DNA of 64,000 nucleotides from an uncultured Kushneria sp. (GTDB taxonomy: Bacteria; Pseudomonadota; Gammaproteobacteria; Pseudomonadales; Halomonadaceae). A program made the position numbers and the translations under genes. The notes under the pieces were generated by a model that ran no database searches, was not told the DNA's origin, and saw only the letters and a list, made by a program, of their open reading frames with translations. The DNA is taken from NCBI RefSeq assembly GCF_947497025.1, contig NZ_CANMFC010000003.1, forward strand, positions 372,001 to 436,000. Direction: 5' to 3'. Positions 1-64,000 of this stretch are shown piece by piece (the first letter of the stretch is position 1; every line of letters begins with the position of its first letter).

Positions 1-307
1 GCAAAGCGGTGGCACGCCCGAGGGAGCAACCGCCCAGGGTGGCGGCACGGTACAGGCACAGCCTACCAGCCGGGTGCAGCCGGAATACCCCATGCGGGCA
101 AGGCGACGGGGTGAAGAGGGCTTCGTCGAGATGAGCTTTATCATCAATGCCGATGGCAGTGTCGATGCAGGCTCCATTCAGGTCACGGCGTCAGAGCCCG
201 GGGGGGTATTTGACAGTGCTGCCCGTGATGCCATCGAGCAGTGGCAGTTCCCGTCTCGCGATGCGCCGGCTCGTACGCGTCAGCGGCTGGTCTTCAAGCT
301 GAGGTAA
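1..307 (+). CDS. tonB: TonB-family energy transducer, C-terminal part
   Basis: The frame is open from base 2 to a TAA at 305-307, so about 101 C-terminal residues are visible and the start lies outside the window. A Gly/Thr/Gln-rich linker leads into a TonB C-terminal domain: PEYPMRARRRGEEG, then NADGSVDAG, then FDSAARDAIEQWQFP, which fit the family pattern P-YP-A-G-G, DG, FD-A-A-W-F. In the family this periplasmic domain contacts the TonB box of outer-membrane receptors and passes on energy from ExbB/ExbD. The TPR gene four bases downstream supports a TonB2-like operon, as seen in Vibrio and Shewanella; exbB/exbD would then be expected upstream. Exact paralogue type cannot be fixed from this fragment. 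Confidence 0.85.
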   Translation, partial: QSGGTPEGATAQGGGTVQAQPTSRVQPEYPMRARRRGEEGFVEMSFIINADGSVDAGSIQVTASEPGGVFDSAARDAIEQWQFPSRDAPARTRQRLVFKLR

Positions 308-311
308 TGCC

Positions 312-1583
312 ATGTTTCGCCACTATCGCCTTCGCCATGTGAATCCCCGTCAGGGCCGGTTAAAAGCGCTGATGGCCATGGGCATCAGTCTTGCCATGCT
401 GCTGGGCGGCGAGCAGCGTGCTCTGGCCGCCGGCCCCGCGCTTTCCCAGCAGAGTATCGACAGGCTGCAGGGGCTTGAACGCGAGCTCGCAAACGGTCAT
501 TACCAGCAGGTGGTGGAGACGGCGCGTTCCCGTGCAGCCAGCGCCGGCAGCCGTCAGAGCGATCAGTGGGCGCGTGCGCTGTATCTACAGCTGGCTGCCA
601 ATGCCGCACAACGGATGGATCAGCCCGGCCGGGCGGCCGATCTGCTTTATCAGGCGCGCGGTATCGACACGGCGCCGCTGGCACAGCGTCTGCAATGGCT
701 CGAGCAGGAAGCGAAGCTGCGATTGAAGGCCGGCCAGCTTGATCAGGCCGCAGCACTGTTTGATCGCTGGCAGGGCCAGACATCGCCCACTGCTGATGAT
801 CTCTGGCTGGGGGCACGCATTCACGCACGTCTTGAACAGTGGGATGAAGCGCTGCGCTGGGTCTCGCTGGCGCGAGAGAAGGATTCGACACCCGATAGCG
901 ACCAGCTGGCGCTGGCTGCGAGTGTTTATCAGCAGGCCGGGCAATTTGAGGCGGCCTCCGAGGTGGTCGAAGCACAGCTTGATCAGGATGACAGTGACCC
1001 GGCCCGCTGGCAGCAGGCGGCTGCCCTGTATCAGCGCATCGGCCAGCCCGGACGGGCTGCAGCGCTCTGGGAGGCTGGCTGGCAGCGGGGTATTCTCACG
1101 GGGGAGAAGGCGCTACTGACGCGGGCAAAACTGCATATGGCCGGAGGGACGCCAGCGCGTGCCGCCGAGATGCTCTCGCAGGCGCTCGACAAGGGGGAGC
1201 TCGAAGACAGTGATGCACACCGTCGGCTGGTGGCACGGGCCTGGGCGCAGGCGCGCGATCATCAAAAGGCCTTGCAGGTCTGGCAGGCGGTTGCCGAACG
1301 CAGCAATGACGCCCACGACTGGTACATGCTGGGTGATCTCGCCTATGGCTGGGGGATCTGGGCGCAGGCCGAGCAGGGATTTGCAAGGGCGCGTGAAAAA
1401 GGGGCTGACAATCCAGGGCAGTTATTGCTGATGGAAGGGGTTGCGGTCTATGAGCAGGGCCATCTTGATCAGGCGCAGCAGCTCTTTCGTCAGGCCAGGA
1501 AGTTTAATGACAGTGCCGATCAGGCAGGGCAATGGCTGGCGCTGATCGATAATGACCAGCAGGCGGACGACAGGCCTTCATGA
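312..1583 (+). CDS. Secreted tetratricopeptide-repeat protein of the TonB cluster
   Basis: A 423-residue protein with an N-terminal signal peptide: a basic N-region, a hydrophobic core around residues 19-32 and an ALAA cleavage motif near 40. The rest is almost wholly helical and rich in Ala, Gln and Leu with TPR-like spacing, for example AARAGLWEAGW-type and GHLDQAQQLFRQAR segments. It should be a periplasmic scaffold. It starts four bases after the tonB stop, so the two are almost certainly co-translated. TPR proteins are commonly found after tonB2 in TonB2 clusters and some are needed for iron-carrier uptake; whether that holds here is inference. A GC-rich stem (1606-1612 with 1623-1629) follows the stop. 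Confidence 0.75.
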   Translation: MFRHYRLRHVNPRQGRLKALMAMGISLAMLLGGEQRALAAGPALSQQSIDRLQGLERELANGHYQQVVETARSRAASAGSRQSDQWARALYLQLAANAAQRMDQPGRAADLLYQARGIDTAPLAQRLQWLEQEAKLRLKAGQLDQAAALFDRWQGQTSPTADDLWLGARIHARLEQWDEALRWVSLAREKDSTPDSDQLALAASVYQQAGQFEAASEVVEAQLDQDDSDPARWQQAAALYQRIGQPGRAAALWEAGWQRGILTGEKALLTRAKLHMAGGTPARAAEMLSQALDKGELEDSDAHRRLVARAWAQARDHQKALQVWQAVAERSNDAHDWYMLGDLAYGWGIWAQAEQGFARAREKGADNPGQLLLMEGVAVYEQGHLDQAQQLFRQARKFNDSADQAGQWLALIDNDQQADDRPS

Positions 1584-1605
1584 AGGCTCATGCGTTGAAA
1601 GACAC

Positions 1606-1629
1606 CCGGCCCGCAACAGGGTGGGCCGG
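1606..1629 (+). terminator. Weak hairpin after the TPR gene
   Basis: Stem CCGGCCC (1606-1612) pairs with GGGCCGG (1623-1629) around a 10-base loop between convergent genes. There is no T-run after it, so it is at best a weak or Rho-assisted end point for the tonB operon. Confidence 0.3.
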
Positions 1630-1666
1630 ATGGTGGCTCATTGCTTTCGACGTAACGCCGAAGACG

Positions 1667-2482
1667 TTACTCAATCGCCAGCGTGGTCCAGACCGGGGCA
1701 TGGTCGGAAGGCCGCGTCATGGCGCGCAATTCATAATCGATGCCGGCATCCTGAACGCGGGGTGAAAGCCCCGTACTGGTCAGGATGTAATCGATGCGAA
1801 GCCCGCGTCTCGGGTCGCGCTCAAAGCCCTTTGAGCGGTAGTCAAACCAGCTGAACAGATCGTCGCGCTGCGGATAACAGCGACGGTAGCTGTCTTCAAA
1901 TCCCCAGGTGGTCAAACGCTCGAGCCAGCGGCGCTCCTCGGGCTGAAAGCTTGTCTTGCCTTCTCTTAACCAGCGCTTGCGGGCGGGCTCACCAATGCCG
2001 ATATCGATGTCGGCAGGCGAGATATTGAAATCGCCCATGACCGCGATCAGTTCCTCCGGCTGGTGCCTTTGTTCCAGATGGCGCGAGAGCTGATCATAAA
2101 AGTGACGCTTGTTGGGAAACTTGGTCGGGTGATGGAGGCCCTCGCCCTGCGGAAAATAGCCGTTGTAGACCATCAATGGGCCGGCAGGCGTGTCCAGCGT
2201 CACCGCAATCATGCGGCGCTGCGCCTCATCGTCATCATCCGGCAGTCCGAACTGCACCTGCGTCGGCGCTGCCTTCGTGAGCAGTGCCACGCCGTAATGA
2301 CCCTTCTGACCGTGATAGTGCACGTGATAGCCGAGACCGGCCACGGCATCGAGGGGAAACTCGCTGTCCTGAACCTTGGTCTCCTGCAGGCCGATGACAT
2401 CGGGTGCGTGGGCCTCGACCAGCGCTTCAAGCTGATGCTGGCGGGCGCGAATACCGTTGATATTGAATGAAACCAGGCGCAT
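1667..2482 (-). CDS. xthA: Exodeoxyribonuclease III
   Basis: A 271-residue protein of the exonuclease-endonuclease-phosphatase fold. It acts in base-excision repair as AP endonuclease and 3'-5' exonuclease/3'-phosphatase. Visible family motifs run in order: [10 protein letters not shown] at the N-terminus, GLQETKVQD with the metal-binding Glu, GDFNIS with the catalytic Asp-Asn, DYRSKGF, RIDYIL, and the C-terminal RPSDHAPV with the catalytic His. The start at 2482 gives [11 protein letters not shown], which matches the family N-terminus; longer in-frame starts would add an atypical extension. The stop of a small basic gene lies one base upstream of this ATG, so the pair is translationally coupled. 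Confidence 0.95.
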
Positions 2483-2483
2483 G

Positions 2484-2738
2484 TCAGCTGTCTTGTGATG
2501 AATCGGTTGAGGCGTTGGTGTTCTGCGAGTGCAGCGGCAGGGTCGTGGCCTCACGGCGCTGTCGCTCCAGCTTGCTGGCGGCCTGCGCCTTGCGCTGATC
2601 GCGCTTTTTGGCCGCAAATCGCGGCGTGGACTGTAACTGGTCCGGATTGTCATGCCGCCAGCGGCGGTAATCCTTGCGCTTGCCGGTACGGATGGTCACC
2701 TTGTCGGCCAGCGAGCGCGTCTTCTTGCGACGGGTCAT
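2484..2738 (-). CDS. Small basic protein coupled to xthA, function unknown
   Basis: An 84-residue protein beginning [14 protein letters not shown] at an ATG preceded by AGAGG. Residues 1-65 are very rich in Arg and Lys ([34 protein letters not shown]); the last 20 are Ser/Thr/Asn/Gln-rich. No signal peptide or membrane segment. The net charge suggests nucleic-acid binding, but no named domain is recognised. The stop (2484-2486) is one base before the xthA start, so the two should be made together, hinting at a link with DNA repair. It reads divergently from rhlB. An exceptionally long frame continues upstream antisense to rhlB, but this start has the only good ribosome site. Confidence 0.7.
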
Positions 2739-2853
2739 AAAAACCTCTCGTGTCTCGCCTGAAGCAGTGTGCTGCAGTGGCGGGCAGTTTAACAATTTGC
2801 GCGGGCGCTGGCTTGCCCCGGACACGGTTGATGCACAACTCGGTCGGCGGTGC

Positions 2854-2862
2854 TGATACAAT
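2854..2862 (+). promoter_or_regulatory. Possible extended -10 promoter of rhlB
   Basis: TGATACAAT at 2854-2862 has the TGn extension plus a -10 box TACAAT (5/6 to consensus), 47 bases before the rhlB start. No good -35 is seen at 17 bases, which is tolerated in extended -10 promoters. Confidence 0.4.
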
Positions 2863-2909
2863 GGCCCGGTATCTTGTCTATTCATCTCAAGCCAAAGTGA
2901 TCGCAGCAT

Positions 2910-4268
2910 ATGAGTGAGTCGGAAAACTCTCAGCCGGCACAGACGTCGGCGGAGGCTCCCGCCAATGCCAATCGTCGGCCCAAGCGCCGCCGTCGCAAGC
3001 CCCGGCGCAGCCAGTCCCGTAATAACGCTCAGACTGGTAACGTGCAGGAAAACCAGGCGTCCGGCAGCGAAGGCTCGAATGCCCTGCCGGAAGTCCCTGC
3101 CGTGGCCGGCAAGTGGCGTTTTCAGGATTTCAATCTGCCGATGCCGCTGATGCAGGCCATTGCCGAGCAGGGCTTCCATTACTGCACCCCGATCCAGGCC
3201 GAAGCGCTGCGTCATACGCTGCTGGGTGGCGACGTGGTCGGCAAGGCCCAGACGGGTACCGGCAAGACCGCGGCCTTTCTGATCTCGATTCTGGCCTATT
3301 TCCTGGAAGAGCCGGCGCCGGATGGACAAAAGCCCGGGGCACCCCGAGCGCTGATTATCGCGCCGACGCGCGAGCTGGCATTGCAGATCGAAAAGGATGC
3401 CAGGGCGTTGATGACCCATACCTCGCTGAGGGTGGCCAGCGCCGTGGGCGGCATGGATTACCAGAAACAGCGCCAGAAGCTTGAAAAGCCGCTGGACATT
3501 CTGGTGGCCACCCCCGGACGTCTGCTCGACTTTCATCAAAAGCGTGACGCCGACCTTTCTCAGGTCGAAGTGCTGGTGCTTGATGAAGCCGATCGCATGC
3601 TGTCGATGGGGTTCATCCCGGACGTCAAGCGCATCATTCGGGCCACGCCCAGGACCGAAGAGCGTCAGACCTTTTTGTTCTCGGCCACCTTTACCCAGGA
3701 CATTCTCAACCTGGCCAGTCAATGGACGCATGAGCCTGCGCATGTCGAGATCGAAGTCGACGCCAGCGCGGCTGCCAACATTGATCAGCGGGTCTATCTC
3801 GTCAGTGATGCCGAAAAATTTACCATTCTCAGGCGCCTGATCGAGCGAGAAAAGCTGGAGAAGGTGATGGTCTTTGCCAACCGGCGCGATCTGGTGCGCA
3901 AGCTTGATGATCGCCTGCGCAAGGCGGGGATCAATGTGGCCATGCTGTCAGGCGAGGTGCCGCAGAAAACACGTGTGAGCACGCTCGAGCGTTTTCGCGA
4001 AGGCAAGGTGGCCGTACTGGTCGCCACCGATGTCGCCGGCCGTGGCATACACATCAACGACATCAGTCATGTGGTCAACTATACGCTGCCCGACGACCCC
4101 GAAGATTACGTGCATCGTATCGGACGAACCGGTCGTGCTGGTGCACAGGGGACCTCGATCAGTTTTGTCGGCGAAGAAGACGGCTATGCACTGCCGGAAA
4201 TCGAAGCCTACATCAAGGATCGGCTCCCCTGTCAGCAGCCGCCGGCCAACCTTCTCACTGATGACTGA
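2910..4268 (+). CDS. rhlB: DEAD-box ATP-dependent RNA helicase RhlB
   Basis: A 452-residue SF2 RNA helicase. An Arg-rich, low-complexity N-terminus (residues 22-40, [12 protein letters not shown]) precedes the core. Motifs: Q-motif [14 protein letters not shown] near 71-84, Walker A AQTGTGKT at 113-120, APTREL near 151, TPGR near 201, DEAD at 225-228, SAT at 258-260, and RIGRTGRAG close to the end. RhlB unwinds structured RNA for the degradosome and its N-terminal basic tail probably adds RNA affinity. The short C-terminal end ([11 protein letters not shown]) is RhlB-like rather than a long DeaD or RhlE tail. RhlB versus another RhlE-class helicase is the main uncertainty. dinG follows after 32 bases. 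Confidence 0.85.
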
Positions 4269-4300
4269 CCACGCCGTGTACCACAAGGCGGAGGGGCACT

Positions 4301-6445
4301 GTGCTCGACGACGCGCTTAAACGCGATATTCAGGCGGCCTATCGACGCGTGATTGAAGCGCGTTCGCTCAGGCCCCGCTATGGCCAGCGCCTGATGATGG
4401 CTGAAATTGCCCGAACGCTTGGTGACATCAAGACCGACGAGCAGGGCAAGCGCGTCAGTCAGGAGCATGTCTGCGTGCTGGAAGCCGGCACCGGCACCGG
4501 AAAGACACTGGCCTATCTGCTGGCGGCACTGCCCATTGCAAAGGCGCAGGGCAAGCGGCTGGTGGTGTCGACAGCGACCGTCGCCCTGCAGGAGCAGGTG
4601 CTCCATCAGGATCTGCCGATGCTCAAGGCCAGCAGCGGGCTCGATTTCGAGTATGCGCTGGCCAAGGGGCGCGGACGTTACGTTTGCGTGGCCAAACTCG
4701 ATCAGCTGATGGATGGGGTAGAAGACAATCCGACCATGTCGCTGTTCGAACAGAGTCTGGTGAGCAGTCAGGAGGATATCGGCGAGCTGGCCCGGGAACT
4801 GGCTGAATCCTATGGCAGCGGTGAGTGGCAGGGCGATCGTGACAGCTGGCCACAGACCATCGCTGACCCGCAGTGGCGCCGCCTGACGGTCGATCATCGC
4901 CAGTGCACCAACCGGCGCTGCGGGCACTTCGGCGCCTGCGCCTTCTTCCGTGCCCGCCGCGGCATGGACGAGGCCGATGTAATCGTCGCCAATCACGATC
5001 TGGTGCTGGCCGATCTGTCGCTGGGCGGCGGCATTGTGCTGCCCAATCCGAAGGACACGATCTACGTTTTTGACGAGGCGCACCATCTGCCGGACAAGGC
5101 GCTGGAGCACTTCTATCATCGCCAGGGCGTCAACGCGGCGATGCGCTGGCTGGGCCAGCTCAAGAAGTCACTGACGGACCTCAACACGGGGCTTGGCGCG
5201 CAGCACACGATTGCTCGTCTGCTGGGACAGTTCCCGGAGCTTCTGGCCAGCATCGAGCCCCGGCTCGGCGACGCCTTTCGACTGGCGCAGCCGCTGGCCG
5301 AGCGCACGCCGGAGGACAACGAGCGGCTGCACTATCGCTTTACCATGGGCAGGCTGCCGGCGGCCTTTCGTGATCTGGCACAGCAGCTGGTCACGCCCTT
5401 TGCCGAGCTGTCACGGCATCTGGAAACCATCAGCGATATCCTTCGTGAAAGCCTTGATCCGGACAAGTCGACCGGTCTTGCCCGCGAACAGGCCGAGGCC
5501 TGGCTACCGCTGATCGCGCTGGTGCATGGTCGCGCCCTTGAGGCGCACGCGCTCTGGCAGGCCTTTGGGGCTGATGAAGTCGAGGATGCTCCGCCGCAGG
5601 CGCGCTGGCTGACCTTCGAGCAGCGCTCGGGCGAGGCGGAACTGACCTTTTCTGCCAGCCCCGTGAGTGCTGCCGAAACGCTGGCCCGCTATCTGTGGGG
5701 CAGCTGTCACGGTGCCGTGTTGACCTCGGCCACCCTCACGGCACTGGGACGCTTCGACCGCCTTCAGGAGCGCGCCGGTCTTGCCAATCGCTATCGCTAT
5801 CAGAGTTTGCCCAGTCCGTTTGATTACTCCCGTGCGGTGCTGTCAGTGCCGCGTGAGGCCGTCGACCCGGGGGATCGCGACGCGCACGAAAGTGCCATCG
5901 TCAACTTTATCGAAAATCTGGGTGAGGATGAGGCGGCGCTGGTGCTCTTTTCGTCACGCAAGCAGCTTCGCGCGGTAGTGGCCAGACTCGATAAGGCGCT
6001 CGGTCGCACGCTGTCTCAGGATGACATGCCACGTCGGGAGTTGATCGAGCGCCATCGAAAGCGCATCGATGAAGGGAAAGGCAGCATCATTCTCGGACTG
6101 GCCAGCTTCGCTGAAGGCATCGATCTGCCGGGTGATTATCTGACCCATGTGGTGATCACGCGTCTGCCCTTTGCTGTGCCTGATGACCCGGTAGGGGCGA
6201 CGCTTGCAGAATGGATCGAGTCCCGAGGGGGCAATCCCTTTATGCGCATTTCAGTGCCCGATGCCTCGATCAAGCTGGTGCAGGCCTGCGGTCGATTGAT
6301 TCGCAAGGAAGTCGATACCGGCCGGATCACGCTGCTCGATCGGCGCGTTCTGACCCGTCGCTATGGCCGGGCGCTTCTGGATGCCCTGCCGCCGTTTCAG
6401 CGCGAGATCGAAGGTGCGGGCGCCCCTGCGACGCTTGCTTCCTGA
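4301..6445 (+). CDS. dinG: ATP-dependent DNA helicase DinG
   Basis: A 714-residue XPD-like SF2 helicase starting with GTG; GGAGG lies just upstream. Walker A EAGTGTGKT is at 61-69 and the DEAH box (VFDEAHHL) at 258-261. Four cysteines expected to hold the [4Fe-4S] cluster are seen: C129 in GRYVC, then C202, C207 and C213 in CTNRRCGHFGAC. The C-terminal domain has ASFAEGIDLPGD (motif V) and QACGRLIRKEVDTG (motif VI). DinG resolves R-loops, D-loops and forks 5'-3'. No LexA box is seen in the 32-base gap to rhlB, so SOS control as in E. coli is not supported here; it probably shares the rhlB transcript. Confidence 0.93.
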   Translation: MLDDALKRDIQAAYRRVIEARSLRPRYGQRLMMAEIARTLGDIKTDEQGKRVSQEHVCVLEAGTGTGKTLAYLLAALPIAKAQGKRLVVSTATVALQEQVLHQDLPMLKASSGLDFEYALAKGRGRYVCVAKLDQLMDGVEDNPTMSLFEQSLVSSQEDIGELARELAESYGSGEWQGDRDSWPQTIADPQWRRLTVDHRQCTNRRCGHFGACAFFRARRGMDEADVIVANHDLVLADLSLGGGIVLPNPKDTIYVFDEAHHLPDKALEHFYHRQGVNAAMRWLGQLKKSLTDLNTGLGAQHTIARLLGQFPELLASIEPRLGDAFRLAQPLAERTPEDNERLHYRFTMGRLPAAFRDLAQQLVTPFAELSRHLETISDILRESLDPDKSTGLAREQAEAWLPLIALVHGRALEAHALWQAFGADEVEDAPPQARWLTFEQRSGEAELTFSASPVSAAETLARYLWGSCHGAVLTSATLTALGRFDRLQERAGLANRYRYQSLPSPFDYSRAVLSVPREAVDPGDRDAHESAIVNFIENLGEDEAALVLFSSRKQLRAVVARLDKALGRTLSQDDMPRRELIERHRKRIDEGKGSIILGLASFAEGIDLPGDYLTHVVITRLPFAVPDDPVGATLAEWIESRGGNPFMRISVPDASIKLVQACGRLIRKEVDTGRITLLDRRVLTRRYGRALLDALPPFQREIEGAGAPATLAS

Positions 6446-6476
6446 ATACCGGCAGTCTGAATACCCGCAATACGTC

Positions 6477-6503
6477 AAAAACCCGGCCACGGCCGGGTTT
6501 TTT
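6477..6503. terminator. Bidirectional terminator between dinG and the DAHP synthase
   Basis: A perfect 10-bp stem (6479-6488 with 6491-6500, AAACCCGGCC/GGCCGGGTTT) is followed by T-rich sequence on both strands. It serves dinG (+) and the convergent DAHP synthase gene (-). Confidence 0.9.
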
Positions 6504-6533
6504 CGTGTGCGCTGTGCGATTGAGCGTTCCTGC

Positions 6534-7607
6534 CTAGCGCTTGCGGGCCTTGAGCGGCTCGCTCAGCTTGTCGTTGACTTCCAGCAGCAGCTTTTCGGTA
6601 GCTTCCCAGTCGATGCAGGCATCGGTGATCGACACGCCATATTCGAGCTGTGACGGATCGCTGATCAGCTTCTGGGCACCCCAGTGGAGATGGGACTCGA
6701 TCATCAGACCCATGATGGAGGTGTTGCCCTCCAGAATCTGCTGGGTGATGTTTTCAACGACCAGCGGCTGCAGGGCCGGGTCCTTGTTGGAGTTGGCGTG
6801 AGAACAGTCGACCATGATATTGGTCTTGAGTCCTGCCTTCTCCAGCTCCTTTTCGGCAAGAGCAACACTGACGCTGTCATAGTTGGGCTTGCCGTTGCCA
6901 CCGCGCAGTACCACGTGAGCGTTGGCGTTACCGCGGGTACGAATGACGGCGACCTGGCCCTTCTGGTCAATGCCCAGGAAATTGTGCGGCGAGGCAACCG
7001 AGCACAGTGCATTCATGGCCACATCCAGGCTGCCATCAGTGCCGTTTTTAAAACCGACCGGACCCGAAAGCCCGGAGGCCATTTCGCGGTGCGTCTGTGA
7101 TTCGGTGGTGCGTGCGCCGATGGCAGACCAGCTGATGCAGTCCTGCAGGTACTGCGGTGAAATCGGATCCAGTGCTTCGGTGGCCAGTGGCAGACCCATT
7201 TCACAGAGTTCAACGAGCAGATTACGGGCCAGATGTAATCCGTTCTGGATGTCGAAGGAGTCATTGAGATGCGGGTCGTTGATCAGTCCCTTCCAGCCTG
7301 TCGTGGTGCGGGGCTTTTCAAAATAGACACGCATGACGATAAACAGCGAGTCACTGACACGCTCTGCCAGTGCTTTGAGACGTTGGGCATAATCCTGTGC
7401 GGCTTTGGTGTCATGAATGGAGCAGGGGCCGATGACGACAAGCAGGCGAGAATCCTCACCGCTGAGAATACGTTCTATCGTGCGACGACTCTCGATAACG
7501 GTACTTTCAGCCTCCTCTGACAGGGGAATCTCGCGCTTGAGCGCCTCGGGAGTGATGAGCACGTCCTGGGAGAGAACGTTTAGATTGTTGACCTGTTGCT
7601 GTGACAT
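6534..7607 (-). CDS. 3-deoxy-7-phosphoheptulonate synthase, AroG/F/H type
   Basis: A 357-residue class I DAHP synthase that joins PEP and erythrose 4-phosphate, the first step of the shikimate pathway. Visible motifs: VVIGPCSIHD, MRVYFEKPRTTTGWKGL, ARTTESQTHREMASGLS, PVGFKNGTDG, LRGGNGKPNYD, IMVDCSHANSNKD and the C-terminal GVSITDACIDW. Length fits E. coli AroG/AroF/AroH (348-356). The start MSQQQVNNLN at 7607 fits the family N-terminus, though no strong ribosome site is seen; an upstream in-frame ATG at 7658 is less likely. Which aromatic amino acid inhibits it cannot be read safely from sequence, so no symbol is given. Transcribed divergently from rpoE. Confidence 0.9.
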   Translation of the reverse strand: MSQQQVNNLNVLSQDVLITPEALKREIPLSEEAESTVIESRRTIERILSGEDSRLLVVIGPCSIHDTKAAQDYAQRLKALAERVSDSLFIVMRVYFEKPRTTTGWKGLINDPHLNDSFDIQNGLHLARNLLVELCEMGLPLATEALDPISPQYLQDCISWSAIGARTTESQTHREMASGLSGPVGFKNGTDGSLDVAMNALCSVASPHNFLGIDQKGQVAVIRTRGNANAHVVLRGGNGKPNYDSVSVALAEKELEKAGLKTNIMVDCSHANSNKDPALQPLVVENITQQILEGNTSIMGLMIESHLHWGAQKLISDPSQLEYGVSITDACIDWEATEKLLLEVNDKLSEPLKARKR

Positions 7608-7920
7608 GAGCGTGCAATCCGGCAGTGCTTGGAAGTCGAAACGAAGTGTGATCTGCATGATACGCGGCTGGCAGAGAATACTACCATGGAACCATGACAC
7701 TTTTTCGTGGTCTCAATACTTTACAGTTTCGGGGGAGGTTCTTGTTCGGTGGATGAGATGTCGACTTGATGAGGCGTCGATAAAGGGGAACACTAACGCC
7801 ATGAATCAAGGCCCGGAGCTTTCAGGTTATCACTATGATTTTAATTGTTTGTTACTTTCCTGAAGGGCCTGGAAAGACAGGTTCGAAAGGTTTGAACCCT
7901 GTCGTTGCGGGGGATCACGA
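7608..7920. other. Divergent control region between DAHP synthase and rpoE
   Basis: No gene is supported in these 313 bases. The left part must hold the DAHP synthase promoter on the minus strand. The right end, just before the rpoE ribosome site, carries two inverted repeats: CTTTCC (7855-7860) with GGAAAG (7871-7876), and GACAGGTTC (7876-7884) with GAACCCTGTC (7894-7903, one bulged base). I could not find a convincing RpoE-type or sigma-70 promoter for rpoE. Confidence 0.5.
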
Positions 7921-8529
7921 ATGGGGTTAAAGGAAACGGATCATCAGCTGGTCGAGCGGGCACAGAAAGGGGATAACCAGGCCTTTGATCTTTTGATACG
8001 CAAGTATCAACACAAGGTGATCGGTCTTGTGGGTCGCTATGTGCACGATCAGGCAGAAGTGCATGATGTGGCACAGGAAGCCTTTATCAAGGCTTATCGG
8101 GCATTGGGACGTTTTCGTAACGAAAGTGCCTTTTATACCTGGATGTATCGCATCGCCATCAATACGGCGAAAAATTACCTTGTCGCTCGCGGACGTCGTC
8201 CGCCCAATAGCGACATGGACATCAGTGATGCAGAAGTGCTGGACCAGAGCGGACGGCTGGCAGATATCGATACACCCGAGTCGGCCATTGCGCGTGACCA
8301 GCTTGAGAAAGCTGTATTCGAGGCCATCGAAAATCTGCCCGAGGATCTGCGAACGGCCATCACGCTTCGTGAGTTCGACGGCCTTTCCTATGAGGACATT
8401 GCCAGCATCATGCAGTGTCCCGTGGGGACCGTGCGCTCGCGTATCTTTCGTGCCAGAGAGGCCGTGGACAACCGAATCAGGCCGCTGCTTTATCCAGAGC
8501 AGCAGGACGACATGGTACGTGAACAATGA
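7921..8529 (+). CDS. rpoE: RNA polymerase sigma-E factor (AlgU/RpoE)
   Basis: A 202-residue group 4 (ECF) sigma factor. Region 2 covers about residues 10-95 (QAFDLLIRKYQHKV, VHDVAQEAFIKAYRALGRFR, FYTWMYRIAINTAKNY) and region 4 about 130-190 (AIENLPEDLRTAITLREFDGLSYEDIA, CPVGTVRSRIFRAREAV). It directs transcription of envelope-stress genes. GGGGGA lies 9 bases before the ATG. The downstream order rseA-rseB-mucD equals the Pseudomonas algU-mucA-mucB-mucD operon (without mucC) and gives the subtype. It should be held by RseA at the inner membrane until stress releases it. Two inverted repeats in its leader may add post-transcriptional control. Confidence 0.95.
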   Translation: MGLKETDHQLVERAQKGDNQAFDLLIRKYQHKVIGLVGRYVHDQAEVHDVAQEAFIKAYRALGRFRNESAFYTWMYRIAINTAKNYLVARGRRPPNSDMDISDAEVLDQSGRLADIDTPESAIARDQLEKAVFEAIENLPEDLRTAITLREFDGLSYEDIASIMQCPVGTVRSRIFRAREAVDNRIRPLLYPEQQDDMVREQ

Positions 8530-8660
8530 GGCCGGCCATGAAAGGATCCATGAACAGGAGAATGGCTGTTGAGAAGTGAGCCATTGGTAAAACTTAATCG
8601 ATTTTGGACTGTCTACCATACCGTGACGATGCGTCACGACGGGTTTGAGGGTGTCTGGGT

Positions 8661-9347
8661 ATGAATCAGAAAGTACGGGAATCCCTTTCGGCATTGATGG
8701 ACGGCGAGTGCAGCGAGTTTGAAACTCGACGTGTGCTCAAGTCGCTGTCTGAAGATGCGTCCGAAGAGGCCGATACCTGGCGTCGCTATCATCTCATGCG
8801 CAGTGTCATGCAGCGTGAAAGCGCCGTTGATGTGTCGACCGACCTGTCTGCCTCCATCCGGGCGCGTCTTGAGCAGGAGCATATGGAAGATGGCGCCGTG
8901 AGTCAGGAAACATATCGGCGTACGGTGCCGTTTTCCTTCATGGGCAGTGCTGCCATTGCCGCAGCCGTCAGCTTGATGGTCATGACTGGTGTTCAGGTAT
9001 ATCGGGCCAATACGGGTGTGGAAAGTGTACCCGGCAATGGCGGCACCAGCAGCCTGGCCTCGAGCGAAGCAAATCTCAATGGCAGCGGTGCCGTGGTCGG
9101 TGGTGACGGCGCAATGGCGTCGCTGGCGGCCTTTCGCGGGACCGGTACAGAGGGTGGTAGCGTGATGCCCATCGGTGCGCAGACGTCCTGGTTCATGGCG
9201 CCGGGCGAAGAAGATGCTGCGCGCAATGATCGCCAGCAGGCTGAAGTGCTTCAAAACTATCTGAGCCGACATGTCGAACAGGCAGGCTATCGCAGCAATG
9301 TCTGGATGGCGAACATGCAGGGGCTGGCACCTGCCAGCGGCGAGTAA
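8661..9347 (+). CDS. rseA: Sigma-E anti-sigma factor RseA/MucA
   Basis: A 228-residue single-pass membrane protein. The N-terminal cytoplasmic domain (residues 1-85, ESLSALMDGECSEFETRRVLKSL, WRRYHLMRSVMQ) matches the RseA N-domain that clamps the sigma factor. One transmembrane helix at about 93-113 follows, then a periplasmic part rich in Gly/Ser, ending with a segment (residues ~190-228) like the RseA C-domain that binds RseB. Regulated proteolysis by DegS- and RseP-type proteases is the known route of activation. The gene sits 131 bases after rpoE and 16 bases before rseB. Confidence 0.92.
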   Translation: MNQKVRESLSALMDGECSEFETRRVLKSLSEDASEEADTWRRYHLMRSVMQRESAVDVSTDLSASIRARLEQEHMEDGAVSQETYRRTVPFSFMGSAAIAAAVSLMVMTGVQVYRANTGVESVPGNGGTSSLASSEANLNGSGAVVGGDGAMASLAAFRGTGTEGGSVMPIGAQTSWFMAPGEEDAARNDRQQAEVLQNYLSRHVEQAGYRSNVWMANMQGLAPASGE

Positions 9348-9363
9348 GGCGGACCTTCAAGCA

Positions 9364-10392
9364 ATGCGACAGTGGTTTTGTGCTTCTTTGATAGGCGCTG
9401 TGCTGTTTTCTCCCTTGTCTGCCGTTCAGGCCGATACCGGTAACTCAAGGGATAATGGCAGAGCACAGATCTCCTGCAGCCAGCTGGACCAGGAGGTCGG
9501 TGACAAGGGCGCGCAGTGGTTCAGACGCAGCCTGATGGCCGAGCGCTGCCATGCCTTTCAGGCGGTGGCATTACGGCTGGGTATGGGCTCTCTTCGCACC
9601 TTCCTTTTCGAGCATCGTATCGATGATGGGCAGGAGCAGGAGCGCATCCAGTTTCTTGATGGTCCTGCTGAAACCATTGAACACAAGGGTCACTCTCCCG
9701 GGCTCTGGTGGACGAAGCGCTCGAATGGCTCTGCACATTTGGCCTCCATTGATGACACCGTTGAGCAGCTTCAGGATTATTACGATTTCAGGCTGATTGC
9801 GCGTGACGTTGTTGCTGGCCGCAAGGCCGTCGTACTTGATGTCACTCCCCGGGATGATCAGCGTTTCCCGCATCGGCTGTGGCTGGATATTGCCAGCGGT
9901 TTACCGCTTCGACAGCAGTTGCTGAATACCCAGGGCCAGGCCGTCGATACTGTACAGATCGTGCGCATCGATTCGCTGGTACGCTCCAATGACACTCTCT
10001 ATCTTCGGGAGCCTGATAGTGCAGCCATACCCGAGGCGGGTTGGCAGCCTGACTGGCTGCCGCAGGGGTTCTATCGCCAGCCGGCAACACTTGATGTCAC
10101 GCTGAACGGTGCAAGTCTTGAGCGCGAAATCTATAGCGATGGTCTGGCGACCCTGAGTCTTTTTGCAGGGCCGATCAAGGACAACACGGCACTACGTGAA
10201 GGGGTTCATCAGCTGGGCAACTTCCGCGCCGCCGCGCGTCATCTACAACACGATGGCCAGTCATGGCAGGTGATTGCCGTGGGTGCCATGCCGGCAAACG
10301 TGCTTACCCGCGTAGTCTCTCAGGTGCATCTGCAAAAGGGAGAGGCTGGCAGAAATAGTGGGCAGGCAGACAGTAGTGAAACGTCTCCCTGA
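9364..10392 (+). CDS. rseB: Sigma-E regulatory protein RseB/MucB
   Basis: A 342-residue periplasmic protein with signal peptide MRQWFCASLIGAVLFSPLSA and cleavage after AVQA near residue 23. The body has MucB/RseB features: WFRRSLMAERCHAFQAV, HRIDDGQEQERIQFLDGP at the lipoprotein-like lipid-binding fold, and a C-terminal domain with PDWLPQGFYRQ and YSDGLATLSLFAGP. RseB shields RseA from proteolysis until it senses mislocalised lipoproteins or LPS. The ATG at 9364 is preferred over longer in-frame starts inside rseA because it begins a proper signal peptide and follows GGCGGA. Confidence 0.9.
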   Translation: MRQWFCASLIGAVLFSPLSAVQADTGNSRDNGRAQISCSQLDQEVGDKGAQWFRRSLMAERCHAFQAVALRLGMGSLRTFLFEHRIDDGQEQERIQFLDGPAETIEHKGHSPGLWWTKRSNGSAHLASIDDTVEQLQDYYDFRLIARDVVAGRKAVVLDVTPRDDQRFPHRLWLDIASGLPLRQQLLNTQGQAVDTVQIVRIDSLVRSNDTLYLREPDSAAIPEAGWQPDWLPQGFYRQPATLDVTLNGASLEREIYSDGLATLSLFAGPIKDNTALREGVHQLGNFRAAARHLQHDGQSWQVIAVGAMPANVLTRVVSQVHLQKGEAGRNSGQADSSETSP

Positions 10393-10446
10393 GCGGATAA
10401 GGCATTACTGCGCCTTCTGGAATAAAGCTGGTAACCATTGAAGCAG

Positions 10447-10475
10447 GAAACTTGGCTCATCCTTAATGGTCTATA
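10447..10475 (+). promoter_or_regulatory. Candidate sigma-E (AlgU) promoter of mucD
   Basis: GAAACTT (10447-10453) resembles the sigma-E -35 GGAACTT at 6/7 positions and is followed after exactly 16 bases by TCTATA (10470-10475), similar to the -10 TCTRA. It lies about 86 bases before the mucD start in the gap after rseB. This would let RpoE drive its own protease gene in addition to read-through from the rpoE operon. No such motif was found at rpoE itself. Confidence 0.5.
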
Positions 10476-10479
10476 GGGT

Positions 10480-10507
10480 GTCACAGGACAAGTCCTTTCC
10501 CTGTGAC
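10480..10507 (+). promoter_or_regulatory. Perfect 8-bp inverted repeat in the mucD leader
   Basis: GTCACAGG (10480-10487) and CCTGTGAC (10500-10507) form a perfect 8-bp stem with a 12-base loop. It lies right after the candidate sigma-E promoter, so the mRNA would start with a hairpin; it could also be a dyad operator. There is no T-run, so it is not a normal terminator. Confidence 0.45.
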
Positions 10508-10560
10508 TGATCACTATGTCTGTTGCCGCCATAGCCAATAAGAGTATCCGGAGTCCAAAG

Positions 10561-12048
10561 ATGGCCGATCTCTCATTTAATGACCTGACCGTTACTGATG
10601 TTTCCTCCCGTCGCCCTCCTGTTTATCAATGGCAGGCCCTGGTTTTATTGATGCTGTTGATGACAGTGCTGATGGCCATGTCCTTGCCGGCCAGAGCCGT
10701 TGAGCAGAAAAATGGACTGCCTGATTTTACAGCACTGGTCAAAAGCGCTGCCCCGGCCGTGGTCAATATTTCAACGACCCGGGAGGCGGCTGCGCGGTCC
10801 GGCATGCTGTCGCCCAACCAGCAGCTGCCGGATATCTTTCGTCACTTCTTTGGTGACCAGATGCCGCCCGGATTTGGCACAATGCCCGATCAGGGGGGAA
10901 GCAGAACGCTGAGCTCACTGGGGTCCGGCTTCATCATCAGTGATGATGGCTACATTTTGACCAATGCTCACGTGATCGATGGTGCCGATACTGTCACGGT
11001 ACGGCTTAATGATCGTCGCGAGCTGAAGGCCAAAGTCATAGGCCAGGATCAGAAAACGGACATCGCCTTGATCAAGGTGGATGCCAGTGGTCTGCCCACG
11101 CTCAAGATGGGCGATTCAGACGGCCTTGAAACCGGTGAATGGGTTGCCGCCATCGGCTCTCCCTTCGGTTTCGATCACTCCGTGACGGCCGGGATCGTCA
11201 GCGCCATCAACCGTACGCTGCCGACTGACAGCTATGTTCCCTTTATCCAGACCGATGTTGCCATCAACCCGGGCAACTCCGGTGGACCGTTGTTTAATCT
11301 TGATGGTGAGGTCGTCGGCATCAATTCCCAGATATTTACGCGCAGCGGCGGCTTCATGGGCGTGTCCTTTGCCATCCCGATCAACGTCGCCATGGATATC
11401 GCCGACCAGCTCAAGGACAACGGCCACGTTGATCGCGGCTGGCTGGGTGTGGTTATTCAACCGGTTTCCGATGATCTTGCCGACTCCTTCGGTCTGGATC
11501 GTGCTCGCGGGGCCCTGATTGCCGATGTGGCTCCGGACAGCCCGGCGGCAAAATCAGGCCTGCGCTCTGGAGATATCATCCTCAAGGCCGGAGACAGCGA
11601 CATCGATACTTCCGATGCGCTGCCGCGTCTTATCGGGCGCGTCTCGCCGAATGACAGTATCGATCTGCGTGTCCAGCGTGATGGCAAGGAGCAGACGATC
11701 ACGGTCAAGGTAGGGCAGTGGCCCGACGCTGACAGCGATACCGGTGATGCCTCACAGGCCGGCAATGACAGTATTGGTCTGGCGGTCTCGGGGCTAAGTG
11801 CCGAGCAGCGCCAGCAGCTGGGCATCGATGCCGGAGTACTGATTCAGCAGGTGGCACCGGACAGCGCCGCTGCACGTGCCGGACTGCAGCCGGGTGATGT
11901 GATCGTCGAACTGGCGGGAAAATCGGTAGATTCCGTTAGTACGCTGCGCAAGCTGGTCGGTCAGCTGGATGACAAAAAGGCGGTACCCATGCGTATCAAC
12001 CGTGATGGTGCCACGCTTTTCGTTCCGCTGCGGCCGGGCTCGCGTTGA
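10561..12048 (+). CDS. mucD: Periplasmic serine protease MucD (DegP/HtrA family)
   Basis: A 495-residue HtrA protease. A long N-terminal hydrophobic segment (about 24-46, ending PARA) exports it to the periplasm. The trypsin-like domain has catalytic His137 (TNAHVID), Asp167 (KTDIAL) and Ser240 (NPGNSGGP). Two PDZ domains follow (about residues 275-380 and 395-495), each with GLRSGDII / GLQPGDVI. It degrades misfolded envelope proteins and, in Pseudomonas, restrains AlgU activation. The ATG at 10561 has CCGGAG seven bases upstream; an ATG at 10516 in the same frame lacks a ribosome site. It ends the rpoE gene group and is followed by a terminator. Confidence 0.93.
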   Translation: MADLSFNDLTVTDVSSRRPPVYQWQALVLLMLLMTVLMAMSLPARAVEQKNGLPDFTALVKSAAPAVVNISTTREAAARSGMLSPNQQLPDIFRHFFGDQMPPGFGTMPDQGGSRTLSSLGSGFIISDDGYILTNAHVIDGADTVTVRLNDRRELKAKVIGQDQKTDIALIKVDASGLPTLKMGDSDGLETGEWVAAIGSPFGFDHSVTAGIVSAINRTLPTDSYVPFIQTDVAINPGNSGGPLFNLDGEVVGINSQIFTRSGGFMGVSFAIPINVAMDIADQLKDNGHVDRGWLGVVIQPVSDDLADSFGLDRARGALIADVAPDSPAAKSGLRSGDIILKAGDSDIDTSDALPRLIGRVSPNDSIDLRVQRDGKEQTITVKVGQWPDADSDTGDASQAGNDSIGLAVSGLSAEQRQQLGIDAGVLIQQVAPDSAAARAGLQPGDVIVELAGKSVDSVSTLRKLVGQLDDKKAVPMRINRDGATLFVPLRPGSR

Positions 12049-12063
12049 TTCATTTGCCTGATC

Positions 12064-12089
12064 AAGGGGGCCCATTCGGGCTCCCTTTT
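12064..12089 (+). terminator. Terminator after mucD
   Basis: AAGGG(G)GCCC at 12064-12073 pairs with GGGC(T)CCCTT across a four-base ATTC loop and runs into TTTT. Located 16 bases after the mucD stop. Confidence 0.8.
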
Positions 12090-12160
12090 CCATTACCTTG
12101 TATGCATGCCTTTCAGGGCGTCCATCAAGGCACTGCCTATCACCTGATTCGCCAACACGC

Positions 12161-12166
12161 TACAAT
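12161..12166 (+). promoter_or_regulatory. Possible -10 box before lepA
   Basis: TACAAT (5/6 to consensus) lies 90 bases before the lepA start, after the mucD terminator, where a new promoter is required. The -35 region is poor. Confidence 0.35.
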
Positions 12167-12255
12167 GCGCCCATTTTCGGCCATGGGCAGCGCGCAGGCT
12201 TCATGCGGCGCTGATCTTTCATGGCTCACGACGCTTTAACAGGTGATCACCTCGA

Positions 12256-14073
12256 ATGACGAATGACGCAAGCAACGGGACGCTGAAACACATCCGCAAC
12301 TTCTCGATCATCGCCCATATCGACCACGGCAAGTCGACACTGGCCGATCGTATCATTCAGATTTGCGGCGGGCTGACCGAGCGCGAGCTCAAGGAGCAGG
12401 TACTCGACTCCATGGATCTTGAACGTGAGCGTGGCATCACGATCAAGGCGCAGTCGGTGACGCTGGATTACAAGGCCGACGACGGCACGGTCTATCAGCT
12501 CAACTTCATCGACACCCCCGGGCACGTCGATTTTTCCTATGAGGTATCCCGCTCACTGTATGCCTGTGAAGGGGCGCTGCTGGTCGTGGATGCCGGACAG
12601 GGTGTCGAGGCGCAGTCGGTTGCGAACTGCTACACCGCCATTGAGCAGGGTCTTGAAGTGCTCCCGGTGCTTAACAAAATGGATCTACCCCAGGCAGACC
12701 CGGACAAGGTCATCCACGAGATCGAAGAGATCATCGGCATCGAGGCCGGCAATGCTTCGCGCGTCTCGGCCAAGACCGGCATCGGCATGGAAGGCCTGCT
12801 CGAACAGCTGGTCAGTTTCATTCCGCCGCCCAGGGGAGATATCACCAAACCTGTTCAGGCACTGATCATCGACTCATGGTTCGATAACTACCAAGGCATT
12901 GTCTCGCTGGTTCGTCTTTTTGACGGAACGCTCAAAAAGGGTGACAAGATCCTGATGAAGTCCACCGGTCGCGAGTGGGATATTAACGATATCGGCATCT
13001 TTACACCGCGCCAGACCAGTACCGGCATGCTGCGTGCCGGTGAGGTGGGCTATATCGTTGCCGGGATCAAGGACATTCAGGGGGCGCCGGTGGGTGACAC
13101 CATCACTCATGCCAAAACGCCTCAGGTCGAGCGTCTGCCAGGGTTTCAAAAGGTCAAGCCGCAGGTTTACGCCGGCATGTTCCCGATCAGCTCCGATGAC
13201 TACGAGGACTTCCGTGATGCGCTTGAAAAACTGGCGCTCAACGATGCCTCGCTGGATTACATCCCCGAAAACTCGGACGCACTGGGCTTTGGTTTCCGTG
13301 TCGGGTTTCTGGGGACGCTTCATATGGAGATCGTGCAGGAGCGTCTGGAACGTGAGTACGATCTTGATCTGCTGACGACCGCGCCGACGGTGATCTATGA
13401 GCTTGCCATGGAAGATGGAGAGCTCCTGTATGTCTCCAACCCTTCCAAGCTTCCCGACATGTCGTCAGTCAACGAGATTCGTGAGCCTATCGTGCGGGCC
13501 AACATTCTGGTGCCGCAGGAGTATGTGGGTAACGTCATCAACGAATGCGTGGTACGTCGCGGCGTCCAGCTCGACATGCAGGTACTGGGCAGCCAGATGC
13601 AGCTCGTCTATGAGCTGCCGATGAGTGACGTGGTGATGGACTTCTTTGACCGATTGAAATCGGTGTCGAAAGGGTATGCTTCACTGGATTACAGTTTCGA
13701 GCGCTTTGAGGCGGCAAGGCTTGCTCGCCTGGACGTTTTGATCAACGGCGAGCGTGTTGATGCCCTGGCCACCATCGTGCATCGCGATCAGTCCCATCAC
13801 CGCGGTCGCGCTCTGGTCGACAAGATGCAGGAGATGATTCCGCGTCAAATGTTTGATGTGGCCATACAGGCCGCGCTGGGTGGTCATGTCGTGGCACGCT
13901 CCACCGTCAAGGCGTTGCGCAAGAACGTAACGGCCAAGTGCTATGGCGGCGACGTGTCGAGAAAGCGCAAGCTGCTGGACAAGCAAAAGCAGGGTAAAAA
14001 GCGCATGAAGCAGGTCGGCAAGGTTGAAATCCCGCAGGATGCCTTCCTGGCCGTACTGAAAGTCAATGATTGA
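12256..14073 (+). CDS. lepA: Elongation factor 4 (LepA), ribosome back-translocase GTPase
   Basis: A 605-residue translational GTPase. G1 AHIDHGKS at 20-27, G2 in [10 protein letters not shown]3 DTPGH, G4 NKMD and G5 SAKTG are all visible. Domain order is that of EF4: G domain, beta-barrel domain II, domain III, an EF-G-like domain V, and the special C-terminal domain rich in basic residues ([31 protein letters not shown] in part). It acts on stalled or mis-translocated ribosomes and in 30S assembly. The lepA-lepB pairing (42-base gap) is widely conserved and implies one transcript. Confidence 0.97.
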
Positions 14074-14115
14074 GCGTAGCGCAGGCTTCGCTCCCGTGAG
14101 CCGGGAAAGCACGTA

Positions 14116-14916
14116 ATGGATTTTTCACTTCTGCTGGTGGTAGCCGTCCTTGTCACCGGGGCGATCTGGCTGCTGGATATTGTTGTACTGCGTCGCAGGC
14201 GCAAGGCCTCCCCGGGGGGCAGCAGCCGACCGCCGGGAGAAGTGACCCACGACACTGCGGTGCCCGGGGGGCCAGGGGAACCCTGGTATGTGGATTATTC
14301 CAGAGCCTTTTTTCCGGTGCTTCTGGTAGTGCTGGTACTTCGCTCCTTTGTCATTGAGCCGTTCCAGATTCCGTCGCGTTCAATGGAACCGACGCTTGAT
14401 GTGGGAGATTTCATTGCCGTCAGCAAGTTCTCCTACGGCCTGCGCCTGCCGGTGATCAACACAAAGATTCTGGATATTGGCGAGCCCGAACGTGGCGATA
14501 TCATGGTGTTTCGTTTTCCGGGTGATACCTCGGTCAACTACATCAAGCGCGTGATCGGCGTGCCGGGGGATCGCATTCGCTATCAGGACAAGCAGCTTTA
14601 TATCAACGGGCAGCCGGTGCGAAAGGACCTGCTGGATGACAATAACGTTGATGATACCCAGGCGCTTTACAGGGAGTATCTCAAGGGTGCCGAGCATCAC
14701 ATTTTCAATAATCTGGATGCGCCCGGCCCGCAGATGAGTGAAGTCACCGTACCCGCCGGCCACTACTTCATGATGGGTGACAATCGCGATGACTCCAACG
14801 ATAGCCGCTACTGGGGCTTCGTGCCGGAAGAGAATATAGTGGGGCGCGCCTTTGGTGTCTGGATGCACTGGAATGGTGGCCTGCCGGACTTTACGAAGGC
14901 CAGGCTGCTGCACTAA
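14116..14916 (+). CDS. lepB: Signal peptidase I
   Basis: A 266-residue inner-membrane serine protease that removes signal peptides from exported preproteins. TM1 is at about residues 3-26, a Gly/Pro-rich cytoplasmic loop follows, TM2 at about 62-82. The catalytic Ser89 lies in PSRSMEPTL and the general-base Lys144 in YIKRVIGVPGD; MGDNRDDSNDSRYWG is box E. Length and spacing of Ser/Lys are as in gammaproteobacterial LepB, with a shorter insertion than E. coli (324 residues). It is downstream of lepA and separated from rnc by 119 bases filled with hairpins. Confidence 0.95.
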   Translation: MDFSLLLVVAVLVTGAIWLLDIVVLRRRRKASPGGSSRPPGEVTHDTAVPGGPGEPWYVDYSRAFFPVLLVVLVLRSFVIEPFQIPSRSMEPTLDVGDFIAVSKFSYGLRLPVINTKILDIGEPERGDIMVFRFPGDTSVNYIKRVIGVPGDRIRYQDKQLYINGQPVRKDLLDDNNVDDTQALYREYLKGAEHHIFNNLDAPGPQMSEVTVPAGHYFMMGDNRDDSNDSRYWGFVPEENIVGRAFGVWMHWNGGLPDFTKARLLH

Positions 14917-14995
14917 AAGGGTCTCCCTTTCTTTCCGTCAGAAGGTTCTGATGGAAAATCTTCTCTGACAGAAGCTGTCCAAGGACAGCTTCTGT
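14916..14995 (+). promoter_or_regulatory. Three consecutive hairpins between lepB and rnc
   Basis: Hairpin A: AAAGGG (14916-14921) with CCCTTT (14925-14930). Hairpin B: 12 bp, 14932-14943 with 14946-14957, one G-T pair, two-base loop. Hairpin C: 13 perfect bp, ACAGAAGCTGTCC (14968-14980) with GGACAGCTTCTGT (14983-14995). A has a T-rich tail and may attenuate. B and C lack T-runs and are long, as in RNase III processing sites. In E. coli the rnc leader is cut by RNase III for autoregulation; the same role here is inference. Confidence 0.6.
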
Positions 14996-15035
14996 TATCA
15001 TTTATGCCTGTTTCATTGAACAAAGCGACTATCTC

Positions 15036-15719
15036 GTGAGCAGTTCCCTCAATATCCTCAGCGACCGTCTCGGCTATCGTTTTGACGACAAGAGCCGGCT
15101 TGAACTTGCCCTGACGCATCGTAGCTACGGCGGTGCCAATAACGAGCGGCTCGAGTTTCTGGGCGACTCCATTGTCAACTTTGTCGTGGGTGAGGCGCTT
15201 TATGCGCGTTTTCCACAGGCACGCGAAGGGCAGCTCTCAAGGCTCAGAGCGCGGTTGGTCAAGGGTGAAACGCTGGCCGAGCTGGCCCGCGAATTCGAAC
15301 TTGGCCAGTTTCTGCGTCTTGGGTCCGGCGAGATGAAAAGCGGCGGACACCGACGCGATTCCATTCTGGCCGACGCTGTGGAAGCCATCATCGGCGCCAT
15401 CTATCTTGATAGTGACATGGTCATCGCCAGACGCTGTGTGCTGTCCTGGTATGAGGCGCGGCTGAACGCGCTCAATCTTGAGGATACCCAGAAGGACCCC
15501 AAGACCCGACTGCAGGAGTTTTTACAGTCTCGCCAGATCCCTCTGCCGCGTTATGAGGTTCTCAATATTGAAGGGGAGGCTCACGCCCAGCAGTTTACGG
15601 TCAGCTGCCATGTGGACGTGCTCAAGGCACCAACCAGTGGCACCGGTGCCAGCCGACGTCACGCCGAGCAGCAGGCGGCCGAACAGGCGCTGACACTGAT
15701 CGAGTCCGCCCGGCGATGA
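15036..15719 (+). CDS. rnc: Ribonuclease III
   Basis: A 227-residue double-strand RNA endonuclease. The nuclease signature [15 protein letters not shown] is at 37-51 with Glu40 and Asp44; the second acidic pair is Asp113/Glu116 in [16 protein letters not shown]-terminal dsRNA-binding domain covers about residues 152-225 ([33 protein letters not shown]). It processes rRNA precursors and many mRNAs. The GTG start at 15036 gives the expected N-terminus, but the ribosome site is weak. It overlaps no neighbour; era follows 75 bases later, the classical rnc-era-recO order. Confidence 0.96.
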
Positions 15720-15794
15720 GTTCTCGCCCTGACACGCCTGATACCTCACGCATCATATTTTCAACACCGGACACACGTTAACGTGGAGCATTTC

Positions 15795-16733
<939 letters not shown>

Positions 16734-16735
16734 TC

Positions 16736-17446
16736 ATGGAACTGCAGCCGGCGTATCTGCTGCACCGTCAGGCCTGGCGTGAAACCAGCGCACTGGCAGA
16801 CATTCTGACGCTGCGTGACGGCCGTATACGTGCCGTGGCACGCGGCGTCATGCGTCCGGGCAGTCGAACGCGCCATCGGCTTCAGCCCTTTACGCCGCTG
16901 CATTTGACCTGGCAGGGGGAAGGCGAGCTGAAGACGCTAAGAGCCATCGAATCCCAGGGGCCCGGGGCCATGCTGGCAGGGGAGGGGCTTATCTGCGGGC
17001 TTTATGCCAATGAGCTGATGACTCGTCTTTTGCCGCTATCGTTGCCGGCCGATACCCTGTTTGCCTTTTACGCCGCGCTGCTTGAGGCCTTGCCCTTTCC
17101 CGAGCGGCGGGGCGGCGCGCTCAGGCGTTTTGAGATTACGCTGCTTGAAGCGCTCGACAGTGAGCCGGTCTTTCTTGATGATCAGGACCGGCCGCTGGAG
17201 CGTGAAGGGCGCTATCTTTATAACCCTTCCCTGAAGCGATTTTACCCGGCGCCCCCGGACGGACCGGCCTTTGAAGCGCGCGCGCTGGGCTGGCTGGCTC
17301 GGGGCGACTGGGATTCCCCGGGGCTTGCCGGTACTGCGCGCGTGCTGACGCGCCAGGCGCTGGCGCCACTGCTGGGAAGTCGAGCGCTGCGGTCGCGTGA
17401 ACTGATGAATGAACTGATACGTCGCCGCCGAACCGGCGTGCACTGA
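16736..17446 (+). CDS. recO: DNA repair protein RecO
   Basis: A 236-residue protein of the RecFOR pathway, which loads RecA on SSB-coated single-stranded DNA. The N-terminal OB-fold shows [24 protein letters not shown]-like sequence split over residues 5-28, then [18 protein letters not shown] and [18 protein letters not shown]; the C-terminal helical domain has [13 protein letters not shown]. It starts two bases after the era stop, so it is coupled to era. pdxJ follows after 11 bases. Confidence 0.9.
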
Positions 17447-17457
17447 AGGAGAACCCC

Positions 17458-18237
17458 ATGTCCGACCAGGTTGCCAACATTCTGCCGCCCCGGATTCTGC
17501 TGGGCGTGAATGTCGACCATATTGCGACGCTGAGGCAGGCGCGTGGCACACGGTTTCCCGACCCGGTGCAGGCCGCCCTTGTCAGTGAAGAGGCCGGCGC
17601 TGACGGTATCACCATGCATCTGCGTGAAGACCGCCGCCACATTCAGGACCGCGATATCGAGCTTGCCATGCAGATGCTCAATACGCGCCTCAATCTCGAA
17701 ATGGCCGTGGTCGAGGAAATGATCGCGCTGGCCGAGCGTCTCAAGCCCGCCAATGTCTGCCTTGTGCCTGAAAAGCGCGAAGAGCTGACCACGGAAGGCG
17801 GGCTGGATGTGGTCGGTGGTGGTGATCGCATTCGCCATGCCTGCCAGCGTCTCAAGGCAGCAGGCTGTGAGGTATCGCTGTTTATCGATCCCGAGCCGGA
17901 TCAGATTCGAGCCGCCTTTGATGCCGGGGCCCCTGTCATCGAGCTGCACACCGGCGCCTGGGTGGAGGCGTCACGTCAGGACAGTGACATCGAGCTTGCC
18001 CGTATCGCCGCGGCGGCCGAAATGGCCCATACCCTTGGCATGACCGTTAACGCCGGCCACGGGCTTCACTATCACAATGTGGAAGCCATCGCGGCCATGC
18101 CCTGGTTTCATGAACTCAATATCGGCCATGCCATTGTGTCGCGTGCGGCACTGACCGGTCTTGGCGAAGCGGTTCGCGAGATGAAGCGTCTGATGGTTCA
18201 GGCGCGCACCTTCAGCACGTTCGAGCAGCCGACCTGA
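17458..18237 (+). CDS. pdxJ: Pyridoxine 5'-phosphate synthase
   Basis: A 259-residue TIM-barrel enzyme that condenses 1-deoxyxylulose 5-phosphate and 3-amino-2-oxopropyl phosphate to pyridoxine 5'-phosphate. Motifs: [17 protein letters not shown] at the N-terminus with the catalytic His, [13 protein letters not shown] (phosphate and His loop), [27 protein letters not shown] and [12 protein letters not shown] strong AAGGAG precedes the ATG. It is the last gene of the rnc-era-recO-pdxJ unit; only a small dyad overlaps the stop and a -10-like box for cysM follows. Confidence 0.97.
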
Positions 18238-18278
18238 AGACGTCGGCCCTGAAGGCACAAGCGTTAAGTGGGCCGCGC

Positions 18279-18284
18279 TATAAT
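18279..18284 (+). promoter_or_regulatory. Consensus -10 box before cysM
   Basis: A perfect TATAAT lies 40 bases before the cysM ATG in the only real gap of this region. The -35 side (CACAAG at 17 bases) is weak. Confidence 0.5.
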
Positions 18285-18323
18285 TGGCTCTTTTCTGGCA
18301 TCCCGTTGATTCTGGAGCGCTGC

Positions 18324-19220
18324 ATGGATTATCCCACAATTGAATCCACCATCGGGCTTACTCCGCTGGTGCGCCTCAAGCGCATCCAGGTGGGCAGCAA
18401 TACGCTGCTGGCCAAGCTTGAAGGCAATAACCCCGCCGGCTCGGTCAAGGACCGTCCGGCGCTGTCGATGCTTACCCAGGCTGAAGCGCGCGGTGAGATC
18501 GCCCCCGGCGACACGCTGATCGAGGCGACCTCCGGTAATACCGGGATTGCTCTGGCCATGGCGGCTGCCATCCGCGGCTATCAGATGATTCTGATCATGC
18601 CGGACAGCGCCAGCAGCGAGCGCAAGCAGGCCATGGCAGCCTACGGCGCCCGACTGATCGAGGTCACGAAGGATCAGGGCATGGAAGGGGCGCGGGATCT
18701 GGCCGATGCCATGATTGCCCGCGGTGAGGGCAAGCCGCTCAATCAGTTTGCCAACCATGACAATCCGCTGGCGCACTTTGAAACCACCGGCCCCGAGCTC
18801 TGGGAGCAGACGGGGGGCAATATCACCCACTTCGTCAGCTCGATGGGCACGACCGGTACAATCATGGGGGTGTCGCGCTATCTGAAATCGAAAAACGAGG
18901 CGATCCAGATTGTGGGGCTTCAGCCCGAGGATGGTGCCAGCATTGCCGGTATACGGCGCTGGCCCGAGGCCTATCGGCCGAGCATTTTTGAGCAGTCACG
19001 GGTCGACAGAATCATCGATATCGGCCAGCAGGAAGCCGAAGAGCACATGCGCCGCCTGGCGCGTGAAGAGGGCATTCTGGCCGGGGTCTCCTCGGGCGGT
19101 GCCCTGGCCGGCGCCCTTCGTATCGCGCGTGAAGTCGATAACGCCGTGATTGCCTTTATTGTCTGTGACCGCGGGGATCGCTATCTCTCCACCGGTCTTT
19201 ATGCCCCGGAGCAGCACTGA
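18324..19220 (+). CDS. cysM: Cysteine synthase B
   Basis: A 298-residue PLP enzyme of the OASS family making cysteine from O-acetylserine and sulfide or thiosulfate. PLP Lys42 is in NPAGSVKDRPA, the substrate loop EATSGNTGIALA near 70, the phosphate loop MGTTGTIMGVS, and GVSSGGALAGALRIA near the C-terminus. The PSVKDR-type sequence with an N-terminus MDYPTIESTIGLTPLVRLKR is CysM-like rather than CysK. The ATG at 18324 has GGAG six bases upstream. rlmD starts two bases after the stop. Confidence 0.92.
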   Translation: MDYPTIESTIGLTPLVRLKRIQVGSNTLLAKLEGNNPAGSVKDRPALSMLTQAEARGEIAPGDTLIEATSGNTGIALAMAAAIRGYQMILIMPDSASSERKQAMAAYGARLIEVTKDQGMEGARDLADAMIARGEGKPLNQFANHDNPLAHFETTGPELWEQTGGNITHFVSSMGTTGTIMGVSRYLKSKNEAIQIVGLQPEDGASIAGIRRWPEAYRPSIFEQSRVDRIIDIGQQEAEEHMRRLAREEGILAGVSSGGALAGALRIAREVDNAVIAFIVCDRGDRYLSTGLYAPEQH

Positions 19221-19222
19221 TC

Positions 19223-20596
19223 ATGGCCATGTTGGGACAGCGTCGTCAGCAGCGCCCCGCGACGCGCAAGCGTCTGGAATCACCGGGCGCCAGACGTGAC
19301 GACGAAGGCAGTGTCGTGATCGAGCGCCTGGCCCATGATGGGCGAGGCGTGGCGCACAATCCTGAGGGCAAGACGCTTTTTATCGATCAGGCGCTGCCCG
19401 GTGAAGACATCGAGGTGGCCGTCCATACCCAGCATGGTCGGTATGATGAAGGTCACGTGCGCCGAATCCTCAAGGCTTCGGACGAGCGCGTGACGCCCGG
19501 ATGTGCGCATTTTGGTCGTTGTGGAGGGTGCGATCTGCAGCACCAGGCCACTGACGGGCAGCGTCGCCACAAGCAACAGGTGCTTCGTGAGCATCTGGCG
19601 CGTCACGACATTGCCTTGCCTGAACCGCTAACGCTTGCCGGACAGGCGTGGGGGTATCGCCGTCGCGCGCGTCTGGGAGTGCGTGTTGGGAGTGACGATC
19701 GCATCCATATGGGCTACCGGGTGCGGGGGCAGGATCGACTGTTCAACATCGAACAGTGCCCGATTCTTGATCCGCGCCTTGAAGCGCTGATCGAGCCGCT
19801 GCGTGCCTTGATCGAAACCCTTGAAGTGCCGCGGCGTCTGGGACATATCGAGCTGGTGGCCGGAGACGATCACGTCATGATCACCCTGCGCCAGCTGCGG
19901 CGTGTGCCCGGCGATCTGGCGCGCTGGCAGGCCTTTGCCAGAACGCATGAAATACTTTTGAGCGTTCTTTGTGGTGAAGGGGACACGCCGGTTCTGGAGC
20001 GTCTGGATTATCACCCTGACACGTGGCCCCATTATCGTGCCCATCCCGGAAACGAGGCTTTGAACATCCATGTGCGAAGTGGCGATTTTTTGCAGGCCAA
20101 CGCCGAGGTTAATCATCAGTTGGTAGCGCAGGTGCTGGCATGGGCTGAAGTGAGTGAGGCAATGCCGGTCGTGGATCTTTTTGCCGGTGTGGGTAACTTT
20201 TCGCTGACGCTTGCAGCTGCAGGGGCTCGAGTCATCGCCTACGAAGGTCGGGAATCAATGGTGCAACGCCTGCGCGATAATGCAGAGGCAGCAGGTGTGT
20301 CGGATCATGTTGAAGCACGCCGTGCGGATCTGGCCAGTGCGCCTGCCGGCCTTGAGGATGCCGCGCTTGTCGTGCTTGACCCGCCGCGCGCCGGTGCTCA
20401 GGGGATCTGTCAGTCGCTGGCCGTCAAGGGACCCTCACGTGTGCTGTATGTGTCCTGTGAGCCGGCCACACTGGCACGCGATGTGCATCTTTTAATCAGC
20501 GGGGGCTATCGTCTGGTCAGGGCAGCCGTAGCTGACATGTTTCCGCAGACGGCACATCTGGAATCGCTGGTGCTGCTCGAGCGTCAGCCTACATAA
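19223..20596 (+). CDS. rlmD: 23S rRNA (uracil-1939-C5)-methyltransferase RlmD
   Basis: A 457-residue SAM-dependent RNA methyltransferase. TRAM domain at about 25-90 (VVIERLAHDGRGVAHN, GEDIEVAV). Iron-sulfur cysteines CAHFGRCGGCDLQH near 95 plus the Cys in IEQCPILD. The Rossmann core carries DLFAGVGNFSL, the LDPPRAG motif, and the catalytic Cys in YVSCEPATLARD. Substrate is U1939 of 23S rRNA. Gene order rlmD-relA matches E. coli. It is coupled to cysM by a two-base gap, a less usual pairing. Confidence 0.93.
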   Translation: MAMLGQRRQQRPATRKRLESPGARRDDEGSVVIERLAHDGRGVAHNPEGKTLFIDQALPGEDIEVAVHTQHGRYDEGHVRRILKASDERVTPGCAHFGRCGGCDLQHQATDGQRRHKQQVLREHLARHDIALPEPLTLAGQAWGYRRRARLGVRVGSDDRIHMGYRVRGQDRLFNIEQCPILDPRLEALIEPLRALIETLEVPRRLGHIELVAGDDHVMITLRQLRRVPGDLARWQAFARTHEILLSVLCGEGDTPVLERLDYHPDTWPHYRAHPGNEALNIHVRSGDFLQANAEVNHQLVAQVLAWAEVSEAMPVVDLFAGVGNFSLTLAAAGARVIAYEGRESMVQRLRDNAEAAGVSDHVEARRADLASAPAGLEDAALVVLDPPRAGAQGICQSLAVKGPSRVLYVSCEPATLARDVHLLISGGYRLVRAAVADMFPQTAHLESLVLLERQPT

Positions 20597-20620
20597 AAGA
20601 CATGATGGGAATCGCGTTAC

Positions 20621-22891
20621 ATGGTCAAGGTTCGTGAAGATCAGCCGCTCGATGCCGATGGACGGGTCGATATCACGACCTGGATGACACACCTTCAAAG
20701 CGAAGTCGCGCTCAAGGACCCGGCCGAGCTTGAGCGTGCGTGTCGATTTGCAGCGAAGATCAACCAGGAGGCGGCCAGCCAGCAGCCTGCCTGGCGTGAT
20801 ATCTACTCCGCCTTTCGTATCGGTCTTGAAATGGCCGATATCCTCAGCGAGCTCAAGCTCGATCAGCAGGCCATTACGGCTGCGGTTTTGTACCGCAGTG
20901 TGCGAGAGGGCCTGACGCGCCTGGAAGTCATTGAGCGCGAGTTTGGAGCAGAGGTCTCAAGGTTGATCGACGGTGTACTGCGCATGGCGGCCATCTCGCA
21001 GTTGCAGGCGCCGGATCATCAGGGCATGACCCAGCACAATCAGCAGGAAAATCTGCGCAAGATGCTGGTGGCCATGGTCGATGATGTTCGAGTCGCCCTG
21101 ATCAAGATTGCCGAGCGCACCAGCATGTTGCGTCAGGTCAAGGATGGCTCACGTGAGCGGGCCCTGCGAGTGGCACGCGAGGTCTTTGATATCTATGCGC
21201 CTCTGGCGCATCGATTGGGCATCGGTCAGATCAAGTGGGAGCTGGAAGACCTCTCCTTTCGTTACCTGCATGAAAGCGATTACAAGACCATTGCCAAACA
21301 GCTGGCGGAGAAGCGGCTGGATCGCAACCGTTACATTCACGATGTCGTGGATACCCTGAAGCGTCTTCTCGAGGCGCAAAACATCACACGCTATGACCTG
21401 TCCGGACGTGCCAAGCACATCTATTCGATCTGGCGAAAGATGAAGCGCAAGCACATCGATTTTTCCCAGGTCTATGATGTGCGTGCCGTTCGGGTGCTTG
21501 TTCCCGAGGTGACCGATTGCTACACGGTACTGGGCATCGTGCACTCGCTCTGGCATCACGTGCCCAACGAGTTTGATGACTATATCGCCAACCCCAAGAA
21601 AAATGGTTATCAATCCCTGCACACGGCGGTTTTCGGCCCGGAAGGCAAGGTACTGGAAATCCAGATTCGAACCTTTGCCATGCATGAGGACGCCGAGCTT
21701 GGTGTATGCGCGCACTGGCGCTACAAGGGCACCGATGTCGACTCCAAGAGTCGCAGTTATGAGCAAAAGATTGCCTGGCTGCGTCAGGTGCTTGAGTGGC
21801 AGGAAGAGGTCGGTGAGCTTACCGACCTGACCGAAGGGCTTAACTCCGATATCGCCCCGGATCGCATCTACGTCTTTACGCCCGATGGTCATGTCATTGA
21901 TCTGCCGCGGGTGGCCACACCGATCGATTTTGCCTACCGGGTGCACACGGAAGTGGGTCACCACTGCCGTGGCGCGAAGGTGGACGGCCGCATCGTACCC
22001 CTGACCTACCAATTGAAGACCGGGCAGCAGGTGGAAATCCTCAATGCCACCCAGGGTGGGCCAAGTCGTGACTGGCTCAATCCATCGCTGGGATATGTCT
22101 GTACCTCTCGGGCGCGTGCCAAGATCCAGTCCTGGTTCAAGCTGCAGGCACGCGAACAAAACGAGGAAGAAGGGCGGGTTCTGCTGGAGCGCGAGTTTCG
22201 TCGTCTGGACCTTGAGCGTCTGGATCGAACGCGTCTGGCCCAGGCGGTCAATTACAACAGCGCCGAAGACATGTACGCCGCCATTGGCGCCGGCGACCTG
22301 CGCATTGGCCAGGTGCTCTCCCAGGCGCAGCATCTTTTCGGTGAAACCGAAGACGTCGATGAACTTGACCGTCTGCTGGCGCGACCGCGGCGCCAGGGCG
22401 TGCGCGAAAGCACCGATACCATTACCGTGCTCGGGGTCGGCAACCTCAAGACGCAGATGGCCAACTGCTGCCATCCGGTGCCGGGCGACGATATCGTAGG
22501 CTTTATTACCCAGGGACGCGGCGTCACGGTGCACCGCCAGGACTGCCCCAATATCCTGCAGCTTCGAAGCGAGGAGCCAGCCCGTATCGTGCAGGTAGAA
22601 TGGGGCCAGCAGCAGCCGATTCAGTATCCGGTGGATATTGAAATCAAGGCATGGGATCGCTCCAATCTGCTGCGCGATGTCACCGGTATTCTCTCCAATG
22701 AGAAGGTCAACGTGCTGGGCGTTAACACGTCGACCAACCGCGATGATCACATGGCCACGCTGAAAATCACACTCGAGGTATCAGGCCTGGATGTGCTGTC
22801 AAAAGTGGTCAACCGGATCGGGCAGTTGACCAACGTAACCGATATCCGTCGGCTGCGTCAGGGCGGTGGCAGCCTGAAGGATTCGGTCTAG
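20621..22891 (+). CDS. relA: GTP pyrophosphokinase RelA, (p)ppGpp synthetase I
   Basis: A 756-residue long RSH protein. The N-terminal hydrolase domain is degenerate: where SpoT has the metal-binding HD, this protein reads TAAVLYRSVREG, so hydrolysis is not expected. The synthetase domain (about 200-400) has GRAKHIYSIWRKM, YDVRAVRVLV and NPKKNGYQSLHTAV. TGS (RIYVFTPDGHVIDLP), the zinc-finger-like NCCHPVPGDDI and a C-terminal ACT domain follow. It senses uncharged tRNA on the ribosome. The start MVKVREDQP is RelA-like. mazG follows 39 bases on, without mazEF between. Confidence 0.95.
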   Translation: MVKVREDQPLDADGRVDITTWMTHLQSEVALKDPAELERACRFAAKINQEAASQQPAWRDIYSAFRIGLEMADILSELKLDQQAITAAVLYRSVREGLTRLEVIEREFGAEVSRLIDGVLRMAAISQLQAPDHQGMTQHNQQENLRKMLVAMVDDVRVALIKIAERTSMLRQVKDGSRERALRVAREVFDIYAPLAHRLGIGQIKWELEDLSFRYLHESDYKTIAKQLAEKRLDRNRYIHDVVDTLKRLLEAQNITRYDLSGRAKHIYSIWRKMKRKHIDFSQVYDVRAVRVLVPEVTDCYTVLGIVHSLWHHVPNEFDDYIANPKKNGYQSLHTAVFGPEGKVLEIQIRTFAMHEDAELGVCAHWRYKGTDVDSKSRSYEQKIAWLRQVLEWQEEVGELTDLTEGLNSDIAPDRIYVFTPDGHVIDLPRVATPIDFAYRVHTEVGHHCRGAKVDGRIVPLTYQLKTGQQVEILNATQGGPSRDWLNPSLGYVCTSRARAKIQSWFKLQAREQNEEEGRVLLEREFRRLDLERLDRTRLAQAVNYNSAEDMYAAIGAGDLRIGQVLSQAQHLFGETEDVDELDRLLARPRRQGVRESTDTITVLGVGNLKTQMANCCHPVPGDDIVGFITQGRGVTVHRQDCPNILQLRSEEPARIVQVEWGQQQPIQYPVDIEIKAWDRSNLLRDVTGILSNEKVNVLGVNTSTNRDDHMATLKITLEVSGLDVLSKVVNRIGQLTNVTDIRRLRQGGGSLKDSV

Positions 22892-22930
22892 ATCGCGATT
22901 TTACGGTGAAAGGTGAAAAAGGGTATTTCG

Positions 22931-23761
22931 ATGCAAGAGGCACGCTACACGCTCGATGAGCTACTCACCCTGATGCAGGTCTTGCGCGACCCGCAGCAGG
23001 GCTGCCCGTGGGATGTGGCCCAGCACTGGGACTCTATCGTGCCTCACACGATCGAAGAGGCTCATGAAGTGGCCGATGCCATCGAGCGGCGCGCCTTTGA
23101 TGAGCTGCCGGGTGAACTGGGAGATCTGCTGTTTCAGATTCTCTATTACGCCCAGTTTGGCCGTGAGGAGGGGCGCTTCGATTTCCACGACATCGTCCAT
23201 GTGCTGACGACCAAGATGATCGCCCGGCACCCGCATGTCTTTCCCGATGGCCATCTCGGTTCGCGCCGACAGGGCGTGGCCGCGGCCCACGTGGACACTT
23301 CCAAGGTCGGGCAGCGCTGGGAGGCACGCAAGGCCAATGAGCGTGAAGCGCGGGCGGCGACCTCGCTTCTCGACGATATTCCGCTGGCGCTCCCGGCGCT
23401 GTCTCGTGCCAATAAACTCTCCAGCCGTGCCTCCCGGGCAGGTTTCGACTGGCCTGACCATCGTGGTGCGCTGGAGAAGATTCGGGAAGAGCTGGCCGAG
23501 CTGGAGGTTGAAATCGACGCCGGTCATCAGGAGAACATGAGCGCAGAGCTTGGAGATCTTCTCTTCGCCGTTGTCAACCTGGCCCGCCACCTGGATATCG
23601 ATCCGGAACAGGCGCTGCGTGGCACCGGCAAGCGTTTTGAAAGCCGCTTCCGGCATGTCGAAAGCGCCGTACGAGCCAGCGGACAGGCCATCGACAGCAC
23701 CGATCCTGATAGCCTGGAGCGGCACTGGCAGGACGCCAAGCGTATCGAACGCGAGTCGTAG
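22931..23761 (+). CDS. mazG: Nucleoside triphosphate pyrophosphohydrolase MazG
   Basis: A 276-residue all-alpha NTP pyrophosphatase with two MazG domains. The first has GCPWDVAQHW, the metal-binding EExxE-type TIEEAHEVADAI and GELGDLLFQILYYA; the second has GFDWPDHRGALEKIREELAELEVE and AELGDLLFAVVNLARHL. It hydrolyses NTPs, dNTPs and possibly limits ppGpp, as reported for E. coli MazG. The start at 22931 has AAAAAGGG seven bases upstream; a GTG at 22913 is in frame but less suited. Transcribed with relA. Confidence 0.93.
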   Translation: MQEARYTLDELLTLMQVLRDPQQGCPWDVAQHWDSIVPHTIEEAHEVADAIERRAFDELPGELGDLLFQILYYAQFGREEGRFDFHDIVHVLTTKMIARHPHVFPDGHLGSRRQGVAAAHVDTSKVGQRWEARKANEREARAATSLLDDIPLALPALSRANKLSSRASRAGFDWPDHRGALEKIREELAELEVEIDAGHQENMSAELGDLLFAVVNLARHLDIDPEQALRGTGKRFESRFRHVESAVRASGQAIDSTDPDSLERHWQDAKRIERES

Positions 23762-23874
23762 CGATCGGAATACCGGGGCTTCGACTTTGGTCGTAAGTCA
23801 TTGTTGTAGTGTTGTTGTTGTTTCCCGACCGCGTCATGCTCTTGATTCCTGTCATGAGCCTCGCGGAGTCTTTC

Positions 23875-26598
23875 ATGCAACACGTTTCTTCTTCTGCCTC
23901 TGAAGGTGTCTCTTCAGGGGAGGTTTCCAATAACGATAATGCGCTGGAAGACAATGTGCTTCATGCCTCCCTGCGTGAGCATGTGCGTCTGCTCGGTGAC
24001 AGTCTGGGACATACCATTGCCGACGATCTGGGCACCGAGTTTGTCGACCAGATCGAGAAAATCCGGGCACTGGCCAAAAAGGGCCGCAAGGATGCCGGTG
24101 CGCGTGCCGAGCTGATCGACTATCTGCGAACCCTGCCTGAAGAGCGCATGCTGCCGGTTACGCGCGCCTTCAACCAGTTTCTGAATCTCGCCAACCTGGC
24201 CGAACAGCACTATCGCGGCCGCTTTCGCCGGGTCGAGGACTATCGCCCCGGCACCCAGCCACGCCTGGACGAGCTGCTTGAGCGTCTGACGCAGGCCGGC
24301 CATGACGGTGAGGCGCTGCTTGAGCGGATTGCCTCAATGCGCATCGAGCTTGTGATGACCGCGCATCCGACCGAAGTCGTCAGACGCACCCTGATTCGCA
24401 AGTACGATGCCATCGAGACCTGTCTGCGTGACATCAACGGCAGTGAAGAGTATCCCGAACGTTTGGATCAATTGCAGGGTCGATTGAACGAGCTGGTCAG
24501 CCAGGCCTGGCATACCAGCGAAATTCGCGCCGAGCGGCCAACGCCGGTGGATGAAGCTCGCTGGGGGCTGGCGGTTATCGAGCAGTCGCTGTGGCAGGCC
24601 GTGCCGGCCTTCTATCGTGAGCTGGATCAGCTGCTGCTGACGCGCGCCGGCCGCCGTTTGCCGCTGGAAGCCGCGCCCATTCGGTTTGCATCATGGATGG
24701 GCGGCGATCGCGACGGCAATCCCAATGTGACGTCGGCCGTGACGCGTGAAGTGCTGCTGCTTGAGCGTCATCGCGCGGCGGAAAGCTTTCGTCGCGACGT
24801 TCAGCAATTGCGCCTTGAACTGTCGATGTGGAAAGCCACGCCCGAGTTGATCGAACTGGCGGGAGGGCCCTGTCCCGAGCCCTATCGCAGGGTACTCAGC
24901 GACCTCGAGCAGCGGCTGGCGGCCACCCGCGACAAGGCGCAGATGATCTGGGAAGGGCAGGGCTGGAGTGGTGAGCGGCCCACGGTGGAGACCCGGGAAG
25001 CGCTGCAGGCGCCGCTGGAAGCCTGTTACCACTCGCTGATGGCCTGTGGCCTTGATGTGATTGCCAACGGGGCGTTGCTGGATACACTGCGCCGGGTGGC
25101 CTGCTTTGGCACCACCATGACGCGCCTGGATATCCGCCAGGAGTCCACCCGTCACACGCAGGTATTCGAGGAGCTGACCCAGTATCTGGGACTGGGCAAC
25201 TACGCCGAATGGGATGAGCCGGCCCGTCGCAAATTCCTGCTCGACGAGCTGAATTCGCCGCGTCCGCTGATTCCCGCGCAGTGGCCTTGTTCCGATGATG
25301 TCCGCGAGGTGCTCGATACCTTTGAGGTCATTGGTTCGGAATACAGCGAGGCGCTGGGCTCCTATGTGATTTCCATGGCCGGTCAGGCCAGCGACGTGCT
25401 CGCGGTGGCACTGCTCATGAAGGCAGTGGGCGGTCGGGTCAGCCTGCCCATCTCGCCGCTTTTCGAAACGCTCGATGATCTCGATCGTGCCGGCCACGTC
25501 ATCAACGACCTGCTGGGCATGCCGGAGTACCAGGCGCTGATCGATGCCCGCCAGGAAGTCATGATCGGCTATTCGGATTCGGCCAAGGATGCCGGACAGC
25601 TGGCGGCGGCCTGGGCGCAGTACCGGGCTCAGGAGCGGCTGGTCAGGGTCTGTGATGAGCACGGTGTGACGCTCACACTCTTCCACGGCCGGGGCGGTAC
25701 GGTCGGCCGTGGGGGCGGCCCGGCGCATGCCGCCATTCTCTCCCAGCCACCGGGCTCGGTGCAGGGCAGTCTGCGGGTCACCGAACAGGGCGAGATGATT
25801 CGCTTCAAGTTCGGTCAGCCCCGCATTGCCGTGCGCTCCATGGAGATCTATCTCAGTGCCGTGCTGGAAGCGACGCTGCTGCCGCCCATCGAGCCGAAGC
25901 AGGCGTGGCGTGAGGAGATGGATCAGCTGGCCAGCCGTGCCCATCAGGTCTACTCGGGCATCGTGCGAGAAGACCCGGCCTTTGTGCCCTATTTCCGTGC
26001 CGTAACACCGGAGACGGCACTGTCCGGACTGCCGCTGGGCTCCCGACCGGCCAAGCGTCGTGCGACAGGCGGCGTTGAAACCCTTCGGGCCATTCCCTGG
26101 ATCTTTGCCTGGACACAAACGCGTCTGATGCTGCCGGCGTGGCTGGGCAGCGATGCCGCCTTTGCCGAGCGCAGTGACAGCGAAGAGGGCATGGCGCGGC
26201 TGCGAGAGATGATGAATGAGTGGCCCTTTTTCGGGACCTTTCTGGACATGCTCGAGATGCTGCTGGCCAAGGCGGATGGCGAGATCAACGCCTATTACGA
26301 AGAGCGCCTGATTGATGATGACAACTCCCGGGCGCTGGGAACTTCTCTGAGGGCACGCCTTGAAGGGCTCGAGGCGACACTGCTGCGCATTCGCCAGCAG
26401 GACCATCTGCTGGAGCATGCGCCGCTGATTCGTCAGGCGGTGGATGTGCGAAACCCCTATATTGATCCGCTGCACGGCCTGCAGGCCGAACTTTTATACC
26501 GAAGCCGAGAGCATGAGGGCGATATTTCCCCGGATCTGCAGCGCGCTCTGATGGTTACCATGGCCGGCATTTCGGCGGGGCTTCGCAATACAGGTTAA
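23875..26598 (+). CDS. ppc: Phosphoenolpyruvate carboxylase
   Basis: A 907-residue enzyme adding bicarbonate to PEP to give oxaloacetate, refilling the TCA cycle. Catalytic His164 lies in VMTAHPTEVVRR. Other motifs: GGDRDGNPNVT, MIGYSDSAKDAGQLAA, the glycine loop FHGRGGTVGRGGGP, QGEMIRFKFG and the C-terminal GLRNTG. The start ATG at 23875 has GGAG six bases upstream, while upstream in-frame ATGs lack one. Between mazG and this gene lies a GTT-repeat stretch (about 23800-23820). No terminator is evident before it. Length is slightly above E. coli (883) because of an N-terminal Ser/Asn-rich extension. Confidence 0.97.
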   Translation: MQHVSSSASEGVSSGEVSNNDNALEDNVLHASLREHVRLLGDSLGHTIADDLGTEFVDQIEKIRALAKKGRKDAGARAELIDYLRTLPEERMLPVTRAFNQFLNLANLAEQHYRGRFRRVEDYRPGTQPRLDELLERLTQAGHDGEALLERIASMRIELVMTAHPTEVVRRTLIRKYDAIETCLRDINGSEEYPERLDQLQGRLNELVSQAWHTSEIRAERPTPVDEARWGLAVIEQSLWQAVPAFYRELDQLLLTRAGRRLPLEAAPIRFASWMGGDRDGNPNVTSAVTREVLLLERHRAAESFRRDVQQLRLELSMWKATPELIELAGGPCPEPYRRVLSDLEQRLAATRDKAQMIWEGQGWSGERPTVETREALQAPLEACYHSLMACGLDVIANGALLDTLRRVACFGTTMTRLDIRQESTRHTQVFEELTQYLGLGNYAEWDEPARRKFLLDELNSPRPLIPAQWPCSDDVREVLDTFEVIGSEYSEALGSYVISMAGQASDVLAVALLMKAVGGRVSLPISPLFETLDDLDRAGHVINDLLGMPEYQALIDARQEVMIGYSDSAKDAGQLAAAWAQYRAQERLVRVCDEHGVTLTLFHGRGGTVGRGGGPAHAAILSQPPGSVQGSLRVTEQGEMIRFKFGQPRIAVRSMEIYLSAVLEATLLPPIEPKQAWREEMDQLASRAHQVYSGIVREDPAFVPYFRAVTPETALSGLPLGSRPAKRRATGGVETLRAIPWIFAWTQTRLMLPAWLGSDAAFAERSDSEEGMARLREMMNEWPFFGTFLDMLEMLLAKADGEINAYYEERLIDDDNSRALGTSLRARLEGLEATLLRIRQQDHLLEHAPLIRQAVDVRNPYIDPLHGLQAELLYRSREHEGDISPDLQRALMVTMAGISAGLRNTG

Positions 26599-26801
26599 GC
26601 ATCGCTGCTGGGGCAATGACACGAATGGCGCATAAAGAATTGTGGCATTGACCTTGAAAAGTCGGCGTTGGCACCTAATGTCTATAGGACGTGCGCAGGG
26701 GTGGCCCGCCATTTCCTGCGCCCTCTACTTCATGACGATTGCAGGCAATACAGGCAATTGTCGGTTTAAATCCGCTCCGCGAGCGAACAAGGAGTTTGAC
26801 C

Positions 26802-27434
26802 ATGGCTTATAAGCTTCCCGAACTGCCCTATGCATTTGATGCACTTGAGCCCCATATCGATGCGCAGACGATGGAAATTCACCATGGCAAGCATCACAAC
26901 ACCTATGTGACCAATGCAAACGCTGCGCTGGAAAAGATTCCTGAAGATCTGGCCGGACTCGAAGCGCCCGAGCTGCTCAAGCAGCTGGATCGCGTTCCCG
27001 AAGAGCAGCGCACCGCCCTTCGCAATAATGCCGGTGGCCATGCCAACCATTCACTGTTCTGGGAAATCCTGACGCCCAACGCGCAGGGCCTGAAGGAATT
27101 CCCGACGCTGATGAATGACATCGAAAAGACCTTCGGCAGTGTCGAAGCCTTTGCAGAGAAGTTTGAAACAGCTGCCAAGGGCCGTTTCGGTTCCGGCTGG
27201 GCATGGCTGGTGGTTAAAAACGGCAAGCTGGAAATCGTTTCCACTGCCAATCAGGACAGCCCGCTGGCCTCCGCTACTTACGGCGGTCATGATGCCACGC
27301 CGATTCTGGGTGTGGACGTGTGGGAGCACGCCTACTACCTGAACTACCAGAACCGTCGCCCGGACTATCTCAAGGCGTTCTGGAACGTTGTGAACTGGGC
27401 AGAAGTCGAGAAGCGCTATAACGCTGCCAAATAA
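26802..27434 (+). CDS. sodA: Superoxide dismutase, Mn type
   Basis: A 210-residue Fe/Mn superoxide dismutase. Metal ligands His27, His83, Asp172 and His176 are in place ([36 protein letters not shown]). Gln151 in STANQDSPL, together with Gly79 in AGGHANH, is the pattern of Mn enzymes; Fe enzymes carry Gln in the middle helix instead. AAGGAG precedes the ATG by seven bases. The 200-base upstream gap has a weak TTGAAA-16-TAATGT promoter candidate (26654-26681) and no Fur box that I can see. A strong terminator follows. Confidence 0.92.
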
Positions 27435-27467
27435 GCACGTGTCGCGCTAACAGATGATTCTGTCTTT

Positions 27468-27501
27468 AACCCGCCTCGGCAATCGCTGAGGCGGGTTTTT
27501 T
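27468..27501. terminator. Terminator between sodA and topB
   Basis: ACCCGCCTCGGC pairs with GCTGAGGCGGGT around an AATC loop and ends in TTTTTT on the plus strand. It could also help end the convergent topB transcript. Confidence 0.88.
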
Positions 27502-27576
27502 ATGGGGCATTCATTGGATGAGGCACTCATTGATGATGTGGCAGGTCAAGCGTGACCCGACACCCTGCACCGATCG

Positions 27577-29529
27577 TTATTGTTTGGTACGACCTTTTGA
27601 AGTGCCTCGTCCGGTGCTCTTGCGTGAAGTCGACGTCGAACGCCGCGTGCTTTTTCCGCGGCGTGACGGCGTTTTTTTGTGCCCGCTCGAGGCGGGCTGT
27701 TCACCCCCGGCCTGCTGCATGGCCTGGCCAAGGCGTGCGGCATCGACGGCATTAACCAGCGTTTCGAGTTCGGCTGCCATGTCATCGAGAAAGGAGGTCA
27801 GGGTATCGCTGCCTTCTCGCACGCGTGACAGACGCTGCTCCCAGAGCGCGGTTCGCTCGGGCCCGGAAAGACTTTCGGGCAGGGCATCGATCAGGCCACG
27901 CCCGCGTTGGGTCGCGCGAATGGCGCCTGACTGGCGGTAAACATACTCGCGTGTCAAAAGTGTCTCTATCATGCTGGCCCGCGTGGCCTCTGTACCCAGG
28001 CCGTCCGTTTCCCTGAGTGTTGCCCGTACCGTGTCATCGGTCACATAGCGGGCCACATGGGTCATGGCATTGATCAGGCTGGCGTCGGTAAAGGGTTCTG
28101 GCGGGCGCGTCTGGCGCGTTTGTACTTCACTCTGCGTGACTCGAGCGGTATCGCCCTGCGTCATGGCCGGCAGAGTGGCATCGTCATCGGGCGTATTAAA
28201 AAGCGCGCGCCAGCCGACCTGAAGAATTTCACGGCCCTTCGTCATGAAGGACTCTTCAAGCGCTTCCAGCGTGACGCGGGTATCCCGGTATTCAAAGGGA
28301 GGATAGAACTGGGCCAGCACGTTGCGTACCACCAGCGTATAAACGTTTTGCTCCTCTCGGCTCAGGGTCTGCCAGCTCGGCGTCTGCCCGGTCGGCGCAA
28401 TGGCGTGGTGGGCGCCGATCTGCTTGTCGTTGAAGGCACGTGACACGCGAGTGGTGTCGATGCCGGCATGCCACTGCCTGAGCGTGTCATCACCCTGACA
28501 GGCCTTTTGCAGCGTGGCGTTGATGCCCTTGAGATAGTCTCGTGGCAGGTAACGGCAATCCGAGCGCGGGTAGGTAATCAGACGGTGCCTTTCATACAGA
28601 CGCTGGGCACAGTCGAGCACTGACTGGGCCGACATTTTATAGCGTCGCGCCGCATCGATCTGAAGCGTTGAGAGCGAGTACGGCAGTGGCGCGCTCTGAC
28701 GCTGATGCTTTTGCTCAACGCTTTTGATGATGGCGGGCTGGTCGGGCAGCTTCGTCGCCAGTGCCTGAGCGGGTGTTACATCCAGAAGACGACCCTGATC
28801 ATCAAAGCGATGCTGCTCGCCCGGCTGCCACCAGGCGCGAACGGTGCCATTGCGCGTGGCAAAATCGGCCCATAGCGGATAGAAGTCGACCGGCTGAAAC
28901 TTCTCGATGGTTCTGTCACGGCGCACGATCAGGCCGAGCAGCGGGGTCTGTACCCGCCCGATGGAGAGCACGCCCTTGATGCCGGCCTGCTGGCCGGTCA
29001 CCGTCCATGCCCGGGTCAGGTTGATGCCGTATAGCCAGTCGGCCCGGGAGCGGGTCAAAGCGGCCTGATAGAGCGGCTGAAAACGCGCATTGTCCTCAAG
29101 CGCCTGCCAGGCCCGCTTCACGGCGGGTGTATTCATGTCGCTGATCAACAGGCGTTCGATCGGCCCCTTCCAGCCCAGATACTCGATGGTTTCCTGCACG
29201 AGCAGCTGGCCTTCCCGGTCGGGGTCGCCGGCGTGGACGATCCGGTCGGCCGACTCGATCAGGCGGCGCAGAATGGTAAGCTGTCCGCGGGCCTTTGGCC
29301 GGGGAATCAGCTTCCACTTCGAAGGGATAATAGGCAGATCATCCAGTCGCCAGCGCTTCAAACGCTCATCGTAGGCTTCCGGTGCGGCCTGCTCGAGCAG
29401 ATGGCCAAAACACCAGCTGACCGTGATGTCAGCGCTGCTCAGCGCGCCTTCCGATTGACTGAAACGTCCGGGTAATGCCGAGGCGATGGCGCGGCCCAGC
29501 GAGGGTTTTTCGGCAATAATCAGTTGCAT
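27577..29529 (-). CDS. topB: DNA topoisomerase III
   Basis: A 650-residue type IA topoisomerase that decatenates DNA and works with RecQ-type helicases. The toprim domain has Glu7 (AEKPSLGRA) and GDPDREG at 101-107. Catalytic Tyr320 lies in LITYPRSD. DTSRVSRAFND... and THVARYVTDD, LGTEATRAS are domain motifs. The last 33 residues are a Lys/Arg/Ser/Thr tail without zinc fingers, as in E. coli TopB (653 residues), which uses a basic tail for DNA binding. It starts four bases after an unrecognised membrane protein gene, so the two are coupled; no clear ribosome site of its own is visible. Confidence 0.95.
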   Translation of the reverse strand: MQLIIAEKPSLGRAIASALPGRFSQSEGALSSADITVSWCFGHLLEQAAPEAYDERLKRWRLDDLPIIPSKWKLIPRPKARGQLTILRRLIESADRIVHAGDPDREGQLLVQETIEYLGWKGPIERLLISDMNTPAVKRAWQALEDNARFQPLYQAALTRSRADWLYGINLTRAWTVTGQQAGIKGVLSIGRVQTPLLGLIVRRDRTIEKFQPVDFYPLWADFATRNGTVRAWWQPGEQHRFDDQGRLLDVTPAQALATKLPDQPAIIKSVEQKHQRQSAPLPYSLSTLQIDAARRYKMSAQSVLDCAQRLYERHRLITYPRSDCRYLPRDYLKGINATLQKACQGDDTLRQWHAGIDTTRVSRAFNDKQIGAHHAIAPTGQTPSWQTLSREEQNVYTLVVRNVLAQFYPPFEYRDTRVTLEALEESFMTKGREILQVGWRALFNTPDDDATLPAMTQGDTARVTQSEVQTRQTRPPEPFTDASLINAMTHVARYVTDDTVRATLRETDGLGTEATRASMIETLLTREYVYRQSGAIRATQRGRGLIDALPESLSGPERTALWEQRLSRVREGSDTLTSFLDDMAAELETLVNAVDAARLGQAMQQAGGEQPASSGHKKTPSRRGKSTRRSTSTSRKSTGRGTSKGRTKQ

Positions 29530-29533
29530 GATG

Positions 29534-31435
29534 TTAGTTCAATGCTCTTTTGGCCTTGATCAGTGCCCGGTACCAGCGCCTTGGCACGGTGCCAATGCCC
29601 GCAGGACGCTGGCTGAGCAGACTGATGTTGCGATGGGTGGCCTGGTCGATATTGGACAAAATATTCAGCGTTGAGGGCCGTGCCCCGTACTGTCGAATCA
29701 GAAACTCGATTGCTTCGGGTTCAAGCGCCACCCGGTAATGGCGCACCAGAGCAATCGCCAGCGATTCGGCGCTGCGAGACAGATCGTCGTTGATCTCGCT
29801 AACCATGGCGGCCCCCAGGGCTGTCTTGGCCGCTGCCGACAGATCCGGCTCGAGATGACCGAAATAGGCCGCATTGGTGGCATTGATGGCGCGCTGAACT
29901 TCCGGGCGCGACAGATGAATATACGGCTCAAGGGCGAGCGCTATCTCGATGGCCAGGTGCTTGGCCATGGCGATATGTCCGCTGGCGGCAGGTCCCTGGG
30001 TGCCATGGTCCTGCTGGTGATACCGCTCGCGGTCCGCGCGCGTGTCATTGAGATAGCGCGCCAGATGACGGCAGACGCGTGCCTTTTCGCCATCGGTCAG
30101 CTCGATATGGTTTTCATGAATGCGAAGTCCTCGCTTGCCCGGGCCAACCTGTAGATGCGTGGCCTTATCGTTCATCTGTTCGGTAATGGCCTCCCAGCGC
30201 TGTGAGTGACGAATAAGCGTGGCGTGGCTGCGTGCGATCTGACCATAGTTTTCCTGAACACTGCGAAAGAGCTTCAGGGCATTGGTTAAAATTTCGGCAC
30301 GCTCGCGCAGCTCCGAGCGCAGGTCGTTGCGGCCCTGCTGTACGCCGCTGGCCAGATGCTCGATCTGTTCGGCAAGAGCGTCCATGGCCTGGCGGCAGCG
30401 GGCGGTGAGGGTTTCGGCACGAAGGCCGGCGGCAGCGTCCTCGACCAGAGTGCCCGACTGCTCTGCCAGATACACGGTCAATGCCTTGAGACGCGAAAGG
30501 CCGGTGGCCTGCTGGATGCGATAGCGAGAGCGGGTTTGTTCAAGCGCGTCGAGCGCTCGAGCCAGATGCCATCGTCCTCGATACTCAAAGGTCAGCATGG
30601 GAATACGGCGGCCGCAGAGCAGCTCAAAGGCCAGAATGATCATCTCCTCGACATCCTGCAGCGTCATGAGGAGCTCGTTATCCTGCTCGATGGCCGCCAG
30701 CACGCGTTCGATAAAGTTTTCATCCCGAGCAACACCCTGATGCAGGTCCGGCGCGCGTCCTGCAAAGCGGTCACGCAGCAGCGAAATGGCCTCTGGTGCC
30801 ACGTCAGCCAGCTCGTTGAGGCGCGGGTCAATATGATCACGGTACAGGGCGACCAGATCACGAATCCGGGACTGCATGCCGATACGCCGGTAAACGTCGA
30901 TCTGAGCAATGCGTCGGGCGCTTTCCTCATCATCAAGCAGCTCAAGGGCGGCAAGCTCCACCCCTTCAGGGGATAGATCATGCTTGCGCAGCAGCATGGC
31001 GGCGGCCTCGCGCCGACGGGCGTCGCCTTCAAGGCTTTCAACGATCAGGTTACGGGTGATCAGTACCAGCTCAGGCAGGGTGTCGAGCACCTGGGATACC
31101 CGGGCAGCGGCCCGTTCATGCTTGCGCCCCCGGGTCAGGTGATGGGCAAAGTTGGCGATGATCCCGGCAAGACCCGTGATCAGGGCGTAGCTGATGAAAA
31201 ACACGTAGTTTTCCATCGAGGGGCCACGGCCATAGCCAAGCAGATAGCCCACCCAGGCGCCCAGCAGCGTCACCGGACCGCTGACCCAAAGGATCTGCAT
31301 GGCGCTGTTGGTCCAGGGGACCTTGTTCATCGCCTGGGTAATGCGGCGGATGCGGTCGCGCCCTTCGCGTTCCAGGCGAACGCGGGGCTCATCGGGATTC
31401 TGGCGTCGGCGAAACAGTAGGCGTGCTGAAAACAA
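29534..31435 (-). CDS. Large two-TM membrane protein of unknown function, upstream of topB
   Basis: A 633-residue protein not recognised. An Arg-rich N-terminus (residues 1-35) precedes two hydrophobic helices at about 46-68 and 76-98 separated by a short GRGPSMEN turn, then more than 500 residues of charged, helix-rich, probably cytoplasmic sequence with coiled-coil character (for example LAEQIEHLASGVQQGRNDL, RSELRERAEILTNALKLF). No catalytic motif is evident. The start is uncertain: TTG at 31435 keeps the basic N-terminus, and an in-frame ATG at 31330 would still keep both helices. It is coupled to topB by a four-base gap and diverges from the SEC-C gene. Confidence 0.75.
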   Translation of the reverse strand: MFSARLLFRRRQNPDEPRVRLEREGRDRIRRITQAMNKVPWTNSAMQILWVSGPVTLLGAWVGYLLGYGRGPSMENYVFFISYALITGLAGIIANFAHHLTRGRKHERAAARVSQVLDTLPELVLITRNLIVESLEGDARRREAAAMLLRKHDLSPEGVELAALELLDDEESARRIAQIDVYRRIGMQSRIRDLVALYRDHIDPRLNELADVAPEAISLLRDRFAGRAPDLHQGVARDENFIERVLAAIEQDNELLMTLQDVEEMIILAFELLCGRRIPMLTFEYRGRWHLARALDALEQTRSRYRIQQATGLSRLKALTVYLAEQSGTLVEDAAAGLRAETLTARCRQAMDALAEQIEHLASGVQQGRNDLRSELRERAEILTNALKLFRSVQENYGQIARSHATLIRHSQRWEAITEQMNDKATHLQVGPGKRGLRIHENHIELTDGEKARVCRHLARYLNDTRADRERYHQQDHGTQGPAASGHIAMAKHLAIEIALALEPYIHLSRPEVQRAINATNAAYFGHLEPDLSAAAKTALGAAMVSEINDDLSRSAESLAIALVRHYRVALEPEAIEFLIRQYGARPSTLNILSNIDQATHRNISLLSQRPAGIGTVPRRWYRALIKAKRALN

Positions 31436-31500
31436 GCGGGAATTTCCGGAACAGGGTGGGCGTCGTGATGCAATATCTGATTCATGACATGTATGGAAGA

Positions 31501-31532
31501 CCTGGCTGACTCATGACAGAGGGTCAGCCAGG
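31501..31532. repeat. Perfect 10-bp inverted repeat in a divergent promoter gap
   Basis: CCTGGCTGAC (31501-31510) and GTCAGCCAGG (31523-31532) are exact inverse copies with a 12-base spacer. They lie between the divergently read two-TM gene and the SEC-C gene. A second smaller dyad, ACGCTG (31557-31562) with CAGCGT (31568-31573), follows. Either could be an operator shared by both genes or a leader hairpin. Confidence 0.55.
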
Positions 31533-31607
31533 CAAACATGGTGGCGTTATCATGAGACGCTGGCAGTCAGCGTGATAGCATAAGCGTGATCATGGTAGAG
31601 GAACAAT

Positions 31608-33440
31608 ATGCTGTCAGCCTGGGTGGACCAACTCCTTGGGTTTTCGACGGGAGCACTTGAAGCCATACGTCGTGAAGAGCGCTATCCCTCTCTGATGGGC
31701 TGGGCAAGAAAGGAGGGGGCTGAACTGCTGGGTGGAGATGTGGCCCTGGCGCAGGCTCTGGCCCCGGTGCTCTGGAACCAGATGCCCCTGCAGCGCCTTG
31801 GTTATCAAATCGAGACGCTGGCGGTCCCGTCATCTCAGGAGCCCTGCTGGTGTGACTCCGGCAGGCGATATGCCGACTGTTGTGCCCGGGTCATGCTGCC
31901 GGGGCAGGTTCCTCCGCATCTCATGTGGATGCTGCTGCTTCAACGCCTTCGCGGCAAGGCGCTGAACGAGGCGCTGGCGTCCGATCATGTGCCGGCTCAG
32001 GCGTTGCTGGAAGCCGGTATTGTCAGCGCCGAGGGCGGACAGCTCGGGCGAGCGCAAACCATTCTGGAGGCGCTTTTCATCAACGCCGACTGGGAAAGGT
32101 TACCGCTGGAAAGTGAACCGGCCTTTGAGCTTTTAAGCGATGTTTATCAGGAGCGTGGTTTTACTCGTAAAAAGGCGGCCTTGATGGACAGTGCGGTCGA
32201 ATACGGCCCGGGCTTTCTTCGTGGGGCAGCGTTGAAGCGACTATGTCTGCGGTATCTGGACAGCGATGATTTGACCAGCGCCCGTGAGACTTTTATCCGA
32301 ACCCTGGAAACCATGCCCAACGAGCCAGCGCTGGCCTATCTTGAAAGCATGCTGCTATTGCATGAAGGGCGGCCCGAGCAGGCTCGCGCGCGTGCCGATT
32401 TCTGGCGCCGTCGATTACTGCATCGCAGTGATCTTGATGAGGATCAGCAGGCGTTTCTCGAACAGCTCGCCGAAGACCCGGAGGCTACCCTGGCCGAGCA
32501 GATGATTTACGCTGACGAAGAGCTCGCTGAGCCGCTGGAGACGCTGACCCGGCTTTTGCAGGAGTTTACCGATGGCCCACGGCTGTCGCTTTTGATCAAT
32601 GCCGACAGCCGACTCGAGTATCAGCAGGATGATCTGGACCATGCCCGCTATGGGATGTGGCAGCAGTACTTTACGACCGAAAATGAAGAGGCGCCCGGCA
32701 GTGGGCTTCAGGGAGATCCCTGGCGTGACGCCAGACCCTGGCTTGATGCACTGTGTCTTCACCCGGAGTGGCTGTCGACGCCGGCCATCCTTCAGGAGCT
32801 TGCCATGGCGCTGGCCGGGCGTTTTGGCAACCTGCCATGGATGTTTCAATCCATTTTTTCACCGATGGCACAGCGCTTTGAGAAATGGCTCGTCGCGGTC
32901 GAGCAGGCCGAAAGCCCCTTTGTCTGGGGGGATGGTGATAATCATGTCCTGTTCCGGCTTGGGCTCGGGTTGATCATCGGTATGGAGCGCGGTGCTCGTG
33001 AGCAGTCGCGACAGCTGGCCGAGCGTCTGATCCGCCTGGACGGTGAGGACAGCATGGGGCTGCGCGAGCTGCTGCTGGAGCAGCTTTTAAGCGATGGTCA
33101 GGACTCAAGAGCTTTGACGCTTATCGAGGAGATCGAGCGTACCTGTGATGATGGCGAACCCTGGCTGGGGCTGCTGCTGGGCAAGGCGCTGGCGCTTTAT
33201 CGTCTGGCACGTCTTGAAGAGGCCCGCCATGCCCTGATCATGGTTGAAAAGGCCAACCCCTGGATGCTCAAGCTGCTGGTTCGTGATAATCCCAGAAGAG
33301 AGCCCGTGACGGGCAATTCACCAGCTCCGGGGTCACGTGCCGAAGCCTGGCAGTATCGTGTCCTCATGCGGCCCCACTGGGTGGCGACCCGGGGTGCTCT
33401 GCGCTGGGTGGATGCCAGACTGAGATCAAGCGTCGAGTAG
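31608..33440 (+). CDS. SEC-C motif protein with helical-repeat body
   Basis: A 610-residue cytosolic protein. Residues 79-92 read PCWCDSGRRYADCC, a SEC-C zinc motif (CxC-x8-CC) as found at the end of SecA, here with Trp and Asp replacing the usual Pro and Gly. The remainder is helical and TPR-like, with repeated Leu/Ala-rich pairs such as LFINADWERLPLE, YLESMLLLHEGRPEQARARADF and GKALALYRLARLEEARHAL. SEC-C domains bind zinc and often contact partner proteins; no function is known to me for this architecture. AGAGGA precedes the ATG by five bases. No partner gene on the same strand is close. Confidence 0.75.
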   Translation: MLSAWVDQLLGFSTGALEAIRREERYPSLMGWARKEGAELLGGDVALAQALAPVLWNQMPLQRLGYQIETLAVPSSQEPCWCDSGRRYADCCARVMLPGQVPPHLMWMLLLQRLRGKALNEALASDHVPAQALLEAGIVSAEGGQLGRAQTILEALFINADWERLPLESEPAFELLSDVYQERGFTRKKAALMDSAVEYGPGFLRGAALKRLCLRYLDSDDLTSARETFIRTLETMPNEPALAYLESMLLLHEGRPEQARARADFWRRRLLHRSDLDEDQQAFLEQLAEDPEATLAEQMIYADEELAEPLETLTRLLQEFTDGPRLSLLINADSRLEYQQDDLDHARYGMWQQYFTTENEEAPGSGLQGDPWRDARPWLDALCLHPEWLSTPAILQELAMALAGRFGNLPWMFQSIFSPMAQRFEKWLVAVEQAESPFVWGDGDNHVLFRLGLGLIIGMERGAREQSRQLAERLIRLDGEDSMGLRELLLEQLLSDGQDSRALTLIEEIERTCDDGEPWLGLLLGKALALYRLARLEEARHALIMVEKANPWMLKLLVRDNPRREPVTGNSPAPGSRAEAWQYRVLMRPHWVATRGALRWVDARLRSSVE

Positions 33441-33461
33441 CGCCATGGTCGTCCATGGCGC
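33440..33461 (+). terminator. Hairpin after the SEC-C gene
   Basis: GCGCCATGG (33440-33448) pairs with CCATGGCGC (33453-33461) around a TCGT tetraloop directly at the stop codon. A TTTTTT run occurs only 12 bases further, so efficiency is uncertain. Confidence 0.5.
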
Positions 33462-33481
33462 ATCGTGATCGAGTTTTTTGT

Positions 33482-34615
33482 CTACTGTCGGTTGGGCAGG
33501 AACACCCACATTTGTCCGGGCTGCTTCATGCGTCCGGCATTGAGGCTTGCCTCGTCACCATGACCCCAGAAGAAGTCAGCGCGCACGGTGCCCTTGATGG
33601 CACTGCCCGTATCCTGGGCCAGCATCAGTCGTTGCATGCGCTGGTTGGAAAGTGGGCGCGTGGTGGAAAGAAAGACCGGTGCCCCCAGCGGGATCTGTTT
33701 GGGATCGATGGCGATGCTGCGCTCGGGGGTGAGGGGCACACCCTGTGCGCCGATCGGGCCATCGCTGTTTTTGTGTGTGCTGTCGAGCTCCCTGAAAAAG
33801 ACGAATCGAGGGTTAACGTTCAGCATCTCCTGAACCCGGCCGGGATTGGCATTGGCCCATGCCTTGATGCCTGGCAGGGTGGCCTGGGCCGGTGTAATTT
33901 CGCCGTGATCCAGCAGCCAGCGAGCAAAGGACTGAAAGGGCTGGTCGGTGGCGCCGGCAAACCCGACGCGCATTTCGCCGCCTTCTGCCAGCTTGATGCG
34001 CCCCGACCCCTGAATCTGTAAGAAGGCAGCTTCGACCGGGTCATCCACCCAGACCAGTTCTCGGCCATGCAGCACGCCGCTTTTGATCAGCTGGCTGCGG
34101 CTGGCAGCCATGAGACTACTGTTTCCCATGTTGCGATACAAAGGCACCTGATAAGGGCCATGACGCGTACGTGAGCCTCGAAGGACCGGCTCGTAATAAC
34201 CGGTAATGGTGCCGACCGTCGACCCATCACTGTTGCTCAGGGTGAAGGGCGTAAAGCGCTGTTCGAAATAGCGTCGGATGGCACGACTATCCAGCGGGTC
34301 AACATGGCGGGCATCGTTACAGACTGACGCCCAGTCGGGCTTGCGTGAGAGCTTTTCGCAGCTGGTTTGAAAGGCGCTCCAGGCACTCAATAGATTGTCG
34401 TCCTGCCAGCCGGGCAGCTGTTGCCAGCTGGCAGGATGCATGGGGGTGGCTGTGTCGGCGTAGTGCGGCGTTTTGGCGGGCTGAAAGCCGGTCTGGTCGG
34501 TAGAGCAGGCGGCCAGCACCACGCCTGCCAGCATCAGGCAGGTGCTTCGGCCAGCCAGACGAGTCAGCCGCAAAAGGCCCTGAGGGCAAGATGTGTTATC
34601 AGATACAAAAGACAA
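33482..34615 (-). CDS. mltA: Membrane-bound lytic murein transglycosylase A
   Basis: A 377-residue lipoprotein that cleaves peptidoglycan to 1,6-anhydromuropeptides at the outer membrane. The lipobox VLAAC puts the lipidated Cys at residue 37. The MltA domain shows GTITGYYEPVLRGSRTR, PLYRNMG, GSGRIKLAEGGEMRVGFAG and the C-terminal 3D domain with QDTGSAIKGTVRADFFWG, holding the catalytic Asp. The TTG at 34615 is used here; a TTG at 34573 with AGGG five bases upstream would give a more compact lipoprotein signal and is a real alternative. ampG lies 69 bases upstream on the same strand, and its product imports what MltA releases. Confidence 0.9.
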   Translation of the reverse strand: MSFVSDNTSCPQGLLRLTRLAGRSTCLMLAGVVLAACSTDQTGFQPAKTPHYADTATPMHPASWQQLPGWQDDNLLSAWSAFQTSCEKLSRKPDWASVCNDARHVDPLDSRAIRRYFEQRFTPFTLSNSDGSTVGTITGYYEPVLRGSRTRHGPYQVPLYRNMGNSSLMAASRSQLIKSGVLHGRELVWVDDPVEAAFLQIQGSGRIKLAEGGEMRVGFAGATDQPFQSFARWLLDHGEITPAQATLPGIKAWANANPGRVQEMLNVNPRFVFFRELDSTHKNSDGPIGAQGVPLTPERSIAIDPKQIPLGAPVFLSTTRPLSNQRMQRLMLAQDTGSAIKGTVRADFFWGHGDEASLNAGRMKQPGQMWVFLPNRQ

Positions 34616-34684
34616 GATCAGGGTCTCTTCTAGGGGCGTGGCCAGGGCCTTTCGCCCGTGGAACAGTAAAAGCGTTAAAAAGCA

Positions 34685-35953
34685 TTACCGGGTGAACGGG
34701 TCGGTAATATCGCGCCATTGGCGAAAATACCAGAGGATCATGAGCCCCGGAATAGCGGCCAGTGTGCAGATCAAAAAGAATCCGTCCCAGCCTACAGCGT
34801 CTGACAGGATGCCACCGGGGGCTGAAATCACGACTCTGGGCAGCCCCATGATCGAAGACAGCAGGGCATACTGGCCTGCGGTGAACCGCTTGTCGGTCAG
34901 AGCGGCCATAAAGGCCAGGAAGGCAGCGGTCCCCATGCCGGCCGCGGCGTTTTCAAGACTGACCACCGTTGCCAGTACCGTAATCGAGTGGCCGACATGA
35001 TTGAGCCAGATGAAGCCGGCGGTGGACGCCATCTGCAAGAGCCCGAACCACCACAGCGAGCGGTAGATACCGATGCGCAGGATAACCAGACCGCCCAGAA
35101 AGATACCGCCCAGCAAGGGCCAGAAGCCAAAGATCTTGACCGTAGCGCCAATTTCGGCGTTGGAAAATCCAAGCGATTTGTAAAAGGGGGTGGTCAGATT
35201 GCCAGCGACTGAATCCCCCAGCTTGTAAAGCAGGATGAACAGCAGCAGCCAGAGTGCGCCCGGGCGCGTCAGGAAGTTGCGAATGGGATCCAGAAAGGTA
35301 TCCCGCCAGTTTTGCGGATGCATGGAACGCTGCGCGCTCGGCTCGGGTGCCATAAGGGTGACCAGCATACAGGCGCCCAGCAGCACTGCCATGGTCAGAT
35401 AGGTTGCACGAAAGCCGATGCTGTCGGCGAGCATCAGGCCACCCCCGGAGGCAAACAGCATCCCGGTGCGATAGCCATAGGTGTAAAGGCTGGAGCCGAT
35501 GCCGAGTTCCTTCTCGGGCAGGTGCTCGCGGCGATAGGCATCAATGATGATGTCCTGCGTGGCGCTGAAAAAGCTGATGCCCAGCGCCACAACGCCTACG
35601 GTCAACGGTGCAAGCCCGGGATCGGAAAAGGCCAGTGCGGTAATCAATGAGGTCAACAGCAGCTGGGTCAGCAGTAGCCAGCCACGACGTCGGCCGAGAA
35701 AAGGCAGCTCGAAGCGATCCAGTAGCGGGGCCCAGAGGAACTTGAGTGTGTAGGGAATGCCGATCAGCGCCAGCAGGCCGACGGCGTCCAGAGAGACGCC
35801 GGCATCGGTCATCCAGGCCTGAAGCACACTGCCCGTCAGCAACAGGGGCAGGCCTGACGCCAGCCCCATGAGGAACGTGATACCATGGCGCGCAACGGCG
35901 GCCCGGGCTGTAGCAATCGAAATCAACGGTGTTATCCAGAAAGTCGCGGGCAT
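34685..35953 (-). CDS. ampG: Muropeptide permease AmpG
   Basis: A 422-residue MFS transporter with about 12 hydrophobic helices. N-terminal GLASGLPLLLTGSVLQAWM, then IGIPYTLKFLWAPLLDRFELPFLGRRRGW and SATQDIIIDAYRREHL are AmpG family hallmarks. It imports GlcNAc-1,6-anhydroMurNAc peptides across the inner membrane for cell-wall recycling, and in species with AmpR/AmpC feeds beta-lactamase control. It is shorter than the E. coli protein (491), lacking the last helices. It is in one unit with mltA and reads divergently from rfaH. Confidence 0.92.
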   Translation of the reverse strand: MPATFWITPLISIATARAAVARHGITFLMGLASGLPLLLTGSVLQAWMTDAGVSLDAVGLLALIGIPYTLKFLWAPLLDRFELPFLGRRRGWLLLTQLLLTSLITALAFSDPGLAPLTVGVVALGISFFSATQDIIIDAYRREHLPEKELGIGSSLYTYGYRTGMLFASGGGLMLADSIGFRATYLTMAVLLGACMLVTLMAPEPSAQRSMHPQNWRDTFLDPIRNFLTRPGALWLLLFILLYKLGDSVAGNLTTPFYKSLGFSNAEIGATVKIFGFWPLLGGIFLGGLVILRIGIYRSLWWFGLLQMASTAGFIWLNHVGHSITVLATVVSLENAAAGMGTAAFLAFMAALTDKRFTAGQYALLSSIMGLPRVVISAPGGILSDAVGWDGFFLICTLAAIPGLMILWYFRQWRDITDPFTR

Positions 35954-36016
35954 TTAAACGGCGCGCCGATTCTCTCAGACCGATGCGCTGACGGCTACTG
36001 ACCGGGGATGGTTTTA

Positions 36017-36541
36017 ATGAAGACGACAGGACCTGAAGGGCTGCGCTGGTATGCCGTCCAATGCAAGTCAGGCGAGTCCTTTCGTGCCGCCGAACACCTG
36101 ACGTATCAGGGCTACACGGTCTTTCATCCGGTCATGCAAAGAGAAAAGCGTCGGCGCGGCAAAATCGGTCAGGTACTCGAGCCCCTGTTTCCCTGGTATC
36201 TTTTTATCCGGATGAATCCGCTGCAGGATAACTGGGTGCCCGTTCGTTCCACACGAGGGGTGGTCAAACTGCTTGCCTTCGGTCGAGAGCCGGTACCTGT
36301 ACCGGATGCGCTGATTGAAACCCTGCGCCAGCAGGTCAATGATCAGTCGGTTGTTTCAACAGAACCTCGTTTCAGCGAGGGCGAACGGATCGAAATTACC
36401 GATGGGCCTTTCAAGGCACTGGAAGGGCTTTTCGTTCATGGCAAGGAAGATGAGCGTGTCGTTGTTCTGCTCAATATTTTGCAGCAGGAACACCGGATAA
36501 CGCTTCAGGCCAGCCAGATTCAGGGGGCGCCAAAAGGCTGA
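36017..36541 (+). CDS. rfaH: Transcription antitermination factor RfaH
   Basis: A 174-residue NusG paralogue. The NGN domain shows WYAVQCKSGESFRAAEHL, FHPVMQREKRRRGKIG and PLFPWYLFIRMNP; the C-terminal KOW part reads GERIEITDGPFKALEGLF and ends VVLLNILQQEHRITLQASQI, closer to RfaH than NusG. RfaH binds paused polymerase at ops elements and boosts expression of long operons such as LPS, capsule and pili. I found no ops element at a gene start in this window, so targets are elsewhere. The start at 36017 is preferred for spacing from GGGG; an ATG at 36008 would add three residues. Confidence 0.88.
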   Translation: MKTTGPEGLRWYAVQCKSGESFRAAEHLTYQGYTVFHPVMQREKRRRGKIGQVLEPLFPWYLFIRMNPLQDNWVPVRSTRGVVKLLAFGREPVPVPDALIETLRQQVNDQSVVSTEPRFSEGERIEITDGPFKALEGLFVHGKEDERVVVLLNILQQEHRITLQASQIQGAPKG

Positions 36542-36565
36542 GGTGAGTGTGGTACAAGGGATATT

Positions 36566-37225
36566 CTAGCTGTCTATCCACCAGCGGGTATCCCAGCTTG
36601 TCATGACCTGCTCCGGATAGAGCGTCTTGCCGAGACTGCCGTTATAACGCGCCAGTGCGCGGGTGATGTCACCCTTTTCGACCTTGAGATACCACGCCAG
36701 AATCGTGCAGCCATAGCGCAGATTGGTATCAGGGTCGAAAAGATTATCACTGTCCCTGCCGATCTCCTTTTTCCAGAAGGGCATGACCTGCATGAGCCCC
36801 TGCGCGCCTGCGATCGAGCGTGCCCCTGGCGTAAAACGACTTTCCACATCAATCACCGAAAGTACCAGCTGCAGATCCAGTGAGGCGCGCAGGGCTTCCC
36901 GCTGAATGCTTTTCAGTAACTCAAGGCGTTGATGCGGGTCGGAAAGATAGATGGCCAGGCGCCGATTCATGTCCGTCATCCAGACCTCGGCTTCAAAATG
37001 ATCGTCAAAGTGCTGATCATTGGCTACGGCGCTGGAAAGCTGTCGAATCAATTGCGCTGATATATGCGCTTCTGGCACTGCGGCCGCCAGGGTGATGGGC
37101 GCAAAAAGGGCGCCTGTCACCAGACAGGCGCCCCAAAGGCATGCTCGAAAACCGGCGTTAGGCCAGCTTTTGACAAATGAACTCGACGGCCTCCTGTTGC
37201 GCCACCATTGTAATGTCGTCGTCAC
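36566..37225 (-). CDS. SLT-domain lytic transglycosylase
   Basis: A 219-residue exported protein. A hydrophobic stretch at about residues 27-47 ([20 protein letters not shown], cleavage after LAAA) is the signal peptide, preceded by a basic N-region. The SLT domain has the catalytic Glu in VIDVESRF, followed by [12 protein letters not shown] and the [13 protein letters not shown] and ALARYNGS motifs. It cleaves peptidoglycan. The GTG start at 37225 lies 68 bases inside proS and has AAGGGAAGG just upstream; no later start keeps the signal peptide, so the overlap appears genuine. Confidence 0.82.
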
Positions 37226-38864
37226 GCCTTCCCTTGTACTCCAGTTCGCCTGTTTTCAGGCCGCGATCCCCGATCACGATACGATGCGGAATGCCAATCA
37301 GCTCGAGATCGGCAAACTTGACGCCAGGGCGCTCGTCACGATCATCCAACAGGACTTCGATGCCCCTCTCGTTGAATGCGTTATAAAGACGCTCGGCCTC
37401 GTCACGAACGGCCTGTGACTTGTGCGCATTCATCGGTACCAGTGCCACCTGATAGGGGGCGAGGGTGGCAGGCAGGGCAATGCCGCGCTCATCATGGTTC
37501 TGCTCGATGGCAGCCGCGACCACACGGCTGACGCCGATGCCATAACACCCCATCTGCAGTGGCACGCTGTCGCCATTTTCATCGAGGACGGTGGCACCCA
37601 GTGCCTCGGAGTACTTCGTGCCGAGCTGGAAGACATGTCCGACCTCGATACCACGCGCTATCGAGAGCGTGCCCTGACCGTCCGGTGACGGGTCACCGGC
37701 GACGACATCGCGAATATCGGCCACCATCGGCAGGGGCAGGTCGCGCTCCCAGTTGATGCCAAAAAAGTGTTTGCCATCGATGTTGGCGCCGGCACCGAAA
37801 TCGCTCATGACGGCCACGCTGCGATCAATGATCAGCGGTATTTCAAGGCCGACCGGCCCAAGTGACCCGGGGCCTGCGCCAACGGCCTGGCGAATCTCTT
37901 CTTCGTTGGCCATGACCAGCGGAGACGCCACCTGTTCCAGGTGCAGCGCCTTGATCTCGTTGAGCTGGTGATCGCCGCGCACCATGAGAGCCACCAGCCC
38001 GCCTTCGGCACCGTGAACGATCAGGGTCTTGACGGTCTTTTCGATCGGTAGACCATGCTTTTCCACCAGCGCTGCGATGGTTTTGGCATCCGGTGTATCG
38101 ACCTCGCGCATGTTTTCTTGAGGTGCTGCGCGCTCCTGGCGATCAGGTAGTGCTTCGGCCTTCTCGATATTGGCGGCGTAATCGGAGCCCGTGGAAAAGA
38201 TCACGGCATCTTCACCCGAGTCGGCCAGTACATGGAACTCATGAGAGCCGCTGCCCCCGATCTCGCCGTTATCAGCCTGCACGGCACGAAAATCAAGGCC
38301 CAGACGAGTGAAGACGCGAACGTAGGCGTCATACATTTTCTGGTAGGAGGCCGCCATCGCTTCCTGACTGAGATCGAATGAATAGGCATCCTTCATGATG
38401 AATTCACGCGCCCGCATGACGCCAAAGCGAGGCCTTGTCTCATCACGAAACTTGGTTTGAATCTGATAGAAATTGCAGGGCAGCTGGCGGTAGGAGCGCA
38501 CTTCGTTGCGTACCAGATCGGTAATGACCTCCTCATGGGTGGGGCCATAGCAGAACTCACGATCGTGGCGGTCACGAAAGCGAAGCAGCAGATTGCCATA
38601 CTTGTCCCAGCGGCCTGACTCCTGCCAGAGTTCGGCAGGCTGTACCGACGGCATCAATACTTCCTGGGCACCGGCACGGTCCATTTCCTCGCGTACGATC
38701 TGCTCTACCTTGCGCAGCGTTCGCAGCCCCAGGGGCAGCCAGGTATAAAGGCCGGAAGCCAGTTTTCGAATCATGCCGGCACGCAGCATCAGTTGATGAC
38801 TGACAACCTCAGCGTTGGCGGGCGTTTCCTTGAGCGTGGATAGCAGCAGTTGACTGGCGCGCAT
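37158..38864 (-). CDS. proS: Prolyl-tRNA synthetase
   Basis: A 568-residue class II synthetase, bacterial type with the INS editing domain. Motif 1 [32 protein letters not shown], motif 2 [25 protein letters not shown], the editing insert about 225-405 ([25 protein letters not shown]) and motif 3 [16 protein letters not shown] are seen; the C-terminal anticodon domain follows. It charges tRNA-Pro, one of which is encoded at 46725. The ATG at 38864 gives [15 protein letters not shown], the usual N-terminus; longer in-frame starts are not needed. Its 3' end overlaps the SLT gene. Confidence 0.97.
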
Positions 38865-39048
38865 GAACCGAATGTTTCCCTTGGGCCGGATGAAATGAAC
38901 CGCATTGTACGAGTATTCGTTGCCTGTCGGCAAAATGCGTTTCCAGTATTGTGCAATGATGGTATGTGTTCACTCATGCTGTGCGCTCAATTAGACGGCA
39001 GGCGTCGCTCATGGAGCGTGCATTGATGACAACAGACAAGGAGATACC

Positions 39049-39228
39049 ATGCAGCGTCGATGTTCCGGGGTGGTCATGACTGTGCTGATGTTGATGATGA
39101 CAGGATGTGCGGGCAAGGATGATACGGAATTTGTCTGGCAGCCCCCCAGGGTCAATGATCAGGGCACTCAGGCGGGTCAGAGGGCCTGTATGCCCGGACC
39201 GGACGGCCCCAGCAGCTGTAACCGTTAA
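39049..39228 (+). CDS. Small lipoprotein, 59 residues
   Basis: A short gene with a very good ribosome site (AAGGAGAT, four bases before ATG). The product MQRRCSGVVMTVLMLMMTGC... has a basic start, a Met/Leu/Val-rich core and a lipobox-like MTGC with Cys20 as lipidation site, leaving a 39-residue tail with two further Cys (47 and 57) that could pair. Met at lipobox -3 is unusual but tolerated. A strong terminator follows. Function unknown. A similar MTGC lipobox occurs in the lipoprotein at 61153. Confidence 0.72.
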   Translation: MQRRCSGVVMTVLMLMMTGCAGKDDTEFVWQPPRVNDQGTQAGQRACMPGPDGPSSCNR

Positions 39229-39255
39229 AGCCTTTATTGTTAGAGCAGTGACCCA

Positions 39256-39284
39256 TAAAAAACGGCACCCGAAGGTGCCGTTTT
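39256..39284. terminator. Bidirectional terminator
   Basis: AAAACGGCACC (39259-39269) pairs with GGTGCCGTTTT (39274-39284) around CGAA. It separates the small lipoprotein gene (+) from the convergent barrel gene (-), with a T-run in both directions. Confidence 0.9.
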
Positions 39285-39309
39285 GTCAGAACCTTTCGAC
39301 AATCGTCGA

Positions 39310-39888
39310 TTAGAACTGTACGCCAACAGAAGCCATGGCAGCGTCGATCTTGTAGTCGCTGTCCATGTCATAGCGCGTGTATTCAGCACGTGCGAAGACC
39401 GGAACGGTTTCGAACTGGTACTTGAGGCCCAGACCGTAAACCGGATCAGTGCCGTACTGGTTGCTGGCCGGGCCTTCCTGAGCATTGGCCTTCCAGTAGG
39501 CAGCACCAACGCGTGCATAACCGGATACGCCGTAGAACAGGGGCAGCTCACCGATGGCGCTCAGGCTGTAGGCCTTGGTCTGGTAACGGCCGTTGCCCTG
39601 ATCGGTACCGTAATCAATGTCGCCCAGATCGGCATAGTTGATTTCGGTAGAGAACCAGTCGTTGAACTTGTAACCAACGAAGGCGCTCTGAGCAGTGTCA
39701 TTGTTGTCAGTGATGCGATCACCGGACAGGTTACCATCGCTGAAGCTGTTGACGTCAGCATCGTGGACCTGCGCGCTACCTACACCCACACCGGAATAGA
39801 TGCCGGAGTTGGTGTCAGCCATGGCCATCGGAGCGGCGACCAGGGAAGAGGCGAACAGCGGTGCTGCGAAAAGTGCGAATTTTTTCAT
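39310..39888 (-). CDS. Outer-membrane beta-barrel protein (OmpA-like/porin family)
   Basis: A 192-residue protein with signal peptide MKKFALFAAPLFASSLVAAP and cleavage after AMA near residue 24. The mature part alternates aromatic and polar residues in short strands (GYKFNDWFSTEINYADLGD, VSGYARVGAAYW, VFARAEYTRYDM) and ends in Phe (SVGVQF), as needed for BAM recognition. Size fits an 8-stranded barrel. It resembles the OmpA transmembrane/surface-antigen-like barrels; ligand or role unknown. Strong AAGGAG site; likely well expressed. A promoter is proposed at 39991-40019 with a leader of about 100 bases. Confidence 0.85.
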   Translation of the reverse strand: MKKFALFAAPLFASSLVAAPMAMADTNSGIYSGVGVGSAQVHDADVNSFSDGNLSGDRITDNNDTAQSAFVGYKFNDWFSTEINYADLGDIDYGTDQGNGRYQTKAYSLSAIGELPLFYGVSGYARVGAAYWKANAQEGPASNQYGTDPVYGLGLKYQFETVPVFARAEYTRYDMDSDYKIDAAMASVGVQF

Positions 39889-40271
39889 GATGATCTCCTT
39901 GCATGAAACCTTTGTTGACCGGAGCGTCCTGCTCCATGATCAAAATCGATTCGATGAGCTGTTATTACTCGAACAGTGTTTTCAAAAACATTTTTAGCAT
40001 GAGAATCGGTTCACGTAAAGACTAGAATGCATCAGTCTGTTCGATGACGACATTTGCACAAACCTCTACTCGATACGGGCTGACAGTATAGCAACAGTCT
40101 GCGTTTTCGCCCTCTGCTGGTACATATGCTGGCCCGTATTTCGTTTTCAGTCGTGCCGGTAGTGGGGAAGCCATCCTTTCACCGGTACAATTCATCAGTA
40201 CAATGTCTGTCTTTGCGGTTCTGCCTCCGCAGTATCGCCTTTATTCTCATGTGCTCTTGCCTGGTTTTGAT
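39889..40271. other. Divergent gap between the barrel gene and miaE
   Basis: No gene is supported. The left part is the long leader of the barrel gene with a small hairpin (GGAGC 39921-39925 with GCTCC 39931-39935) and its promoter. The right part must hold the miaE promoter, which I could not identify. If the upstream ATG at 40203 were the miaE start, the gap would end there. Confidence 0.5.
39991..40019 (-). promoter_or_regulatory. Candidate sigma-70 promoter of the barrel gene
   Basis: On the minus strand TTTACG (40014-40019) and TAAAAA (39991-39996) are 17 bases apart, 4/6 matches each. The predicted leader of about 97 bases is typical for sRNA-regulated porins, although no sRNA is shown here. 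Confidence 0.4.
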
Positions 40272-40889
40272 ATGTCTGACGACCTGATGCCTGCCGAACT
40301 GCTCGACTTTCTCCCTTGCCGAACCCCCCAGCCGTGGGTGGATGCAGCGCTTGGCAATGAGCGTCTTTTGATGATCGATCACGCTCAATGTGAAAAAAAG
40401 GCAGCCTCCACGGCCATGAGCCTGATGTATCGCTATACCAGCCGTGCAGACCTTTTGACCAAGATGTCCCAGCTGGCGCGTGAAGAACTGCTTCATTTCG
40501 AACAGGTCGTAACGCTGATGCGTGAGCGGGGCATTGCCTATGAACATGTGTCGGCCTCACGCTACGCACAGGGCCTGCGTGAGCATGTTCGGGAGCAGGA
40601 GCCGGGGAGGCTGATCGATGTGCTGATTGTGGGGGCCTATATCGAAGCACGCTCCTGCGAGCGTTTTGCCTGTTTGATCCCTCATCTTGATGACACGCTG
40701 GCGAAGTTTTATCGCAGTCTGGTGAAATCCGAGGGCAGGCATTTTGAAGACTATCTTGAGCTGGCTGCGCAGTATGCCGATGAACCCATTGATGAGCGGG
40801 TGGCGTTTTTTGGTGAGGTGGAAAAATCGTTGATCGAGTCACCGGATAGCGAGTTTCGCTTTCACAGCGGTGTTCCGGTCGCTGCCTGA
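40272..40889 (+). CDS. miaE: tRNA-(ms2io6A)-hydroxylase MiaE
   Basis: A 205-residue diiron monooxygenase that hydroxylates the isopentenyl side chain of ms2i6A37 in tRNA. The four-helix ferritin-like core shows Glu and His ligands in DHAQCEKKAAS, REELLHFEQV, GAYIEARSCERF and SEGRHFEDYLELA. The start at 40272 (MSDDLMPAELLDFL) matches the length of pseudomonad MiaE; an ATG at 40203 would add 23 residues and neither has a clear ribosome site. miaA/miaB must be elsewhere. Terminated by the hairpin at 40916. Confidence 0.92.
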   Translation: MSDDLMPAELLDFLPCRTPQPWVDAALGNERLLMIDHAQCEKKAASTAMSLMYRYTSRADLLTKMSQLAREELLHFEQVVTLMRERGIAYEHVSASRYAQGLREHVREQEPGRLIDVLIVGAYIEARSCERFACLIPHLDDTLAKFYRSLVKSEGRHFEDYLELAAQYADEPIDERVAFFGEVEKSLIESPDSEFRFHSGVPVAA

Positions 40890-40915
40890 CGGGTTTCGCA
40901 GGATGGCGGCCAATG

Positions 40916-40946
40916 AAAGGACGCCCCATTATGGGGCGTCTTTTTT
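40916..40946 (+). terminator. Terminator after miaE
   Basis: GACGCCCC (40920-40927) pairs with GGGGCGTC (40933-40940) around ATTAT and runs into TTTTTT. The convergent lpxH transcript may use the same stem. Confidence 0.9.
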
Positions 40947-40949
40947 CTG

Positions 40950-41705
40950 TCAGCGCTGAGGCAATTGTGAAAGACGAAAGCTCGTCAGCGTCAGGGTCGA
41001 GTCGTCCAGACGAATTTCCCAGCCTTCATCCCTGCCATGACGCCAATCACCCAGCACATAGCGTTTGGCGTTTTGATCACCCTGCAGGGATAGATCATGC
41101 ACGTCAGGGCGATGGGTGTGACCGTGAATCAGCGTGCGAACATCATATTGCTGCATGATGTCTTCGACGGCGTCCTGGCTGACATCCATGATGTCATCGG
41201 ATTTGTTGCCATTGGCACTGCCGGACCCTTCACGCATGCGATCGGCCAGCAGGCGGCGCTGTTCCACCGGCAGGGCCAGGGTTTTCTGCTGCCACTGCGG
41301 GTCACGCGTCATGGCGCGAAACTGCATGTACTCACTGTCCTGAGTGCAAAGGCTATCGCCATGCATCAAAAGGGCGGGCGTTTTGCCATCAAGGGTCATG
41401 ATCGCGGGATCATCGATCAGTACGGCACCGGTGAGTTCGGCAAAATGCTCACCCAGCAGAAAATCGCGATTGCCGTGCATGACATACAGATGTCTGCCGC
41501 TGTCACTGAAGCGGCGCAGGGCATCAATGACCTGTTGCTCAAAGTCGCCGATGGCATCATCGCCGATCCAGCTTTCAAAGAGATCGCCCATGATATAGAG
41601 CGTGTGAGCATCCCGCGCACGATATTCCAGATAATTCAGAAATGCGTGGGTCAGCTCCGGAGCGTCCTGCTGCAAGTGCAGATCGGCAATAAACAGTGTC
41701 GTCAT
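40950..41705 (-). CDS. lpxH: UDP-2,3-diacylglucosamine diphosphatase
   Basis: A 251-residue calcineurin-like metallophosphoesterase that converts UDP-2,3-diacylglucosamine to lipid X in lipid A synthesis. Metal motifs run in order: ADLHL, MGDLFESW, MHGNRDFLLG, LMHGDSL and HGHTHRPDVHD. Length fits E. coli LpxH (240). It lies 65 bases after ppiB on the same strand, the same ppiB-lpxH pair as in E. coli. A Gly/Ser/Asn stretch (GSGSANGNKSDD) near residue 160 is a slight insertion. Confidence 0.95.
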   Translation of the reverse strand: MTTLFIADLHLQQDAPELTHAFLNYLEYRARDAHTLYIMGDLFESWIGDDAIGDFEQQVIDALRRFSDSGRHLYVMHGNRDFLLGEHFAELTGAVLIDDPAIMTLDGKTPALLMHGDSLCTQDSEYMQFRAMTRDPQWQQKTLALPVEQRRLLADRMREGSGSANGNKSDDIMDVSQDAVEDIMQQYDVRTLIHGHTHRPDVHDLSLQGDQNAKRYVLGDWRHGRDEGWEIRLDDSTLTLTSFRLSQLPQR

Positions 41706-41770
41706 GACCTCTCCTGCTTGAAGGGCGCAGTGTTGTGCTGCGCCTGAAACATTATTGCCCGGCGATTAGA

Positions 41771-42268
41771 TCAGGCATCGACCAGACGAGCAGATTCGAT
41801 GACAACGTCTTCTGCTGGGACGTCGGCGTGACCATGACGGCGTGTGGTCGCCACGGCCTTGATGCTGTCCACGACGTCCATGCCTTCAACCACCTGGCCA
41901 AAGACACAGTAGCCCCAGCCCGGGGGGGTGGGAGAGGTGTGGTTCAGGAAATCATTGTCGGCCACATTGATGAAAAACTGGGCCGTGGCCGAGTGCGGGT
42001 CACCCGTGCGTGCCATGGCAAGATGCCCACGGCTGTTCTTGAGGCCGTTGTCAGCTTCATTTTTGATGGGCTCGTGAACCGGCTTTTGGGAGAAAGTCGT
42101 ATCAAATCCGCCGCCCTGCACCATGAAGCCGTCAATGACGCGATGAAAAAGCGTGTTGTCATAATGGCCTTCACGGACGTAACGCTCGAAGTTGGCCGCC
42201 GTTTCGGGCGCCTTGTCATGAAAAAGCTCGATTTTGATATCGCCGGCACTGGTAGACAAAATGATCAT
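41771..42268 (-). CDS. ppiB: Peptidyl-prolyl cis-trans isomerase B, cyclophilin
   Basis: A 165-residue cytosolic cyclophilin without signal peptide. Catalytic and binding motifs are clear: [27 protein letters not shown] in part, with Arg/Phe of FHRV, and then [23 protein letters not shown] and [17 protein letters not shown]. Ends with SARLVDA. It catalyses proline isomerisation during protein folding. It reads divergently from glnS and forms a unit with lpxH. Confidence 0.96.
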
Positions 42269-42398
42269 GAAAAATTCTCTAAAAAGGCAATAAAGGGACA
42301 GCTTCAGGGCAGCTACGCGGGAGTGACGCGCGTCAGGCGGGTGGCCACTCGTGACGTCGGTACTGATACCTGCATGGCATGGTCCCGGGCGCTCACGC

Positions 42399-42404
42399 TA
42401 TAAT
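42399..42404 (+). promoter_or_regulatory. Consensus -10 box of glnS
   Basis: A perfect TATAAT 71 bases before the glnS ATG in the divergent ppiB/glnS gap. The -35 side is poor. Confidence 0.5.
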
Positions 42405-42474
42405 AGCGGCTTTGTCCGGACAGGCGAAACCGCGTCTGCCGGTATCCGTTGTCAACAAGGTCTGATCACGCCTC

Positions 42475-44154
42475 ATGAGCTCAGAAAGCACCAGCGCACC
42501 GAATTTCATTCGTACACAGATTCGTGAAGAGATCGAGCAGGGGCGCGTTGATACCGTCGTGACGCGCTTTCCGCCCGAACCCAACGGCTTTTTGCACATC
42601 GGCCATGCCAAGTCGATATGTCTCAATTTTGGCCTTGCCGAACAGCTCGGAGGGCAGTGCCATCTGCGCTTTGATGACACCAACCCTGCAAAGGAAGAGC
42701 AGGTCTATATTGATGCCATTCGTGAAGACATCGAGTGGCTCGGCTTCAAGTGGAGCGGCGAGGTTCGGTATGCCTCCAGCTATTTTAACCAGCTTCATGA
42801 ATGGGCCTGCCAGCTGATTCGCGATGGTCTGGCCTATGTCGATGATCTTGATGCCGAACAGATGCGCGAATACCGTGGCACGCTGACAGAGCCTGGTCGG
42901 CCCAGCCCGTGGCGTGATCGAAGCGTTGAAGAGAACCTGGCCCTGTTCGAGGGGATGAAAAACGGTGAGTTCGCCGAAGGCGAGAAGGTGCTGCGAGCCA
43001 AAATTGACATGGCCTCACCCAATATCAATCTGCGCGACCCGACCCTTTATCGCATCCGTCATGCCGTGCATCACCAGAGCGGCGACAAGTGGAAGATTTA
43101 TCCTTCCTATGACTTTACCCACGGACAGTCCGATGCCATCGAAGGCATTACGCACTCCATCTGCACGCTGGAATTTGAAGACCATCGTCCGCTCTACAAC
43201 TGGTTTCTGGACCATCTGCCGGTGCCGACCCGTCCACGGCAGATCGAATTTGCGCGCCTCAATCTGAATTATACCGTTACCTCCAAACGCAAACTAAAGC
43301 TGCTGGTGGATCAGGGCGTTGTCGATGGTTGGGATGATCCCCGTATGCCGACCATTTCTGGTATGCGCCGTCGTGGCTATACGCCTGCTTCACTCCGCAA
43401 ATTCTGCGATATGGTGGGTGTTTCCCGCGCCGCCGGTGTTGTCGACATTCAGATGCTTTATCATGCTATCCGCTCCGATCTGGAAGACAACGCACCGAGG
43501 GCGATGTGTGTGATGAAGCCGCTCAAGGTTGTGTTGACCAATTTGCCCGAAGATCATGAAGAGATCTTTGAGGTGCCGGGGCACCCGGCACGCGAAGACA
43601 TGGGCGTGCGTCAATTGCCGCTCAATCGTGAGATCTGGATTGATCAGGAAGATTTCATGGAGGAGCCGCCGAAGAAGTTCTTCCGTTTGGCGCCCGGCAA
43701 GGAGGTGCGTCTTCGCAATGCCTACGTCATTCGCTGCGATGACGTGATCAAAAACGAGCAGGGCGAGATAGAGGCGCTGCACTGCAGTGTTGATCTGGAG
43801 ACGCTGGGCCAGAATCCGGAAGGCCGCAAGGTGAAAGGCGTTATCCACTGGGTCAGTGCTCGCCACGGTGTCGAGGTTGAAGTGCGCAACTACGACAACC
43901 TGTTCCAGGTAGAAGCACCGGATCGTGACAAGGATGTTGATTTCCTGGAACACCTCAACACTCAGTCGCTCGAAACGGTTTACGGCATCGGCGAGCCCTC
44001 GCTGGTACAGGCCGGGCCTGAGCAGCGTTTTCAGTTCGAGCGTGTCGGCTATTTTTGCGCTGATCGCCATGATCACGGTACCGACCGCCTGGTCTTCAAT
44101 CGTACGGTCAGCCTCAAGGATGGCTGGGCAAAGGCGCAGAGCAAGTCAAACTGA
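42475..44154 (+). CDS. glnS: Glutaminyl-tRNA synthetase
   Basis: A 559-residue class I synthetase. HIGH at 41-44 in [16 protein letters not shown] and the KMSKS counterpart in [12 protein letters not shown]1 region has [16 protein letters not shown] and [18 protein letters not shown]-terminal anticodon-binding beta-barrels end with [15 protein letters not shown]. Sequence type ([15 protein letters not shown]) separates it from GltX. It charges tRNA-Gln, so no amidotransferase route is needed. cysS follows 14 bases later. Confidence 0.97.
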
Positions 44155-44168
44155 AGGGGAGTATCCGC

Positions 44169-45545
44169 GTGCAGATTTACAACACCCTGACGCGTCAGAA
44201 GGAAGTGTTTACTCCCATTGATGCGGGTAATGTTCGCATGTACGTCTGCGGCATGACCGTTTATGACTACTGTCATCTGGGTCATGCGCGCATGCTGGTG
44301 GCATTTGATGTCATTACCCGCTGGCTGCGTGCCAGCGGATATGGTCTGACCTACGTGCGCAACATTACCGATGTCGACGACAAGATTCTGGTTCGGGCTC
44401 GAGACAACAATGAATCGATCGAGGCGCTGACAGGGCGCATGATCGATGCCATGCATGAAGACGAGCGCCGCCTCGGCGTACTGCCACCGGATCAGGAGCC
44501 CCGTGCCACAGCGCATATTGACGATATCATTGTCATGATCAAAACGCTGATCGAGCGTGGCTATGCCTATCACGCCGACAACGGTGATGTGTTTTATCGT
44601 GTACGCCGTTTTGAGCAATACGGGGCGCTCAACAATCGCAATCCGGATGACATGCGCTCCGGCGCGCGGGTTGATATCGATCAGGCCAAGGAAGATCCGC
44701 TGGATTTCGTGCTCTGGAAAAGTGCCACGCCCGGTGAAGCCAGCTGGCCATCGCCGTGGGGAGACGGGCGGCCGGGCTGGCATATCGAATGCTCGGCCAT
44801 GTCGACCTGCTGTCTGGGCAATACCTTTGATATTCATGGTGGCGGGCCGGATCTGGCCTTCCCTCACCATGAAAACGAGATTGCTCAGAGCGAGGCGGCC
44901 ACCGGCCAGAAGTACGTCAACACCTGGATGCACGCCGGAGCGCTGCGTGTTGATAACGAGAAGATGTCCAAATCACTGGGCAACTTCTTCACCGTGCGCG
45001 ATGTACTGAAGGAGCACGACCCGGAAGTGGTGCGCTACCTTCTCGTCGCCAGCCATTATCGCAGCGCCATCAACTATGCTCCCGACACGCTCAGGGATGC
45101 CAGAAGGTCACTGGAGCGGTTCTACAACGCGCTTGAAGGGATTGATGTCATCGAAGGGGAGGTCAGTGGAGAATTTGCGACCCGCTTTACCCAGGCCATG
45201 GATGATGATTTCAATACCCCCGAGGCGCTGGCGGTCATGTTCGAGATGGCTCGCGAAATCAACCGCCATCGCAACGATGCGGCCCGTGCCGGAGCACTGG
45301 CGCATGAACTTGTTCGGCTTGGTAACATGCTGGGGCTTCTTGAGCGTTCGCCTGAAGACTTTCTTCAGGGAGCACAGCCCGGCATTGATGACGAAGACAT
45401 TGCGCGTCAGATCGAGGCGAGAAATGCAGCGCGCCGGGCGCGCGATTTTGCTGAAGCTGATCGCATCCGCGATGCCCTGGCGGCACAGGGCATTATCCTG
45501 AAGGACAGTCGCGAAGGCACGACCTGGGTCAGCGAGACCCGGTAG
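44169..45545 (+). CDS. cysS: Cysteinyl-tRNA synthetase
   Basis: A 458-residue class I synthetase. Zinc ligand Cys27 in [10 protein letters not shown] and HIGH-like HLGH at 36-39; further zinc ligands in [13 protein letters not shown] and [18 protein letters not shown] in [12 protein letters not shown]. The GTG start is preceded by GGGGAG. It is probably co-transcribed with glnS (14-base gap). A bidirectional terminator follows. Confidence 0.97.
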
Positions 45546-45587
45546 CGGCGACGCAGGATCTGGTTTGAAAGGGTCTTGAGTGCAATT

Positions 45588-45616
45588 AAAAAGCCCCGCC
45601 AATGGCGGGGCCTTTT
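45588..45616. terminator. Bidirectional terminator between cysS and folD
   Basis: GCCCCGCC (45593-45600) pairs with GGCGGGGC (45604-45611) around AAT, flanked by AAAAA before and TTTT after, so it works for both convergent genes. Confidence 0.85.
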
Positions 45617-45657
45617 AATATCTGATAGGCCGGCCGATATAAAAGAATCGACCTTGC

Positions 45658-46515
45658 TCAGCTGTTGTCGTGTAGATCGGCCGCCATCAGCGTATTTTCA
45701 AGCAGTGAGGCCACGGTCATTGGACCGACTCCGCCCGGCACTGGTGTGATATGAGAGGCCCGCGCTCTGGCGCCTTCAAATTCCACATCGCCGGTCAGTT
45801 TGCCGTCGGCGGTGCGATTGATGCCAACATCGATCACGATGGCACCCGGGCGAATCCATTCACTCTTGACAAGATTCGGATTGCCCACCGCCACGATCAG
45901 AAGTTCTGCGCTCTCAACGTGTTGTTGCAGGTTGCGTGTAAAGCGATGGCACACGGTAATGGTACAGCCTGCCAGCAACAGTTCGAGTGCCATTGGGCGA
46001 CCAACAATGTTGGAGGCGCCAACAATGGTGGCTGTCATGCCGCGCACATCAAGCTGGTGCTCGTTCAGCAGTGTCATGACGCCCATGGGTGTACACGGAC
46101 GCAGGGTGGGCATGCGCTGTGCCAGGCGGCCAAGGTTGTAGGGGTGAAACCCGTCAATATCCTTGTGGGGATGAATGCGCTCAAGCAGGGGGCGGGCATC
46201 CAGATGGCCGGGCAGGGGCAGCTGTAACAGAATGCCATCAACGCTGGTATCCGCGTTGAGCTGATCTATCAGTGCTTCCAGCGCATGCTGTGTGGTATTT
46301 GCCGGAAGCCGGTGCTGAAATGACAGGATGCCGGCCTGTTCACAGGCGCGATGCTTGTTGCGTACATAAACCTCCGATGCCGCGTCATCGCCTACCAGTA
46401 CCACAGCCAGACCCGGCACTCTTTTACCTTCCCGGCGCCGTTCGGCCACCTGCTGAGTCACTCTTTCACGCACCTTCTGTGCCGTGGCCTTGCCATCAAT
46501 CAACTGTGCACTCAT
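45658..46515 (-). CDS. folD: Methylene-THF dehydrogenase / methenyl-THF cyclohydrolase
   Basis: A 285-residue bifunctional enzyme of one-carbon metabolism giving 10-formyl-THF and [24 protein letters not shown] holds the catalytic Lys, then [14 protein letters not shown], the HPYNLGRL and [11 protein letters not shown] motifs, and the NADP-binding [34 protein letters not shown] closes the family pattern. The ATG at 46515 gives [13 protein letters not shown]; an upstream in-frame start at 46557 is less likely. Confidence 0.96.
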
Positions 46516-46653
46516 CAATATTCTGTCCTGGTGACGATTCAAGCGAACTTCGCTCATTTAGTGCTGCAATTGTCGCATCCCGCCGGATGCAGTCAATGAA
46601 TGTTCCTTGCGGGGGCGATGAAAGACATAAAAGCACTCTCTGACAAGTTATGC

Positions 46654-46681
46654 TTGACCCCGCTTTATTATAAGGTAAAAT
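46654..46681 (+). promoter_or_regulatory. Promoter of the tRNA cluster
   Basis: TTGACC (46654-46659, 5/6) and TAAAAT (46676-46681, 5/6) are 16 bases apart, 43 bases before tRNA-Pro. This fits a sigma-70 promoter driving all three tRNAs. Confidence 0.75.
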
Positions 46682-46724
46682 GCGCCTCGCATTGGCAGCG
46701 GCCTCGGCAGAGGTGCTGGCGTAT

Positions 46725-46801
46725 CGGGGTATAGCGCAGTCTGGTAGCGCGCCTGCTTTGGGAGCAGGATGTCGGGGGTTCAAATCCCTCTACCCCGACC
46801 A
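46725..46801 (+). tRNA. tRNA-Pro (anticodon UGG)
   Basis: A 77-base cloverleaf. Acceptor CGGGGTA pairs with TACCCCG, T-arm GTTCAAAT, anticodon stem CCTGC/GCAGG around TTTGGGA with TGG as anticodon, and an encoded ACCA end. The UGG species reads most proline codons. Confidence 0.97.
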
Positions 46802-46837
46802 ACCTTTTGATTTTAATAAAGAATTTGAAATCAAGGG

Positions 46838-46866
46838 TTGACAGCAAAAGCCACGGTCAATAGAAT
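46838..46866 (+). promoter_or_regulatory. Near-consensus promoter ending at the tRNA-Arg 5' end
   Basis: A perfect -35 TTGACA (46838-46843), 17-base spacer and TAGAAT (46861-46866, 5/6). The -10 box ends exactly one base before tRNA-Arg, so the predicted start is about 5-8 bases inside that tRNA. It could supply tRNA-His alone or be non-productive. Confidence 0.55.
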
Positions 46867-46943
46867 GCGCCCATAGCTCAATCGGATAGAGCAACGGCCT
46901 TCTAAGCCGTAGGTTGCAGGTTCGAGTCCTGCTGGGCGCGCCA
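46867..46943 (+). tRNA. tRNA-Arg (anticodon UCU)
   Basis: A 77-base cloverleaf. Acceptor GCGCCCA pairs with TGGGCGC, anticodon stem ACGGC/GCCGT around CTTCTAA giving TCT, T-arm GTTCGAGT and an encoded CCA end. It decodes AGA/AGG. Confidence 0.97.
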
Positions 46944-46975
46944 AAGTTTTGGTGTGTAGCCGGCAAAAGAGTAAT

Positions 46976-47051
46976 GGTGGGTGTAGCTCAGTGGTAGAGC
47001 CCCGGATTGTGGCTCCGGTGGTCGTGGGTTCGATCCCCATCATCCACCCCA
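46976..47051 (+). tRNA. tRNA-His (anticodon GUG)
   Basis: Acceptor GTGGGTG pairs with CATCCAC; the extra G at 46976 opposite C73 is the tRNA-His identity element G-1. Anticodon stem CCGGA/TCCGG around TTGTGGC gives GTG; T-arm GTTCGATC and encoded CCA are present. Confidence 0.97.
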
Positions 47052-47088
47052 TTATTTTTAAGCGCTGATAATTGTCAGTGTTTGCATT

Positions 47089-47120
47089 GAAAAGGGCGGC
47101 CCTGTGGGGTCGCCCTTTTT
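47089..47120 (+). terminator. Terminator of the tRNA cluster
   Basis: AAAAGGGCG-GCCC pairs with GGGG(T)CGCCCTTTTT, an extended GC stem followed by five T, 40 bases after tRNA-His. Confidence 0.9.
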
Positions 47121-47328
47121 GCTTTGCGTATTATCTGTCGAAGTGTTGTGCGGGAAGGGATGGTTTACTGGCTTCCAGTGAGTAAAGAAATTCCAATTTC
47201 CCCTTGAAATCGTATTAATCGGTGCCAATTAAGGCTTCGAGCTTGCCAGCATCTGATGGGGTTCTTAAAATCTGCGCCCTTGAGTTTTTTATTTCGAACA
47301 CGCCACCTGAGTGGGTAGAGGATCATTC

Positions 47329-48675
47329 ATGCAAGTTTCAGTCGAAACGACTTCACCGATCGAGCGTCGCGTAACCGTCCAGGTCCCGGCTCAAGAAGTG
47401 GACAACAATGTCGATGAGCGACTCAAGGATACTGCTCGTCGTGTACGCTTGGATGGTTTCCGTTCAGGACGCGTTCCCATGAGCGTTGTTCGCCAGCGTT
47501 TTGGTCGTGATGTGCGCAACGAAGTCGTTGATGAAGTCATGCGTCAGCATTATGTACGCGCCATCACCGAAAACGAGCTTAATCCGGCGGGCTATCCTTC
47601 ACTGGAAGCAACCGTTAATGAAGCGGGCAAGGACCTTGAGTTCGTCGCAACTCTGGAAGTTTATCCTTCCATTGAGCTGACGCTGCCCGAAGACGAGCAG
47701 ATCGAGCGTCCTCAAGCCGAGATTACCGATGCCGATATCGATGAGATGATCGAGACACTGCGCAAGCAGAACGCTCAGTGGAACGACGTTGAGCGTGCGG
47801 CAGCCGATGGCGATCAGGTGACCATCGATTTCGAGGGCTTCCTCGGTGAAGAAGCCTTTGAAGGCGGTAGTGCCGAAGGTCATCAGCTGGTGCTGGGTTC
47901 CAACAGCTTTATTCCCGGCTTTGAAGAGCAGCTTGTTGGTGTTCAGGCAGGGGACGAGCGTGAAGTGACGGTAACCTTCCCTGAAGACTACCAGGCCGAA
48001 CATCTGGCGGGTCAGGAAGCGCGTTTCAAGACCACCACGCACAAGGTTCAGGCGCAGGAACTTCCTGAAATCGACAGCGAATTCATGTCCCGCTTTGGCG
48101 TTGAAGACGGCGATAGTGACAGCTTCCGTACCGAGATTCGCAACAACATGCAACGTGAGCTGGATAACGCCATCGACAACCGTGTTCGTCAGCAGTTGAT
48201 CGATGCTCTGAAGTCACGCAATGAAGTGTCGGTGCCCAGCTCTCTCATTTCTCAGGAAGTCGAGGGGCTAAAGCGTCAGGCCGCACAGCAGTTCGGTCTG
48301 GGCGATGATTTCGACGTGTCTCAGCTGCCTGATGAGCTTTTTGCCGAGCAGGCTCGTGGTCGCGTTGAAGTTGGTCTGCTTCTGGCAGAAGTGGTCAGCC
48401 ACTTTGAGCTGGATGCTGATGATGCCGAAATTCGCGCCTTCATCGAAGAGCAGGCCGGTCAGTTCGAACAGCCCGAGCAGGTTGTCGAGCAGTACATGGG
48501 CAATGAGCAGATGAAAAATCAGGTGAAATCTGCTGTGCTGGAACGCAAGGCCATCGACAGGCTGCTGGAAAAGGCAAATGTCGTTGAAACGCCCATGAGT
48601 TATCAGGAAGCACTTCAGGCCGCGCAGCAGCAAAATGCTGACGAAGCCGAAGAAACCGAAGAGCAGGCCGGCTGA
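47329..48675 (+). CDS. tig: Trigger factor, ribosome-bound chaperone
   Basis: A 448-residue three-domain chaperone. The N-terminal ribosome-binding domain carries the signature FRSGRVPMSVVRQRFG; the FKBP-type PPIase domain (about 150-245) has GDQVTIDFEGFLGEEAFEGG and LGSNSFIPGFEEQLVG; the helical C-domain ends in an acidic Gln/Glu tail. It shields nascent chains at the ribosome exit. The ATG at 47329 follows AGAGGAT. It heads the tig-clpP-clpX-lon group. A TTTCCCCTTGAAA stretch at 47197-47209 in the 277-base upstream gap looks like an RpoH -35 but lacks a good -10. Confidence 0.96.
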   Translation: MQVSVETTSPIERRVTVQVPAQEVDNNVDERLKDTARRVRLDGFRSGRVPMSVVRQRFGRDVRNEVVDEVMRQHYVRAITENELNPAGYPSLEATVNEAGKDLEFVATLEVYPSIELTLPEDEQIERPQAEITDADIDEMIETLRKQNAQWNDVERAAADGDQVTIDFEGFLGEEAFEGGSAEGHQLVLGSNSFIPGFEEQLVGVQAGDEREVTVTFPEDYQAEHLAGQEARFKTTTHKVQAQELPEIDSEFMSRFGVEDGDSDSFRTEIRNNMQRELDNAIDNRVRQQLIDALKSRNEVSVPSSLISQEVEGLKRQAAQQFGLGDDFDVSQLPDELFAEQARGRVEVGLLLAEVVSHFELDADDAEIRAFIEEQAGQFEQPEQVVEQYMGNEQMKNQVKSAVLERKAIDRLLEKANVVETPMSYQEALQAAQQQNADEAEETEEQAG

Positions 48676-48711
48676 TATCTGGCGTCACAGCCATACCCAG
48701 GCTGGCAGTCA

Positions 48712-48733
48712 GGACCCGGCGAAAGCCGGGTTC
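48712..48733 (+). terminator. Weak hairpin between tig and clpP
   Basis: GACCCGGC (48713-48720) pairs with GCCGGGTT (48725-48732) around GAAA but is followed by CTATC rather than a T-run, so partial read-through into clpP is likely. Confidence 0.5.
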
Positions 48734-48772
48734 TATCATTGGCATTGGCCCACATCACTGTAAGGTTGCTAC

Positions 48773-49393
48773 ATGAGAAGCGAGTCTGATATTACCAATG
48801 CTGGCGGGCTGGTCCCCATGGTGGTGGAGCAGAACGCACGTGGCGAGCGGGCCTACGACATTTACTCACGCCTGCTCAAGGAACGTGTCATTTTTCTTGT
48901 TGGCCCGGTCGAAGACTACAGTGCCAACCTGATAGTGGCGCAGTTGCTCTTCCTGGAGTCGGAGAATCCTGACAAGGATATTCATCTCTATATCAATTCT
49001 CCGGGTGGTTCAGTGACTGCGGGCATGTCGATTTATGACACCATGCAGTTTATCAAGCCCAATGTTTCAACAGTCTGCATCGGTCAGGCCGCCAGCATGG
49101 GTGCACTGCTGCTTGCAGGTGGCGCGGAAGGCAAGCGTTACTGTCTGCCGCATTCACGCATGATGATTCACCAGCCGCTGGGTGGTTTCCAGGGTCAGGC
49201 CAGCGACATTGAAATTCATACGCGTGAAATTCTGACGATCCGACAGCGTCTTAACGAAATTCTGGCGCATCATACCGGGCAGGATATCGAGAAAATTGCG
49301 CGTGATACTGATCGCGACAATTTCATGAACGGCGAGCAGGCTGTTGAGTACGGTCTGATCGATGCAACGCTGGCGCATCGACCGGTATCCTGA
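48773..49393 (+). CDS. clpP: ATP-dependent Clp protease proteolytic subunit
   Basis: A 206-residue serine protease. The catalytic triad is Ser108 ([10 protein letters not shown]), His133 (MMIHQPLGG) and Asp182 (RDTDRDNFM). [20 protein letters not shown] is the oxyanion-strand region. It forms tetradecamers capped by ClpX or ClpA and degrades SsrA-tagged and regulatory proteins. The order tig-clpP-clpX is standard. Confidence 0.98.
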
Positions 49394-49418
49394 TAGCGTT
49401 GATTTAGAGTCTGACCAT

Positions 49419-49443
49419 GATGGCGTGCCAGTGCGCCGCCATC
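49419..49443 (+). promoter_or_regulatory. Dyad before the clpX ribosome site
   Basis: GATGGCG (49419-49425) pairs with CGCCATC (49437-49443) with an 11-base loop, just before AAGAGG of clpX. It may slow translation or mark processing between clpP and clpX. Confidence 0.35.
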
Positions 49444-49459
49444 TTCAAGAGGTACGCGA

Positions 49460-50749
49460 ATGGCTGACGGCAAAGGCAAGGACGAAGGCGGCAAGCTGCT
49501 TTACTGTTCATTTTGTGGCAAAAACCAGAATGAAGTGCGCAAGCTGATCGCTGGACCCTCTGTTTACATCTGCGATGAATGTGTTGATCTATGCAACGAC
49601 ATCATTCGCGAAGAGGTCGTGGAGTCCGAAGCGTCTTCCGACGACGAGCGTCTTCCTGCTCCGCGGGAAATTCGCAACACGCTTGATGATTACGTCATCG
49701 GTCAGGATCGCGCCAAGATGGTGCTCTCCGTTGCCGTTTACAATCACTACAAGCGTTTAAAGGTAGGTCAGCAAAAAGGCGATGATCGAGTTGAGCTGGG
49801 CAAGAGTAATATTCTGCTGATCGGCCCGACCGGTAGCGGCAAGACGCTGCTGGCAGAAACCATGGCTCGCCTGTTGAATGTTCCCTTCACCATTGCTGAT
49901 GCCACAACACTGACCGAAGCCGGCTATGTAGGGGAGGATGTTGAAAACATCATTCAGAAACTCCTGCAGAAATGCGACTACGATGTAGAAAAGGCCCAGC
50001 GCGGCATTGTCTATATCGATGAAATCGACAAGATTTCGCGCAAGTCGGATAATCCTTCCATCACACGTGATGTGTCGGGTGAAGGCGTGCAGCAGGCACT
50101 TCTCAAGCTGATTGAAGGCACCGCTGCCTCCGTACCTCCTCAGGGGGGGCGAAAGCATCCGCAACAGGAATTTTTGCAGGTCGATACCGGCAATATTCTG
50201 TTTATCGTTGGCGGTGCCTTTGCCGGGCTGGACAAGGTCATCAGTGATCGTGCCGAGCGTGGCGGCATCGGTTTCAACGCTGTGGTCAAAAGCAAGGATA
50301 CCAACAAGGGTGTTGGTGATATTTTGGCAAGCGTTGAGCCCGAGGATTTGGTCAAATACGGGCTTATCCCGGAGTTTGTTGGTCGTTTGCCGGTGATCGC
50401 AACGCTCAATGAGCTTGACGAGCAGGCGCTGATTCAGATCCTCACCGAGCCCAAGAACTCCCTCATTCGTCAGTATGTGCGCCTTTTCGAAATGGAAGGC
50501 GTGGAGCTGGACTTTCGCGAGGATGCGCTCAAGGCCGTTGCCAACAAGGCCATGGCAAGAAGAGCGGGCGCCCGTGGGCTTCGTTCAATACTGGAATCCG
50601 TATTGCTGGATACCATGTATGAAATTCCCTCCGCCGAGAATGTTGTCAAGGTGGTCATCGATGAGACTGTCATCAATGGCGACAGCAAGCCATTGCTGAT
50701 CTATGCCAACCAGCAGGAAAGCAAGCTGGTCGTTGGCGACGATCGATAG
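49460..50749 (+). CDS. clpX: ATP-dependent Clp protease ATP-binding subunit ClpX
   Basis: A 429-residue AAA+ unfoldase. The N-terminal zinc domain uses Cys16, Cys19, Cys38 and Cys41. Walker A is GPTGSGKT, Walker B in [10 protein letters not shown], the pore loop GYVGEDV, the IGF-type ClpP-binding loop region, sensor 1 and the arginine of [10 protein letters not shown]. It feeds substrates to ClpP. A GC-rich hairpin follows the stop. Confidence 0.98.
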
Positions 50750-50769
50750 TCAGCAAGACGATGCTTGAC

Positions 50770-50792
50770 CGGGGGGCCGCCATGGCCCCCCG
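50770..50792 (+). terminator. GC hairpin after clpX
   Basis: CGGGGGGCC (50770-50778) pairs with GGCCCCCCG (50784-50792) around GCCAT. Only TTC follows, so termination strength is uncertain, but the stem is very stable. Confidence 0.6.
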
Positions 50793-50820
50793 TTCATATC
50801 AGGCTCCTGCCCGGTAAGCG

Positions 50821-50848
50821 GTTGTAATTCCTGCCGTCACCCCCATAT
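50821..50848 (+). promoter_or_regulatory. RpoH (sigma-32) heat-shock promoter of lon
   Basis: GTTGTAA (50821-50827, 5/7 to CTTGAAA), a 13-base spacer and CCCCATAT (50841-50848), an exact match to the sigma-32 -10 CCCCATnT. It lies 56 bases before the lon ATG, and lon is a classical heat-shock gene. The -10 box also makes the upstream in-frame ATG at 50848 an unlikely start. Confidence 0.75.
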
Positions 50849-50904
50849 TGATGCCATCAAAGTCGCTTCGTGCGGCCCACACACAAGATTCGAGGTTGTC
50901 TGCG

Positions 50905-53322
50905 ATGGAGCGTAACCCTGCACAGACGTTAAACATACCCCTGTTGCCGCTGCGAGATGTTGTTGTTTACCCGCAGATGGTCATACCGCTGTTTGTGGGT
51001 CGCGAGAAATCGATTCGTGCCCTGGAAGCGGCGATGGAGTCGGACAAGCAGGTATTGCTGGTCGCTCAGCGTGAAGCCGGTCAGGATAATCCCGAAGCTG
51101 AAGATCTTTTCGACATCGGTACCATTGCCAGTGTGATGCAGTTGCTGCGTCTACCTGACGGTACCGTGAAGGTGCTTATCGAAGGCAGCTCTCGCGCCGA
51201 TATCACGGATGTTGATGACGGTGATGAAGAAAATGGCTATCCAGTTGCCCGCGTTACTCTGAGGGAAAGCGAGCCTCTCAATGAGCGCGAGCAGGAATCT
51301 CTGGTGCGCGTTCTGCTCGATCAGTTTGAACAATATGTGAAGCTGTCCCGCAAGGTGCCCAATGAGGTACTGAGTTCGCTTCAGGGCATTGAGGATGCCA
51401 GCCGACTGGTTGACACCATTAGTGCTCATCTGTCGCTTGAAATTGGCGACAAGCAATCCCTGCTCGAGATGGACAAGGTTCGCGATCGCGTCGAACATCT
51501 GATGACGCTGATCGAGTCCGAGATTGATTTATTGCAGGTAGAAAAGCGCATCCGCTCCAGGGTCAAGGAGCAGATGGAGAAATCTCAGCGCGAGTACTAC
51601 CTTAATGAGCAGATGAAAGCTATCCAGAAGGAAATGGGTGAGCTTGAAAATACGCCCAATGAGGCGGATCAGTACGAGCAGAAGATTGCCGAATCCGGCA
51701 TGTCGGCCGAGGCTGAAGAGAAGGCCCGTCAGGAGCTCAACAAGCTCAAAATGATGGCACCGGCGTCTGCCGAAGCCACGGTGGTGCGTTCCTATCTTGA
51801 CTGGATTCTGGCGGTTCCCTGGAAAAAGCGAACTCGCGTTCGCCATGACATTACTCATGCTGAACAGGTGCTGGAAGAAGACCACTACGGGCTTGAAGAG
51901 GTCAAGGAACGTATTCTTGACTATCTCGCCGTGCAAAAGCGCGTGCGCAAGCTGAAAGGGCCGGTATTGTGTCTGGTCGGCCCTCCCGGCGTGGGCAAGA
52001 CATCACTGGGTCAGTCCATTGCCCGTGCTACCAATCGCAAGTACACGCGACTGGCATTGGGTGGTGTCCGTGATGAATCCGAGATTCGTGGCCATCGGCG
52101 CACCTATATTGGCTCCATGCCCGGCAAGATATTGCAGCGCATGAGCACGACCGGTGTTCGTAACCCACTTTTTCTGCTGGATGAAATCGACAAGGTAGGT
52201 ATGGATCACCGCGGTGATCCTTCCTCAGCGCTGCTTGAGGTGCTGGATCCCGAGCAGAACGACAAATTCAGCGACCATTATCTGGAACTGGATTACGATC
52301 TCTCGGATGTCATGTTCATCTGTACCGCAAATTCGATGAATATCCCGGGCCCGCTTCTGGACCGTATGGAAGTCATTCGTATTCCGGGGTACACGGAAGA
52401 CGAAAAGCTTGGCATCGCCAGACGATATCTGGCACCAAAGCAGCTCAAGGCCAACGGCCTGAAAGAGGGCGAGTTGGTGCTGACAGATGAAGCACTGCTT
52501 GAACTGATTCGTTACTACACTCGTGAAGCGGGTGTTCGTGAGCTTGAGCGCCAGATTGCCAAGGTGGCACGCAAGGTGCTGCGCGAGCGTACTGGTAACG
52601 AGGTATCGAAGGTCGTCCAGGGTGACACCCAGCATCTGGAAGCCGCCGATATCGAACGCTATGCTGGTGTGAGACGCTTCAGCTACGGTCTGGCCGATCA
52701 GGCCCCTCAGGTGGGTCGAGTGACCGGTCTGGCATGGACCTCCGTTGGTGGGGAGATTCTTAATATTGAATCGGTGGTCACTCCCGGCAAGGGGCGTGTC
52801 AACAAGACAGGGTCTCTGGGCGATGTTATGAAGGAGTCGGTCAGCGCTGCGCACACGGTTGTGCGCTCGCGCGCTGCCCAGCTTGAAATCGATCCGGAAC
52901 GGTTCGAGAAGGAAGACCTTCATATCCACGTGCCCGAAGGGGCAACGCCCAAGGACGGTCCAAGTGCCGGTATCGCCATGGTCACGGCCATGGTGTCAGC
53001 CTATACCAATCGAGCGGTACGCGCTGACGTTGCCATGACAGGTGAGGTTAATCTACGTGGTGAAGTCATGCCGATAGGCGGACTCAAGGAGAAATTGCTG
53101 GCTGCTCGACGCGGTGGTATAAAGATTGCACTGATACCTGAAGAAAATCGCCGCGATCTCAAGGAAGTCCCTGATGCCATCAAGGATGCACTTGATATTC
53201 GACCCATGCGCTGGATCGACGAAGTTCTCGATGTTGCTCTGGTACAAAAGGGCGATGATGATTTTGAAGATACGCGGGTAGAAGAAAAAAATACTTCGCA
53301 AGCGTCTGTAAATACTCATTAG
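50905..53322 (+). CDS. lon: ATP-dependent protease Lon (La)
   Basis: An 805-residue AAA+ serine protease. The N-domain begins LPLLPLRDVVVYP-like (IPLLPLRDVVVYPQMVIPLFVGREKS split); a coiled-coil follows; Walker A GPPGVGKTS and Walker B FLLDEIDK; the catalytic Ser is in PKDGPSAGIAM and the Lys in GGLKEKLLAA. It degrades damaged and short-lived regulators. Start at 50905 follows GAGG nine bases upstream and fits the E. coli N-terminus. An acidic tail of about 25 residues (GDDDFEDTRVEEKNTSQ) ends the protein. Confidence 0.97.
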   Translation: MERNPAQTLNIPLLPLRDVVVYPQMVIPLFVGREKSIRALEAAMESDKQVLLVAQREAGQDNPEAEDLFDIGTIASVMQLLRLPDGTVKVLIEGSSRADITDVDDGDEENGYPVARVTLRESEPLNEREQESLVRVLLDQFEQYVKLSRKVPNEVLSSLQGIEDASRLVDTISAHLSLEIGDKQSLLEMDKVRDRVEHLMTLIESEIDLLQVEKRIRSRVKEQMEKSQREYYLNEQMKAIQKEMGELENTPNEADQYEQKIAESGMSAEAEEKARQELNKLKMMAPASAEATVVRSYLDWILAVPWKKRTRVRHDITHAEQVLEEDHYGLEEVKERILDYLAVQKRVRKLKGPVLCLVGPPGVGKTSLGQSIARATNRKYTRLALGGVRDESEIRGHRRTYIGSMPGKILQRMSTTGVRNPLFLLDEIDKVGMDHRGDPSSALLEVLDPEQNDKFSDHYLELDYDLSDVMFICTANSMNIPGPLLDRMEVIRIPGYTEDEKLGIARRYLAPKQLKANGLKEGELVLTDEALLELIRYYTREAGVRELERQIAKVARKVLRERTGNEVSKVVQGDTQHLEAADIERYAGVRRFSYGLADQAPQVGRVTGLAWTSVGGEILNIESVVTPGKGRVNKTGSLGDVMKESVSAAHTVVRSRAAQLEIDPERFEKEDLHIHVPEGATPKDGPSAGIAMVTAMVSAYTNRAVRADVAMTGEVNLRGEVMPIGGLKEKLLAARRGGIKIALIPEENRRDLKEVPDAIKDALDIRPMRWIDEVLDVALVQKGDDDFEDTRVEEKNTSQASVNTH

Positions 53323-53385
53323 AATTATTTTTGATGAATGTCGACCAGCAAAGCCTGAAATGACGGGCTTTGTTGCCAACATTGC

Positions 53386-53414
53386 TTGACGGTATTTATA
53401 GTCGTTGATATAAA
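53386..53414 (+). promoter_or_regulatory. Sigma-70 promoter of hupB
   Basis: TTGACG (53386-53391, 5/6) and TATAAA (53409-53414, 5/6) with a 17-base spacer, about 80 bases before the hupB start. Confidence 0.8.
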
Positions 53415-53495
53415 ATGCGGCTCGTTATGATTGCGTATGCTGTTCGATTGCCGCGCTTAATCCTAGCAACGATTGTTATAGTCAAGGGGTGAAGA

Positions 53496-53768
53496 GTGAA
53501 TAAATCCGAGCTGATTGAGGCTATTGCTGCTTCTGCAGATATTCCCAAGGCAGCGGCCGGTCGGGCTCTCGATGCCATGATCGATTCCGTTACCGATAGC
53601 CTTAAGCAGGGTGATTCCGTGGCACTGGTAGGTTTCGGAACATTCAGCATCAAGGAGCGGGCGGCACGTACTGGTCGTAATCCGCAGACCGGCAAGACCA
53701 TTGAAATCAGCGCTGCCAATGTGCCCAGCTTCAAGGCAGGCAAGGCGTTGAAGGACGCTGTCAACTGA
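53496..53768 (+). CDS. hupB: DNA-binding protein HU-beta
   Basis: A 90-residue histone-like protein: [16 protein letters not shown], dimer core [24 protein letters not shown]-type sequence (split), and the DNA-intercalating Pro of GRNPQTG. Start GTG with AAGGGG upstream. Its place after lon fits hupB; HU bends and compacts DNA. Confidence 0.96.
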
Positions 53769-53824
53769 TAGCGGTGTTATCTACAATGGAAGGCTTGTCT
53801 TCAAATGTCTTCCCTGTATGAAAT

Positions 53825-53854
53825 AAACGCATCGTGAAAACGATGCGTTTTTTT
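53825..53854 (+). terminator. Terminator after hupB
   Basis: AAACGCATCG (53825-53834) pairs with CGATGCGTTT (53841-53850) around TGAAAA, followed by a run of T to 53854. Confidence 0.93.
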
Positions 53855-53928
53855 ATGGGCAGGCTCGGGCCGACAGTGCCTTCAGTCAGATCCCGGCTTA
53901 TAGCGTGTCGATTTGCGTCATGTGTCGT

Positions 53929-53934
53929 TATAAT
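53929..53934 (+). promoter_or_regulatory. Consensus -10 box before ppiD
   Basis: A perfect TATAAT lies 48 bases before the ppiD ATG, after the hupB terminator. The -35 is not convincing. Confidence 0.45.
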
Positions 53935-53981
53935 CCTTCGCCAAACCTCTCCATCATCCATCAATTTCAAGGGCCTGCTGC

Positions 53982-55820
53982 ATGCTGCAAAAGATCAGAG
54001 ATCGGGCACAGGGCTGGATCGCCAGAATAATCGTGGCTCTGATCGCGCTGACATTTACGCTATTTGGCGCAGAGTCGTTACTAAGCTATTTCAATGGTAG
54101 CCAGCGTGACGAAGCTGCTTCTGTCAATGGTGAAAAAATCAGCCGTCAGACGCTGGATACCGAGGTTCAGCGAGCTGTACGCTCAGGACGTGTGCCTCCT
54201 GAACAGCAAAATGAAGCGCGACGAGCCATTCTGGATTCCCTGATTACCCGTACGGCCATGGAGCAGTACGCCCGTGACGGTGGCATGAGCTTTTCGGATC
54301 AGCAGGTGGATCAGCTTCTTGTCAATCGACAGGAATTTCAGGACAGCAATGGGCACTTTTCTGCCGAGCTTTTCCAGCGAAGACTGGGTAGCGCCGGTTA
54401 TACCCCCGAGGAGTTTCGACGCCAGCTTCAGGAAGACATGCTGACACAGCAGCTTCAAAACGGTCTGATTACAGGAACTTTCCTGCTGCCTTCTGAAGTC
54501 AGGTATCTGGCGAAGCTTCGTTATCAGACGCGCGACTTTCGTTATGCCACGCTGAATGACAGCGCGCTCGAGCAGCCGGTCAACGTCAGCGATGATGAGG
54601 TGCAGGCCTGGTATGATGCCCACAAGGAAGCTTATCAGCGTCCTGAAGAGGTCAAGCTTGAATACATCGTGCTCGACCGTCGCCAGCTGCCGGAGGATGA
54701 TCAGTCCGTCGATGAGCAGCAGCTGCGTCAGCGCTATGAGCAACACCGTGCCACGGCCCCTCGTGAGGTGTCCGACATCGTGGTCACCTTTGGTGATGAG
54801 CGCACACGTGATCAGGCGCAGCAACGCGTCGATGAGATTGAAGCCCGTCTACAAAAGGGTGACGATTTTGCCGAGCTGGCAAAACAGTATTCCGATGATC
54901 CATCCAGTGCCGACAAGGGTGGTCGAATGGGGACGGTCAGCGAAGGCATCTTTGGACAGCCCTTTGATGAAGCCGTAGCTTCCATGGCGCCGGGGGAAGT
55001 TTCTCAGGGCGTGGAAAGTGATGGCGTCTTTCACATTATTCGTGTCGACAATATCGCCATCGACAGCTTCGATGACATGCGTGATGAGCTTGCCAAAGAG
55101 GTCCGGCAGGATCAGCGCGATGAGCGGTTCCAGCAGCTTGCCCAGCAGCTCAGCGATGAGAGCTTTTCGGCCGATGATCTTGAAGGCGTTGCCAGCCGTC
55201 TGAACCTTCCGTTAAAGCGTACGGATTGGGTGTCACGGGATGATCAGTTTGAGGGTGACAATACCGTGCTGGGTGAAGCCGGTGTCATGGATGCCGCCTT
55301 TACTGATGACGTCCTGAGCAATGGCTACAATAGCGAGCCAGTGGAGCTGGGGCAGGATCGTCGCGTTGTGCTGCGTGTCACCGAACACCGTCCAGCCACC
55401 ACGCTGGCGCTGGATGAGGTCCGTGATCAGGTCAGAGATTCAGCGCTGCAGGAAAAACGCCGACAGGCGCTTGCCGAACAGGCCGAAAAAATGCTGGTGG
55501 CCCTTCGCCGTGGAGACACTCCTGAAGGACTTGAGTGGCAAAAGGTCAGTGGCATGACGCGTGATGGGCAGGGCGATCTCTCTGGCGATCTGGTCAATGC
55601 CGCTTTCGGTATGCCACACCCGCATGATGGCCAACCCGGATATGGTCATGCCGCAACAGGGGAGCAGCAGGTGATTTTTGCCATTGATCATGTCGATGAC
55701 GAGGTCAGCGATGACCAGATATCAGCCATGTCGGATAGCCTCTGGAATGCTCAGGCAGGACAAACGATCAGCATCATGACAGATGCAATTCGTAACCATG
55801 CTGATATCTCGGCAAATTAA
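53982..55820 (+). CDS. ppiD: Periplasmic folding chaperone PpiD
   Basis: A 612-residue inner-membrane-anchored periplasmic chaperone. One TM helix at about 15-35 (IARIIVALIALTFTLFGAES) follows a basic N-terminus. The SurA-like N-domain covers about 40-190. The parvulin domain (about 260-355) has EVSDIVVTF, DDFAELAKQYSDDPSSADKGG and FGQPFDEAVASMAPGEVS. A long C-terminal domain follows. PpiD sits at the SecYEG exit and aids early folding of exported proteins. Gene order hupB-ppiD is as in E. coli; RpoE/CpxR control is known there but not visible here. Confidence 0.94.
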   Translation: MLQKIRDRAQGWIARIIVALIALTFTLFGAESLLSYFNGSQRDEAASVNGEKISRQTLDTEVQRAVRSGRVPPEQQNEARRAILDSLITRTAMEQYARDGGMSFSDQQVDQLLVNRQEFQDSNGHFSAELFQRRLGSAGYTPEEFRRQLQEDMLTQQLQNGLITGTFLLPSEVRYLAKLRYQTRDFRYATLNDSALEQPVNVSDDEVQAWYDAHKEAYQRPEEVKLEYIVLDRRQLPEDDQSVDEQQLRQRYEQHRATAPREVSDIVVTFGDERTRDQAQQRVDEIEARLQKGDDFAELAKQYSDDPSSADKGGRMGTVSEGIFGQPFDEAVASMAPGEVSQGVESDGVFHIIRVDNIAIDSFDDMRDELAKEVRQDQRDERFQQLAQQLSDESFSADDLEGVASRLNLPLKRTDWVSRDDQFEGDNTVLGEAGVMDAAFTDDVLSNGYNSEPVELGQDRRVVLRVTEHRPATTLALDEVRDQVRDSALQEKRRQALAEQAEKMLVALRRGDTPEGLEWQKVSGMTRDGQGDLSGDLVNAAFGMPHPHDGQPGYGHAATGEQQVIFAIDHVDDEVSDDQISAMSDSLWNAQAGQTISIMTDAIRNHADISAN

Positions 55821-55840
55821 ATAGTCTGCTATCTTTTTCA

Positions 55841-55868
55841 GGGCGCAACTTGTGTTGCGCCCTTTTTT
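55841..55868 (+). terminator. Terminator after ppiD
   Basis: GGGCGCAAC (55841-55849) pairs with GTTGCGCCC (55854-55862) around TTGT and is followed by six T. Confidence 0.95.
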
Positions 55869-55928
55869 ATATCGGATGGTTTTCCATTTTATTGTTGGCA
55901 CCCCTCTCAGGGTATGCAGGAGAGTTTT

Positions 55929-56933
55929 ATGACCCAGTCGCGCTATTTTACGATCAGCGAGCACCCCGAAGGCCTGCCCGAGCGGTCTCTTTTTCAACTT
56001 GAGACACAGGAGCTGCCCGAGCTGCAGGAAGGTGAAGTACGTGTTCGTAATCACTGGCTTTCCGTGGATCCTTACATGCGCGGGCGCATGAGCGGTGTTA
56101 AAACGTACGTGGAGCCCTTTGAGCTGAATAAACCCATGCAGGGTGGGGCGCTCGGTGAGGTGATCGAGTCACGCCACCACACGCTCAAGCAAGGCGATCG
56201 GGTCATTCATATGGGCGGCTGGCGAGATGTGGCGCAGCTTGATGGCGATCAGGTGCAGCCGCTACCGGACATCGATGTACCACCGCAGGCCTTTCTGGGC
56301 GTTTTGGGTATGCCGGGGATGACGTCCTGGGCCGGATTGACTCTTGTCGCCGAGCTCAAATCCACGGATACCGTGCTGATTTCGGCTGCCAGCGGCGCCG
56401 TAGGCTCGCTGGCAGCACAGCTGGCGCATCAGAAGGGGTGTACAGTCATTGGCAGTGCCGGCAGCCAGGAAAAGCGTGAGTGGCTTGAAGCACGCGGTAT
56501 CAAGGCAGTCGATCATCACCAGAGTGTTGATGATATCAGGAAGGCCTTGAAGGAAGCGGCCCCGCAGGGCGTTGACGTGTATTACGAAAACGTGGGGGGG
56601 CCCATGCTTGAGGCGGCCCTTGATGTCATGAATGATTTCGGTCGTATCGCGGTGTGCGGCATGATTTCACGCTACAACGAAGCCTCGCCTTCGGCAGGAC
56701 CGGCCAATATTGCCGCCGTACTGACCAAACGGCTGCGCATGCAGGGCTTTATCGTGCATGAATGGGTCAAGGGGCACGAGCAGGAGTTCTACCGACAGGT
56801 GAGCCCGCTGGTCGCCGATGGCCGCATCGAATATCGTGAAACCGTGGAAGAAGGGCTCGAGCGAACTCCGGATGCCTTTTTGGCCCTGTTTGAAGGCAGC
56901 AACCAGGGCAAGATGCTGGTCAAGCTGGACTGA
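55929..56933 (+). CDS. NADPH-dependent MDR reductase (CurA/LTB4-dehydrogenase type)
   Basis: A 334-residue zinc-free medium-chain reductase. Motifs: NHWLSVDPYMRGRM (substrate loop), GVLGMPGMTSWAGL, the Rossmann loop SAASGAVGSLAAQLA, YYENVGGPMLEAALDVMN and GFIVHEWVKGHEQEF. The family reduces activated double bonds of alkenals, quinones or curcumin with NADPH. The ATG at 55929 follows AGGAGAG. It forms its own unit between two terminators. Physiological substrate unknown. Confidence 0.9.
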   Translation: MTQSRYFTISEHPEGLPERSLFQLETQELPELQEGEVRVRNHWLSVDPYMRGRMSGVKTYVEPFELNKPMQGGALGEVIESRHHTLKQGDRVIHMGGWRDVAQLDGDQVQPLPDIDVPPQAFLGVLGMPGMTSWAGLTLVAELKSTDTVLISAASGAVGSLAAQLAHQKGCTVIGSAGSQEKREWLEARGIKAVDHHQSVDDIRKALKEAAPQGVDVYYENVGGPMLEAALDVMNDFGRIAVCGMISRYNEASPSAGPANIAAVLTKRLRMQGFIVHEWVKGHEQEFYRQVSPLVADGRIEYRETVEEGLERTPDAFLALFEGSNQGKMLVKLD

Positions 56934-56956
56934 TCTTTAGACGCTTGATGTCATGA

Positions 56957-56988
56957 CTGAACCCGCCCTGTGCGGGTTCAGCCGTTTT
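56957..56988. terminator. Terminator between the MDR gene and ykgJ
   Basis: CTGAACCCGC (56957-56966) pairs with GCGGGTTCAG (56972-56981) around CCTGT. TTTT at 56985-56988 overlaps the ykgJ stop codon on the other strand. Confidence 0.85.
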
Positions 56989-57289
56989 ACGGCGTACTGC
57001 CTGCTTCAAGCAGGGCAATATTGTGAAGGGCTTCACCTCGCGTGTGGCCACAAAGCTCGCGGTCATAATCGAAGTCGTGACAAACCTTCGGGCGGCGTGG
57101 GTCCCCGAAAAGCCGGCAAAGATTGGCCTCATCAAGCTGGATACAGCGTGTGCCTGCCGGTTTTCCCTGCGGCATGCCGGGTATGGCAGAGCTGATGGAT
57201 GGCGCGATGCAGCAGGCACCGCAGCCCGGGCGACACCCGGTCTGCCGACTTGTCGCGATCACATCATGTTGTCCATCATCTAGGCTCAT
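56987..57289 (-). CDS. YkgJ-family cysteine-cluster protein
   Basis: A 100-residue protein with eight cysteines at 19, 23, 26, 27, 49, 58, 70 and 80 (CRPGCGACC, TRCIQLDEANLCRLF, KVCHDFDYDRELC). This is the UPF0153/YkgJ pattern thought to bind Zn or an Fe-S cluster; molecular function is not established. Its ATG overlaps the queD stop as ATGA, so it is translationally coupled as the last gene of a queC-queE-queD-ykgJ operon. That setting is the main clue to a role near 7-deazaguanine or metal-cluster chemistry. Confidence 0.82.
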   Translation of the reverse strand: MSLDDGQHDVIATSRQTGCRPGCGACCIAPSISSAIPGMPQGKPAGTRCIQLDEANLCRLFGDPRRPKVCHDFDYDRELCGHTRGEALHNIALLEAGSTP

Positions 57290-58134
57290 GCCGAATTCCG
57301 AGCGCCATGCGCGGTTGCCACGGCCCCCTTATCGATTCCCTCAAACGCCTGCACCCGGACACTGCCCCCATGTAGTGAAGCGATCTCCTTTGCCATCCAG
57401 TGGGCGATCTGTTCGACCGTGGTGGGCGTCGGCAGAATTTCGGCGTGTTCCTGTGGCAGGCGTATTGAAAAACGCCCCTGTGCCGAGTCATATCCGACAT
57501 GATACATATCGTTGTCTGTATCAATCAGATCGGCCTGATCAATCAGATAAATATCTTCAAGGCGCTTTGACCACTGTATTTCAAGCGCTTCGCTGCGCTG
57601 CCCGTTATGCCATATGGCCAGACGGGAGCGATGACCATGCGCAATGCGCTGGCAGTTGCCCTTGTGACGTCGAAGGCCGTGACTGTACGTGTAGCCGCCG
57701 GCCTCATGGGGCTCTTCACGCAGGGTCACGCGTATTTTTTCGACCTGCGCTGGCGGGCGTCGGGAAAGCTCCGCGGAAAGATAGTCCCCCAGTCGTTCGG
57801 GGGTGATCTGCTGCCAGGGCAGCAGGGTATAGGCCTGGCGGGGCGCTCGTAGCTCCATGGGCCACGGATGACGGGTCTGCAGGCGAAGCCCATCATTGCA
57901 CTCACCGACCGTAATATCGTGTGCTTTGGTAGGCACCAGCAGAGTATGGTCCACGGTGCTGTCGATACGTGACTTGATCCAGGGTTTGACATCCCCGAAA
58001 TCAAACAGCATGCCGTCTTCACCCAGCGGCCCTTCCAGCTCAACATCGATATGGTAGCTGGCGCCGACCAGGCCCCGTTGTGGACACCAGAGGGACACAT
58101 CGAGTGCGCCAAGAGCATTTACGAAAAGAATCAT
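57286..58134 (-). CDS. queD: 6-carboxytetrahydropterin synthase, two fused QueD-like halves
   Basis: At 282 residues this is more than twice E. coli QueD (120). Both halves look QueD-like. The N-half has lost the zinc HGH (reads GASYH near 24-28) but keeps Asp62-His63 (STVDHTLL) and Glu140 (LREEPHEAGGYTY). The C-half keeps His152, Cys161 and HGH at 166-168 (CQRIAHGHRSRL) and Glu265 (QAFEG) but lacks a clear Asp-His. In QueD these groups act together at the turnover of dihydroneopterin triphosphate to 6-carboxy-THP. Position between queE and ykgJ, with one-base overlap to queE, supports the role. Confidence 0.82.
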   Translation of the reverse strand: MILFVNALGALDVSLWCPQRGLVGASYHIDVELEGPLGEDGMLFDFGDVKPWIKSRIDSTVDHTLLVPTKAHDITVGECNDGLRLQTRHPWPMELRAPRQAYTLLPWQQITPERLGDYLSAELSRRPPAQVEKIRVTLREEPHEAGGYTYSHGLRRHKGNCQRIAHGHRSRLAIWHNGQRSEALEIQWSKRLEDIYLIDQADLIDTDNDMYHVGYDSAQGRFSIRLPQEHAEILPTPTTVEQIAHWMAKEIASLHGGSVRVQAFEGIDKGAVATAHGARNSA

Positions 58135-58778
58135 CAATCGATACCTGCAATCTTGTGGGTCTGCAGGGAGAGGCGCCACTGCGGGTTCGCCATGCAGTAG
58201 GCCACTGTGTCGGCCATGGTGTTGCCTGTCTCACCGCGAGGGGCAAGGTCCATGGGCTGCAGAAAGAAGTGGTCAAACTCGAGCGCCATGAAACGCTCGG
58301 GTAAAGCGTCTTCCTGCGGATAAACCAGCTTGAGCTCATTGCCGGCCAGCTGCTTGAGTTCGGCACGCCCCTTGGGACTGACGCAGAGCCAGTCGATACC
58401 TTCCGGTGCCGGGAGCGTGCCATTGGTTTCAACCGCGATTTCAAAACCACACTCGTGGATGGTCTCAATCAGGGCACTGTCCAGCTGAAGCAGGGGCTCT
58501 CCGCCGGTAAAGACCACGTAGGGCCGCGCGTGATCGGCATGCTGAGGCCACAGGGCCGCAATATGGTCTGCCAGTTCAGCGGCTGTTCGAAAGCGACCGC
58601 CGTTCTGGCCATCGGTGCCGATAAAATCGGTATCACAAAAGCGGCAGATACTGCTGGCGCGGTCCTTCTCGCGTCCGGACCAGAGGTTGCAGCCGGTGAA
58701 GCGACAGAACACCGAAGCACGTCCGGCCTGACCGCCTTCACCCTGCAGGGTGTAAAACGCTTCCTTGACGCTGTACAT
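58134..58778 (-). CDS. queE: 7-carboxy-7-deazaguanine synthase (radical SAM)
   Basis: A 214-residue radical SAM enzyme converting 6-carboxytetrahydropterin to CDG for queuosine. Cluster cysteines are C30, C45 and C48, a CX14CX2C motif, the divergent spacing known for Burkholderia QueE rather than CX3CX2C. GEPLLQLD is the SAM-binding GGE-type motif (VVFTGGEPLLQ) and YSVKEAFYTLQGEGGQAGR the substrate end. Its stop shares one base with the queD ATG, and queC ends two bases before its start. Confidence 0.95.
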   Translation of the reverse strand: MYSVKEAFYTLQGEGGQAGRASVFCRFTGCNLWSGREKDRASSICRFCDTDFIGTDGQNGGRFRTAAELADHIAALWPQHADHARPYVVFTGGEPLLQLDSALIETIHECGFEIAVETNGTLPAPEGIDWLCVSPKGRAELKQLAGNELKLVYPQEDALPERFMALEFDHFFLQPMDLAPRGETGNTMADTVAYCMANPQWRLSLQTHKIAGID

Positions 58779-58780
58779 GG

Positions 58781-59479
58781 CTACACCTCCCGCGTGTGGC
58801 TGGTCTGTCTGCGATAGGGCAGCGGGTCTTTAATGCCTTGTGATGCAAAGGCCTGAAGACGCTCGCGACAGCTGCCACATTCGCCACAGGCAAGCGCTTC
58901 ACCCAGATAGCAGGTCCATGTGTGGGCGTAATCCAGACCCATCTGCAGACCTTCAGCAAGGATGTCGTCCTTGCTGGCATGCAGATAAGGGGCTCGTATT
59001 TCCACGGGCGTATAGTTGGCAATCGCGGCAACATCGTTCATGCGCGCGACAAACTCGGGGCGGCAGTCAGGGTAGATGGCGTGATCGCCGCCGTGGGCCC
59101 CGTAATAGCAGATCTCTGCTTCCAGATTGACGGCGTGACCGATGGCCAGCGACAGCAGGATCATGTTGCGGTTGGGAACGACGGTCGCCTTCATGTTGTC
59201 TTCGGCGTAGTCGGCGCGTGGCATGGGCTGGCCGGCATCGGTCAGGGCCGAAGCACCGATAAGTCCATGAATGGCGCGTATATCCACGACCTGATGAGCC
59301 ACGCCCAGGGTCTGGCAGACCTGACTTGCAACATCGAGTTCGCGCGCGTGGCGCTGGCCATAATGGAAAGAGAGGGCGTGAACTTCATACCCCTCGCGCA
59401 GTGCGCGATGCAAAACGGTGTAGGAGTCCATGCCGCCGGAATAGATAACGACGGCGCGTGATGCGTTCTGTAATGTCAT
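58781..59479 (-). CDS. queC: 7-cyano-7-deazaguanine synthase
   Basis: A 232-residue ATP-dependent enzyme that turns CDG into preQ0. The PP-loop [14 protein letters not shown] is at 11-24, with [13 protein letters not shown] and [14 protein letters not shown]; a C-terminal zinc site [10 protein letters not shown] plus the Cys of TWTCYLGEA binds metal. It heads the que operon. Its 5' leader has a small GC dyad (59511-59517 with 59526-59532); no preQ1 riboswitch is seen. Confidence 0.96.
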
Positions 59480-59686
59480 GACGGAGAATTTCTTTGCCGA
59501 TGGGAATCGACGCCCGGGATCCGGTCCGGGCGAATGAGGGGCGGCATTCTAACGCCAAATTGGTGGTATGTCAGGCACTCTGTTTTATACCGTTATCTTT
59601 TATGTACCACTTATATAAAGAAGGGATGAGCAAAATATTAAAGGAAGTGGCGTTAATGACGAAAAGGGCGGTCAAGCACCGTCAGT

Positions 59687-59717
59687 AAACACAGGGTCGC
59701 TTTTTGACCCTGTGTTT
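59687..59717. terminator. Perfect 12-bp hairpin downstream of the CBS gene
   Basis: AAACACAGGGTC (59687-59698) pairs with GACCCTGTGTTT (59706-59717). It lies just after the CBS gene (-) and immediately after the stop of a tiny ORF on the plus strand. T-runs are only three long, so termination is likely but not certain. Confidence 0.6.
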
Positions 59718-59726
59718 GAAGAACAT

Positions 59727-60344
59727 TTAAAGGTCATGTCCCAGTACGACCGAGCGAATGGCCGAAAAGCTGTGGGCTTCGGGCGGATGATCCAGGTTAA
59801 CCCCCAGTGCGTTACTGACTTCGCGGGCAGAAATGACGCCGCGAATGCGAAGACTGCCGCTTTCATCGTGATCGGTGACCAGCACATGACGGTCACCCGA
59901 CGTTTTCAGCGTCTGCACAAGGTCTCCCAGCGTAGCGCGTTTAATACGCTCGTAATCGATGGAGTGCATGTCTTCACGCGCCAGCTTGATCATATCGACC
60001 GTTACATCCGATCGGTCAATATTGCGCTCCTGCATGGCGCGCGTCACGGTACTGCCGCCAAACAGTATGCGTGCACTTATGACGCCGGTAAATTCGCCCA
60101 GGTCGTTGATCACCAGCAGCATGTGAATACTGTTTTGCTTCATCGTCTGCAGGGCATCATCAACGCTGCTTTCAGACGATACAGTGAAGGCACGAACCTG
60201 CTGAAAATCGGTCAGCAGGGCCAGCGCCGAGCTGTCCATATCCAGCGAAGCAGAGGCCGTATGATGGCCCGGGCGACAGATGCTGGTGACGCTGTCCATT
60301 TCCTTGAGTGGCAGAGAACTATAAGGGGTAGGGGTAGTGTTCAT
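59727..60344 (-). CDS. CBS-domain protein
   Basis: A 205-residue soluble protein with a pair of CBS motifs: the first around VRAFTVSSESSVDDALQTMKQNSIHMLLVIND with GVISARILFGG, the second around ATLGDLVQTLKTSGDRHVLVTDHD with IRGVISAREV. Such pairs bind adenine nucleotides and regulate partner proteins. No attached enzyme or channel domain is present, so it is probably a stand-alone sensor. AGGAGA precedes the ATG. An unrecognised gene lies 71 bases upstream on the same strand. Confidence 0.85.
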   Translation of the reverse strand: MNTTPTPYSSLPLKEMDSVTSICRPGHHTASASLDMDSSALALLTDFQQVRAFTVSSESSVDDALQTMKQNSIHMLLVINDLGEFTGVISARILFGGSTVTRAMQERNIDRSDVTVDMIKLAREDMHSIDYERIKRATLGDLVQTLKTSGDRHVLVTDHDESGSLRIRGVISAREVSNALGVNLDHPPEAHSFSAIRSVVLGHDL

Positions 60345-60415
60345 GAGCGTCTCCTGTGCATGCCTTGTCAGGCAGTTTACTCAAACATGAAAAACCGGAA
60401 CCGGGCGATGGCCGA

Positions 60416-60916
60416 TTACAGATGGGCTTTCAAATCGCCCCGTACAGCATCGACAAAGGTAATGAAACGGGTATCGCGATCATAATCACTGCGATCGACC
60501 CGACAGCCCAGTTGCATGGTGTTTTTGACCAGCAGTTCATCAAAAATTTCCAGTGTCACCGCGATGGGCGGCATTGATCCTGGCGTGATGGCCCCATGTT
60601 CCAGCGTAAAGGTTTCAAGCAGGGAGGCCCTGACCCGGGTGGTGCCGCCTTCTGCTATAACGCGACGTACGAACAGCCAGCCCTCGCAGGCAAGCTCTTC
60701 ACCGTTGTCCTGACGACGGCTGAACAGCGTACGGTAGCAGGCACCTTCGGCCGCGGCTCGCTCGGCCATGCTTTTGTAAGAAGCCGCCATTCGTGTCGCC
60801 ATGGCACCCGACTTTGCAAGCTTTTGCACGGCACCACGATGTTCCTGATCCAGTTTTTCCTGTCTGGAAAAACGCTGCCAGTGCCGGTATTCCTCTAAGA
60901 TTGAAGTCACATCCAT
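60416..60916 (-). CDS. Hypothetical cytosolic protein
   Basis: A 166-residue protein not recognised. No signal peptide or TM. Residues 1-70 are charged and helical (ILEEYRHWQRFSRQEKLDQ, MAASYKSMAERAAAEG); the C-half alternates beta-like segments (EGWLFVRRVIAEGGTTRVRASLLETF split, PIAVTLEIFDELLV). ATG at 60916 chosen; a TTG at 60934 would add six residues. It is just upstream of the CBS gene and divergent from a lipoprotein gene. Confidence 0.65.
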   Translation of the reverse strand: MDVTSILEEYRHWQRFSRQEKLDQEHRGAVQKLAKSGAMATRMAASYKSMAERAAAEGACYRTLFSRRQDNGEELACEGWLFVRRVIAEGGTTRVRASLLETFTLEHGAITPGSMPPIAVTLEIFDELLVKNTMQLGCRVDRSDYDRDTRFITFVDAVRGDLKAHL

Positions 60917-61152
60917 CCCTGTCGTCGCAGCCAATAATAGTGTCGAAGGCTATCTTGCCGATACACAACGCTTCTCGCTAGTCCGTCCGGTAAAATATGG
61001 TCTGTCGCGGCACTGAAATCGAATGATGTGCCGCCAGTGATGACTTGTCCCGACGTAGACCCCTTTCCAAAATTCTGTACCGGGCAGATCAGCCCACCAT
61101 CCGTTACAATCAGTCCATCTGACAGACTGACACTCATGGGAAACGAATCAAG

Positions 61153-61752
61153 ATGATGACAAAGACATGGATGGGCGTTGGTGTATTGACCCTGATGACA
61201 GGATGCGTCTCCGGGCAATACATCATGGATGACCAGGTGGCCGGAAGCAGGGAGATCAATCCCGTGCAGGGGCAGGATGGCAACTACCTTGGATCCTTCG
61301 CTGTACGCAGGCCCTATACTGAAGTGACGCCCATACAGCTTGAACAGTGCCTGAATGCCAACATGGAGCAGCGTCAGGTGACTCTGGCGGCAGGAAAGCT
61401 GCGTAACCCGATAGGCCCGGATGAGGATATGGCCTTTAATGGCATGTCTAATAAAGGCCACAACGAAGTGTCGGGCGTTACTGGCGTTACTCATTATGAA
61501 GGGCGTGATCTGGCCTATCGTCTGGAAATTCAGCGTCTGCCGGAAGCCAACTATTATTATTTCGACCGGCTCGGTGAAGCGAGCCCCGGGCAGGACAATC
61601 AGTTTGCTCCAATTGGTGCCTGGACCAGCGCCGCGCCCATTCAGGCAAGTCAGGGGTTTGAAACCGTCGCCGATCAAATTCAGTCCTGTCTGGAAAAGGC
61701 CGCCAGTAATACGCCGGGTGAAGACCCGACCGGCTGGCAGCCACAGCCCTGA
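61153..61752 (+). CDS. Putative lipoprotein, function unknown
   Basis: A 199-residue exported lipoprotein: short signal MMTKTWMGVGVLTLMTGC with lipobox MTGC and Cys18 as lipid site, then VSGQYIMDDQV. Ala or Val at +2 (C-V-S) argues for outer-membrane sorting. The mature part is acidic and Gln-rich with a Tyr cluster (ANYYYFDRL). No known domain is recognised. A TACAAT box (61105-61110) and a small dyad (TCAGTC 61110-61115 with GACTGA 61125-61130) lie in the upstream gap. A strong terminator follows. Confidence 0.7.
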   Translation: MMTKTWMGVGVLTLMTGCVSGQYIMDDQVAGSREINPVQGQDGNYLGSFAVRRPYTEVTPIQLEQCLNANMEQRQVTLAAGKLRNPIGPDEDMAFNGMSNKGHNEVSGVTGVTHYEGRDLAYRLEIQRLPEANYYYFDRLGEASPGQDNQFAPIGAWTSAAPIQASQGFETVADQIQSCLEKAASNTPGEDPTGWQPQP

Positions 61753-61778
61753 TCATGGTGCCAGAGGGATTTCCCTTG

Positions 61779-61814
61779 AAAAAAGGGCCTCTTCCAAAAG
61801 AAGAGGCCCTTTTT
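61779..61814. terminator. Bidirectional terminator
   Basis: AAAAGGGCCTCTT (61781-61793) pairs with AAGAGGCCCTTTT (61801-61813), with A-run and T-run flanks, between the lipoprotein gene (+) and the rhomboid gene (-). Confidence 0.93.
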
Positions 61815-61841
61815 AAATGCCGGACGAGTGAGTGAAACAGT

Positions 61842-62438
61842 CTAGAACGCCACGATCTGCTCCAGAAAGCGAGGGCCCAGTGCCGGCTCCATGATCAGGG
61901 CAAACACGACACCGTAGGCGGCGCCCCAAAGATGCGCACTGTGATTGACGTTATCCCCCCCGCGGCGGCCGGCATAAATCGACCAGCCGGTATAAACGAT
62001 GGCAAAGACAATGGCCGGTACCGGAATGACCAGCACATAGAGCGTGGTCCAGGGTGCGGCCAGAATGAAGGCAAAAAGCACGGCTGACACGGCGCCTGAG
62101 GCACCGAGACTTCGATAGTTCGGATCATGTCGATGCGCCAGATAGCTGGGTACGATGGCAGCTACAATGCCGCCCAGATAGAACCCGATAAATCCTGCCG
62201 CACCAATATAGGAGACAAAAAAGCGCTCGATGGCGCGCCCAAAGAAAAACAGTGTGAACATGTTGAAAAACAGGTGTGCGCTATTGGCATGCACGAAGCC
62301 ATGCGTCACGAAGCGATATATCTGACCGCGTACTATGGCCGGCGGCCAGAACAGCAGTTTCTCGATCAATTGATGATGGGTAAAGCAGGGGATGGAGACC
62401 GCGCAGGTCACCGCAATGAGCAAAAGCGTCAGCGTCAT
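61842..62438 (-). CDS. Rhomboid-family intramembrane serine protease
   Basis: A 198-residue protein with about six TM helices. The catalytic Ser is in GASGAVSAV (TM4) and the His in NHSAHLWGAAYG (TM6); L1 has the conserved WR-like YRFVTHGFVHANSAHLFFNM with HxxxN. Rhomboids cut membrane proteins within or near TM segments. Its size is that of a minimal rhomboid without cytosolic domain. Substrate unknown. It diverges from eutB. Confidence 0.92.
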   Translation of the reverse strand: MTLTLLLIAVTCAVSIPCFTHHQLIEKLLFWPPAIVRGQIYRFVTHGFVHANSAHLFFNMFTLFFFGRAIERFFVSYIGAAGFIGFYLGGIVAAIVPSYLAHRHDPNYRSLGASGAVSAVLFAFILAAPWTTLYVLVIPVPAIVFAIVYTGWSIYAGRRGGDNVNHSAHLWGAAYGVVFALIMEPALGPRFLEQIVAF

Positions 62439-62596
62439 GCCTTTCTCGCCTGGAGGATGAGATGCGCCTGATCATAACGCAGAGCACATCGCTGTGCCCG
62501 TGTCGTCAACAAGTGTCCCTGTGGTCAGTCTCTGTCTGTCTCGTTTATGCTGAAAGCCGGCATCACGACAAGATCAATAACGATCCGGAGGCGCCC

Positions 62597-63988
62597 ATGA
62601 GCGGCTATCACCATGATATCGGCAGCAAACGCTACCGCTTTGAAAACCTGAAAACGCTGATGGCCTGCGCCACGCCCGAGCGTTCCGGCGATCAACTGGC
62701 AGGCATTGCTGCGGCAGACAGCGAAACACGCGCTGCAGCGCAGCTGGCGCTGGCGGAAGTCCCGCTCACGCAATTTCTCGAAGAGATGCTGGTGCCCTAT
62801 GAAGACGATGAGGTCACGCGCCTGATCGTTGATGGCCATGACCGGGCCGCCTTTGGCCGCATTGCACACCTGAGCGTGGGCGAGTTTCGCAACTATCTGC
62901 TCTCTCATGAGGTCGACAGTGACGTGCTGGCGGTCCTGTCGCCTGGCCTGACGCCTGAAATGGTCGCCGCCGTGGCCAAGATCATGCGTCTGCAGGATCT
63001 GGTGCTGGTGGGGCGAAAGTGCCGGGTGGTCACCGCCTTTCGCAATACCATCGGGCTTGAAGGGCGACTGTCGACCCGGCTACAGCCCAATCATCCCACC
63101 GATCACCCGACCGGCATCGCCGCCAGCATTCTGGATGGACTCTTGTACGGCAACGGTGATGCGGTCATTGGCATCAACCCGGCAACGGATAATACCGGCG
63201 CCGTCGTCACGCTTTTGAAGATGCTCGACGATATCCTCAGCCATTACGAGATCCCCACCCAGAGCTGTGTGCTCACGCATGTCACCACCGCCATCGAAGC
63301 CATCAACCGCGGTGCCCCCACCGATCTGGTCTTTCAGTCCATCTCCGGCACCCAAGCCGCCAATCAGGGGTTTGGGATCGATCTGGCCCTGCTAAAGGAA
63401 GGTCAGGACGCCGCCCTGTCGCTGGGGCGCGGCACGGTGGGCAATAACGTCATGTATTTTGAAACGGGACAGGGCAGCGCGCTGTCGGCCAACGCCCACC
63501 ATGGCGTGGATCAGCAAACGCTCGAGGCACGGGCCTATGCCGTGGCCCGACGGTTTAATCCGCTGCTGGTCAATACGGTGGTGGGCTTTATCGGGCCCGA
63601 GTATCTCTTCAACGGCAAGCAGATCACGCGGGCCGGGCTGGAGGATCATTTCTGCGGCAAGCTGCTCGGCGTCCCAATGGGGTGTGACGTCTGTTACACC
63701 AATCACGCCGAAGCCGATCAGGATGACATGGACGCCCTGTTGACACTGCTGGGCGCCGCCGGCTGCAACTACGTGATGGGCATTCCCGGCTCTGACGACA
63801 TCATGCTCAACTACCAGACCACCTCCTTTCACGACGCGCTCTATGTGCGTGAAGTGCTGGGACTGCGCGCGGCGCCAGAGTTTGAAGCCTGGTTGGAGAA
63901 AATGGCCATCACCGACCGACAGGGCAGGATCATCGTCGATCAGAATCTGCCGGCGCCCTTTGCCCATGCCCTGACGCGGGCGCACTGA
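62597..63988 (+). CDS. eutB: Ethanolamine ammonia-lyase large subunit
   Basis: A 463-residue subunit of the adenosylcobalamin enzyme that splits ethanolamine into acetaldehyde and ammonia. Family motifs: RLQPNHPTDHPTGIAASI, GINPATDN, FQSISGTQAANQGFGIDLALL in part, MYFETGQGSALSANAHHGVDQQT in part with the catalytic Glu, and CDVCYTNHAEADQDDMD. The start at 62597 follows GGAGG six bases upstream; an earlier in-frame ATG at 62462 would add an unlikely 45-residue piece. eutC is expected directly after the stop, beyond the window. No microcompartment gene is seen upstream. Confidence 0.95.
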   Translation: MSGYHHDIGSKRYRFENLKTLMACATPERSGDQLAGIAAADSETRAAAQLALAEVPLTQFLEEMLVPYEDDEVTRLIVDGHDRAAFGRIAHLSVGEFRNYLLSHEVDSDVLAVLSPGLTPEMVAAVAKIMRLQDLVLVGRKCRVVTAFRNTIGLEGRLSTRLQPNHPTDHPTGIAASILDGLLYGNGDAVIGINPATDNTGAVVTLLKMLDDILSHYEIPTQSCVLTHVTTAIEAINRGAPTDLVFQSISGTQAANQGFGIDLALLKEGQDAALSLGRGTVGNNVMYFETGQGSALSANAHHGVDQQTLEARAYAVARRFNPLLVNTVVGFIGPEYLFNGKQITRAGLEDHFCGKLLGVPMGCDVCYTNHAEADQDDMDALLTLLGAAGCNYVMGIPGSDDIMLNYQTTSFHDALYVREVLGLRAAPEFEAWLEKMAITDRQGRIIVDQNLPAPFAHALTRAH

Positions 63989-64000
63989 TTGGAGAAGTGC

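Follow-up and report, generated by a model that had tools for sequence, protein, structure and literature searches.

The 282-residue protein encoded downstream of queC and queE in the 64,000-nucleotide stretch of DNA that we analysed (the window) probably serves these cells as their QueD, and, going by sequence, we consider it likely that its active site is divided between two fused halves. Two QueD/PTPS subunits would have become one chain in which each half has lost residues supplied by the other, leaving one type of live site per chain rather than two. This long form would convert 7,8-dihydroneopterin triphosphate to 6-carboxytetrahydropterin for preQ0/queuosine, the QueD reaction being the one that we infer for it from residues and gene context. 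The observation of complementary losses made in the initial annotation was confirmed, and its interpretation as a divided site is supported.

The gene ends a queC-queE-queD row on the minus strand (Table 1), the names queC and queE being those that we presume from the two upstream sequences. In the minus-strand frame its ATG overlaps the queE stop by a single base, the A of the former being the final base of the latter; the list of open reading frames also holds a longer, GTG-started alternative that reaches 58179. PTPS (PF01242) was the sole Pfam family above cut-off, in two stretches, and each half scanned separately (N half, residues 1-144, 35.9 bits; C half, residues 143-282, 34.2 bits) exceeded the cut-off of 22.4 bits on its own, so the tandem-domain reading is not a product of chance and the proposal of two fused QueD-like halves stands. 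The NCBIfam QueD equivalog (TIGR03367) matched at 52.4 bits, below its cut-off of 89.25. PF14489/QueF was not among the families matched by the protein at E values up to 1, and the QueF of the same genome maps to another place. Among the best 80 of 162 relatives, the nearest with names are four Kushneria species with 89-94% identity to the long QueD, and a fifth, K. aurantia, has 69%, which places the window in Halomonadaceae.

Table 1. Positions of the long QueD, its neighbours and its conserved residues in the window, and of the three-domain QueDs in their own loci. Counts are homologues with the residue in the long-form alignment; Ec, E. coli QueD.
Feature	Position	Strand	Remarks
Bimodular QueD	57286..58134	(-)	282 aa; ATG start 58134; downstream of queC and queE
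queE (7-carboxy-7-deazaguanine synthase), presumed	58134..58778	(-)	Named from sequence
queC, presumed	58781..59479	(-)	Named from sequence; upstream of queE
N-terminal T-fold half, putative 'relay donor'	57703..58134	(-)	Residues 1-144; PF01242 35.9 bits, E 8.6e-9
C-terminal T-fold half, putative 'zinc/Cys donor'	57286..57708	(-)	Residues 143-282 and stop; PF01242 34.2 bits, E 2.9e-8
Asp45, N half (= Ec Asp54)	58000..58002	(-)	120/120
Asp62-His63, N half (= Ec Asp70-His71)	57946..57951	(-)	120/120 each
Strand 147-154, carries His152	57673..57696	(-)	Predicted from model secondary structure
His152, first zinc ligand, C half (= Ec His16)	57679..57681	(-)	120/120
Cys161, catalytic Cys (= Ec Cys27)	57652..57654	(-)	120/120; motif CxxxxHGH
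His166-Gly-His168, zinc ligands (= Ec His31, His33)	57631..57639	(-)	120/120
Thr239-x-Glu241, probable pterin anchor (= Ec Thr84-x-Glu86)	57412..57420	(-)	120/120
Glu265, C half (= Ec Glu110)	57340..57342	(-)	120/120
Three-domain QueDs	L182:1091-2158, L183:2066-3133, L184:2542-3615, L185:2334-3398; also L190-L207		Aligned, n = 22

Genome content is consistent with this role. The genome has FolE, QueF and TGT, and its QueC (PF06508) matches reach a best E of 4.0e-66. Its only other PTPS place (C3:98910-99290; L001:1492-1890) encodes a short PTPS that lacks Cys and has HGA in place of HGH and Asp-Glu in place of Asp-His, and lies between what we take to be glycosyltransferase-like and alcohol-dehydrogenase-like genes. 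Across 194 genomes of the order, 81 had the long form only, 70 canonical QueD only (by our threshold of PF01242 E < 1e-33), four had both (G011, G017, G053 and G087) and 39 had neither; the resulting exclusivity (Fisher p 4e-19) takes no account of kinship and is inflated by shared ancestry. The long set includes one genome with the N half only (G013) and one in which the match ends at the contig end (G116), and the 39 include the four genomes with three-domain QueDs described below. Strong QueC matches were found in 79 of the 81 long-only genomes.

In 79 of the 80 near loci, these being the best 80 of the 162 relatives, a relative of queE lay no more than 1 kb upstream of the long gene and in the same orientation. 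In stretches of about 1.5 kb on either side it lay beside the long gene in one of 40 distant loci, that of G103, a genome outside the family with a queC-queE-queD row. Full-length long forms occurred in 20 of the 369 genomes of a class sample, with a split gene in one more, and in 43 of the 398 genomes of a phylum sample, all of the window's class; the phylum sample also gave one short, weak match outside that class (G586). In the split case (G510:C1:1281958-1282823; L135 and L144) the two-domain gene is read as two frames covering profile positions 3-208 and 202-276, which may reflect a natural split, a frameshift or an assembly error. Separately, a scan of viral contigs with patterns taken from the N half only found one contig (L214:1011-1718) with a weak relative of the long form (27% identity, residues 24-278).

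The division of residues was read from an alignment of 120 long forms, comprising the window protein, 79 of 80 near loci (from which L074 was dropped for its irregular start) and 40 of 46 further loci, these distant loci being part of all matches (L135 and L144, the one split gene, and L145-L148, from the window's family, were dropped). Equivalences were assigned by profile alignment with E. coli QueD, taken from the MG1655 record and aligned with 30 canonical QueDs. The profile alignment of the C half with canonical QueD is weak (2% global, 46% local), and we accept the C-half equivalences despite this score because motif order and fold support them.

As initially proposed, the N half holds Asp62-His63 and the C half holds Cys161 and the HGH of residues 166-168, all of them correctly placed and invariant, while a His at N-half position 23 or 25, the equivalents of the HGH pair, occurs in none of the 120 homologues. 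Glu140, which had also been credited to the N half, is present in the window protein but is not conserved (Glu in 53/120); its neighbour Glu141 is Glu in 116/120. The original list was moreover incomplete, since the N half also keeps Asp45 and the C half His152, Thr239, Glu241 and Glu265, in 120/120 each. Thr239-x-Glu241 is presumably the pterin anchor; in the N half, position 113 corresponds to Glu241 and is Glu in 80/120. In the window protein the full set of three zinc His, Cys, Asp-His and Glu is obtained only from both halves jointly, and none of the 120 homologues has full sets in both.

Structure prediction agrees that both halves are QueD-like, and neither Pfam nor the two models gave a fold in which only one half is. 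The full-length model (mean pLDDT 91.7, pTM 0.88) has, for the N half, strands at residues 2-17 and 21-34, helices at 46-58 and 112-124, and strands at 133-140 and 147-154. Its residues 1-142 matched PTPS structures (Z 10.0, rmsd 2.9, 139 aligned) and E. coli QueD (Z 7.6-7.7), and in a Foldseek search of the full model single-domain PTPS/QueD entries came top, the rows below being chance-like. In the structure match list of the full model the C half was covered only by unrelated, low-Z rows, and it was therefore modelled separately. This C-half model (51 sequences; pLDDT 85.0, pTM 0.80, residues 18-20 below 50) matched PTPS 3lze (Z 13.0, rmsd 2.9, 130 aligned), E. coli QueD 4ntm (Z 8.9, rmsd 2.6, 93 aligned) and QueD2 7v0f (Z 8.7). 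In the models a group of short strands separates the two helices of each half. The predicted strand 147-154 seems to belong to both folds, closing the N half as its strand 4 and opening the C half as its strand 1, and the full-length model has seven core strands, not eight.

In ordinary QueD/PTPS, a homohexamer, the Cys and the zinc ligands come from one subunit and the Asp-His from a neighbour, Glu107 anchors the pterin in the rat enzyme, and the title of a 1995 paper by Burgisser reportedly names an 'intersubunit catalytic triad motif'. These subunit roles cast the C half as the 'zinc/Cys' subunit and the N half as the 'relay' subunit: the former would bring zinc (His152, His166 and His168), Cys161, Thr239-x-Glu241 and Glu265, and the latter Asp45 and Asp62-His63, which would polarise the Cys. 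We infer a single site at which the two sets come together. Conservation supports a count of one working set per chain, as the initial annotation held, yet this count does not imply that the site lies inside one chain. PTPS has been described as a hexamer, a dimer of trimers, with sites between three adjacent monomers (PMC7546909).

An unexpected second group of fused QueDs bears on where the two sets would meet. Neighbouring PTPS matches in one frame were found in four genomes of one genus in the survey of the order, in frames of 355-358 amino acids with three PTPS domains (three Pfam stretches in the one protein scanned); in all four loci (L182-L185) a queC-like motif precedes and queE follows the gene. 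A profile of these four gave matches over most or all of its length in 18 of the 369 class-sample genomes and in four of the six genomes of the family of the first four. Motifs of queE were present in the stretch examined at 10 of the 18 class-sample loci, at one of them before the gene, and at 14 of 22 overall. Eight relatives of the three-domain query, with 31-37% identity, occur on viral contigs.

Among the 22 aligned three-domain proteins, domain 2 has His125, Cys136, His140, His142, Thr192, Glu194 and Glu218 in 22/22 each and shares 52% identity with canonical QueD by profile alignment; it is not stripped of the relay, with His at the place of His71 in 13/22. Domain 3 has Asp279, Asp295 and His296 in 22/22 each, its first zinc His is gone (Leu, Val or Thr) and the alignment shows no Cys opposite Cys27. 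Domain 1 keeps the HGH His pair in 22/22, has lost the Cys and has Tyr at the His71 place in 19/22. The relay domain thus follows the zinc/Cys domain in the three-domain QueDs, whereas it precedes it in the two-domain form.

If chain order is ring order, a relay that follows the zinc/Cys domain means that domain i+1 provides the relay for the site of domain i. Applied to chains of the order N-C, this rule makes the interface between a C half and the N half of the next chain the live one and the interface within the chain a dead one, which would account for the particular residues that each half was free to lose. The domain order of the three-domain QueDs thus suggests that the two-domain site is completed between chains, and on this reasoning the zinc/Cys set of a C half would meet the relay of the next chain's N half rather than that of its own. 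A composite site inside one chain is possible, although we would adopt it with some reluctance. It has a precedent in bimodular QueF, where the separated elements come together between the domains of one subunit (PMC5372742), and the relative placement of the halves in the full-length model is confident (pTM 0.88). The position of the relay after the zinc/Cys domain in three-domain QueDs speaks against it, on the same assumption about chain and ring order, and a simple within-chain site leaves the opposite domain orders of the two forms unexplained.

The initial annotation also envisaged duplication followed by division of labour. The split is supported; that the long form instead arose by fusion of two already diverged paralogues is a reading that we regard as open to some doubt but not implausible. 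Short insertion-bearing ExxHGH PTPS are the closest of the compared groups to the N half (hhalign 98.5%, E 3.3e-15), ahead of canonical QueD (93.7%). The C half is much further from the ExxHGH family (44%), as paralogue fusion would have it. Against this, the halves detect each other (local hhalign 90%, E 1.5e-6) and share the short-strand set between their two helices. The short insertion-bearing PTPS of 18 genomes of the order (L223-L240) were considered as single-domain ancestors and rejected: they proved to be proteins with ExxHGH and with Asp-Glu at the Asp-His site, and the Cys-requiring pattern had no match among them.

Since domain 2 of the three-domain QueDs resembles canonical QueD and the N half of the long form resembles ExxHGH PTPS, the split probably arose twice, and the two- and three-domain fusions, on these sequence affinities, probably have separate origins and reached the same partition. 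More tentatively, QueD may have passed at least twice independently from a homohexamer to fused pseudo-oligomers with a divided site. The two-domain form would then have a shared strand, seven core strands, a between-chain site and a ring unlike the PTPS trimer, and the three-domain form would hold the whole trimer ring within a single chain, with one live site and two retired.

It is unlikely, in our estimation, that the C half is a complete catalyst in which Asp194 or another residue stands in for Asp-His, while the N half acts as a structural or regulatory partner and keeps its Asp-His for some other reason. The initial statement that the C half lacks the Asp-His holds for the window protein and most homologues, but not for L054 and L056 (2/120), whose C halves have their own Asp-His at positions 193-194 and thus every catalytic residue; L070 has Ala-His there. 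The matching of positions 193 and 194 to Asp70 and His71 of E. coli QueD is our own interpretation of where the first helix ends, a region in which profile and model disagree. On that reading position 193 is mixed among the 120 and position 194 is Asp in 90, Asn in 18 and His in three. The frequent Asp, together with L054 and L056, would suit a self-sufficient C half; yet 30 of the 120 do not have Asp at 194, while all have Asp62-His63, and three-domain QueDs keep the relay in 22/22 on a domain without the first zinc His and the Cys.

The published signatures of COG0720 are CxxxHGH for QueD, CxxxxxHGH for PTPS-II and ExxHGH for PTPS-III (PMC5041015). The long form matches none of them: four residues separate Cys161 from His166 in 120/120 (residues 161-168, 57631-57654), one more than in QueD and one fewer than in PTPS-II, and position 163, three before His166, is Arg, not Glu, in 119/120. 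We therefore file it as working like QueD, not as a signature-true member of PTPS-I. That it is instead a PTPS-III/VI-like folate enzyme or has some other COG0720 activity, as the N half's affinity to ExxHGH PTPS among the groups compared, the missed equivalog cut-off and the single queE-adjacent gene among 40 distant loci might suggest, is very improbable in view of the invariant Cys161, the Arg at the ExxHGH site, the queC-queE row and the near-exclusivity with canonical QueD while QueC is present.

Should the divided site be borne out, the long form would constitute a natural experiment on the passage of a symmetric enzyme to an asymmetric one. From the order of the domains one can also derive a rule, open to testing, about the neighbour that provides the relay in a QueD/PTPS ring. 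For annotation, the long form falls below the NCBI QueD cut-off and yet is likely to be the QueD of many genomes of the order. Among the matches listed in a literature search, mostly outside subscription journals, no title dealt with a two- or three-domain QueD; the InterPro family is credited with 18 domain architectures (PMC5445326).

Like E. coli QueD/PTPS-I (4ntk/4ntm), the long form has the PF01242 T-fold, holds zinc His, Cys, Asp-His and Glu in its chain and, in near relatives, has queC/queE neighbours; unlike it, the long form has two domains per chain between which these residues are divided, CxxxxHGH in place of CxxxHGH and inserted strands between the helices. Plasmodium PTPS of the PTPS-III type (3lze, 2a0s, 1y13) is the best structural match of both halves and can be aligned with the N half across the insertion, but it is a single-domain protein of the folate pathway with a catalytic Glu (E37 in structure titles). 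QueD2 of Acinetobacter baumannii (7v0f) is a PTPS paralogue that resembles the C half (Z 8.7) and differs in its chain of 169-182 residues; Zur is predicted to control queD2 genes (PMC9508795). As in the long form, the fused QueD domains of the three-domain proteins have lost complementary residues; the differences are the number of domains, three, a near-canonical domain 2 and the relay after the Cys domain. The nearest parallel is bimodular QueF of Vibrio cholerae and E. coli, in which active-site elements are described as separated between tandem domains (PMC5372742). It belongs to the same pathway and to the T-fold superfamily and likewise has a divided tandem-domain site, although its reaction and family are different and its site is described inside the subunit. 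If our reading is right, QueF and QueD would have made the same move within one pathway and fold, QueD twice and with different copy numbers.
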